Assembly: GCA_026225275.1 (NCBI GenBank)
Contig: JAMFSL010000069.1
Location: forward strand, 1 to 37,530
Direction of reading: 5' to 3'
Source of the DNA: Puia dinghuensis
Lineage (GTDB): Bacteria; Bacteroidota; Bacteroidia; Chitinophagales; Chitinophagaceae
DNA length: 37,530 nucleotides
Shown: in pieces, positions 1 to 37,530 of the stretch
Position numbering within the stretch: position 1 is the first letter of the stretch
Layout: the number at the start of each line of letters is the position of its first letter
Position numbers and translations under genes: made by a program
The notes under the pieces: generated by a model
Database searches by the model: none
Told to the model about the DNA's origin: nothing
What the model saw: only the letters and a program-made list of their open reading frames with translations

Positions 1-1056
1 GTCGGGGTTCAGGCCGCCGAGACTGTTCAGGCCATTGGCAAAGGCGGTGCTCATGCCGGACGCGACGCCGCCGTCACCGGCATTGATATCATTGCCGACC
101 GGATTGCTGACGTCGTAGCCGGGGTTGACATAGTTCGCCTGTACCTGCACTGGTACGCCGTCGATGACGTAGAGAGGATCATTCCCACCCAGCAGGGAGG
201 TAGTGCCGCGGACGCGGATGCGGACCGCGCCGCCGGGGGTACCATCGGTCTTGGTGACCTGGACGCCGGCGGCTTTACCGGCCATGGCATTGTCGAAGGT
301 GGTGAAGGGGATGTCCTCGATGTCCTTTCCCGCGATGGTGGATACCGACCCCGTGAGGTCCTTTTTCTGTGAGGAGCCGTAGCCGATCATGACGACCTGG
401 TTGAGGTCGGAGGATTGCTGCTGGAGGTGGATGGTGATACGGCTTTCGTTACCGTTGGTGGGAGAGATCGCGCCGACCTTATACAACTGAGTGGTGTAGC
501 CGATGCTGGAAAACTCCAGTATATCTCCTGCCTTCGCGACGATGATGAAAGCACCCTGCATATCCGTCTGGGTAGCCTTTTTGGTGTTTTTATTGGTGAC
601 GGTGACGGCACCCAGCGGTTTATCGTCCGGGCCGAGGACCGTGCCGGGAACGACGGCCTGTGGAGTGGCGGTCTCGTTACTTCCGGGAACTCCGGCGGGC
701 AGGGGGCTGATGATGAGCGTGCCGTCCATAAGCCTGAATCCCAGCCTGGTACTGGCCAGCGCCTTGGTGAGGGCCTGGGTGGCGTCCATATCCTTCACGG
801 AAATGGAGACCGAGCCTGCGTTCCGGATCAGGTTGTTGTTATACAGGATTTCAATGCCGCTCTGGCGGCCGATTTCGGTGATCACTTCCTCCAGCGGACG
901 GTTGTGCATGGTCAGCGTGACTTTTTGGCTGTAGCCCATGGCTGTGACGTGCAGGCTGGCGGTGAGCAGGATGATAGCAGATAATCTCATGACCCGGGAA
1001 ATTTGCGCATAGCCGCTTCCCTTGAAGCGTAATAAGCAGTAGTTCAAAAAAAGCAT
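1..1056 (-). CDS. SusC/RagA-family TonB-dependent outer-membrane transporter, N-terminal part (cut by window edge)
   Basis: This is the first ~350 residues of a SusC-type beta-barrel transporter, a family that imports glycans or other large ligands across the outer membrane using TonB energy. Read on the minus strand it has a signal peptide (MRLSAIILLTASLHVTA, ending near GYSQ). A secretin/TonB short N-terminal (STN) domain follows at about residues 45-95, then a carboxypeptidase-regulatory-like domain (about 135-215) with the family's VVMIGYGSSQKKDLTGSVS segment, then the start of the TonB plug (VRIRVRGTTSLLGGNDPLYV). An ATG at 1056 is in frame 22 codons upstream of the ATG at 990. SusC proteins often carry such an extension before the hydrophobic core, so I chose 1056, but 990 is possible. 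The STN domain and the upstream sigma/FecR genes imply regulation by cell-surface signalling. The substrate cannot be told because the barrel and any SusD partner lie outside the window. Confidence 0.93.
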   Translation of the reverse strand, partial: MLFLNYCLLRFKGSGYAQISRVMRLSAIILLTASLHVTAMGYSQKVTLTMHNRPLEEVITEIGRQSGIEILYNNNLIRNAGSVSISVKDMDATQALTKALASTRLGFRLMDGTLIISPLPAGVPGSNETATPQAVVPGTVLGPDDKPLGAVTVTNKNTKKATQTDMQGAFIIVAKAGDILEFSSIGYTTQLYKVGAISPTNGNESRITIHLQQQSSDLNQVVMIGYGSSQKKDLTGSVSTIAGKDIEDIPFTTFDNAMAGKAAGVQVTKTDGTPGGAVRIRVRGTTSLLGGNDPLYVIDGVPVQVQANYVNPGYDVSNPVGNDINAGDGGVASGMSTAFANGLNSLGGLNPD

Positions 1057-1125
1057 AACTTGTGTTAGTTTAGGTGAAACGAAAGCAGTACCGAAATTGC
1101 ATAGGAAGTTTTGCCTGACATCCAA

Positions 1126-1157
1126 CCGGAAACGCCGCGAACGTTTCCGGTCTTTTT
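1126..1157. promoter_or_regulatory. Perfect 9-bp stem-loop in the fecR-susC gap
   Basis: CCGGAAACG at 1126-1134 and CGTTTCCGG at 1142-1150 form a perfect 9-bp inverted repeat around a 7-base loop. On the plus strand it is followed directly by TCTTTTTTC, so it reads as an intrinsic terminator for plus-strand transcription. On the minus strand, the direction of fecR and susC, it lacks a U-tract and would lie in the susC leader. It may block antisense transcription, or shape the susC leader as a processing or attenuation structure. The gap 1057-1248 holds no other gene. Confidence 0.5.
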
Positions 1158-1248
1158 TCAGGAAGACCCAAAAGGTTTAATACAAATCAGGATAAGATAG
1201 GCGCAATGGTTGACCTAATGACAGACAATGGTTACAATCGTTGCCAGC

Positions 1249-2520
1249 TTATCTGGCGGCGGGAGAGACTCTGACTACCTTCCCCTGAACGGAGAAGGAG
1301 ATGCCGCCGGCGGCCTCCAGCATTTTCAACACTTTGGACATATTGACCTGGCGGCTGATCTGGCCGGTATAATGATCGGAGGTGGTTCCTTCGAATTGAA
1401 AGTCTACATCATACCATCGGGACAGTTGACGGGTAATGGTGGTGATATCGTCGTCCTGGAAAAGAAACCGGCCATTCTTCCAGGCGACGGCCTTCCGGAC
1501 ATCGGCATTTGTGACCAGCTGCAGGCGGCCCTGTGTGTTGGCAAGGAGGGCCTGGCTGGGCGACAGGGTCTGTGCCGATGCGCCGCGGGTCACGCGGACG
1601 GCTCCTTCCAGCAAGGTCGTATTGACCGATGAATCTTCCACGTAGGCATCGATGTTGAAGTGGGTACCGAGCACCTGCACCTGCAAATCATTTTTCGAAT
1701 CGGTCGTGGACGATCTGACGTCGACGATGAAGGGCATGGCCGGATCAGGAGCGATTTCGAAATAGGCTTCCCCGGTGATGGTCACCCGCCGTTCTTTGCC
1801 GATGAAGGCAGTCGGATAGCGGATCGAAGAGGCGGCATTCAGCCAGACCTGGGATCCGTCGGGGAGACTCAGTTGGTACTGGCCGCCGCGGGGAGTGGAT
1901 AAGGTGTTGAAGGCGACGGTCGCCGGGGATTCGGCCTGGTCTGCCTGGTAGCCGATCCGGCCATTGTCCAGCTTGACGACGGTCGTGTGGGTCTGGCTGG
2001 CCAGAACACCTTTCTGTGCTGAATCCAGCGTGATGGTCCGGCCGTCGGCGAGAGTCAGCTGCGCCTTGTTATTGCCGGGTGCTACATCATGCGCAGGCAC
2101 AGGCTGTTTGGAGTTGGCTAAATCGGACTGGGTATGCAAACGCCAGAACAGGTAACCGCCAGCGCCGATCGAAAGCAAGATGAGGGCTGCGACGGCCAGC
2201 CGGCGAAACAGGTGGTGGTGCGAGGGGATATCAAAGTTGATGATTGATGCGGGAGGGTTTCCTATTGGGGTGTGAAGTACGGTAGGCGAAGAAGCCTCGG
2301 CATGCGCGGCCTTTTGGAGGGCGAGCCGGAACATTTCGGATAGGGTCGCGGGATCGGACAGGCCCTGGGCCGATTTCTCCTGCAGCCGCCGGTCGATCAG
2401 CTTGTACAGCACGTCGCGGGAGGCGGGCTGTCGCATGGCTGCCAGGAAATGCGGTACTTCATCCGGCGTGAGCTGGTCAGCGAGATATTTTTCCAACAGA
2501 GCTTCGATATCCATAAGCAT
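1249..2520 (-). CDS. FecR family anti-sigma factor (DUF4974 C-terminus)
   Basis: This 423-residue inner-membrane protein is of the FecR type, which holds or activates a partner ECF sigma factor in response to an outer-membrane transporter. The N-terminal ~100 residues are cytoplasmic and sigma-binding. One membrane helix is visible near residues 106-126 (LAVAALILLSIGAGGYLFW). The periplasmic FecR domain follows (about 200-305, with TPRGGQYQLSLPDGSQVWLNA and GEAYFEI), then a C-terminal DUF4974 domain (about 345-415, with FQDDDITTITRQLSRWYDVD), both hallmarks of the Bacteroidota version. It lies 82 bp downstream of the sigma gene on the same strand and 192 bp upstream of susC, the usual sigma-fecR-susC order. 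A second ATG two codons in (2514) could be the true start. Confidence 0.95.
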   Translation of the reverse strand: MLMDIEALLEKYLADQLTPDEVPHFLAAMRQPASRDVLYKLIDRRLQEKSAQGLSDPATLSEMFRLALQKAAHAEASSPTVLHTPIGNPPASIINFDIPSHHHLFRRLAVAALILLSIGAGGYLFWRLHTQSDLANSKQPVPAHDVAPGNNKAQLTLADGRTITLDSAQKGVLASQTHTTVVKLDNGRIGYQADQAESPATVAFNTLSTPRGGQYQLSLPDGSQVWLNAASSIRYPTAFIGKERRVTITGEAYFEIAPDPAMPFIVDVRSSTTDSKNDLQVQVLGTHFNIDAYVEDSSVNTTLLEGAVRVTRGASAQTLSPSQALLANTQGRLQLVTNADVRKAVAWKNGRFLFQDDDITTITRQLSRWYDVDFQFEGTTSDHYTGQISRQVNMSKVLKMLEAAGGISFSVQGKVVRVSPAAR

Positions 2521-2602
2521 GTTCTGGTTAAGTGGCTTGCGATAGTAAAGACGAAAATAAATTGCAGAAGGGAGCAGCCGGGTGAATATTTTTTTTTCGT
2601 CG

Positions 2603-3235
2603 TCATTTCATTAACAGCAACCCGACAAGGAGAAGGGAGAGTAAAGGATTTTGGCCGAGTTGCTGGCGGAGGCGAACAATGGCGCGGACAATATGGCTTT
2701 TAACTGCCTGTCTGGAGATACCCATCTTTTGGGCGATCTCTTCATGACTGAGGCCCTGGTAGCGGCTGAGGCGGAAAGCGGTCTGTTGTTGAGGCGGAAG
2801 GCTGGCTATAGCCTCGTCGATGGTCGCCTGAAACTCTAAGGCTTCCAGCCGGCGGTCGGGCGTAGGAGCGGTATCACTGAAATACTCCAGGAAGTAGCTA
2901 TCGTAGGGGCCATGAAATACTTTCTTCCGGAGGTAATCGAAGATAAGATTGCGGGCAGAGATAAACAGATAGCCTTCGAGCCGGTCTATTTCGGCGAGCC
3001 TGGCCCGTTTTATCCAAAGGTTAGCGAAGATATCCTGTGACAAATCTTCAGACAGGTCGGGTGATTTGGTAAAGAGCAGGGCTGTGGAGTAGATAAAGTC
3101 CCAGTAATGGAAGAACAGCAGCCGGAAGGCGGACTCGTCTCCATGGGCTACTCTTTGTAATATTTCTTGTTCATTATCTAAGGGTTGTATCAATTCCGGA
3201 AAAATATTTAGGTATAAATTTACAGGATTATGCAT
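2603..3235 (-). CDS. RNA polymerase ECF-type sigma-70 factor
   Basis: This 210-residue sigma factor has region 2 (about residues 28-98, with DLSEDLSQDIFANLW and the helix ending in RNLIFDYLRKK) and region 4 (about 135-190, with LPPQQQTAFRLSRYQGLSHE followed by the helix-turn-helix EIAQKMGISRQAVKSHI). It ends in a hydrophobic tail (PLLSLLLVGLLLMK), as is seen in some Bacteroidota sigma factors. With the FecR-like gene downstream it should drive the adjacent susC operon. Its ATG at 3235 sits in the same ATGCAT hexamer as the oppositely oriented queA start at 3230, so the two coding regions overlap by 6 bp and its promoter must lie inside queA unless translation starts later. A TTG 14 codons downstream (3193) is an alternative start that would keep region 2 intact. 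Confidence 0.93.
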   Translation of the reverse strand: MHNPVNLYLNIFPELIQPLDNEQEILQRVAHGDESAFRLLFFHYWDFIYSTALLFTKSPDLSEDLSQDIFANLWIKRARLAEIDRLEGYLFISARNLIFDYLRKKVFHGPYDSYFLEYFSDTAPTPDRRLEALEFQATIDEAIASLPPQQQTAFRLSRYQGLSHEEIAQKMGISRQAVKSHIVRAIVRLRQQLGQNPLLSLLLVGLLLMK

Positions 3236-4510
3236 CCCAAAAAAATCTCTATCCAGGATTATACTTATGATTTACCTATATCATGCATTGCGGATCATCC
3301 TTTGGCCGAGCGGGATGCCAGCCGATTGTTGGTCTACCGGGACGGGGTTATCAGCGAAACGGTCTACAGGGATATTGCCGGTCAGCTGCCCGAAGGGGCA
3401 TTGATGGTTTTCAACAATACGCGGGTTGTGGAGGCGCGGATCCTTTTTCAGAAGGCGACCGGTGCTTCCATCGAGATCTTTTGCCTGGAACCGCCGGCCG
3501 AATATGGCGGGATGGCGGCGGCTATATCGAAGACCGGGAGCGTCCGCTGGAAATGCCTGATCGGCGGGGCTTCCAAGTGGAAGCGGGGGCAAGTGTTGAC
3601 CAAGGTGATTGGCGGAGCCGGGATGGTGTTGGAGGCGCGCTATATAGAGAAGCTGACGGATTCTTTCCTGGTGGAATTGTCCTGGCAGCCGGCCACGCTG
3701 AGCTTTGCGGAGCTTTTGCATCAAGCGGGGGTCATCCCTCTCCCACCCTATATACACCGGACAGCGGAGGTTTCGGATCAGGAAAGATACCAGACTGTTT
3801 ATGCGCGGCATGATGGATCAGTTGCAGCGCCAACGGCGGGTTTGCATTTTACAGATCAAATTTTTCACGCATTGGAGGATCGGCATATCCGGCGAACGTT
3901 TGTCACCCTGCATGTGGGAGCCGGTACTTTTCTGCCGGTGAAAGCAGCCACCATGGAAGGGCATCACATGCATATCGAAGGTATTGCCGTGACGAGAGAA
4001 GCCATTGAGGAGGTACGGCATACGCTGGCGGGAGGCAGGCCGGTGATCGCTGTGGGGACGACCTCAGCGCGGACGGTGGAGAGCTTATTTTGGTTGGGGG
4101 TGCTGGCGGCGCGGCAGCCGGACGTTGCTCCGGAACAGCTAATGGTGCGGCAATGGGATGCTTATGAAGGAGCAGCGGTGGCCGGAGAGAGGGAGGCGAC
4201 CGGGAAGGGAGAGGCCGCCGGCGTGAAAGCGGAAGCGGCATTGACGGCGTTATTGGGCTGGATGGACAGGCAGCAACTGACGCAATTGGTGACAACGACG
4301 CAATTGCTGATCACGCCCGGATATGAATGGAAAATAGTCAAAGGGCTGATCACGAATTTCCACCAACCTGAGAGTACCCTGCTGTTGTTGGTAGCATCAC
4401 TAATCGGGGATGATTGGAGAAAGGTATATCATTATGCTTTGGCGCATGGATTCCGGTTTCTCAGCTATGGAGACGGGTGTCTGTTATTCCGGCCGGACGG
4501 CGACGGTTAG
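3230..4510 (+). CDS. queA: S-adenosylmethionine:tRNA ribosyltransferase-isomerase QueA
   Basis: QueA transfers and isomerises the ribosyl part of SAM onto 7-aminomethyl-7-deazaguanine in tRNA, forming epoxyqueuosine during queuosine synthesis in the cytoplasm. Family motifs include YDLPISCIADHPLAERDASRLLV split across the N-terminus, MVFNNTRVVEARI, APTAGLHFT, HVGAGTFLPV, AVGTTSARTVESL, and TNFHQPESTLLLLVASLIG near the end. At 426 residues it is long. Part of the excess is an Ala/Gly/Glu-rich insert at about residues 316-336, between WDAYEGA and LTALLGWM. It starts in an ATGCAT shared with the divergent sigma gene. It stops 11 bp before the convergent histidine kinase gene. No other queuosine gene is nearby. 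Confidence 0.95.
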   Translation: MHPKKISIQDYTYDLPISCIADHPLAERDASRLLVYRDGVISETVYRDIAGQLPEGALMVFNNTRVVEARILFQKATGASIEIFCLEPPAEYGGMAAAISKTGSVRWKCLIGGASKWKRGQVLTKVIGGAGMVLEARYIEKLTDSFLVELSWQPATLSFAELLHQAGVIPLPPYIHRTAEVSDQERYQTVYARHDGSVAAPTAGLHFTDQIFHALEDRHIRRTFVTLHVGAGTFLPVKAATMEGHHMHIEGIAVTREAIEEVRHTLAGGRPVIAVGTTSARTVESLFWLGVLAARQPDVAPEQLMVRQWDAYEGAAVAGEREATGKGEAAGVKAEAALTALLGWMDRQQLTQLVTTTQLLITPGYEWKIVKGLITNFHQPESTLLLLVASLIGDDWRKVYHYALAHGFRFLSYGDGCLLFRPDGDG

Positions 4511-4530
4511 GGCATCGCCGGCTAACTTTT
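4506..4530. terminator. Possible terminator formed by the two convergent stop codons
   Basis: GTTAG (4506-4510) and CTAAC (4522-4526) form an outer stem and GGC/GCC (4511-4513, 4517-4519) an inner stem, with two unpaired Gs, followed by TTTT on the plus strand. The TAG stops of queA and of the opposing histidine kinase both lie inside the stem. The stem is short, so this is tentative. Confidence 0.35.
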
Positions 4531-5892
4531 GAGGGGGAATTCGAGGGTAAAAGTCGTGCCTTTCCCGAGTGTACTGTCCACTTTGATCTTTCCACGTTGT
4601 GCTTCGACTATCGTCTTGACATAACTGAGGCCGAGGCCGAAACCTTTTACGTTGTGGAGGTTACCAGTATGCGCCCGGTAGAATTTTTCAAAGATGCGAC
4701 GCTGAGTCTCTTTGCTCATGCCTATTCCATTGTCCTCAATACGGATGACGAGGCTCCTGGCGGTGCCATGAGTGGTGATCCGAATCAGCAGATTCTCTTT
4801 TGAATATTTGACGGCATTGTCGATGAGGTTGGTGATGAGGTTCATGAAGTGTACTTCATCCGCCTCGATCAGATCGTTCTTGGCATTCAGTTGCAATTCT
4901 GCGCTGCCGTTATTGCCTTCCAGCTGCAGCTGGAAGTTTTCCATCGCTTCCTGGATGACATGGTGGACATGCAGGGGACGAAGATTGAGCTGTTGGTCTT
5001 GCCGGTCCAGCAGGGAAGCCTGCAGAATGGTCTCCACTTGTTTGTTCATCCGCCGGTTCTCTTCTTTGATGATACCGGTAAAGTAGCCTGATTTTTCGCG
5101 GTCCTGGATCACTTTTTCATTCCGCAGGGCATCCACGGCCAGAGAAATGGTGGCCAGGGGCGTCTTGAATTCGTGCGTCATGTTATTGATGAAATCATTC
5201 TTGATCTCACTGAGCTTTTTTTGCCGTAGCAGGGTACTGATGGTAACGTAAAAGGCTGCGATGATGATGAGGGTGAAAAAGACGGCGCTGATGATCATGG
5301 GGCGCATTTCGCCCTGCACCAATCCATCGAAATCGTGGACGACAACTATCAGGAGGGCATCATCCGCCAAGACGCTGTTGGCCTCGGTATTATCGGGGGC
5401 CGGGACGGGGATAATAAATTGCTGGTTGCGGTTAGTATCCTCATGCTCCCTGAGGAAATTCGCGGATCGCAGTTCCTCCTGGGAACGGAAATTCTGATCG
5501 GAAGAAGCTGCGTTTGAAATAAGGGAGAAATCGAATGCGAGGCTTTTCAGACCGGCCTCATTGAAGGCTTTACGCAGGCGGCTGTCTATTTCATCCACGG
5601 AATAGCTCTGGGTAATAGAGGGCACCCGGAGCAATTCTGTAATGAGGGGATCGGGGCGCCAGACAGCTCCGGGCTTAAGGCGTAACACCCGGGAGCCACC
5701 AGACAGATTTTCCCGTCCTTCGCCGAGCCTTTGAGCCACTTTACCCACTACCTCAAACGCTATGCGCTGGTGCAGTTGATCTTTCTTGTTCTCAATCATC
5801 GTCAATATCCAGTTGATCTGGATGTAGATAATTCCGATCAGGGAGAGCGAGATCAATACAATAATGACAGGGAAAATTTTTTTTAAACCCAT
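4522..5892 (-). CDS. Membrane sensor histidine kinase (no adjacent response regulator)
   Basis: This 456-residue two-component sensor has a membrane helix at about residues 5-27, a periplasmic sensor region of about 180 residues with no domain I recognise, and a second helix near 200-220 (MIISAVFFTLIIIAAFYVTI). The kinase core follows: H-box NNMTHEFKTPLATISL with the phospho-accepting His near 240, N-box LITNLIDNAVKYS, G1 IRIEDNGIGM, F-box IFEKFYRAH, and G2 GFGLGLSYVK. No HAMP domain is evident. I chose the ATG at 5892 because MGLKKIFPVIIVLISLSLIG makes a clean N-terminal anchor; a GTG 30 codons upstream (5982) would put a charged stretch in front. No response-regulator gene lies beside it, so its partner and signal are unknown. 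Confidence 0.92.
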   Translation of the reverse strand: MGLKKIFPVIIVLISLSLIGIIYIQINWILTMIENKKDQLHQRIAFEVVGKVAQRLGEGRENLSGGSRVLRLKPGAVWRPDPLITELLRVPSITQSYSVDEIDSRLRKAFNEAGLKSLAFDFSLISNAASSDQNFRSQEELRSANFLREHEDTNRNQQFIIPVPAPDNTEANSVLADDALLIVVVHDFDGLVQGEMRPMIISAVFFTLIIIAAFYVTISTLLRQKKLSEIKNDFINNMTHEFKTPLATISLAVDALRNEKVIQDREKSGYFTGIIKEENRRMNKQVETILQASLLDRQDQQLNLRPLHVHHVIQEAMENFQLQLEGNNGSAELQLNAKNDLIEADEVHFMNLITNLIDNAVKYSKENLLIRITTHGTARSLVIRIEDNGIGMSKETQRRIFEKFYRAHTGNLHNVKGFGLGLSYVKTIVEAQRGKIKVDSTLGKGTTFTLEFPLKS

Positions 5893-6019
5893 ACTTATTT
5901 GTCCAACTGTAAAATTATCAATAAGGATGAAGGGTAACCTAATATACCTTGAGTCGGCAAGGGTTTTTAACGTAGGTTTCACAAAGAAAGGGGATTTTAC
6001 TCATTTTTTGCGGCGGCAT

Positions 6020-6049
6020 TTTGTTATCTCGCAGGATTCCTTAATTTCG
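6020..6049 (+). promoter_or_regulatory. Promoter of yqgE, abutting the start codon
   Basis: TTTG at 6020-6023 and TAATTTCG at 6042-6049 are 18 bp apart and fit the Bacteroidota TTTG/TAnnTTTG consensus with one mismatch. The ATG begins at 6055, so transcription should start at or within a couple of bases of the start codon. Confidence 0.5.
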
Positions 6050-6054
6050 AAGGT

Positions 6055-6609
6055 ATGGACAGCCTTGCACCTGGCATATTGTTAATTGCGGATCCTTTTC
6101 TGAAGGACCCCAATTTCATGCGCACCGTGGTGTTCCTCTGTGAACACCAGGATGAAGGTAGTTTTGGCTTTGTACTGAACAAGAATTACGACTACACGCT
6201 GGATGAGCTGGTCAGCGGGCTGGATGATCTGACAAAGATCCCCGTCTATCTTGGCGGACCGGTTCAAATGGACACGATCCATTTTCTGCATCAGTATCCG
6301 GACAAGATCAGCGGTGGGTATGAGATCACAGATGGGGTTTTCTGGGGCGGCAGTTTTGAGAGAGCGATCGCACTGATCCGGTCGGGCGAGATTGACATGG
6401 GGAAGATAAGATTCTACATAGGCTATTCGGGTTGGGGCAGCGGGCAGTTAGCCGATGAATTAAAGGTGAAATCCTGGTTGACGGTTCAGGCGAGCCAGAA
6501 ATTGGTCTTTCATAAAAAGCCTTCAGAAATATGGAAGGATGCTCTGCGCGATCTTGGCGGGGAGTATGAGATGATGGTGAATTTTCCTATCGATCCGCAA
6601 CTGAATTAA
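6055..6609 (+). CDS. yqgE: YqgE/AlgH family protein (UPF0301)
   Basis: This 184-residue single-domain cytoplasmic protein belongs to the YqgE/AlgH family. The opening LAPGILLIADPFLKDPNF, then MRTVVFLCEHQDEGSFGFVLN, the central VYLGGPVQ, and IRFYIGYSGWGSGQLADEL are strong family signatures. The family has no settled biochemical role; AlgH was linked genetically to alginate control in Pseudomonas. The length is normal. It ends only 5 bp before the convergent atpC stop, leaving no room for a conventional terminator between them. Confidence 0.93.
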   Translation: MDSLAPGILLIADPFLKDPNFMRTVVFLCEHQDEGSFGFVLNKNYDYTLDELVSGLDDLTKIPVYLGGPVQMDTIHFLHQYPDKISGGYEITDGVFWGGSFERAIALIRSGEIDMGKIRFYIGYSGWGSGQLADELKVKSWLTVQASQKLVFHKKPSEIWKDALRDLGGEYEMMVNFPIDPQLN

Positions 6610-6614
6610 GGAAC

Positions 6615-6881
6615 TCATGATTTCGCTTCAACAGGTACTGCACCTTCGACCAATACGGTAACTTTATTATTCAGCACTTCCACGAATCCGCTCTGGATCG
6701 TGAAAAAAGCCAGATGGTTATTCTTGTCTTTCAGGACTTTCACCTTTCCTGTTTTCAGCGCGCTGACCAGGGGAGCATGGTTGTTCAATACTTCGAACAG
6801 CCCCATGACACCGGGTAATTGCACACCGTATACATCGGCGCTGAAAAGTTTCTTCTCGGGCGTTAAGATTTCCAGGTTCAT
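6615..6881 (-). CDS. atpC: F1F0 ATP synthase epsilon subunit
   Basis: This 88-residue protein contains the N-terminal beta-sandwich of the epsilon subunit (MNLEILTPEKKLFSADV, LPGVMGLFEVLNNHAPLVSAL, IQSGFVEVLNNKVTVLVEGA). The subunit sits in the central rotor stalk and regulates ATP hydrolysis. It is shorter than E. coli AtpC (about 138 residues) because the C-terminal helical hairpin is missing, which is common in Bacteroidota. I chose the ATG at 6881; a TTG two codons earlier (6887) is less likely. It follows atpD after 44 bp on the same strand and is probably co-transcribed with it. Confidence 0.95.
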   Translation of the reverse strand: MNLEILTPEKKLFSADVYGVQLPGVMGLFEVLNNHAPLVSALKTGKVKVLKDKNNHLAFFTIQSGFVEVLNNKVTVLVEGAVPVEAKS

Positions 6882-6925
6882 ACCCAACCCTAGCGGGCGT
6901 TTTAGTTAAATGAATTCAATCGCTG

Positions 6926-8440
<1,515 letters not shown>

Positions 8441-8454
8441 TTAAAATTTGGCTG

Positions 8455-8462
8455 CAAAGGTA
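8455..8462 (-). promoter_or_regulatory. -7 promoter element of the atpD-atpC operon
   Basis: On the minus strand the bases read TACCTTTG, an exact match to TAnnTTTG, with ATTG about 20 bp upstream as a possible -33 element. The predicted leader before the atpD ATG (8425) is about 25 bases. Confidence 0.55.
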
Positions 8463-8494
8463 AGGGTGCGAGGGGAAAGAAACAATGAATTCTC

Positions 8495-8502
8495 TATTTT
8501 TG
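8495..8502 (+). promoter_or_regulatory. -7 promoter element of the GNAT-like gene
   Basis: TATTTTTG matches TAnnTTTG exactly and lies 18 bp before the ATG at 8521. This predicts a leader of only about a dozen bases and supports that ATG over the one at 8485, which would fall upstream of the transcript. The divergent atpD promoter lies 32 bp away. Confidence 0.5.
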
Positions 8503-8520
8503 TTACTTTACCATTGCGCT

Positions 8521-9690
8521 ATGCAACTAATAGAAGTAACCACTCCAACTTTAGCCAAGGAATTTATTGCCATAAATGTGCTGCTCAACCGGTCTGTTTC
8601 AGCCTATATCCGGCCTATCGACGATGAAATTGCGGAAGTATTCGATCCCAAGAGAAATAAAGCTTTCCGGCATGGGGAGGTAGTGCGGTGGCTCCTGAAG
8701 GACAAGGATGACCAGTTTATCGGCCGTATTGCCGCCTTTATCAACAAACGGTATAAGAATAAAGGAGACGATGTTCCGGTGGGTGGCGTAGGCTTTTTCG
8801 ACTGTATCAACAACCAGGAGGCTGCGGATATGCTGCTGGACGTTGCCCGCCACTGGCTGGGCCAGCGGGGGATGGAAGCCATGGATGGCCCTATCAATTT
8901 CGGGGAGCGGGACAAGTGGTGGGGGCTGCTGGTAGAGGGGTTCGATGAGCCTTTATATGGAATGAATTTCAATCCGCCTTATTATAAGGAGCTGCTGGAA
9001 AACTATGGTTTTCAGCCCTTTTTCCACCAACTGTGTTTTGGTCTGGATCCGCAGGCAAAGCTGAGTGACAAACTGCTGGCGCGACATGCCGCGCTCGAGG
9101 CTGACCCGGCTTACAGTGCGAGGATGATCGAGAAGAAGAATTTGGAGAAATACGCTCTGGATTTTTTGCAGATCTATAATGAGTCGTTTGCCGGTCATGG
9201 CGGGGGGAAGGAGATGCGGAAGGAGCAGGCGCTGGGGCTGTTCAAGAAGATGAAGCCATTGATCGATGAGAAAATCATTTGGTTCGCGTACCACAACGAC
9301 AGGCCGATTGGCATGTTTGTCAATATCCCGGATCTGAATCAGTATTTCAAGCATTTCAACGGGCATTTCGGGCTGCTGCAAAAATTGCAGTTCGTCTGGT
9401 TGCGCTGGCGGGGCGCCTGCCGGCGTTTCACGGGTATTGTATTCGCCGTTGTGCCTGATTTCCAGGTCAAAGGGGTAGACGCCTTTATGGTGGGTGAGTC
9501 GGCCAAAGTCATCCAGCCTGACGGCTTTTATACCCGGTATGAGATGCAGTGGATCGGTGATTTCAACCCTAAAATGGTCAATATTGCCCGGACGTTGGGC
9601 GAGACCTATGTCAGCCGTAAACTGACGACTTACCGGTATTTGTTTGACCGGACGAAGGAGTTTAAGCGGCATCCTATGCTGGCGAAGTAG
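8521..9690 (+). CDS. GNAT-like conserved protein of Bacteroidota
   Basis: This 389-residue protein resembles a family often annotated as GNAT N-acetyltransferase in Bacteroidota. Recognisable stretches are RHGEVVRWLLKDKDDQFIGRIAAFIN, given here in parts as RHGEVVRWLL and IGRIAAFINKRY, then GGVGFFDCINNQEAADMLLD, GMEAMDGPINFGERDKWWGL and YGMNFNPPYYKELLENYGF. No signal peptide or membrane segment is visible. The acyl donor and substrate are unknown, and the GNAT label rests on fold-level similarity, so enzymatic activity is not assured. I chose the ATG at 8521 because the twelve residues from 8485 are a hydrophobic stretch lying over the promoter. It is transcribed away from atpD. Confidence 0.85.
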   Translation: MQLIEVTTPTLAKEFIAINVLLNRSVSAYIRPIDDEIAEVFDPKRNKAFRHGEVVRWLLKDKDDQFIGRIAAFINKRYKNKGDDVPVGGVGFFDCINNQEAADMLLDVARHWLGQRGMEAMDGPINFGERDKWWGLLVEGFDEPLYGMNFNPPYYKELLENYGFQPFFHQLCFGLDPQAKLSDKLLARHAALEADPAYSARMIEKKNLEKYALDFLQIYNESFAGHGGGKEMRKEQALGLFKKMKPLIDEKIIWFAYHNDRPIGMFVNIPDLNQYFKHFNGHFGLLQKLQFVWLRWRGACRRFTGIVFAVVPDFQVKGVDAFMVGESAKVIQPDGFYTRYEMQWIGDFNPKMVNIARTLGETYVSRKLTTYRYLFDRTKEFKRHPMLAK

Positions 9691-10210
9691 GCGGCCTGCA
9701 TGGGAGTCGTTTCCGGTTTAGGGAATTCAGTCCCGCCGAGGGATTGGCCGTAAAGGGCTTTGCCGGAATAAATAACTGATTGACAATTGTTCAGATTTTG
9801 GCATAGCGTATGAATTACATGTATCACCTGAATAGATGAATATCACGAAAATCGATCAACAGGAAAGTACCTGATCGTAAAACTGAAAAACGCCTGAGGC
9901 CGCAGATTGCGGCCTCAGGTTATTTTAGGGATAAGTAGCGGAAGCGAATCTGTTGAAAGATCGTCCGGGAAAGATATCTGATTTTCTTTCTTCGACTCAT
10001 GAATAGTAGTCGGGTAAAGAGGTCAAGCTGCACTGCCATGTTGACAAGTAGGGAGGTAATAGGCTGTAAAGAGCCTTTGGAATGGCTTTTCATACGTTTA
10101 GATTCGAAAATGATTTAATTATTGGATATTGGTAGCGTGAACATAGCCATTCTTCCCGATCACAGTGTGGTTTTTGAGTAGCTGTCTTTAAAAATACTTC
10201 TTTCCACTTA
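9691..10210. other. Gene-free stretch of 520 bp
   Basis: This lies between the 3' end of the GNAT-like gene and the 3' end of the efflux pump gene. I find no convincing coding region, tRNA or repeat in it. Its only clear feature is the hairpin at 9893-9919. The rest is of mixed composition with AT-rich patches around 10090-10200. Confidence 0.6.
9893..9919. terminator. Strong bidirectional terminator hairpin
   Basis: CCTGAGGCCGCA (9893-9904) pairs perfectly with TGCGGCCTCAGG (9908-9919) around a 3-base loop. On the plus strand it is followed by TTATTTT; on the minus strand by CGTTTTTC. It lies between convergent genes, about 200 bp after the GNAT-like gene and about 290 bp after the RND pump gene, and could end both transcripts. 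Confidence 0.75.
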
Positions 10211-13200
10211 TCAAAGTACGCTCTTTTGAGGTAGATGCGGCGCGTCGGGCTTTTCGGTGCTGATGCGAGGCGCGAGTAATTTATACAGCACGGGCGTCAC
10301 GACCCGTGTAAGGAGTGTCGAGCTGAGCAGTCCGCCGATGATGACGATGGCGAGGGGAGAATACAGCGGATTACTTTCAGCGACGAGGGGTATCAGGCCG
10401 CCGATGGCCGTCAGGGTTGTCAGGATGATAGGGACGAAGCGGGTCTCGCCTGCCTCCTCAATCGCCTCGTTCAGTCCCATCCCATTCCGACGCAACTGGT
10501 CGGTATAATCGACCAGCAGAATGGAGTTCTTCACTTCGATGCCGATGAGAGCAATGATGCCGATGACGGCGACGAAAGAAAAGGTATTTCCGGAGATCAG
10601 CAGGCTGAGCACAGCCCCGATGATACCGAGGGGTACGACCGACAGCACGATCAGGGTACTCCGGAAGGTTTTGAATTCCAGGATCAGTACGCCGAGGATA
10701 CCAAATAAGGTGATCAGCATGATCGCGCCGATACCACCGAAGCTATCCTGTTTGCTTTCCACCTCGCCGGCCGCTTTGTAATTTGTCCCTTTGGGGAAAG
10801 CCATTTTATCGAGCCGGCTAAGCACCCCATCCGTCACCTGGGTAGTATTAAAGCCACTGCGCACAAAGGCAGTAATAGTCGTATAACGATCCCGGTCATA
10901 GTGATGGATGCTGGTAGGGGAGCTCTGCAACCGGATATCCGCCAACTGATCAAGAGGGACCGGGACGCCGGTGGCCGAATTAACCAATACTTTCCCGAGT
11001 GCATCGATCGTCTGACGTCCCGTACGGGGCAGGCACACGTTGATATTATAGTCGTCATCCTTGTCGTCGTCTTTCCGGAATTTGCCGATATCCAGGCCGG
11101 TGATGGCCAGCCGGACAGTCCGGTCTATCTCATTGACAGGCACGCCGAGGATGCCGGCCTTTTCTTTGTTGACCGTTACCTTAATATCCGTATTGAGCGT
11201 CGTCAGCTCGTTATTCACATAGATCGTCCCTTCCGTGTGCTTTAGCAGGTCTTCGACGCGAAAAGCAAGACTGCGCAGGGTATCGAGGTCTTCGGAGAAC
11301 AACCTGATAGCGATCGGCGCTTCTATCGGCGGTCCCTGTTCGAAATCCTTGACTTCAATCTTTGCGCCCGGATAGTCGCTGAACTGCTGCCGGAGAGAAT
11401 CGATGATTTGTCTTTTGCGGACCGGGTCTGTCTCTTTCAGCTGAACGAATAGCTGGGCGTAATTGCTGAGTTCATTCTGCGGGATAATATTGTAGTAGAT
11501 ACGCGGATTACCACGACCCACGTTGGTAGCGTAATTCTTCAACGCCGGTAAGCCCTCAAGATGCCGTTCGACATACCGTGCCACGGAGTCCGTCGCTGAA
11601 AGGCTCGTGCCCAGCGGGGTCGAAATATTGATCAGGAACTGCGGTTTTTCGGAGGCGGGGAATACACTGAATCCCACCCTTGGAATCAGCAGCAGGCAGC
11701 CGACGAAAATAGCCAGGGCTACTAATAAGGTAACTACAGGGCGGGCGATAGCGGTATGCAGCAACCGGCGGTAAGAGCCGTTGATCAGGCGGTGGAGACC
11801 GCGGAGAAAAAGATTACCCTTAGGATTTTCATGCGGACTGAGAATGCGGCTGGAAAGAAAAGGCACAATCGTCAGCGATACAAAGAGGGAAGCCAGCACG
11901 GTAGTGACGACGGCTGCCGGCAGGCTGCGGATAAAATCTCCGGCCCCTTCGGGCAGGAACATCAGCGGCAGGAAAGCAAATATCAGGGTAGCCGTACAAC
12001 CCAGCACAGCCAGGCCGATCTGTCGGGTGGCGGCCATAGCGGCCTCTTTGCGGGCATAGCCCAGTCGCAGGTAGCGTTCGATATTTTCCACGACGACGAT
12101 GCTGTCATCGACCAGCAGGCCCAGGGCTACCACCATGCCCACAATGCTGAGCTGATTGATGGTAAAATGGAAAAGATCGAGCAGGAAAAGGCCGATGAGA
12201 AGAGAAAGTGGAATAGAGATCATGACGACGATCGAGGCGCGGGGACCCAGCGGCAACAGCGTGATCATCACCAGCAGGATGGCGATGCCGAAATCCCTGG
12301 TGAAATGTCCCAGGCGGGTGCGGACGCTTTCGGCGTTGTTGAAGCTCTTGACATATCGGATCGAAGGCGGCAATTCCGAGGCAAATTTTTCGAGGACAGG
12401 GTCCATCTCTTTTTCGACTGCGAATATATTGGTACCGGACTTGGCGCTGGCCGTCACGAAGACGGCCCGTTTGCCGTTGAGGCGGCCAATATAGCTGAGA
12501 TCTTCATACCCGAAATTCACGTCCGCCAAATCTTTTACATAGATGATCTTACCGTCCGTTGAGCTGACGATCGTATTCCTTATTTCGTCGACCGTCTTGT
12601 AATCGCCGCTGGTCTTGATGTTGAATTTCCGTTCGCCCATTTCGACGCTGCCGCCGGGGATATTGACATTTTCCCGTTGGATGGCCTGCAAGACAACATT
12701 CAGGGGGAGATGGTTTTGAGCGAGTTTCTCCAGGTTAAGGGATATCCTGACCTGCTGGCGGGGAAATGCCCAATGGTCGACATTTTTCAGCGACTTTATT
12801 TTTTCCAGGCTTTCTTTCAATTCCCGGCTCCATTTTTCAAGATCGCGGTAAGGGGCCGTTTCACTGAGCAAGGCTACCTGCAGGATATTGACATCCGAGG
12901 GTCTTTGGCGCTGGATATCGAGGCTGGTCAAATCGACCGGTAGTTCGCCGCGGATAGCATTGACCTCGCGGACCACGTCCTGGTATTTTTTATCGGGATC
13001 CGTCTCGTATTTGAACTCGATCTGGGTGACGGCCAGGCCGTCGTCGATGGTGGACCGGATGCGTTTGACATCATCCATTTCGTTCAACCGGCGTTCGATG
13101 GGTTTGACAATGAGCTGCTCCATGTCCTTTGGACTGGTGCCGGGATAGATGGCTACCGTCGTGAACTGTGGCCCATTGACTTCCGGATCTTCGGCCTTGG

Positions 13201-13297
13201 GCATATTCAGCAGTGAGCTGATGCCCAGGGCGGATAGCATTATGAATACGATGAGCGTGAACTGGTAGTTCTTTACAGAAAAGTCAGTGATCTTCAT
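10211..13297 (-). CDS. RND efflux pump, inner-membrane permease (AcrB/HAE type)
   Basis: This 1028-residue RND transporter is the proton-driven pump of a tripartite efflux complex. It starts with a membrane helix (QFTLIVFIMLSALGISSLL). The proton-relay helix around residue 400 reads GLLVDDSIVVVENIERYL, with the paired aspartates of the multidrug class rather than the heavy-metal class. Two large periplasmic loops are visible and the C-terminal half repeats the membrane bundle (GIIALIGIEVKNSILLVDY). A run of acidic residues (RKDDDKDDDYNINV) lies in the second periplasmic loop and is unusual. The gene follows the adaptor after 3 bp and is last in the operon. The substrate cannot be told from sequence. 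Confidence 0.95.
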   Translation of the reverse strand: MKITDFSVKNYQFTLIVFIMLSALGISSLLNMPKAEDPEVNGPQFTTVAIYPGTSPKDMEQLIVKPIERRLNEMDDVKRIRSTIDDGLAVTQIEFKYETDPDKKYQDVVREVNAIRGELPVDLTSLDIQRQRPSDVNILQVALLSETAPYRDLEKWSRELKESLEKIKSLKNVDHWAFPRQQVRISLNLEKLAQNHLPLNVVLQAIQRENVNIPGGSVEMGERKFNIKTSGDYKTVDEIRNTIVSSTDGKIIYVKDLADVNFGYEDLSYIGRLNGKRAVFVTASAKSGTNIFAVEKEMDPVLEKFASELPPSIRYVKSFNNAESVRTRLGHFTRDFGIAILLVMITLLPLGPRASIVVMISIPLSLLIGLFLLDLFHFTINQLSIVGMVVALGLLVDDSIVVVENIERYLRLGYARKEAAMAATRQIGLAVLGCTATLIFAFLPLMFLPEGAGDFIRSLPAAVVTTVLASLFVSLTIVPFLSSRILSPHENPKGNLFLRGLHRLINGSYRRLLHTAIARPVVTLLVALAIFVGCLLLIPRVGFSVFPASEKPQFLINISTPLGTSLSATDSVARYVERHLEGLPALKNYATNVGRGNPRIYYNIIPQNELSNYAQLFVQLKETDPVRKRQIIDSLRQQFSDYPGAKIEVKDFEQGPPIEAPIAIRLFSEDLDTLRSLAFRVEDLLKHTEGTIYVNNELTTLNTDIKVTVNKEKAGILGVPVNEIDRTVRLAITGLDIGKFRKDDDKDDDYNINVCLPRTGRQTIDALGKVLVNSATGVPVPLDQLADIRLQSSPTSIHHYDRDRYTTITAFVRSGFNTTQVTDGVLSRLDKMAFPKGTNYKAAGEVESKQDSFGGIGAIMLITLFGILGVLILEFKTFRSTLIVLSVVPLGIIGAVLSLLISGNTFSFVAVIGIIALIGIEVKNSILLVDYTDQLRRNGMGLNEAIEEAGETRFVPIILTTLTAIGGLIPLVAESNPLYSPLAIVIIGGLLSSTLLTRVVTPVLYKLLAPRISTEKPDAPHLPQKSVL

Positions 13298-13300
13298 GGC

Positions 13301-14368
13301 TTAGTTTTTAGCGTTATGGACCTTGACGGCGGCTCCGTCCGTCAGATAGCCCACTCCTTCGGTGATGACCTGTTGTACATGATCCAGGCCGCTGTTAACG
13401 GCGATCTGATCGCCCTGAAGGAAGGCGACATGGACGGGTATCTTCTTCACCGTCTTTTTATCGGCATTGAGGGTGTACACAAAGCCTGTGCTGCCTTCTC
13501 CTTCGGCGAGGGCCGATGCGGGAATGAAGGAATAGGCCGTGTGTGACGGCGGCTGCAACCGGAGCGTACAGAAGAGGCCGGGGGCGAGCTTATGTCCGGC
13601 AGGTGAGACGGTGACTTCAACGGGATAGGTACCATTGGTGGCGTCGGCGCCTTCTGCCAGTTTGGTGATCGTTCCTGAAAAAGGCTGATCGGGATAGGCA
13701 TCGATAGAGACCGTCGCTTTATCTCCTTTGTGCAAGACAGCCCAATCCTTGTCCGATACACCGAAGCGGACCACCCAGTCATTGGCCGAGGTTCCGTTGA
13801 ACTGCAAAACGGCAGTACCGGCAGCGGCGTATTCCCCTTCATTCATGAGCTTTTGCAGGATGGTGCCGCTGGTGGAAGCGCGGATCTGAGCATATTGGCG
13901 GTTGAAGGTGGCGATGTGCAGCGATTCGGTGGCGACGCTGAGCTGGGTATGGATGTTCTGCAATTGTTCGAGCGTAGCGACCGTATCCCTGTAGAGGTTC
14001 TTCAGGCGATTTTCGTCGCGCTGTGCCTTTTCCACATTCTGTTCGGCCTGCTGTACCTGGGCGTCGATCTCCGTCAGGTCCAGGGTAGCGAGCAGCTGGC
14101 CGGCGGAGACATGATCCCCTTCTTTGACATAGATCCTGGAGATCATGCCGCCGATCTTAAAAGACAGATGGGATTCGGCATTGGAAGCGATCAGGCCGGA
14201 GTATTGCAGGATGCGTCCCTGATCGCCGGTGACTACCGATTGGATCATTACCGGGATGGGAATTTCGGCAGGCGGAGTCACGGCTGCCTTGTTGTCGCTG
14301 CAGCTGGCCATGGCGAAGGCAAAGGTCGCTACGAGAAGCATGCGGAGGGTATGCAGTGAATGATTCAT
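13301..14368 (-). CDS. RND efflux periplasmic adaptor (membrane fusion lipoprotein)
   Basis: This 355-residue adaptor bridges the RND pump and the TolC channel. A lipoprotein signal (LLVATFAFAMASC, Cys near residue 23) suggests it is lipid-anchored. A biotinyl-lipoyl-like half-motif follows (GGMISRIYVKEGDHVSAGQLL), then an alpha-helical hairpin (about residues 100-150, LDLTEIDAQVQQAEQNVEKA), the second lipoyl half (IRASTSGTILQKLMNEGEYA), and beta-barrel and membrane-proximal domains. It lies 7 bp after the TolC gene and 3 bp before the pump gene, so one transcript is near certain. Confidence 0.94.
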   Translation of the reverse strand: MNHSLHTLRMLLVATFAFAMASCSDNKAAVTPPAEIPIPVMIQSVVTGDQGRILQYSGLIASNAESHLSFKIGGMISRIYVKEGDHVSAGQLLATLDLTEIDAQVQQAEQNVEKAQRDENRLKNLYRDTVATLEQLQNIHTQLSVATESLHIATFNRQYAQIRASTSGTILQKLMNEGEYAAAGTAVLQFNGTSANDWVVRFGVSDKDWAVLHKGDKATVSIDAYPDQPFSGTITKLAEGADATNGTYPVEVTVSPAGHKLAPGLFCTLRLQPPSHTAYSFIPASALAEGEGSTGFVYTLNADKKTVKKIPVHVAFLQGDQIAVNSGLDHVQQVITEGVGYLTDGAAVKVHNAKN

Positions 14369-14375
14369 ACGTTGA

Positions 14376-15986
14376 TTATTTCGAGTTTAAAAATTGATAA
14401 GCAGCTGTCACCCGTTCGAGATCGGCGGCCCTATTGAGTACAGCCAGCCGGCCAAGGGTATAGCGAATCTCTGCGTCAGTCATCTGGGTGCGGGAGTCGA
14501 TCAGTTCGATCTGGAGTGCGTTGCCTTCCTTGTATCTTTTATCCGCCAGCCGATATGTTTCCCGGGTGCTGCTGACTTCATCAGCCAAGGCATGTAGGGC
14601 CTCTACGGCCGAAGCATAATTGTTGACGGTGGTCTGCTGTTCGAGTGTGAGCTGATCCGTCAACTGCCGGTATTGTTCGTCGGTCGATCGGATATCGATG
14701 CGCGCCTGGCTGATCTTGTATTTATTATCCCCGGCCTTGAAGAGGTTCCAGGTAAAATTGATGCCGGCCAGCTGATAGAATTGGGAGTTGTTAAAATGAT
14801 AGCCATAGCCCTGGAAGCCGACATCATAAAAGGCATTCAGCTTAGGGATAATGTAGTTTTCGTTCCAGCGGAGATTGGAGGCGAGGATATTTTGGGTGCT
14901 TTTCAGCCGGCTTAGTTCTTCGCGGCCGGCGATGGAGGCGGTGGCGTCGGAGGAGAGACCGTTCGAGGGAACGGTCGATCCTAGAAGCGGCAGCTTCGAG
15001 CGAGGGTTGGCTGGAAAGGTCGGAGCGATAGAGCGTTCGGCTTGAGCGCCAGTGGAGGCGTCGTCCGTCAGCAGGGCCGAGTCGGTGAGTACCGGGGTGT
15101 CCAGTGGCCGGTTAAGCAGGAAATTGACATAAGCAGCGGCATTGCGGCGATTGTTTTCAGCTTCGATCAACGATGATTGCACGTGACTGACCTGAGATTG
15201 TGCCCGCAATACGCTTTCACGGGTTGCCATGTTATTTTCAACAAATTTTTCGCTGACCCGGAGGTTGGCCTGAACGTTGAGAAGAGCATTCGAATAAACG
15301 TCCACTGCCTTTTCCGTCTGGAGGTACTGATAATAAGCCTGGCGGATGTTGCGGACGAGATCCCGGCGGTAGATATCGATATCTGCCTGACGGGAATGGA
15401 TGATCTCGCTGTTGACGGCTTTATTATACTGAAGATCCGTGTTGAGGATAGGCAATGTGATCTCCATTTTAGAATCCTGGAAATTATTGGGTAGAAACTG
15501 GACCGACTGATTGGCTACCTGCGGGAATTTGTTGGTACCGGTGAGCTGGTTTAGAGTAGAATATACCCCGTTCAGCAGATCGCCGACGGGGATGCTCTGG
15601 GTGCGGCCGCCATCGGCCAGGGTATATTGCGAGCTAATGCCAGCCTGGGGATAAAATTGGGCCCGGGCTCTTTTGAGATCCAGCAGTGACCGTTGGAGGT
15701 CGAAATTACGTTGGTGTAGGGCCAGGTTGCTATCGAGGCCGATGCGGAGATAATTGTCCAGGATGGAAGAGGAGAGACCGTTCGAGGAAGAGGCCGTGGG
15801 AACGGCCGAGCTTAGAAGCGGGAGCTTGGTGCCAGGGTTGGAAGGGGTACCGGTCGATCTTAGAAGCGGTAGCTCTGTGCGAGGCGTGGCAGGGATGGGG
15901 GTTTGTGCCGCGCCCGGGGTCTGCGCGGAAAGGCGCTGAAAGAAGAGCAGTCCAAGTAGCAGGGTTGGAAGAAAATGCTTTGGCAT
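14376..15986 (-). CDS. TolC-family outer-membrane efflux channel
   Basis: This 536-residue TolC-type protein is the exit duct of the tripartite pump. From the ATG at 15986 it has a clear signal peptide (MPKHFLPTLLLGLLFFQRLSA). Long helical stretches with the two-fold TolC repeat follow (for example AQFYPQAGISSQYTLADGG, and in the second half LNAFYDVGFQGYGYHFNNS). An ATG at 16031 is in frame but lies within the proposed operator and before the signal peptide, so I rejected it. Oddly, the protein carries an LPLL-containing element three times: twice in the Pro/Ser-rich N-terminus and once between the two halves (near residues 320-345). The copies match at the DNA level (see the repeat entries). 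It is first in the TolC-adaptor-pump operon, behind its own putative promoter. Confidence 0.93.
   Translation of the reverse strand: MPKHFLPTLLLGLLFFQRLSAQTPGAAQTPIPATPRTELPLLRSTGTPSNPGTKLPLLSSAVPTASSSNGLSSSILDNYLRIGLDSNLALHQRNFDLQRSLLDLKRARAQFYPQAGISSQYTLADGGRTQSIPVGDLLNGVYSTLNQLTGTNKFPQVANQSVQFLPNNFQDSKMEITLPILNTDLQYNKAVNSEIIHSRQADIDIYRRDLVRNIRQAYYQYLQTEKAVDVYSNALLNVQANLRVSEKFVENNMATRESVLRAQSQVSHVQSSLIEAENNRRNAAAYVNFLLNRPLDTPVLTDSALLTDDASTGAQAERSIAPTFPANPRSKLPLLGSTVPSNGLSSDATASIAGREELSRLKSTQNILASNLRWNENYIIPKLNAFYDVGFQGYGYHFNNSQFYQLAGINFTWNLFKAGDNKYKISQARIDIRSTDEQYRQLTDQLTLEQQTTVNNYASAVEALHALADEVSSTRETYRLADKRYKEGNALQIELIDSRTQMTDAEIRYTLGRLAVLNRAADLERVTAAYQFLNSK
14950..15010 (-). repeat. In-frame repeat element, copy A, inside the TolC gene
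   Basis: A 41-bp core (14970-15010) next to a 19-bp flank (14950-14968). The core matches the copies at 15801-15841 and 15849-15889 at about 33-34 of 41 positions by eye, and the 19-bp flank is identical to 15769-15787. The core carries a small palindrome, GAAGC-GGCA-GCTTC. In the coding direction it gives RSKLPLLGSTV and SNGLSS, lying in the linker between the two TolC halves. Confidence 0.75.
15769..15889 (-). repeat. In-frame repeat elements, copies B1 and B2, inside the TolC gene
   Basis: Two 41-bp cores in tandem (15801-15841 and 15849-15889), plus the 19-bp flank at 15769-15787 that also accompanies copy A. They encode TELPLLRSTGT and TKLPLLSSAVP just after the signal peptide. All copies are in the same frame and orientation. 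This looks like spread of a short palindromic element within coding sequence, or recent internal duplication. Confidence 0.75.
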
Positions 15987-16007
15987 AACGTTCTGTTTGT
16001 GTTTGCA

Positions 16008-16036
16008 GTAAATTATCTTAACAATGTTCATTTAAA
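16008..16036 (-). promoter_or_regulatory. Putative promoter and operator of the efflux operon
   Basis: On the minus strand TTTA (16033-16036) and TAATTTAC (16008-16015) are 17 bp apart, a weak fit to TTTG/TAnnTTTG. Their spacer contains the motif TTAACAATG (16018-16026, plus-strand reading), which also occurs twice over the tetR promoter. The position, between the tetR terminator and the TolC start, fits a TetR-controlled promoter. Confidence 0.5.
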
Positions 16037-16041
16037 GCGTT

Positions 16042-16062
16042 AAAAAAAGGCCCTTTCGGGCT
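16042..16062 (-). terminator. Intrinsic terminator after tetR
   Basis: On the minus strand GCCC-GAAA-GGGC forms a hairpin with a GNRA-type loop, followed by CTTTTTTT. It lies about 75 bp after the TetR stop and before the TolC promoter, so it separates the regulator transcript from the efflux operon. Confidence 0.75.
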
Positions 16063-16135
16063 GAACGACTAGTTCCGGGTCTGCGAGCGGGTCATGCACT
16101 TGTCAGCGGATGATCGGTCGGCCGCGGGCAGGTCC

Positions 16136-16774
16136 TTAATCTTTTCGGGTGTTCTCGATCGAATTGACAAACCAATTCAGCGATTGACGCATCATCGGCA
16201 GCATCATTTCTTTCTCGGGCACAAACTTTTCCATTCTCTCCCGGATAGCAAGGGACACCAGGCCGTGGACGAAGCTCCATACGGAGAGGCTGACCACGTG
16301 GGCATCGGCCCTGGCCAGGTAGTTCTTCTCCATACATTCGACCACTGTGGCTTTGAGCACGTTGATAGCTCTATCCCCTGGTTCCCATCCGCATCCTTCC
16401 TCCTCGAAAACTTTCATCGGCTCGTCCATGATAAACATAAGGTCATAAAATTCAGGGTTTTCCATCCCGAATTGAAGATAATTCTCACCCATTTTATGCA
16501 GCCTCAGGAGGGGGTTGTTAATAGAAGCAAGGTCATCGTTGAATGCCTGCATCTTTTCAAATCCTACGTCGTGCAAGGCCGCCAATATTTCGTCTTTGTC
16601 CTTGAAATAAAGGTATACTGTCGTAGGGCTGTATTCGATGAGGTCGGCAATCTTCCGGATGGTGACGTTGCCAAAGCCTTCCTCAATGAACAATTTGATG
16701 GAGGCGTCAAGGATCAATTTCCGGACCTCTAACTTCTGCTTCTCTTTTCGTTCCTGTATTCCCATGTGGATCAT
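16136..16774 (-). CDS. TetR/AcrR family transcriptional regulator of the efflux operon
   Basis: This 212-residue TetR-type regulator has an N-terminal helix-turn-helix (ILDASIKLFIEEGFGNVTIRKI with IEYSPTTVYLYFKDKDEIL, about residues 18-65) and a C-terminal ligand-binding domain. Such proteins usually repress a neighbouring pump until a toxic ligand binds. It precedes the TolC-adaptor-pump genes on the same strand, separated by a terminator. Its own promoter is covered by two palindromic sites whose core, TTAACAATG, recurs at the efflux promoter, so both autoregulation and pump control are likely. The ATG at 16774 is used; an ATG three codons later is possible. Confidence 0.93.
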   Translation of the reverse strand: MIHMGIQERKEKQKLEVRKLILDASIKLFIEEGFGNVTIRKIADLIEYSPTTVYLYFKDKDEILAALHDVGFEKMQAFNDDLASINNPLLRLHKMGENYLQFGMENPEFYDLMFIMDEPMKVFEEEGCGWEPGDRAINVLKATVVECMEKNYLARADAHVVSLSVWSFVHGLVSLAIRERMEKFVPEKEMMLPMMRQSLNWFVNSIENTRKD

Positions 16775-16781
16775 ATTATTC

Positions 16782-16827
16782 GCATTATTAACAATGCAAA
16801 TTTACTTAACAATGTAAATATTCCAAA
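16782..16827 (-). promoter_or_regulatory. tetR promoter with two overlapping operator palindromes
   Basis: On the minus strand TTTG (16824-16827) and TAAATTTG (16797-16804) are exactly 19 bp apart, a perfect Bacteroidota promoter. One imperfect palindrome (TTTACTTAACAATGTAAA, 16801-16818) fills the spacer. A second (GCATTATTAACAATGC, 16782-16797, 14 of 16 bases symmetric) sits just downstream of the -7 element. A bound dimer at either site should block transcription. Confidence 0.65.
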
Positions 16828-16875
16828 TTTTTGGCAATATTTTTTTTAAAGATAGGAAATCATCAGGGTCTGGTC

Positions 16876-16906
16876 ATTGCCTGCTCTGGGATTTGCTGTA
16901 GGTTTG
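16876..16906 (+). promoter_or_regulatory. dnaX promoter
   Basis: ATTG (16876-16879) and TAGGTTTG (16899-16906) are 19 bp apart; the second is an exact TAnnTTTG. The start codon follows at 16924, giving a leader of about 13 bases and supporting that start. Confidence 0.55.
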
Positions 16907-16923
16907 CGAGAGGAGCTACTTCA

Positions 16924-18843
16924 ATGGATAAATTTATCGTTTCGGCGCGAAAATACAGACCCCAGGATTTTTCGACGGTGGTGGGGCAGTCGCATATCAC
17001 AACTACCTTGAAAAACGCCGTCAAAAGCGGTCAGCTGGCGCATGCCTTTTTATTTTGTGGGCCACGCGGGGTGGGTAAGACGACCTGTGCGCGGATATTG
17101 GCGAAAACCATCAACTGCGAGAATGTGAGTCCGGAAGGCGAGGCCTGCAACCGGTGCCATTCCTGTGTCAGCTTCAATGAAGGGACATCCCTGAACATTC
17201 ATGAGCTGGATGCTGCCAGCAACAATTCCGTAGACGATATCCGGACGCTGGTGGAGCAGGTACGTTTTGCTCCGCAGGCCGGGAAATACAAGGTCTATAT
17301 CATCGATGAGGTGCATATGCTGAGCACTTCGGCTTTCAATGCTTTTTTGAAAACGCTGGAGGAGCCGCCACCCTATGCCATTTTCATCCTGGCGACGACC
17401 GAAAAGCACAAGATCCTGCCGACGATCCTTTCACGATGCCAGATCTTCGACTTCAAGCGGATCACGTCGGCGGACACCGTAGCCCATCTGCAGGACATCT
17501 GCGGGAAGGAGGGGATCAAAGCGGAGAAGCCAGCGTTGCAAATCATCGCGCAAAAGAGTGAAGGGGCCATGCGGGATGCACTGAGTATCCTCGATAAGAT
17601 CGTCAGCTTTACCAATGGCGAGCTCACGTATAAAAATACGCTGGAGCACCTGAATATCCTGGATGCCGACTATTATTTCCAGTTGCTGGAGGCCATGCAG
17701 CAGCAGAACCTGGCCGATGCGCTGCTGATCTATGACGATATCAACCGAAAGGGGTTTGAAGGAGATCTCGTGTTGAACGGTTTGGCTGAATTCATCCGCA
17801 ATCTGTTGGTATGCAAGGATGAGAAGGTGGCTTCTTTGCTGGAAGCAGTGGAAAGTTTCAGGGACAGATATATCAGCGTGGGGAAAAAAGTCGACGCAGT
17901 CTACCTAGTCAGTGCGTTGAATGTGCTCAATGAGTCGGAGATTAATTACAAATCCGCCCGCAACAAACGGCTGCACGTAGAGCTTGCCCTGATCAAGCTG
18001 AGTTATTTGGCACAGGCTATGCAGGTAGTAGCGGGAGAGGCAGGAGATAAAAAGCAGCTGAGGCCGGTGTCTTTTCGTAACATTCCGGCTATGGAGCCTG
18101 TGGGAGGAAGCAGAAAGGGAGAATTGGCACCAACGGGTCCTGCGGCAGTAAGTGGGGCGAAGCTGATCGTCGAGGCGGAGAGCCGGTCAGGAGCAGTGAC
18201 CTTAGACGGGGTAAAGAACGGAGGTCCGGAAGTGGCTGTGAAGGCTGCGGGGCAGGCTAAAGCGGCGAAGGGGAATGAGCATGTGGGATACCCGGGCGCA
18301 GGCGAAGGGTACGACCGAGGAGAAGCAAGGAACGAAGCTTCGACGAAGGTCCAAGCGAGGGACGAAGCTCCGACGAAGTTCTCGCCGGCAGCGGGTTCGT
18401 TGAAATCCTTGTCCAAGCTCAGGCAACAGTTTGCGGGGGCGCAAGGCAAAGAGGTCACCAACGGCCGGATGCTGGAAGTTGAAGCGCTGCACAAGGCGTG
18501 GCAGCAGTATGCCGACTACTTACGGGAGAACAGGAATCCGGCAGTACAGAGTCTCGAGCTGGCCACTCTACGGATCATTAATGAGAATTCATTCGAAGTA
18601 TCGACGAGTAATAACCTGGAACAAAAGTTCATCGAGCAGGAGAAACGGGGTCTATCAGATCATCTTCAGCAGGTGTTTGGAAATAAAACGATTTCGTTTA
18701 CGATCATTGTGGAACAAAGGGTTTCGGAAGAGGAGCCAGAGGAAAAGCCGCTGAACAAGAGAGAGCAGTTCCAACAGATCGTAGAGCAGTATCCGCTGGT
18801 CAAGGAGTTGAAGGACCGGTTGCGGCTGGAATTGGACTACTAG
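16924..18843 (+). CDS. dnaX: DNA polymerase III gamma/tau subunit
   Basis: DnaX is the motor subunit of the clamp loader in the replicative polymerase. From MDKFIVSARKYRP the 639-residue protein shows Walker A (GPRGVGKTTCARIL, about residue 45), zinc-site cysteines (about 65-85, in CENVSPEGEACNRCHSC), DEVH in Walker B (about 127) and the SRC motif (LPTILSRCQIFDF). A low-complexity linker occupies about residues 370-505, and a C-terminal domain of the Bacteroidota tau type follows. I rejected a TTG 31 codons upstream (16831) because the promoter lies between it and this ATG. The linker holds a tandem 30-bp repeat encoding ARNEASTKVQ and ARDEAPTKFS. I see no A-run plus hairpin of the kind used in E. 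coli for gamma frameshifting. Confidence 0.96.
   Translation: MDKFIVSARKYRPQDFSTVVGQSHITTTLKNAVKSGQLAHAFLFCGPRGVGKTTCARILAKTINCENVSPEGEACNRCHSCVSFNEGTSLNIHELDAASNNSVDDIRTLVEQVRFAPQAGKYKVYIIDEVHMLSTSAFNAFLKTLEEPPPYAIFILATTEKHKILPTILSRCQIFDFKRITSADTVAHLQDICGKEGIKAEKPALQIIAQKSEGAMRDALSILDKIVSFTNGELTYKNTLEHLNILDADYYFQLLEAMQQQNLADALLIYDDINRKGFEGDLVLNGLAEFIRNLLVCKDEKVASLLEAVESFRDRYISVGKKVDAVYLVSALNVLNESEINYKSARNKRLHVELALIKLSYLAQAMQVVAGEAGDKKQLRPVSFRNIPAMEPVGGSRKGELAPTGPAAVSGAKLIVEAESRSGAVTLDGVKNGGPEVAVKAAGQAKAAKGNEHVGYPGAGEGYDRGEARNEASTKVQARDEAPTKFSPAAGSLKSLSKLRQQFAGAQGKEVTNGRMLEVEALHKAWQQYADYLRENRNPAVQSLELATLRIINENSFEVSTSNNLEQKFIEQEKRGLSDHLQQVFGNKTISFTIIVEQRVSEEEPEEKPLNKREQFQQIVEQYPLVKELKDRLRLELDY
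18323..18380 (+). repeat. Tandem 30-bp repeat in the dnaX linker
   Basis: Two 28-bp units (18323-18350 and 18353-18380) differ at 4 positions and are in frame. The first contains the perfect palindrome CGAAGCTTCG. The GAAGC/GCTTC core recalls the repeats in the TolC gene, though wider similarity is weak. Confidence 0.7.
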
Positions 18844-18849
18844 AAGGGC

Positions 18850-18987
18850 GGCGAAATATTTTCGCCGGGGCTACTTTAGGTATAAAGCCCGTGGCGAAAC
18901 AAAGCAGACCACAGGTCTGATGGCCGAAGGCCCATAATTTGGAGTATTTTTCGCGACGGCTATTTTGCGGAGCAGCCGTGGCGAAAA
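18850..18987 (+). promoter_or_regulatory. Cluster of stem-loops with two mutually exclusive pairings upstream of the exopolysaccharide gene
   Basis: The 211-bp gap between dnaX and the next gene is dense in inverted repeats. GGCGAAA/TTTCGCC (18850-18866) is a hairpin with a 3-base loop. CAGACC-ACA-GGTCTG and GGCC-GAA-GGCC lie near 18905-18932. TTTTCGC-ACGGCT (18948-18961) pairs with AGCCGT-GCGAAAA (18974-18987). The 11-mer CCGTGGCGAAA occurs at 18889-18899 and again at 18976-18986; both copies can pair with the same TTTTCGCGACGG, so only one pairing can form at a time. No U-tract follows. The function is unknown. Confidence 0.5.
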
Positions 18988-19054
18988 TATCGTTAAAACA
19001 TGCCTTTGACCTTGGATATATAACCGATTGGCGGGAATTTTGCCAATACCATCT

Positions 19055-22000
19055 ATGAACGGTAACACAACACCCACTTTAAAGCGACAAATTTTCCAGA
19101 CGAATTCGACCGGCCGTTGGCAAAAACTCAAATGGGGCGGAAGGATTTTTCTACTCTTCCTGGTGTTGGGCATCTTCATCTTCTATATTGCTATCCGCCG
19201 GAACTACACGCCGGCCCTTCCGAGGATCAAGGAGCAGAGCCAGCTCTACAAGAAAGTGCTGGACACGGGCCGGACATTCTTTTTGAAGAACAGCCTGATC
19301 GAACAATATGGCGGATTCCGTAAATATATCAACGAAAAAGTTCCCTATCAGCGTGGCGCTTTTCCCGGTCAATCCAAAAGAGATTCCGAACGCAATGGGG
19401 TGACTGCCGTGAAGGCGGACACCAATTTCAGGTCGTTCACCAAGTTCCCCACTGGCATCCGGGCCGCTTTCTATGTCGACTGGGATGCCCAGTCTTTCCT
19501 ATCCCTGCAGCAATACATCGACAAGATGAACCTGGTGATCCCGGAATGGATCTTTATCGATCCCACGGCCGATACCGTGACTACCGACATCGATCCGCGG
19601 GCCTGGGCTGTCATGAAAAAATCGGGCGTCAAGATACTGCCCATTCTTTCCAACAATTATAAGGAGGTCTTCAGGGGTGATGCGGTGCACCGGATCATCA
19701 ACGACCCCGTGAAAAAACAGCGGATGATCGACGATGTGATCAACATCCTCCAAAGGGACAGTTTTGTCGGCGTCAATGTGGATTTCGAGGAGCTGCAGGA
19801 AAAGACCAATGAAAAGCTGGTCGATTTTCAGAAAGACCTGTATGAGCAGCTGCATGCCAAACATTTGCTGGTCACCCAGGACGTTATCCCTTTCAATGAA
19901 GACTACAACTTCAAGGAGTTATCGAAGTACAACGACTATATTTTCCTGATGGCTTATGATCAGTACTCCGACGCCTCGGGTCCCGGGCCGATAGCCCATC
20001 AGAAATGGATCGAAGGGGCCGTGGATGCAGCCGTCAAGAATATTCCCATCCAAAAGCTAATCCTTTGCCTGGCGGCTTATGGTTATGACTGGCGGCTGGG
20101 AAAGGAAATGTCGGCCCGGACAGTCAGTTATCAGGAAGCGTTATTCACCGCCAAGGATGAGGAGGCCGTGATCGACTTCGACAATGACTCCTACGATCTC
20201 AAATATGATTATGACGATGAGGACAATGTGCGGCACCAGGTACAGTTCACCGATGCGGCGACGATCTTCAATGCGTTGCGGTTCGCCACGGAATACGGTT
20301 TGCCGGGCACGGCCATCTGGCGGTTGGGAGATGAGGATCCCCGCGTATGGGACTTCTATGACCAGGATATGCGGAAGTCGGCGATGGGCCATTTCGATTT
20401 CTCCGCTTTCAGTAAGGTGGATGCAAGGGCCAATGCGGACTTTGTAGACTATGAAGGGACGGGAGAGGTGCTGGATATCATCGCTACCCCCACGAATGGG
20501 CGGATCACCCCGACAGTCAATACGGGAGAGATGATCATCAGTGAGGAGTCTTACGATAGCCTGCCGTCGAGGTTCGTAGCCCGCAAGTACGGGACCAATG
20601 ACAGCATGAAGCTGGTATTGACCTTCGATGACGGACCCGACCCCGATTATACACCCAAGATATTGGATATCCTCAGCAAATATCATGTACCGGCAACCTT
20701 CTTCCTGATCGGGATCAATGCGGAGAACAATATTCCTATTGTGAAGCGGGAATTCAGGGAAGGACATGAGCTCGGCAATCACACTTTTACCCATCCCAAT
20801 ATTGCGAAGGTCAGCCAGCGGAGGGCGATATTGGAAATAGAATCGACGCGACTGCTGATCGAGTGTATCACGGGGCGGTCGACGATCATGTTCCGGGCCC
20901 CCTACAATGCGGATTTCGAGCCGGAGAAATGGGAGGAACTGATACCTGTCGCCATTGCCCGCAAACAAAATTATCTTGACATCGGCGAATCCATCGATCC
21001 GCTGGATTGGGAGCCGGACGTATCGGCCGACAGCATTTTTTACCGTACGATAGCCGGAAAGAACGCAATGACGAAGGCGGGCTTTAGCGGCAATATCATC
21101 CTTTTGCACGATGCGGGTGGTGAAGGACGGGAGTCTACTGTGGAAGCGCTGCCCCGGATCATCGAATATTTCCAGAAAAGAGGGTTTCATTTCACCACGG
21201 TATCCGACATCCTGGGAAAGACCAGGGATGAGATGATGCCGCCTGTACCGAAAGGAAGTGTCTATTACCTGTTGCAGATCAACTATTACTTTGCGGAGCT
21301 GGGTTATTGGAGCGGTCATATCCTGTTCTCTACTTTCATCGTATTCATGTTATTGTCGGTCGGCCGGGTGTTATTCATTGCTTTTATTGCGACCAAGGAG
21401 TTCTTTCGTGAAAAGAAATACGCTTTGGCGGCCTGGTGGGCGCCTGATGGGGCAGGCGCTCCGCTGGTGAGCGTTATCGTGCCGGCCTACAATGAGGAGG
21501 TGAATGCGGTAAGCAGTGTCGAAAGCCTATTGAAGGGGGACTATCCCAATTTCGAAATCATTTTTGTGGATGACGGCAGTCTCGACGGTACATATGCGAA
21601 GGTCAACGAGACGTTTGCGGGTCACCCGCAGGTGAAGGTCTATACCAAGCCCAATGGAGGAAAGGCATCAGCCTTAAATTACGGCATCAGTCGTTCAGAC
21701 GCGGAGTTCGTGATCTGTATCGATGCGGATACCAAGCTGGTGCACAATGCCATATCGCAGCTGATCATGCATTTCGGCGAAAACAAGGGATTCCGGATGA
21801 AGCAATGTGGGGGAACGGGATCGGCCGTGGGCAGGGGTATTGTCGGCGCGGTAGCGGGCAATGTAAAGGTCGGCAACCAGGTGAACCTGATGACCCGGTG
21901 GCAAGCCATCGAATATATCAGCAGTCAGAATTTCGATCGTAAGGCATTTGCCTATCTTAATGCCATCACCGTGGTGCCGGGGGCGATAGGAGCTTTCCGG

Positions 22001-22582
22001 AAGCAGGCGATCGAAGAGGCGGGCGGATTCACGACCGATACGCTGGCGGAGGATTGTGATCTGACGATCCGTATCCTGCGATGCGGCTATATCATCGAAA
22101 ATGACAATACAGCCGTTGCCTGGACCGAGGCGCCGGAGACGTTGAAGCAGTTTTTCAAGCAGCGATTCCGCTGGAGCTATGGGGTGATGCAAACGTTCTG
22201 GAAGAACCGGGATGCATTGCTAAACTGGAAATACCGGTGGCTTGGGTGGGCTGCGTTACCCAATATTTTACTCTTCCAATATATCATTCCTTTCGTTATT
22301 CCACTGGCCGATTTCTTTATGATTGTCGGGCTGTTGACGGGCAATGCCAGTAAGATCGGAGGGTATTACCTGGTTTTCATGATGGTAGACCTTGCGGTAG
22401 CGTTGCTGGCGTTCTGTTTCGAACGGGAAAAGTTGTCGAGACTGGTCTGGCTGATCCCGCAGAGACTGATCTGGCGGTGGCTGACCTGGCTGGTGCTGTT
22501 CAGGGCCGTCCGGCGTGCGCTGAAAGGGGAACTGCAACACTGGGGCGTGCTGAAGCGCACTGGGAATGTAAAAGCGGTTTGA
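19055..22582 (+). CDS. Trifunctional membrane protein: GH18-like hydrolase, CE4 polysaccharide deacetylase, GT2 glycosyltransferase
   Basis: This 1175-residue fusion starts with a membrane anchor (about residues 28-48). A GH18-like domain follows (about 115-450), whose active-site strand reads FVGVNVDFEEL, with the acidic pair near 238-241. The CE4 (NodB) deacetylase domain (about 515-700) has TFDDGPD (521), HTFTHP (575), FRAPY (613) and LLHDAGG (682). A second membrane segment lies near 750. A GT2 domain (about 800-1050) has VIVPAYNEE, VDDGSLDGTY, CIDADTK, AEDCDL and FKQRFRWSYG, and further membrane helices close the protein. This matches the synthase-plus-editing logic of poly-N-acetylglucosamine systems (PgaC with PgaB) in one chain: polymerisation inside, deacetylation and cleavage outside. 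The polymer itself is inference. I chose the ATG at 19055 over a TTG at 19028. Confidence 0.93.
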   Translation: MNGNTTPTLKRQIFQTNSTGRWQKLKWGGRIFLLFLVLGIFIFYIAIRRNYTPALPRIKEQSQLYKKVLDTGRTFFLKNSLIEQYGGFRKYINEKVPYQRGAFPGQSKRDSERNGVTAVKADTNFRSFTKFPTGIRAAFYVDWDAQSFLSLQQYIDKMNLVIPEWIFIDPTADTVTTDIDPRAWAVMKKSGVKILPILSNNYKEVFRGDAVHRIINDPVKKQRMIDDVINILQRDSFVGVNVDFEELQEKTNEKLVDFQKDLYEQLHAKHLLVTQDVIPFNEDYNFKELSKYNDYIFLMAYDQYSDASGPGPIAHQKWIEGAVDAAVKNIPIQKLILCLAAYGYDWRLGKEMSARTVSYQEALFTAKDEEAVIDFDNDSYDLKYDYDDEDNVRHQVQFTDAATIFNALRFATEYGLPGTAIWRLGDEDPRVWDFYDQDMRKSAMGHFDFSAFSKVDARANADFVDYEGTGEVLDIIATPTNGRITPTVNTGEMIISEESYDSLPSRFVARKYGTNDSMKLVLTFDDGPDPDYTPKILDILSKYHVPATFFLIGINAENNIPIVKREFREGHELGNHTFTHPNIAKVSQRRAILEIESTRLLIECITGRSTIMFRAPYNADFEPEKWEELIPVAIARKQNYLDIGESIDPLDWEPDVSADSIFYRTIAGKNAMTKAGFSGNIILLHDAGGEGRESTVEALPRIIEYFQKRGFHFTTVSDILGKTRDEMMPPVPKGSVYYLLQINYYFAELGYWSGHILFSTFIVFMLLSVGRVLFIAFIATKEFFREKKYALAAWWAPDGAGAPLVSVIVPAYNEEVNAVSSVESLLKGDYPNFEIIFVDDGSLDGTYAKVNETFAGHPQVKVYTKPNGGKASALNYGISRSDAEFVICIDADTKLVHNAISQLIMHFGENKGFRMKQCGGTGSAVGRGIVGAVAGNVKVGNQVNLMTRWQAIEYISSQNFDRKAFAYLNAITVVPGAIGAFRKQAIEEAGGFTTDTLAEDCDLTIRILRCGYIIENDNTAVAWTEAPETLKQFFKQRFRWSYGVMQTFWKNRDALLNWKYRWLGWAALPNILLFQYIIPFVIPLADFFMIVGLLTGNASKIGGYYLVFMMVDLAVALLAFCFEREKLSRLVWLIPQRLIWRWLTWLVLFRAVRRALKGELQHWGVLKRTGNVKAV

Positions 22583-22657
22583 TGGGTGGTAGGGAATTTT
22601 GTCTTAATTTCACGGCTCGATTTCAATTTCTCTTGTATCTAAATAAGACAATGCGTT

Positions 22658-24397
22658 ATGGCTGAAGTTATTTTAATGCCCCGATTGAGCGATACGATGA
22701 CGGAAGGTGTCATTGCTGCCTGGCATAAGAAAGTGGGCGATGCCGTCAAGAAAGGCGATTTGCTGGCAGAGGTGGAGACGGATAAGGCGACGATGGACCT
22801 GGAAAGTTATAAAGACGGCACCTTATTATATACCGGAACGGATAAAGGGGGGAAGATACAGGTGAATGATTTGCTGGCCATTATTGGTGCTCCGGGAGAA
22901 GATATTTCCAGTCTGGTGAAAGGGGGGGGTGCTGCGCCTGCGACGCCGAATGCGGCAGCGGCGGGAGCGGCGGCAGCTAATAATGAGGCTGTGCCGGCCG
23001 GCAATAATGGAGCTGCGGGGGCCAAAGCGCCGGCAGGTGGTAGTCTGGATCTTTCCAAACAGGAGGAAGTTATACTGATGCCCCGGTTGAGTGATACGAT
23101 GACAGAAGGAGTGATTGCCGATTGGCATAAGAAGGTCGGGGATACGGTGAAGAAAGGGGATGTCCTGGCGGATATAGAGACTGACAAGGCAACGATGGAG
23201 TTGGAAAGTTATAAAGAAGGGAAATTATTATATATCGGTGCACAGAAGGGCGAGAAGATTGCCGTCAATGATCTGCTGGCCGTCATCGGGGACGAGAAGA
23301 AAGTGAATTTGGACAGTATAGTAGCGGCATCGAAGAATAAGGGAGGTGGGGTCGTCGCGGGGGATCTCACTAAAACAGCCGCGGCTGCGGCAGCTGCCGT
23401 AGCGGCATCGTCTGGAGGTCAGACAGCTGTAGCGGCGGCGGGAGTGCAGACGGCGGCGACTGGAGACAATGGTCACAGCGGGTTGTCTGTGAGTGCGGAT
23501 GGCCGGATCAAGGCTTCTCCGTTGGCCAGGAAACTGGCGGCCGAGAAAGGTATCGACATTTCGAAGGTGCCTGGCAGTGGAGACAATGGTCGTATCATCA
23601 AGAAAGACGTAGATAGTTATACGCCTGCGGCAGCATCTGCGACGGCGGGGTCTTCACAGCCGGCTTCGCAATCGACTCAGGCTGGCAAGCCGGTGACCAC
23701 GGCGTCTGCGGGTCAGGTGAGCTATGAGGATGTACCGGTGTCACAGATGCGGAAGGTCATTGCCAAGCGTTTAGCCGAGAGTAAATTCACTGCCCCGCAT
23801 TTTTATATCACGATGTCTATCGATATGGACAACGCGGTGGAAGCCAGGGGTAAACTGAATGAGGTATCGCCGGTAAAGATTTCTTTCAATGATCTGGTGT
23901 TGAAAGCTGTAGCAGTGGCATTGAAACAGCATCCGGCCATCAATAGCAGCTGGCTGGGGGACAAAATCAGGGTCAACCATCATGTCAATATCGGGGTCGC
24001 CGTAGCGATAGAAGATGGGTTGCTGGTTCCGGTAGTACGTTTTGCGGATACCAAGAGTTTGTCGCAGATTGGCGCTGAGGTGAAGGATTTGGCGCAGCGG
24101 GCGAAGAATAAAAAATTACAACCGGCCGATTGGGAAGGCAGCACATTCACGATATCCAATATGGGCATGTTCGGCGTGGATGAGTTCACGGCGATCATCA
24201 ATCCTCCTGATGCCTGTATCCTGGCTGTCAGTTCGATTCAACAGGTACCGGTGGTGAAGAAGGGGGCGGTTGTTCCCGGCAATGTGATGAAGCTGACCTT
24301 AAGCTGTGACCATCGGGTGGTGGACGGCGCGACGGGGTCTGCCTTTCTTCAAACGGTGAAGAGCCTGTTGGAAGAGCCGTTGCGAATGATGATATGA
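22658..24397 (+). CDS. pdhC: Pyruvate dehydrogenase complex E2 subunit (dihydrolipoamide acetyltransferase), two lipoyl domains
   Basis: This 579-residue E2 core of the pyruvate dehydrogenase complex transfers the acetyl group from lipoamide to CoA. Two lipoyl domains are visible, with lipoylated lysines at about K43 (VETDKATMDLES) and K177 (IETDKATMELES), each followed by an Ala/Gly-rich linker. A peripheral subunit-binding domain follows (ASPLARKLAAEKGIDISKV, about residues 285-325), then the catalytic domain ending in SCDHRVVDGATGSAFL, with H552 and D556 of the HxxxDG motif. The two lipoyl modules are also alike in DNA, pointing to internal duplication. E1 and E3 genes are not adjacent, so it is probably transcribed alone, 75 bp after the GH18/CE4/GT2 gene. 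A 2-oxoglutarate E2 is less likely given the two lipoyl domains. Confidence 0.94.
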   Translation: MAEVILMPRLSDTMTEGVIAAWHKKVGDAVKKGDLLAEVETDKATMDLESYKDGTLLYTGTDKGGKIQVNDLLAIIGAPGEDISSLVKGGGAAPATPNAAAAGAAAANNEAVPAGNNGAAGAKAPAGGSLDLSKQEEVILMPRLSDTMTEGVIADWHKKVGDTVKKGDVLADIETDKATMELESYKEGKLLYIGAQKGEKIAVNDLLAVIGDEKKVNLDSIVAASKNKGGGVVAGDLTKTAAAAAAAVAASSGGQTAVAAAGVQTAATGDNGHSGLSVSADGRIKASPLARKLAAEKGIDISKVPGSGDNGRIIKKDVDSYTPAAASATAGSSQPASQSTQAGKPVTTASAGQVSYEDVPVSQMRKVIAKRLAESKFTAPHFYITMSIDMDNAVEARGKLNEVSPVKISFNDLVLKAVAVALKQHPAINSSWLGDKIRVNHHVNIGVAVAIEDGLLVPVVRFADTKSLSQIGAEVKDLAQRAKNKKLQPADWEGSTFTISNMGMFGVDEFTAIINPPDACILAVSSIQQVPVVKKGAVVPGNVMKLTLSCDHRVVDGATGSAFLQTVKSLLEEPLRMMI

Positions 24398-24533
24398 TTT
24401 TTTTCCGCGGGGAACTCCATGTTATCTCTTAGTAGGGTCATATTTCTGTGCTGCAGTGCGGGCAGAAATATAAATTCCTGTATTTTTAATTCACCTTTAT
24501 TTTATTATTCCCGGTTAAGGCTTGCAAGATAGT

Positions 24534-24550
24534 AGTAAATCAAATTTACT
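24534..24550. promoter_or_regulatory. Perfect palindrome just before the small HTH gene
   Basis: AGTAAAT (24534-24540), CAA, ATTTACT (24544-24550) is a perfect 7+7 inverted repeat ending 3 bp before the ATG at 24554. Its place suggests an operator for the HTH protein itself, or a hairpin controlling its translation. Confidence 0.5.
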
Positions 24551-24553
24551 GTT

Positions 24554-24775
24554 ATGAAACAATACCTTAACCTGTTGTTAGAACTCGATCAGTTTATTCG
24601 TCGTAAAGGGACGGGCTCTCCGCCCGAATTCGCCAATAAAATGGGGATTTCCGAACGAAGTCTGTATGAGTACCTGAAAGTGTTGAAAGAGTTAGGTGCG
24701 CCTATTCGTTTTTCCCGGCAGGAACATTCTTATTACTATGAGATAGAAGGGCAGTTCTATATCAGTTTCTTCTAG
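24554..24775 (+). CDS. Small helix-turn-helix protein
   Basis: This 73-residue protein consists almost wholly of one winged-helix-type HTH domain: KQYLNLLLELDQFIRRKGTG, then PPEFANKMGISERSLYEYLKVL as the helix-turn-helix, then a short wing (YYYEIEGQFYISFF). No ligand-binding or oligomerisation domain is present. Similar stand-alone HTH proteins occur in Bacteroidota, but I know of no described function. A perfect palindrome lies 3 bp before the start codon, hinting at autoregulation. The transcript converges with the candidate small RNA downstream. Confidence 0.8.
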   Translation: MKQYLNLLLELDQFIRRKGTGSPPEFANKMGISERSLYEYLKVLKELGAPIRFSRQEHSYYYEIEGQFYISFF

Positions 24776-24805
24776 CGGTCACATGAGATAGCTAACTCTG
24801 GCGGA

Positions 24806-25084
24806 TAAAAATAGCCGCCTCATAGACATGAGGCGGCCCTTTAAACCTTATCCTATTGGGTCTCCTGTTGAAACAGGAGACCCTCAAGAACTGTGTCCTT
24901 GCTGTTCCAACCAAACTTAAAAAAACTTGATATAAATGTCTTTAATAGCCGGAAGCGTTGGTGCTACTATGAGTCTCCGACCCGGAAGACGGCAGGCTTG
25001 CAAAGCCCTGTCAGTCCGATCAGCGGTCCAGTCTTTTTTTTATTTGCCTTAACCTGAGACTGTATTTCTATATGAACCGCTAAC
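24806..25084 (-). ncRNA. Candidate structured small RNA, unassigned
   Basis: The minus strand has a perfect TAnnTTTG promoter element (TATATTTG, 25097-25090), then about 280 bases with several stable helices and no usable reading frame, ending in an intrinsic terminator. Predicted helices (plus coordinates) are: 25074-25081 with 25022-25029, continued by 25058-25062 with 25029-25033 around an A-rich loop; a hairpin at 24983-25018; a 10-12 bp hairpin at 24858-24883 (GGGTCTCCTG and its complement); and the terminator stem 24814-24837, 10 bp with a 4-base loop, followed on the minus strand by TATTTTTAT. I could not match it to 6S RNA (no end-to-end pairing), tmRNA (no tRNA-like ends), RNase P RNA or SRP RNA. 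It lies upstream of, and divergent from, the RNA helicase gene. Confidence 0.5.
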
Positions 25085-25089
25085 GAGAA

Positions 25090-25097
25090 CAAATATA
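25090..25097 (-). promoter_or_regulatory. -7 promoter element of the candidate small RNA
   Basis: The minus strand reads TATATTTG, an exact TAnnTTTG. No TTTG lies at the expected upstream distance, so the -33 half is missing or degenerate. Confidence 0.45.
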
Positions 25098-25242
25098 GGG
25101 AGAATTTTCAAGTGCGGACTAAAAAGACCACAAAAATTTTTAAAAAATTTCCCCCTTTTTTCTCTTTCCGCACAACGCGTTGATTATCAATGACAGGAAA
25201 TGATGCTTCCGTCCTTAATTTCCTTATTCCGGGAAAATCACT

Positions 25243-25250
25243 TATCTTTG
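25243..25250 (+). promoter_or_regulatory. -7 promoter element of the helicase gene
   Basis: TATCTTTG is an exact TAnnTTTG and is followed by GC, as at ubiE. It implies a leader of about 105 bases before the TTG start at 25359, much longer than the other leaders seen here. The matching -33 element is not clear. Confidence 0.6.
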
Positions 25251-25252
25251 CA

Positions 25253-25337
25253 CCCGTTAATACTCCTTTCTATCCACTTTCGTGACAACCTTCTGTATTA
25301 ACTCCTGAAGGATATTGTTGAGTAGACGGGCTTTTTT
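25253..25337 (+). promoter_or_regulatory. Possible attenuator in the helicase leader
   Basis: CCCGT (25253-25257) can pair with ACGGG (25326-25330) and ACTC (25260-25263) with GAGT (25320-25323), directly followed by CTTTTTT (25331-25337). An internal hairpin CCTTC/GAAGG lies near 25289-25311. This resembles an intrinsic terminator inside the leader. The pairing is short and its 5' arm is at the predicted transcript start, so it is tentative. Confidence 0.3.
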
Positions 25338-25358
25338 CCATTTTAAATAGTATTTATT

Positions 25359-27062
25359 TTGTCATTCAAACATCTCAATCTCATTGAGCCTTTGTTAAAG
25401 GCTTTGGATAACGAGGGCTATACGACCCCTACGCCTATCCAGGAACAGGCTATACCGATCATCCTTGACCGCAAAGATCTGTTGGGTTGTGCACAGACCG
25501 GTACCGGCAAGACGGCGGCTTTCGCATTACCTCTATTACAATTATTGTGTGAAGATACGGCCGGCATTACTGAAGAAACGCGGCCGGGTGGTCATCGTCC
25601 GATCACGGCGCTGGTGCTTACGCCCACCCGTGAACTGGCCATCCAGATCGACGAAAGCTTTGCTGCATACGGGAAGTATACGGGCATGAAGCATACCGTT
25701 ATCTTCGGCGGGGTTCCGCAGCACCAGCAAGTGCAGGCTTTACAGAAGGGCGTGGATATCCTGGTAGCGACACCGGGCAGGCTGCTCGACCTGATAGACC
25801 AGCGCTACGTCAGCCTGCAGCATATCCGGTACTTTGTGCTGGATGAGGCGGACAGGATGCTGGACATGGGTTTCATTCACGATGTGCGGAAATTGCTGAC
25901 CAAGCTTCCGGCCAAAAAACATTCGTTGTTCTTTTCGGCGACGATGCCACCGGAGATCCAAAAGCTGGCCAATACGATTCTCGTCAATCCCTCGAAGGTA
26001 GAGGTCACACCGGCTTCTACTACAGCGGAGACCGTACAGCAGTCTCTTTATTTCGTCGATAAGAAGGACAAGCGGTCTTTGCTACTGCATGTTCTGAAGG
26101 ACGGCGCCATTGGCACGGCGCTTGTCTTCACGCGTACCAAGCATGGCGCCGATAAGGTAGCCCAGGGATTGGTGCGGGCAGGTATCCGGGCGGAAGCCAT
26201 TCACGGCAACAAGTCGCAGAATGCCAGGCAGCGGGCGCTGGAGAATTTCAAGAGCCGGCACACAAGGATACTGGTGGCGACGGATATTGCGGCCAGGGGC
26301 ATCGATATCGACGAGCTGACGCATGTCATCAATTATGAGCTGCCGAATGTGCCCGAAACATATGTACATCGCATAGGCAGGACCGGCAGGGCTGGCGCCA
26401 GCGGTACCGCTCTTTCCTTCTGTGACCAGGAAGAAGGGGAATACCTGCGCGATATTCAGAAGCTGATCTCCAAAGCCATACCGGTGATTGAAGATCATCC
26501 CCACGTAATGCATGCCTCCCTCGCCATCCGGCCTTCGGTGGTGGGTACGTCTTCTGCCGCGGGCAGAGACGGATCGGGGAATGGCCGGCGTAACGGTCAG
26601 GGACATGGCAATGAACGGCGTGAAGGATCCGGCCAGCGCCGGGAAGGTTCGGGCAATGACAGACGCAATCAGGGAGCCGGTAATCAGCGCCGGGAAGGTG
26701 GAGATCAGCGCCGGGAGGCGGGAGATCAACGCCGGGATGGTGGTAATGGTCGTCGCGATGGCGGCCATCAACGCCGGGAACGGCCGGTTCAGCCTATCAA
26801 CACAGGTGACCCGATGGAGACAGCGGAGCAGCGTCTTGAACGAATCGAACGTCAGCCCGAGCCGATGGCCAAAAGACCGGAAGCACCCGTCAAACGGCCG
26901 GAGCCCATCACGCGCAAACCGGAAATCAAACGTCATGAACCAGAAGGCAGGCGCGCCGAGACGGAAGTGAAGCGCACGGAGCCTCAGCGCGATAATTCAC
27001 TGCCAAATGAAACGATTTTACCATTCAAGGTCAACCGGAGTGAGGGGGACGAAAAATGGTAG
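25359..27062 (+). CDS. rhlE: DEAD-box RNA helicase, RhlE type
   Basis: This 567-residue ATP-dependent RNA helicase has the Q motif ([12 protein letters not shown]), motif I ([11 protein letters not shown]), Ia (PTRELAIQ), II (DEAD within [13 protein letters not shown]), III (SAT), V ([11 protein letters not shown]) and VI ([10 protein letters not shown]). After about residue 395 comes a long basic tail. It first has RGG-like repeats of the QRREGG/GNDRRN type, encoded by near-repeated DNA at 26630-26790, then KRPEP-type repeats, both probably RNA-binding. I chose the TTG at 25359: an in-frame TAA lies upstream and no ATG intervenes, and [13 protein letters not shown] is the normal N-terminus. 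The family acts in ribosome assembly and RNA turnover. The long leader may carry its regulation. Confidence 0.95.
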
Positions 27063-27081
27063 AATTTGCCTAATTTGGGCA

Positions 27082-27906
27082 ATGGCAATGATCAGAAGAT
27101 ATTGGCTGCTATGGGCAGCAATGCTGCCTTCCCTGTCCGGCCACACTTCTTACCGGACAGAGGAAGGCGGTTTATTATCCGTCTTCACCAAGGTACAGTA
27201 TGAAACTTTCTTTCCGCATCATCACCTGTTGTATAGTTATGAAGCCCTGGTGAAAGCGGCCGCGACCTATCCCCTTTTCGCCGGTACCGGCGATGTAGCG
27301 GTGCGCCGGCGTGAGCTGGCCGCCTTTCTCGCGGAAGTTGCACATGAAACAACCGGCGGATGGTCGGGAGCACCAGGAGGTCTCTATGCCTGGGGGCTCT
27401 ATTATACGGAAGAGCAGGCATGCCTGGACGGGCACTGTAAACAGTATAATGTCTCCGATGGGGGTCCCTACCGGGCTGCGCCCGGAAAATCTTATTATGG
27501 CCGGGGGCCGATACAGCTGACTTATCCTTACAATTACGGGCAGGCGGGTGCTGACCTGGGGTTACCGTTGCTGGCCCGTCCCGAGTTGGTGAGCCATGAC
27601 GGGGTGATCGCCTTCCAAACGGCGCTATGGTTTTGGATGCGGGCAGATGGTTCAGAGCCTTCCTGCCATGCGGTTATGACCGGGCTGTGGCAACCGGATG
27701 CGAAAGACCGGCGGCTGGGAAGGCGACCGGGATTCGGAATGACGATCAACATCATCAATGGCAATGTAGAATGCAATAGCCGGGTGCCGGCCATCCGGAA
27801 GGAGCTGGAAGACCGGATAGGGTATTACCGGCATTTTTCCGGCTTATTACAGGTGCCGGTAGAGAAGGATTGCGATTGCGCCGGAATGGCTGCGTATACC
27901 GATTAG
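27082..27906 (+). CDS. Secreted GH19 chitinase/lysozyme-type glycoside hydrolase
   Basis: This 274-residue GH19 enzyme cleaves beta-1,4 bonds in chitin or peptidoglycan by inversion. A signal peptide (MAMIRRYWLLWAAMLPSLSG) begins at the ATG at 27082. Motifs include AEVAHETTGGW with the catalytic glutamate, YYGRGPIQLTYPYNYGQAG, AFQTALWFWM, and GFGMTINIINGNVECN. The reading frame stays open upstream to 27007 inside the helicase gene, but the signal peptide and the helicase stop at 27062 favour 27082 (or 27088). It lies 19 bp after the helicase and 26 bp before the GT87-like gene, so it may share transcripts with either. Whether the target is fungal chitin or bacterial wall cannot be told. Confidence 0.92.
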   Translation: MAMIRRYWLLWAAMLPSLSGHTSYRTEEGGLLSVFTKVQYETFFPHHHLLYSYEALVKAAATYPLFAGTGDVAVRRRELAAFLAEVAHETTGGWSGAPGGLYAWGLYYTEEQACLDGHCKQYNVSDGGPYRAAPGKSYYGRGPIQLTYPYNYGQAGADLGLPLLARPELVSHDGVIAFQTALWFWMRADGSEPSCHAVMTGLWQPDAKDRRLGRRPGFGMTINIINGNVECNSRVPAIRKELEDRIGYYRHFSGLLQVPVEKDCDCAGMAAYTD

Positions 27907-27932
27907 AAATTCAACGTATTCACACTAACACT

Positions 27933-29132
27933 ATGAACCTGACTAAGGCTAATCTAATCAGGACCTGGCAATCCAGGAGTCTTTCCATCGTACTGTTCGC
28001 TTATGTATTGATATCCGTCCTTGCCGCTGTGCAGGGGCTGACGGCAGGTCCGAAGACCTATATTCCGGGAGGGCGGCCTTATATCGATTATAATAATTTC
28101 CGCATTTTTAAATTCTCTTTCTATCACCTGATCCAGGGTAAGGATATCTATCAGCTGTTCCCGGACGATCACTGGGACCTGTATAAATATAGTCCGGGGT
28201 TCGCGCTGTGTTTTGGGTTGTTGTCGTGGATGCCGGATATCATAGGGCTCTTATTGTGGAACCTCATCAACTCACTGTGTCTGTATGCGGGTGTGCGATT
28301 ATTGCCTGGCATCAGTGATGAAAAAAAGAGCTGGATCCTGCTGTTCTGCCTGCTGGAAATGTTATTATCGATACAAAACACCCAAAGTAACGGGCTCATG
28401 GCCGGCCTAACAGTTATGGCCTTTGCGCTGGCCGAACGTCGCAATTACTTTCTTTCAACCCTTTGTGTTGTTTTCTCGTTCTATATTAAAATATACGGTG
28501 CGGCGGCGTTTGTCCTCTACCTGTTTTATCCGGACAAGCTCCGGTTGGCGGGATGGTCGCTGTTCTGGATGTTGTTTTTTGCGCTGCTGCCGCTGTTGGT
28601 GGTTGACAGTCACCAGCTGATGTTGCTTTACCGCAGTTGGCTGCATCTGTTGTTAAACGATCGATCTGCCTCTACCGGGTTGTCCGTGATGGGCATCCTG
28701 GTCAGTTGGTGGCATCTGGATGCTGCCAAGAATATAGTGACGGGGGCAGGTATTATATTGTTCTTATTACCGCTGGTTTATGTGCGACATTATCGGGATT
28801 TGCATTTCCGGTTATTATATCTCGCGAATCTGCTGATCTGGATGGTGATCTTCAATCACAAGGCCGAATCGCCGACTTTCGTCATCGTCATGGCCGGGAT
28901 CGGGATATGGTATTTTTCACGGCAACCCGATGTAATGGACAAGGTATTAATGATCCTGTCGTTCTTGCTGATCACCATGTCTGTTTCGGATCTGGTGCCG
29001 GCTGCGGTCCGGAATGATTTTATCCGGCCTTATGGCATCAAGGCGGTGATGGCGATTGTCATATGGTGCAGGATCTTGTATGAACAAATGACTTTTCGCG
29101 AACGGGCCGTTGGTTCGTCCGTTGAGAGATGA
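27933..29132 (+). CDS. GT87-like integral-membrane glycosyltransferase (DUF2029)
   Basis: This 399-residue, very hydrophobic protein with about 9-10 membrane helices resembles the GT87/DUF2029 family, whose known actinobacterial members are polyprenyl-phosphate-mannose-dependent mannosyltransferases. Visible family-like stretches are YIDYNNFRIFKFSFYHLIQG with KDIYQLF, YKYSPGFALCFG, and QNTQSNGLMAGLTVMAF. The start is the ATG at 27933; the frame is open further upstream over the GH19 gene. Its TGA overlaps the ATG of the UbiA gene (29129) by 4 bp, so the two are probably translationally coupled. That coupling suggests it may glycosylate the product of the following genes or a lipid carrier. 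This link is inference; the sugar and acceptor are unknown. Confidence 0.83.
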   Translation: MNLTKANLIRTWQSRSLSIVLFAYVLISVLAAVQGLTAGPKTYIPGGRPYIDYNNFRIFKFSFYHLIQGKDIYQLFPDDHWDLYKYSPGFALCFGLLSWMPDIIGLLLWNLINSLCLYAGVRLLPGISDEKKSWILLFCLLEMLLSIQNTQSNGLMAGLTVMAFALAERRNYFLSTLCVVFSFYIKIYGAAAFVLYLFYPDKLRLAGWSLFWMLFFALLPLLVVDSHQLMLLYRSWLHLLLNDRSASTGLSVMGILVSWWHLDAAKNIVTGAGIILFLLPLVYVRHYRDLHFRLLYLANLLIWMVIFNHKAESPTFVIVMAGIGIWYFSRQPDVMDKVLMILSFLLITMSVSDLVPAAVRNDFIRPYGIKAVMAIVIWCRILYEQMTFRERAVGSSVER

Positions 29133-30016
29133 AAAATATGGAAAGATTCCAACGCTCGACATTACAGCTGTTACGACTACCCTTCTCTTTTTTCCTGATG
29201 CCGGTATACTGGTTTGCACTGAGCCAGGTGGTGGGCCGGGATTGGTGCCGGGCGTTGCTGATCTTTATTATTCTGCATGTGCTGGTCTATCCTGCCAGCA
29301 ATGGATACAACAGTTATATGGACCGGGATACCGGACCGATCGGCGGGGTAGCGAATCCCCTGCAGCCTACGCGGCAGCTGTATACGGTCACGCTGGTAAT
29401 GGATGGGCTGGCTTTGTTGCTGGGTCTTTTCATCGGGCTGTATTTTACTGCGGGGCTGCTATGTTATATCCTGGCATCGAAGGCGTATAGCTGGCGGCGG
29501 ATCAGGCTGAAAAAATATCCGTTTGCCGGCTATCTGACAGTCATCAGCTGTCAGGGAGCGTTGGTGTTCCTTCTGGTATATCAGGGCAGTCATTCTGCTG
29601 CCAGTGCGTGGGTCGGGCTGCAAGGGACCGGAGAGGCGATGCTGGCCTGTTCGCTATTGCTTGGCGGGTTCTATCCACTGACGCAGATCTATCAGCATGA
29701 GGCGGATCGCAGGGACGGAGTGAGAACGCTGAGCCAGGTATTGGGATATAGAGGCAGTTTTGTATTTACCGGGATCGTTTACGGCATTGCTGTTGTCTTA
29801 TTGGCCGATTATTTTCTTTCCACGCTTCAGGTGACAGAATTTTGTGTATTGGCAACCTGCATGCTACCAGTCGTCGTTTACTTCCTCATATGGGCCGTAA
29901 AAGTGTGGAAAGATCCGGCCCAGGCCAATTTTTCCAATACGATGCGGATGAACCTACTGGCCTCGGTATGCACTAATGCGGGTTTTATTGCCGTATTGGT
30001 CATAGAAGGAATGTAA
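29129..30016 (+). CDS. UbiA-family membrane prenyltransferase
   Basis: This 295-residue protein with about 8-9 membrane helices belongs to the UbiA superfamily, which joins prenyl diphosphates to aromatic or other acceptors. The first Asp-rich site reads NGYNSYMDRDTG (about residues 56-67) and the second YQHEADRRDGVRTL (about 190-203). These are recognisable versions of the diphosphate/Mg-binding motifs, though the first departs from the textbook NDxxDxxxD by having Asn in the middle. It overlaps the GT87-like gene by 4 bp and lies 57 bp before the type III PKS gene. In this setting a prenyl transfer to a polyketide-derived phenol is plausible. MenA- or UbiA-like quinone synthesis is the main alternative. 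Confidence 0.87.
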   Translation: MKNMERFQRSTLQLLRLPFSFFLMPVYWFALSQVVGRDWCRALLIFIILHVLVYPASNGYNSYMDRDTGPIGGVANPLQPTRQLYTVTLVMDGLALLLGLFIGLYFTAGLLCYILASKAYSWRRIRLKKYPFAGYLTVISCQGALVFLLVYQGSHSAASAWVGLQGTGEAMLACSLLLGGFYPLTQIYQHEADRRDGVRTLSQVLGYRGSFVFTGIVYGIAVVLLADYFLSTLQVTEFCVLATCMLPVVVYFLIWAVKVWKDPAQANFSNTMRMNLLASVCTNAGFIAVLVIEGM

Positions 30017-30027
30017 GGGTCTGGTCT

Positions 30028-30035
30028 CATCTTTG
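30028..30035 (+). promoter_or_regulatory. Possible internal promoter before the type III PKS gene
   Basis: CATCTTTG, followed by C, differs from TAnnTTTG only at the first base. It lies in the 57-bp UbiA-PKS gap, about 40 bp before the PKS start. No clear -33 element is seen. Confidence 0.3.
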
Positions 30036-30073
30036 CAGCTATTGAATACGTATATAAATCAAGCACATCCATT

Positions 30074-31165
30074 TTGAGCAAGCTCATTTCCATCGGAACA
30101 GCAGTTCCCGCCTATCAACACCGCCAGAGCGATATTCTTCCGTTCATGCAACGAATTTATGCTTTGGAGAATCAAGCTAACAGAAAGTTAAAGTTCCTTT
30201 ATCAGCAGAGCGGCATTGAAGCGCGGTATTCGGTCATCCCGGACTATTCCCGGTCCATCACCGAGTGGGAGTTTTATCCGCCGACAGAGAATCTGGAACC
30301 TTTCCCGTCTTTGGAATTGAGAATGCAATGGTATCGACAATTTGCAGCGCCGTTGTCGATGCAGGCGATCCATCGCTGTCTGGAAGGGCAGCTGGATCCT
30401 TCCTCTATTACGCATCTGATCACGGTGAGTTGTACGGGGATGAGTGCTCCGGGGCTCGATCTGGAGTTGGTGGAGGCGTTGGGTCTGCCGCCGGTTGTAT
30501 TCAGGACTTCGGTGAATTTTATGGGTTGTTATGCCGCCGTACATGCATTAAAGCTGGCCGATGCGCTGGCAAAGTCCTCTCCTGGAGCCAGGATATTGAT
30601 CGTCTGTACAGAACTATGCACGCTGCACTTTCAGCAGGAGGGTACAGTAGACAATATGTTGTCAAGCCTGCTGTTTGCCGACGGATCTGCCGCGGCGTTG
30701 GTCGTATCGGATGATCATCCGGGTAAAGGATTGAGGTTGAGGGATTTCTATTCCGAAATCGTGCCGGAGGGCAAAAGGGCGATGACCTGGGATATGTCTT
30801 CTTCCGGCTTTCGGATGACACTGACCAGTTATGTGACGGATCTGATCAGGGCCGATTTTGATGGTCTGGTCGGCAACGCCCTGAAAAAAAGCGGACTGGG
30901 CCGGGACGATATCAGTCACTGGTGTGTGCACCCGGGCGGTAAAAAGATACTGGACTCTATTTATAAGAGTCTTGGTTTTACCAATGGGCATCTGGATGAT
31001 AGCTACGCGATCCTGAAGGAATATGGAAATATGTCTTCTCCTACCATCCTCTTTGTCCTGCAGCGGATCATGAAACAACTGGACTATAGTCAGCCAAATT
31101 GTATATTCGGTGCTGCATTCGGCCCGGGTCTTACGATGGAGACATTTATCGTAGAAACAAATTAG
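30074..31165 (+). CDS. Type III polyketide synthase (chalcone synthase-like)
   Basis: This 363-residue ketosynthase homodimer is of the chalcone/alkylresorcinol synthase type, which extends an acyl-CoA starter with malonyl-CoA and cyclises the product. The Cys-His-Asn triad is visible: C152 in SVNFMGCYAAVHAL, H286 in WCVHPGGKKILD, and N319 in KEYGNMSSPTILFVL. The conserved VSCTGMSAPGLDLELVEALG and AAFGPGLTMETF segments are present. The start is probably the TTG at 30074, since no ATG is in frame just upstream and SKLISIGTAVPAY is a normal N-terminus. The methyltransferase gene starts 1 bp after its stop. The presence of His in a VHPGG context and of GNMSS separates it from FabH. Alkylpyrones or alkylresorcinols are the expected products. 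Confidence 0.93.
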   Translation: MSKLISIGTAVPAYQHRQSDILPFMQRIYALENQANRKLKFLYQQSGIEARYSVIPDYSRSITEWEFYPPTENLEPFPSLELRMQWYRQFAAPLSMQAIHRCLEGQLDPSSITHLITVSCTGMSAPGLDLELVEALGLPPVVFRTSVNFMGCYAAVHALKLADALAKSSPGARILIVCTELCTLHFQQEGTVDNMLSSLLFADGSAAALVVSDDHPGKGLRLRDFYSEIVPEGKRAMTWDMSSSGFRMTLTSYVTDLIRADFDGLVGNALKKSGLGRDDISHWCVHPGGKKILDSIYKSLGFTNGHLDDSYAILKEYGNMSSPTILFVLQRIMKQLDYSQPNCIFGAAFGPGLTMETFIVETN

Positions 31166-31166
31166 C

Positions 31167-31904
31167 ATGAAAATCAGTTATGCCAAAAGGAGCGCCGAGA
31201 AGGAGCTGCTGGACCGGGACGATATCCCTTTTGCGGATATAGAGCGGAACATGCATGAACTGGATTTCATCAATACCTGGCTGGGGGGGCACCGGATCAG
31301 CATCAGAGGGTTGAAAAGGTTGCTGGGGGGTCGTCAGCGGATAACGGTTTGTGAGATCGGGTGTGGCGGCGGTGACAATCTCAGAGCATTGAGCCTTTAT
31401 TGCCACCGGTGGGGCATAGAAATAGAGGTGATCGGCGTCGACAACAATGCGCAGTGTATTGCGGTGGCCAGGGAAAAATGGCGGGGTGGTCATGCGGAAT
31501 GGGTGTATGCGGATTATCGGAAAGTGATATTTGATAAGCGGAGGCCGGATATCATTTTTTCTTCCCTTTTTTGTCATCATTTTACGGATGAAGAATTGAT
31601 CTATATGCTACGCTGGATGGAGAAAAATGCCGGCGCCGGATGGTACATCAATGATCTGCAACGGCATCCTGTGGCTTATCATGCTATTCGGCTGCTGACG
31701 AAATGGTGGTCGAGGTCATATCTTGTTAAAAATGACGCTCCACTTTCTGTTTTGCGGGGTTTCACCCGGGAAGAATGGGAAAAGTTATTAGAGCAGGCCG
31801 GCGTGACCGGGTGTTCGCTGGAGTGGAAATGGGCTTTTCGGTGGCTTTTATCCAAGTCTACCGATTCCGGACTGAGGGTCATCCGTACGGGGAATTATTC
31901 TTAA
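31167..31904 (+). CDS. Class I SAM-dependent methyltransferase
   Basis: This 245-residue soluble methyltransferase has SAM motif I, VCEIGCGGGDNLRAL (about residues 64-78), an acidic residue ending the second strand (VIGVDNNA) and a post-motif stretch DIIFSSLFCHHF. No membrane segment is visible. It begins 1 bp after the PKS stop and ends 8 bp before the oxidoreductase, so the three are almost certainly co-transcribed. By analogy with SrsB of Streptomyces griseus, which methylates type III PKS-derived phenolic lipids, it may O- or C-methylate the PKS product. Similar methyltransferases next to a UbiA gene also occur in quinone pathways. Confidence 0.88.
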   Translation: MKISYAKRSAEKELLDRDDIPFADIERNMHELDFINTWLGGHRISIRGLKRLLGGRQRITVCEIGCGGGDNLRALSLYCHRWGIEIEVIGVDNNAQCIAVAREKWRGGHAEWVYADYRKVIFDKRRPDIIFSSLFCHHFTDEELIYMLRWMEKNAGAGWYINDLQRHPVAYHAIRLLTKWWSRSYLVKNDAPLSVLRGFTREEWEKLLEQAGVTGCSLEWKWAFRWLLSKSTDSGLRVIRTGNYS

Positions 31905-31912
31905 TCTACAAT

Positions 31913-33079
31913 ATGGAGGAGACTTCAGGCGCAGGAGATCTGGCTAAAAGCGGGCATTATGACGTCATTATAGCTGGCGGCGGGCTGGCCGGGTTGGCGC
32001 TGTCCATCCAGTTAGCCAGGGCCGGATATGCGGTAGCGCTGTTCGAGAAAGAGCGTTATCCCTACCACAAGGTCTGCGGGGAGTATATCAGTCTGGAAAG
32101 TTGGAATTTCCTGGAAGAACTGGGTCTGCCGCTGAGCGACTGGAACCTGCCTATTATCAGAAGATTGCTCTTGTCAGCGCCTGATGGAAGGGCCATCGAG
32201 CAGGAGTTGCCGCTGGGTGGGTTTGGCATCAGCCGATATAAGATAGATGCCGAACTGGCCGCTATTGCGCGGTCGGCGGGGGTTGCGCTATGGGAGTCCG
32301 TAAGGGTGACCGATATAGTGTTTGAAAGATCATTGTTCGATGTAAAGACCAGTGCAGGGAATTTCTCGGCTACGGTAGCCTGTGGTACGTACGGTAAGCG
32401 TAGCAACCTGGACATCAAATGGAAGAGAAATTTTATCCGGAAGAAGTCCAACTATCTCAACAACTATATAGGGGTGAAATATCATGTGCAGGCGGACATC
32501 GAGGATGATCTGATCGGTCTGCATCATTTTAAGGATGGTTATTGCGGCATTTCCCGGATAGAAGAGGGTCGTTGTTGTCTTTGTTATATGACTACGGCGG
32601 GAAATCTCCGGAAGAGCGGAAATTCCATTTCCGATATGGAGAACAATATTTTGCGGAAAAATCCGCTGCTGGATAAGATCTTTGCATCTTCCGTCTTCCT
32701 CTTTCCGCAGCCGTTGACCATTTCGCAGATCAGCTTCGAGAAAAGGACGCAGGTGGAAAATCATTTGTTGTTTGTCGGCGACGCGGCCGGCATGGCCCCT
32801 CCCCTGGCGGGCAATGGAATGAGTATGGGCTTACATGGTAGTAAGATTGCCTTTCAATGCATCGATACTTTTTTAAAGGGGCAGATAGCCCGTTATGAGA
32901 TGGAACAGGAGTATATCGACCGCTGGAACAGGCAATTCGGCCGGCGGTTATGGATGGGACGATTATTGCAGCGCTGGTTTAGCAGTTCCACACGTACGAA
33001 ACTTTTACTATATTCGCTAAAACCTTTTCCCAGGTTAATTTCTTTTCTGATCCGTCAGACGCACGGTCAGCCATTTTAG
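31913..33079 (+). CDS. FAD-dependent oxidoreductase (hydroxylase or geranylgeranyl-reductase-like)
   Basis: This 388-residue flavoprotein has the Rossmann FAD site at its N-terminus (IIAGGGLAGLALSIQLARAG, then LFEKERYPYHKVCGEYIS) and the second FAD motif VGDAAGMAPPLAGNGMSMGL near residue 285. The KVCGE motif and overall shape fit the geranylgeranyl reductase/halogenase branch of the group A flavoprotein superfamily; the WxWxIP motif of halogenases is absent. Candidate jobs are aromatic hydroxylation of the PKS product, as SrsC does, or reduction of a prenyl chain added by the UbiA enzyme. I chose the ATG at 31913 because MEETSGAGDLAKSGHYD leads directly into the FAD fold; the upstream part overlaps the methyltransferase. 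Confidence 0.88.
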   Translation: MEETSGAGDLAKSGHYDVIIAGGGLAGLALSIQLARAGYAVALFEKERYPYHKVCGEYISLESWNFLEELGLPLSDWNLPIIRRLLLSAPDGRAIEQELPLGGFGISRYKIDAELAAIARSAGVALWESVRVTDIVFERSLFDVKTSAGNFSATVACGTYGKRSNLDIKWKRNFIRKKSNYLNNYIGVKYHVQADIEDDLIGLHHFKDGYCGISRIEEGRCCLCYMTTAGNLRKSGNSISDMENNILRKNPLLDKIFASSVFLFPQPLTISQISFEKRTQVENHLLFVGDAAGMAPPLAGNGMSMGLHGSKIAFQCIDTFLKGQIARYEMEQEYIDRWNRQFGRRLWMGRLLQRWFSSSTRTKLLLYSLKPFPRLISFLIRQTHGQPF

Positions 33080-33141
33080 CCCTCGACTTTATCCCGCCGA
33101 AAGACCCATCAATCTTGGATCGTTTAAACTGAACGGCAAAA

Positions 33142-34611
33142 ATGAGTCATGTCAAAGCTGGCGCTGTAGGATTGTTCACGGCATTGGTCTTTTCGTTGGC
33201 TGCGCGGTCGCAGGACTATCACGCTATAGAAGGGTCACCCTATGCAGGGGGTATCGGAGTAGCAAATAATCCGGCCTCCATTCTGATGACACCTTACCCG
33301 TGGGACATCACCGTGTTTTCTATGCAGGAGACCAATACGACGAATGCCGTCTCCTTCAGCAATTTCTCCTATTTATCCGGCCTATTCCCCAGCGACACGA
33401 TACATTATCACTTTACGAACGGCGATTTAAAGCGCTTTGCGGCGTTCAATTTCAACATGCATCTGCTGAATGTCCGGTTGGCCCTGGGCCGTAAGCAGGC
33501 TATTGCCTTCGGAGCCAATATCCGGGGTTATGGCGCTGTGAAAACGGGAAATGTGAACTATAATGATACGCTGAAGAATATGAACCAATTCTTCAACATC
33601 AATGATGGCACTACTTATAAGGCCAATTTTGTCAGCAGTACCTGGGCGGAGATCTTCATGACCTATAGCCGGACCATCATAGATGATGAATATAGCCGGT
33701 TGAATGCGGGGATCACGTTGAAAGGTATGCGGGGGATTTCGGGCCTGTATGCCCAGTTGGAAAACGGATCGGTGAATCGTACGATATCGGGGCCTTTGAC
33801 CATCTATGACCTGGCGGCGGGTTCCGGAAGGTATGCGTATTCAGAGAATTATGACTATTGGCATAACAATCAAAGTACCACACAGAATCTGAAAGACTTC
33901 CTTGGTCACACGCAGGGGGGAGCCGCCGTCGATTTCGGCGCCGAATACCTGATAAAAACCCAGGCTGTGCCTATTTATGGTGATCCCGATGACTACTATG
34001 ACTATGAGTGGAAGATCGGCGTCTCCCTGCTGGATATAGGCGCCAATAATTACAGATATGGATCGCAGAGCAGGGCGGTCAGCGATCCGAAGACCAATGT
34101 ATCCGATTCTGAATTGAATGAAAAGTTCGATCATCTAAAGACACTGGCAGGCTTTAATGACAGTATGGCGTCGATCGTCAACTCCATTGTTCCGCTGGCG
34201 GGTTCGTATAAGATCTGGAATCCGGCCAGGCTGGTGGTGAATATCGACAGGCCGCTGCCGAATAATTTTGCGTTGAATGCCGATCTTACGCTGAACCTGG
34301 GCGGATCGAACAATGGGCAACGGCTATTCACCAAAGAGATCACCCTATTAGCGGTTACCCCCCGATGGGAGACTAAGTCACTGGGGACCTATCTGCCTGT
34401 GCAGGTGACGACAGAGGGGAGGGTATGGGTCGGAGGCGCCTTCAAGGCGGGGCCTTTGTTATTGGGCATTCACAACTGGGCGAATCTTTTTTCCGGTAGT
34501 AAGACACAGAACGGGGGTTTCTATCTGGCATTCGTGATCAAGCCTGGCAAAGGGTTTTCGTTCAAGGAGGCCAGGAAGTATACCTGTCCGGATAATTCGC
34601 CTTATTTCTGA
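33142..34611 (+). CDS. DUF5723-type outer-membrane protein
   Basis: This 489-residue exported protein has a signal peptide (MSHVKAGAVGLFTALVFSLAARS, cleaved before QDYHA). The body is a long series of amphipathic beta strands rich in Tyr, Asn and Gly, typical of an outer-membrane barrel (for example WAEIFMTYSRTIIDDEYSRL and AGITLKGMRGISGLYAQLEN). It resembles the DUF5723 family of Bacteroidota. The NNPASILMTPYPWDI opening recalls the FadL-like barrels of this phylum. No function is established. It follows the FAD oxidoreductase by 62 bp, so it could be an outer-membrane partner of the cluster or simply the next gene; nothing in the sequence decides this. Confidence 0.82.
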   Translation: MSHVKAGAVGLFTALVFSLAARSQDYHAIEGSPYAGGIGVANNPASILMTPYPWDITVFSMQETNTTNAVSFSNFSYLSGLFPSDTIHYHFTNGDLKRFAAFNFNMHLLNVRLALGRKQAIAFGANIRGYGAVKTGNVNYNDTLKNMNQFFNINDGTTYKANFVSSTWAEIFMTYSRTIIDDEYSRLNAGITLKGMRGISGLYAQLENGSVNRTISGPLTIYDLAAGSGRYAYSENYDYWHNNQSTTQNLKDFLGHTQGGAAVDFGAEYLIKTQAVPIYGDPDDYYDYEWKIGVSLLDIGANNYRYGSQSRAVSDPKTNVSDSELNEKFDHLKTLAGFNDSMASIVNSIVPLAGSYKIWNPARLVVNIDRPLPNNFALNADLTLNLGGSNNGQRLFTKEITLLAVTPRWETKSLGTYLPVQVTTEGRVWVGGAFKAGPLLLGIHNWANLFSGSKTQNGGFYLAFVIKPGKGFSFKEARKYTCPDNSPYF

Positions 34612-34669
34612 TGGCGATCCGGCTAATCGACCCACCGGAACAAAAGCGGGACTGGATTGTTATATCGAT

Positions 34670-35041
34670 ATGCTCACAACAGGCAAAAAGACCTTGGTTC
34701 TCGGGGCTTCCGATCGTCCCGACCGGTACAGTTATCTGGCCGTGACGAAGCTGCGTGGCAATGGCCATCCGGTAGTCGCTATCGGCCGGAAGCCGGCGAA
34801 AGTAGGCGATGTGGAGATCGGGACGGATAAACAGCCGTTGACGGGCATCGATACGGTGACGTTATATCTCAGCCCGATCCATCAAAAGGAGTATTACGAC
34901 TACATTCTGTCACTTTATCCCAAGCGTGTCATCTTCAATCCTGGTGCGGAAAACCCGGAACTGGCCACATTGGCGCAGGCAAACGGGATCCAACCCGTTG
35001 AGGGATGTACGCTGGTCATGCTGAGCACCGGGCAGTATTAA
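34670..35041 (+). CDS. CoA-binding domain protein (YccU-like, CoA_binding_2)
   Basis: This 123-residue single-domain Rossmann protein has TLVLGASDRPDRYSYLAVTKL at the nucleotide loop, VVAIGRKPAKVGDVE, DTVTLYLSP, VIFNPGAENPEL and VEGCTLVML near the end, all characteristic of the small CoA-binding family. The precise role of these stand-alone proteins is unknown. It sits 58 bp after the DUF5723 gene and 48 bp before the YkuK-like gene. Confidence 0.88.
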   Translation: MLTTGKKTLVLGASDRPDRYSYLAVTKLRGNGHPVVAIGRKPAKVGDVEIGTDKQPLTGIDTVTLYLSPIHQKEYYDYILSLYPKRVIFNPGAENPELATLAQANGIQPVEGCTLVMLSTGQY

Positions 35042-35089
35042 TGTCTGTGAACGCCTCCATCGGCCTTGGTAATATCTGATTTTGTCAAT

Positions 35090-35599
35090 ATGTGGTTTTT
35101 CGGTAAATTCGAAAAATCCTTTCATATGTTATGGCGAAAATTTAATGGAGATCCAATCGAACTTCCCATTGTTGAAGCCGTTGAAAATGCGATCCGGCGG
35201 GAATCGAACAAAGGTTATCGGCTGAAGGTCTGCATCGGCACTGATTCACAGGTAAAAGGTCTTGAAACGGAATTTGCTACGGTGATTGTTTTTCTGCGTG
35301 AAGGACATGGCGGTTTCATGTTCATTCATAACGAAAAGACGAGGCACCAGTACACGATCAAGGAGCGTATGCTGGTCGAAGTAGCGAAGAGCATCGAGAT
35401 TGCCTATGAGCTATGCAATCTCTTCAGCAGGTATAATGTCGACATGGAGGTACATGCGGACATCAATACTAATCCGAGCTTCAAGAGCAACGACGCCCTG
35501 AAAGAAGCTATGGGCTATATCCTGGGGATGGGATTTGCTTTTAAAGCTAAACCGGAGGCCTTCGCCAGCAGCAGCTGTGCGAATAAGGTCGTCAACTGA
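35090..35599 (+). CDS. YkuK-like protein (DUF458), RNase H-like fold
   Basis: This 169-residue protein matches the DUF458/YkuK family, predicted to have an RNase H-like fold. Visible markers are WRKFNGDPIELPIVEAVENAI, KVCIGTDSQVKG, ATVIVFLREGHGG, MEVHADINTNPSFKS and MGYILGMGFAFKAKPEAFAS, with Asp/Glu residues in acidic positions that could bind metal. The substrate is unknown. I chose the ATG at 35090 (MWFFGKFEKS); a TTG eight codons upstream (35066) is also open. TGATTTTG at 35077-35084 resembles a -7 element and would give an almost leaderless transcript. The gene converges with engB. Confidence 0.85.
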   Translation: MWFFGKFEKSFHMLWRKFNGDPIELPIVEAVENAIRRESNKGYRLKVCIGTDSQVKGLETEFATVIVFLREGHGGFMFIHNEKTRHQYTIKERMLVEVAKSIEIAYELCNLFSRYNVDMEVHADINTNPSFKSNDALKEAMGYILGMGFAFKAKPEAFASSSCANKVVN

Positions 35600-35720
35600 G
35601 CCGCCTCCCTACCCTGGTTCTTGCGTCAGATCGTGCTCTACCACGATCTAAGGATTTGTCTCCCCTGTTCACTCCTCCGACCGCCCTGTTGCCTGTCCCA
35701 CCAGATCGCGAATCATCATT

Positions 35721-36332
35721 TTATTCCGGCGCACTTTCAAACTCTTTGTTCATTTCTCCGATCAGGTTCAGGATCTTGTCCCGGCCCATTTTCTTGATGA
35801 CGCTGGTGACGAAATGCTGGGGGAGGAATTGCCAGGTGGCGCGCATTTTTTCGAGGAAGGCCTTGACATTCGCGCTGACCGTACGTTGGGTCTCTTTATC
35901 CGCCTTGGTGAAGACGAGGCAAAAGGGGATTTTCCACTCGCGGAGGGTATTAACAAATTCGAGGTCGAGTTTCTGAGGAGTGTGGCGACTATCGATGAGG
36001 ATGAAAACGGTCACGAGGTTCTCCCGTTTGCGTAGGTAGTCTTCAATCATCTTTTCCCATTTCTTCCGTTGTGTCTGCGAGACCTTGGCGAAGCCGTAAC
36101 CGGGAAGGTCGACGATATACCATTCTTTGTTGATAGAGAAATGATTGATCAACTGTGTTTTGCCAGGCGTTCCGGACGTCTTGGCCAGTTTTTCATTATT
36201 GACCAGCATATTGATCAGCGAAGACTTGCCGACGTTACTGCGACCGATGAACGCATATTCGGGGCGATCCGGCGCCGGGCATTGGGTATAATCCGGGCTA
36301 CTAATCACATAAGTGGAAGAAGTAATGACCAT
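35721..36332 (-). CDS. engB: Ribosome biogenesis GTPase EngB (YsxC/YihA)
   Basis: This 203-residue GTPase is required for late 50S ribosome assembly. The GTPase motifs are in order: G1 GRSNVGKSSLINMLV, G2 SGTPGKTQLIN, G3 DLPGYGFAKVS, and G4 TKAD within LVFTKADKET. The family phrase PEYAFIGRSNVGKSS is at the start. The length is normal. It is transcribed leftward from a promoter shared back to back with ubiE. Between its stop and the YkuK-like gene (35600-35720) lies only a weak 8-bp hairpin at 35628-35649. Confidence 0.97.
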   Translation of the reverse strand: MVITSSTYVISSPDYTQCPAPDRPEYAFIGRSNVGKSSLINMLVNNEKLAKTSGTPGKTQLINHFSINKEWYIVDLPGYGFAKVSQTQRKKWEKMIEDYLRKRENLVTVFILIDSRHTPQKLDLEFVNTLREWKIPFCLVFTKADKETQRTVSANVKAFLEKMRATWQFLPQHFVTSVIKKMGRDKILNLIGEMNKEFESAPE

Positions 36333-36349
36333 ATCGCTGAATGAAGCCG

Positions 36350-36369
36350 CAAAGATACGCTTATCTTTG
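36350..36369. promoter_or_regulatory. Back-to-back promoters of engB and ubiE in one inverted repeat
   Basis: TATCTTTG occurs on the minus strand at 36357-36350 (for engB) and on the plus strand at 36362-36369 (for ubiE), only 4 bp apart, inside a perfect inverted repeat GCAAAGATA-CGCT-TATCTTTGC (36349-36370). Both are exact TAnnTTTG elements. The upstream half of each promoter must lie across the other's start site. The ubiE ATG follows 8 bp after its -7 element, so that transcript is nearly leaderless. Confidence 0.7.
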
Positions 36370-36377
36370 CAACCGCT

Positions 36378-37142
36378 ATGGCCAACTATTCACATGATAG
36401 GATCGTCCCTTTTAAGGACTCGGAGCTGGGAAAGAAGCAGCAGGTTGCCGAAATGTTTGATAAGATCGCATTCAGGTATGATTTTTTGAACCGCTTGCTT
36501 TCAGGAGGCAGTGATATCTACTGGCGGCGGCAGGCGATCCGGGAAGTGGCGAAATATAAGGGTAATATGGCCATTTTGGATGTGGCGACGGGGACGGGTG
36601 ATATGGCTATCATGATGGCCCGCTATTTTCCCCAGTCGCAATTGACCGGTGTAGATATTTCGTCGGGCATGCTGGAGATCGGACGGCAAAAAGTCGCCCG
36701 ACTGCAACTGGACAAAAGGATCATTCTGCAAATAGGCGATAGTGAGGCCCTCCCCTTTCCTGATCATTATTTCAATGCCATTACCGTAGCCTTCGGCGTC
36801 CGCAATTTCGAGAACCTGGAACGTGGTCTCCGGGAGATGAGGCGGGTGCTGAAGCCGGGAGGGCAACTTGTCGTGCTGGAATTCTCCAAGCCACGACTAC
36901 CCGGCATCACCCAGGTGTATAACCTTTATCTTCGACTCGTAGCCCCCACCATCGGCAGACTGGTATCCAGCAACCGGGAGGCATACCGCTATCTGAACGA
37001 TTCTGTCAGAGCCTTTCCTGAGGGGGATGACTTCTTACAGATCCTCGATGACTGTGGCTATGTGCGTACACGGCTGAGACGGCTGAGCCTGGGAATCTGC
37101 AGCCTATATATAGGCGAAAAAGCGCCGGACCAGGGCAATTAA
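36378..37142 (+). CDS. ubiE: Demethylmenaquinone methyltransferase UbiE/MenG
   Basis: This 254-residue SAM methyltransferase carries out the last step of menaquinone synthesis. Markers are MFDKIAFRYDFLNRLLSGGSD with the following IYWRR, motif I ILDVATGTGDMAIMMA, GVDISSGMLEIGRQK, and VAFGVRNFENLERGLREM. Near the end GGQLVVLEFSKP and VYNLYLRLVAPTIGRLVSSN are family hallmarks. Bacteroidota respire with menaquinone, so MenG activity is expected rather than ubiquinone synthesis. It is divergent from engB with a shared promoter region and lies 117 bp upstream of porT, a pairing often seen in this phylum. Confidence 0.96.
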   Translation: MANYSHDRIVPFKDSELGKKQQVAEMFDKIAFRYDFLNRLLSGGSDIYWRRQAIREVAKYKGNMAILDVATGTGDMAIMMARYFPQSQLTGVDISSGMLEIGRQKVARLQLDKRIILQIGDSEALPFPDHYFNAITVAFGVRNFENLERGLREMRRVLKPGGQLVVLEFSKPRLPGITQVYNLYLRLVAPTIGRLVSSNREAYRYLNDSVRAFPEGDDFLQILDDCGYVRTRLRRLSLGICSLYIGEKAPDQGN

Positions 37143-37259
37143 AGCTCCCTTTTACCGTTATCCCTCGTAACCCCATAATCAAGCCTATAGAGCGTATTTT
37201 ACCCCAAATACAGAGCCGGACGAAGATTTATCGATTAAAATACTGATTTTAAATTAGTT

Positions 37260-37530
37260 ATGAAATTTTTATTCAACAAGATAAGGGGTATGCGCGGGGT
37301 TTTTCTTTTATGTACATCATTGATGGCTGTACAGTTTGTTTCAGCGCAGTTTTTAAGGGACGAGTTGAACCAGCCGGAACATGACAGCAAGCCCTATTAT
37401 ATTGGGATTGGCTTTCTCTATACCAACACTCATTTACAGGTCAGTGCGCATCGGAAGTTTCTGCAAAGCGACAGTGTTTTATATGTCAATCCGAATAATT
37501 CGGGCGGCTTCGGCGTGTCAGGGATGTTCA
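37260..37530 (+). CDS. porT: PorT-like type IX secretion protein, N-terminal part (cut by window edge)
   Basis: The first 90 residues are visible: a signal peptide (GVFLLCTSLMAVQFVSAQ, cleaved near residue 31), then KPYYIGIGFLYTNTHLQVS, a run of DSVLYVNPNNSGGFGVSGM, and the window ends. The KPYY-G opening followed by a DSVL segment and a Gly-rich strand fits the PorT outer-membrane barrel of the Bacteroidota type IX secretion system (SprT in gliding species). The position right after ubiE agrees. The rest of the barrel is outside the window, so a general PorT-family beta-barrel protein not in the secretion system cannot be excluded. Confidence 0.78.
   Translation, partial: MKFLFNKIRGMRGVFLLCTSLMAVQFVSAQFLRDELNQPEHDSKPYYIGIGFLYTNTHLQVSAHRKFLQSDSVLYVNPNNSGGFGVSGMF

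Follow-up and report, generated by a model that had tools for sequence, protein, structure and literature searches.

A type III polyketide synthase and a UbiA-fold membrane enzyme linked across the Bacteroidia: a candidate pathway for prenylated phenolic lipids

A 37,530-nt stretch of DNA from Puia dinghuensis (GCA_026225275.1, contig JAMFSL010000069.1; the window) carries, at 27933..33079, a type III polyketide synthase (PKS) gene together with genes for a UbiA-fold membrane enzyme, a methyltransferase, an FAD enzyme and a glycosyltransferase-like protein, raising the question of whether these genes form a pathway and what such a pathway would make. The original prediction was a PKS-derived phenolic lipid bearing prenyl, methyl and oxygen modifications. 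This idea is well supported by gene linkage, though it stands on linkage rather than on chemistry, and we consider it probable that the locus encodes prenylated phenolic lipid synthesis in Bacteroidota, in which the PKS builds the ring, the UbiA enzyme prenylates it, and the methyltransferase and FAD enzyme tailor it.

The gene cluster and its core

All five open reading frames are found on the plus strand where they had been predicted, the spacing of -4, 57, 1 and 8 bp holds with the starts used, and the Pfam scores of all five proteins exceed the curated cut-offs. The first gene (27933..29132) encodes a membrane glycosyltransferase-like protein that belongs to the GT87 family (PF09594; 61.9 bits against a cut-off of 25); the ATG taken as its start lies inside a frame that opens at 27870. 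It is followed by the UbiA-fold membrane enzyme, a probable prenyltransferase (29129..30016; Pfam UbiA, 56.4 bits), and by the type III PKS (30074..31165; Chal_sti_synt_N, 101.2 bits; Chal_sti_synt_C, 78.3 bits), which starts with TTG and whose relatives likewise open with MSKIISIGTAVP. The SAM-dependent methyltransferase (31167..31904; Methyltransf_25, 46.3 bits) precedes an FAD-dependent oxidoreductase, probably a ring hydroxylase (31913..33079; FAD_binding_3, 39 bits), for which the start used is again an internal ATG, the longest frame beginning at 31775.

The core of this arrangement is four genes, encoding the UbiA enzyme, PKS, methyltransferase and FAD enzyme, and the GT87 gene is a local addition. 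GT87 occurs in 4 of the 80 named loci (those listed of 453 relatives) and in 0 of 71 class-wide loci searched with a profile from the window and three relatives; on the latter count, a general role in the pathway was rejected. In the closest relative listed, the sequence stops inside the UbiA gene, leaving the presence of GT87 there unreadable. The predicted glycosylation of the product is thus weakened by these counts, but where GT87 is present it overlaps or abuts the UbiA gene (-4, -4, -4 and +5 bp), and in close kin of the window the protein might conceivably glycosylate the product. A YceI gene lies near 13 of the 71 class-wide loci, where about 1.3 would be expected, and near none of the 80 named loci listed (of 453 relatives), nor is one present in the window.

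Linkage of the PKS and UbiA genes

The PKS clade is present in 75 of 395 sampled Bacteroidia genomes, spread over many families, and a UbiA-subfamily match accompanies it in all 75, a co-occurrence counted over genomes that are not phylogenetically independent. Among the 320 genomes that lack the clade, only eight have a UbiA-subfamily match, and those copies are cut or motif-altered. The link between the two genes is therefore very strong across the Bacteroidia, and a chance neighborhood was rejected, because the arrangement recurs throughout the class. The UbiA gene lies within 5 kb of the PKS gene in 64 of the 71 fetched loci, with varied gene order, and elsewhere in the genome in the other seven. 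These loci are 71 of 76 main-clade places, the remainder being the window's own and those of G174, G052, G326 and G183. Two UbiA matches among the 75 are imperfect, as that of G052 is split in two pieces and that of G100 has in-frame stops. In a mirror-tree comparison, PKS and UbiA correlated at r=0.655, where shuffling reached at most 0.221; the value mixes common descent with coupling. Carriage of the UbiA gene on plasmids was rejected, as 72,556 records gave no match.

Rare co-occurrence of the PKS, UbiA and FAD genes would have counted against the original prediction, but all four core genes stand together in 74 of the 80 named loci (of 453 relatives) and in 51 of the 71 class-wide loci. 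Counting PKS neighborhoods rather than whole genomes, the methyltransferase was not found at 11 of 71 loci and the FAD gene at 15 of 71, some of these being contig ends; some lineages retain the PKS and UbiA genes with neither of the other two nearby. This distribution bears on whether the locus is an ordinary alkylresorcinol pathway of the srs or hid type, with the UbiA enzyme a mere neighbor acting on something else. A methyltransferase and a flavoprotein are indeed common to the srs, pkq and hid clusters, and a second clade of Bacteroidota PKS-methyltransferase-FAD loci (9 of 35 places fetched) has a UbiA gene nearby in 0 of 9. However, the co-occurrence in 75 of 75 genomes, including seven in which the UbiA gene is not adjacent, and the lineages that keep the PKS-UbiA pair without a nearby methyltransferase or FAD gene make this reading very improbable. 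The three-gene definition of srs, pkq and hid, which has no UbiA partner, does not describe a clade in which all 75 genomes have a UbiA match.

Enzymes and proposed chemistry

The predicted catalytic triad of the PKS (C152, H286 and N319) is present and is invariant in 161 of 161 aligned rows, which together with the CHS-like fold places the protein among the type III PKSs. Of the rows selected for alignments A1, A2 and A3 of this analysis, 48 of 61, 32 of 41 and 38 of 51 were used. In the first step of the proposed pathway, the PKS would use malonyl-CoA units to extend an acyl starter, then close a resorcinol- or phloroglucinol-like aromatic ring. In alkylresorcinol synthase ArsB, Trp281 is the residue tied to resorcinol specificity; the PKS has W283, found in 132 of 161 rows, and Pks18 has a Trp at the same column of this alignment, to which ArsB itself does not belong. 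The nearest solved structures and sequences, among the matches listed, are Mycobacterium tuberculosis PKS11, Ectocarpus PKS1 and Dictyostelium Steely1 (27-31% identity), whose products and partners differ from those of the present cluster. Since the nearest solved PKS among the structures listed makes alkylpyrones, according to the title of 4jat, and Pks18 shares the Trp, the resorcinol ring is put forward as a candidate.

In the second step, the UbiA-fold enzyme would place an isoprenoid chain on this ring, as its strict linkage to the PKS suggests. Both the Pfam score and the all-helical fold assign it to the UbiA superfamily. The aligned rows (n=141) comprise 77 of the 80 named loci and 63 of 64 class loci that were long enough to align, plus the window, with one row unreadable at motif 2. 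Motif 1 (N61-D67, NSYMDRD; 29309..29329, plus strand) has N61, D65 and D67 in 141 of 141 rows, and motif 2 (Q186-D193, QIYQHEAD; 29684..29707, plus strand) has Q186, Q189 and D193 in 140 of 140 readable rows. The Asp-rich sites originally predicted thus exist as two motifs (N61xxxD65xD67 and Q189xxxD193), but they are not the usual pair: the subfamily has NxxxDxD and QxxxD (QxxQHxxD), Q189 replacing the first Asp of DxxxD, and the canonical NxxxDxxxD and DxxxD pair is absent from all 140 readable rows. The canonical pair, including NxxxDxxxD, is described for Mpz10 (PMC4044012). By pattern, the second DxxxD is also absent from heme o synthase and a DPPR-type paralogue, so members of the superfamily do not all have the canonical pair. 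Because the second DxxxD is missing here, prenyl-diphosphate chemistry is not assured. UbiA-fold phosphoribosyltransferases use a donor other than prenyl diphosphate, and the altered NxxxDxD/QxxxD site leaves some room, in our judgment a small one, for the use of a different donor or for a different kind of transfer to the polyketide.

Membership of the UbiA family also raises the idea that the enzyme is the genome's menaquinone prenyltransferase and its neighborhood accidental. The original prediction had named grouping with MenA, absent a second enzyme, as a finding that would count against it, but the protein matches neither MenA nor MqnP models at E<=0.001. The same genome encodes MqnC (443.5 bits; cut-off 428.1) and a separate MqnP-like UbiA protein (TIGR01475, 267 bits; cut-off 180.8). 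On these grounds the menaquinone role was rejected, and we regard it as hardly credible.

In the third step of the preferred pathway, the methyltransferase and FAD enzyme of most species would methylate and hydroxylate the ring, giving a methoxy-hydroquinone or quinone, by analogy with clusters of the srs, pkq and hid type. The top NCBIfam match of the methyltransferase is PRK06202 (133 bits, below the cut-off of 243). The FAD enzyme belongs to the geranylgeranyl-reductase/halogenase/hydroxylase superfamily, and its top PDB profile matches are halogenases and a flavin monooxygenase. Flavin-dependent halogenases carry the motif WxWxIP, which the sequence lacks, the family consensus GYCGISKIED aligning where halogenase 5buk has WVWQIP; a halogenase role was accordingly rejected. 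As a variant of this one step, the FAD enzyme may reduce the prenyl chain rather than hydroxylate the ring, leaving a reduced tail as in the product of agq, reportedly an O-dihydrogeranyl methoxyhydroquinone. The top NCBIfam match is TIGR02032 (GG-red-SF, 91.5 bits) and an archaeal digeranylgeranylglycerophospholipid reductase (3oz2) is among the PDB profile matches. However, the score is under the TIGR02032 cut-off of 158.8, outside family membership, halogenases and a flavin monooxygenase lead the PDB matches, and FAD genes also adjoin the second-clade PKS without a UbiA gene (9 of 9). Chain reduction is therefore unlikely, if worth keeping in view.

The pathway would be expected to yield a membrane lipid, perhaps one with redox activity. 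As a special case, it may be an alternative respiratory lipoquinone: a benzoquinone with a prenyl or alkyl chain, serving in electron transport as do the polyketide quinones made by PKS-methyltransferase-FAD operons of Mycobacterium and Streptomyces (PMC9927152). The occurrence of the cluster in many of the families sampled from the class is in keeping with this, but one genome (G039) with the PKS and UbiA genes has no COX1 match at 1e-80, and the methyltransferase and FAD genes are absent by the cluster in some lineages. COX1, present in 370 of 395 genomes, is uninformative as a marker of aerobic use and does not discriminate. We hold a respiratory role to be doubtful. Equally doubtful is a bolder proposal, in which the Bacteroidia make a polyketide-headed meroterpenoid quinone beside menaquinone, the PKS clade and UbiA form an obligate pair, and the rewired NxxxDxD/QxxxD site carries out an undescribed UbiA transfer.

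The PKS-UbiA pair is carried by roughly a fifth of the Bacteroidia genomes sampled (75/395). If a prenylated phenolic lipid or quinone is made, a large share of a common class has a membrane compound that was not found in the literature searched, and ordinary lipidomics could detect it. Within that search, outside which subscription papers mostly lay, no title or abstract opening on this gene set in Bacteroidota was found. Being bound to one PKS clade and altered at its metal site, the UbiA subfamily is also well suited to a clear-cut examination of the motif residues that UbiA enzymes require and the group that they transfer.

Comparison with known systems

The srs cluster of Streptomyces griseus and pkqA-C of Mycobacterium smegmatis and Streptomyces MNU77 combine a PKS, a methyltransferase and an oxidoreductase or hydroxylase to make alkyl benzoquinones (PMC9927152). 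These have three genes whereas the present core has four, and 'prenyl' appears nowhere in PMC9927152. Cyanobacterial hidABC and a three-gene operon of Planctomycetota likewise encode a methyltransferase, an oxidoreductase and a type III PKS, and heterologously expressed planctomycetal PKSs gave alkylresorcinols (PMC10896814); as described, these operons are without a prenyltransferase, unlike the present core with its UbiA gene. The hierridin-like cluster of Raphidiopsis mediterranea does encode a prenyltransferase, and was termed unique (PMC8086630). In Micromonospora endolithica, UbiA-family and methyltransferase genes lie beside the type III PKS of the losA locus, but its products, by the title of the paper, are alkylresorcinols and the locus also has an acyl-CoA dehydrogenase gene (PMC7587189).

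The original prediction drew its comparison from srsABC, with which the methyltransferase and flavoprotein are shared, but it missed agq (Awakawa 2011), a closer precedent in gene content. The agq cluster reportedly includes an FAD gene and a methyltransferase gene. In Actinoplanes missouriensis, the alkylresorcinols of the type III PKS AgqA are described as prenylated and hydroxylated, with a membrane-bound prenyltransferase (PMC10896814, PMC4044012). In gene content the window resembles agq, holding a type III PKS, a probable membrane prenyltransferase, a methyltransferase and an FAD enzyme. The agq cluster is actinobacterial, whereas the present pairing occurs widely among the Bacteroidia, with UbiA motifs that are non-canonical.

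Cluster genes and UbiA proteins of the host genome

The five plus-strand genes lie where the original prediction placed them, encoding a GT87-like protein (27933-29132), a UbiA-type enzyme (29129-30016), a type III polyketide synthase (PKS; 30074-31165), a SAM-dependent methyltransferase (31167-31904) and an FAD-dependent oxidoreductase (31913-33079), with the predicted spacings of -4, 57, 1 and 8 bp reproduced. Pfam agrees with the predicted gene identities, assigning GT87, UbiA, chalcone/stilbene synthase N- and C-terminal, methyltransferase and FAD-binding domains, and the PKS contains the proposed C152, H286 and N319 triad.

The host genome (6.59 Mb, 365 contigs, completeness 99.9%) encodes a single type III PKS (PF00195) and six UbiA-family proteins, the cluster copy included. 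One of the other five is a heme o synthase, with 253.8 bits to TIGR01473, and another is an MqnP-like member of TIGR01475 (267 bits). A third, GGGPS-like protein scores 285.9 bits with its best model, PRK12872.1-3 'prenyltransferase' (cut-off 288), and 199.1 bits with the next, PRK12872.1-1, a model for geranylgeranylglycerol-phosphate geranylgeranyltransferase. The remaining two are a decaprenyl-phosphate phosphoribosyltransferase (248.3 bits) and a protein whose sole match reaches 19.9 bits. Because MqnC scores above its cut-off (443.5 bits), menaquinone apparently comes from the futalosine route, served by a UbiA of its own. The best NCBIfam match of the cluster UbiA reaches only 26.6 bits, and the MenA and MqnP models are not among its matches at E<=0.001. 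Given MqnC, the separate MqnP-like UbiA and this lack of a MenA or MqnP match, a role for the cluster UbiA as the menaquinone enzyme is rejected.

Gene neighbourhood in relatives and across Bacteroidia

A scan of GTDB genomes with the PKS yielded 453 relatives, the best 80 of which were compared. Within each locus's DNA, UbiA adjoins the PKS in 80/80, while the methyltransferase is near the PKS in 76, the FAD enzyme in 75 and all four genes together in 74. Three loci (L025, L061, L080) have DNA that stops shortly after the PKS, L024 and L051 are without methyltransferase and FAD genes, and L081 is without the methyltransferase. With longest-frame starts, median gaps in these 80 are -8 bp for UbiA-PKS (79 pairs), 0 for PKS-methyltransferase (75) and -8 bp for methyltransferase-FAD (71). 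GT87 is found in 4 of the 80 (L008, L010, L013, L014), spaced -4, -4, -4 and +5 bp from UbiA; L007, the closest relative, sits on a contig that stops inside UbiA, and the GT87 position lies beyond its end.

Immediately upstream of the cluster, a GH19 chitinase gene (27007-27906), near the cluster in 5 of the best 80 of 453 relatives, is probably unrelated synteny. The downstream gene at 33142-34611, without a Pfam or NCBIfam match, adjoins the cluster in 19 of these 80 (median gap to the FAD gene 5 bp), and by eye its product resembles an outer-membrane-type Bacteroidota protein. The product of 36378-37142, 3.3 kb downstream of the cluster, resembles by eye a UbiE/MenG quinone methyltransferase. 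All four genes and the 33142-34611 neighbour also occur at L086 (match 3423-4502 plus flanks), a record labelled Beijerinckiaceae (Alphaproteobacteria) that is probably a misbinned Bacteroidota contig.

Among 395 Bacteroidia genomes, PKS matches form two clades on opposite sides of the PKS tree: 75 genomes have a main-clade match of at least 197.8 bits, and 35 have a second-clade match of 114-161 bits. Flanks of up to 5 kb per side were compared at 71 of 76 main-clade and 9 of 35 second-clade places. Main-clade loci have UbiA in 64/71, the methyltransferase in 60/71, the FAD gene in 56/71 and all four in 51/71, with GT87 in none of the 71 flanks. Order and orientation differ, with UbiA 5' of the PKS, 3' of the FAD gene, or divergent. 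The nine second-clade loci (L192-L200) all have methyltransferase and FAD genes, and UbiA is in the flanks of none of these 9 of 35 places, so that this clade, with no UbiA nearby, possibly represents an unprenylated sister pathway.

In one family (f12), six main-clade loci (L133, L137, L138, L154, L164, L173) carry PKS and UbiA with no methyltransferase or FAD gene nearby; a gene of ~240 aa, resembling a response regulator by eye, adjoins the PKS/UbiA genes, and a ~670-aa partner gene is also there in four of the six. All four genes are present at two other f12 loci, L126 and L148. At L166 (genome G039), UbiA lies on a different contig from the main-clade PKS, which has no methyltransferase or FAD gene near it. 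COX1 has no match in G039 at 1e-80, and from this genome the PKS-UbiA pair may work without oxygen chemistry.

Genome-wide co-occurrence of PKS and UbiA

At E<=1e-20, the UbiA subfamily was matched in 83 of the 395 genomes: in 75/75 with a main-clade PKS, including seven with a non-adjacent UbiA, and in 8/320 without a main-clade match (Fisher p ~3e-72, uncorrected for descent). Among the 75, the G052 match is in two pieces and that of G100 is listed with in-frame stops. As for the eight, a PKS fragment cut by the contig end adjoins UbiA in G228 and G383. Motif 1 (N61xxxD65xD67) is altered in the G038 UbiA and the G320 fragment, Gln189 of motif 2 (Q189xxxD193) is replaced by Lys in G350 and by Thr in G010, where the motif-1 pattern is also unmatched, and neither pattern is matched in G112. 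For the UbiA relatives in G350, G038, G112 and G010 (L201, L202, L203, L204), these motif alterations suggest decay or new function after PKS loss. The only signature-bearing UbiA with no sign of a main-clade PKS is therefore that of G283, in which UbiA itself is cut; its 3.7-kb contig carries a YceI gene as well and is too short to show PKS presence or absence.

Candidate product and relation to known pathways

YceI proteins are polyisoprenoid binders. YceI-family genes (PF04264, one representative scanned) occur in the fetched flanks of 13/71 main-clade loci, kilobases distant in some, against 1.28 expected in the 758 kb searched from a background of 77 matches in the 13 genomes concerned (Poisson P ~1e-9). 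None were found in flanks of the nine second-clade loci or the best 80 of 453 relatives, or in the window. The main-clade YceI genes are a pointer to an isoprenoid product.

The superfamily of the FAD enzyme includes geranylgeranyl reductases, halogenases and hydroxylases, and WxWxIP, a halogenase motif, is absent from the cluster's enzyme. By analogy with the srs, pkq and hid clusters, the enzyme would be a ring hydroxylase; that it reduces the prenyl chain instead is a live alternative.

Clusters combining PKS, methyltransferase and flavoprotein genes are described from Streptomyces, Mycobacterium, cyanobacteria and Planctomycetota, with alkylresorcinols and alkylquinones as their products (PMC9927152, PMC10896814). 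Actinoplanes missouriensis agq is a prenylated case (as cited in PMC10896814, PMC4044012), a prenyltransferase in one cyanobacterial hierridin-like cluster is called unique in its report (PMC8086630), and a gene for a lipid/isoprenoid-binding protein is described in the type III PKS operon of 'Saltatorellus ferox', an organism examined alongside planctomycetes (PMC10896814). No literature on UbiA-linked type III PKS in Bacteroidota was found in a search with poor coverage of subscription journals. The UbiA-PKS gene set is real, conserved and functionally linked, and the cluster would represent a class-wide variant of the type III PKS pathway for phenolic lipids, its chemistry being predicted. 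In comparison to the known phenolic-lipid pathways, the UbiA-type enzyme is here a constant partner rather than an exception.
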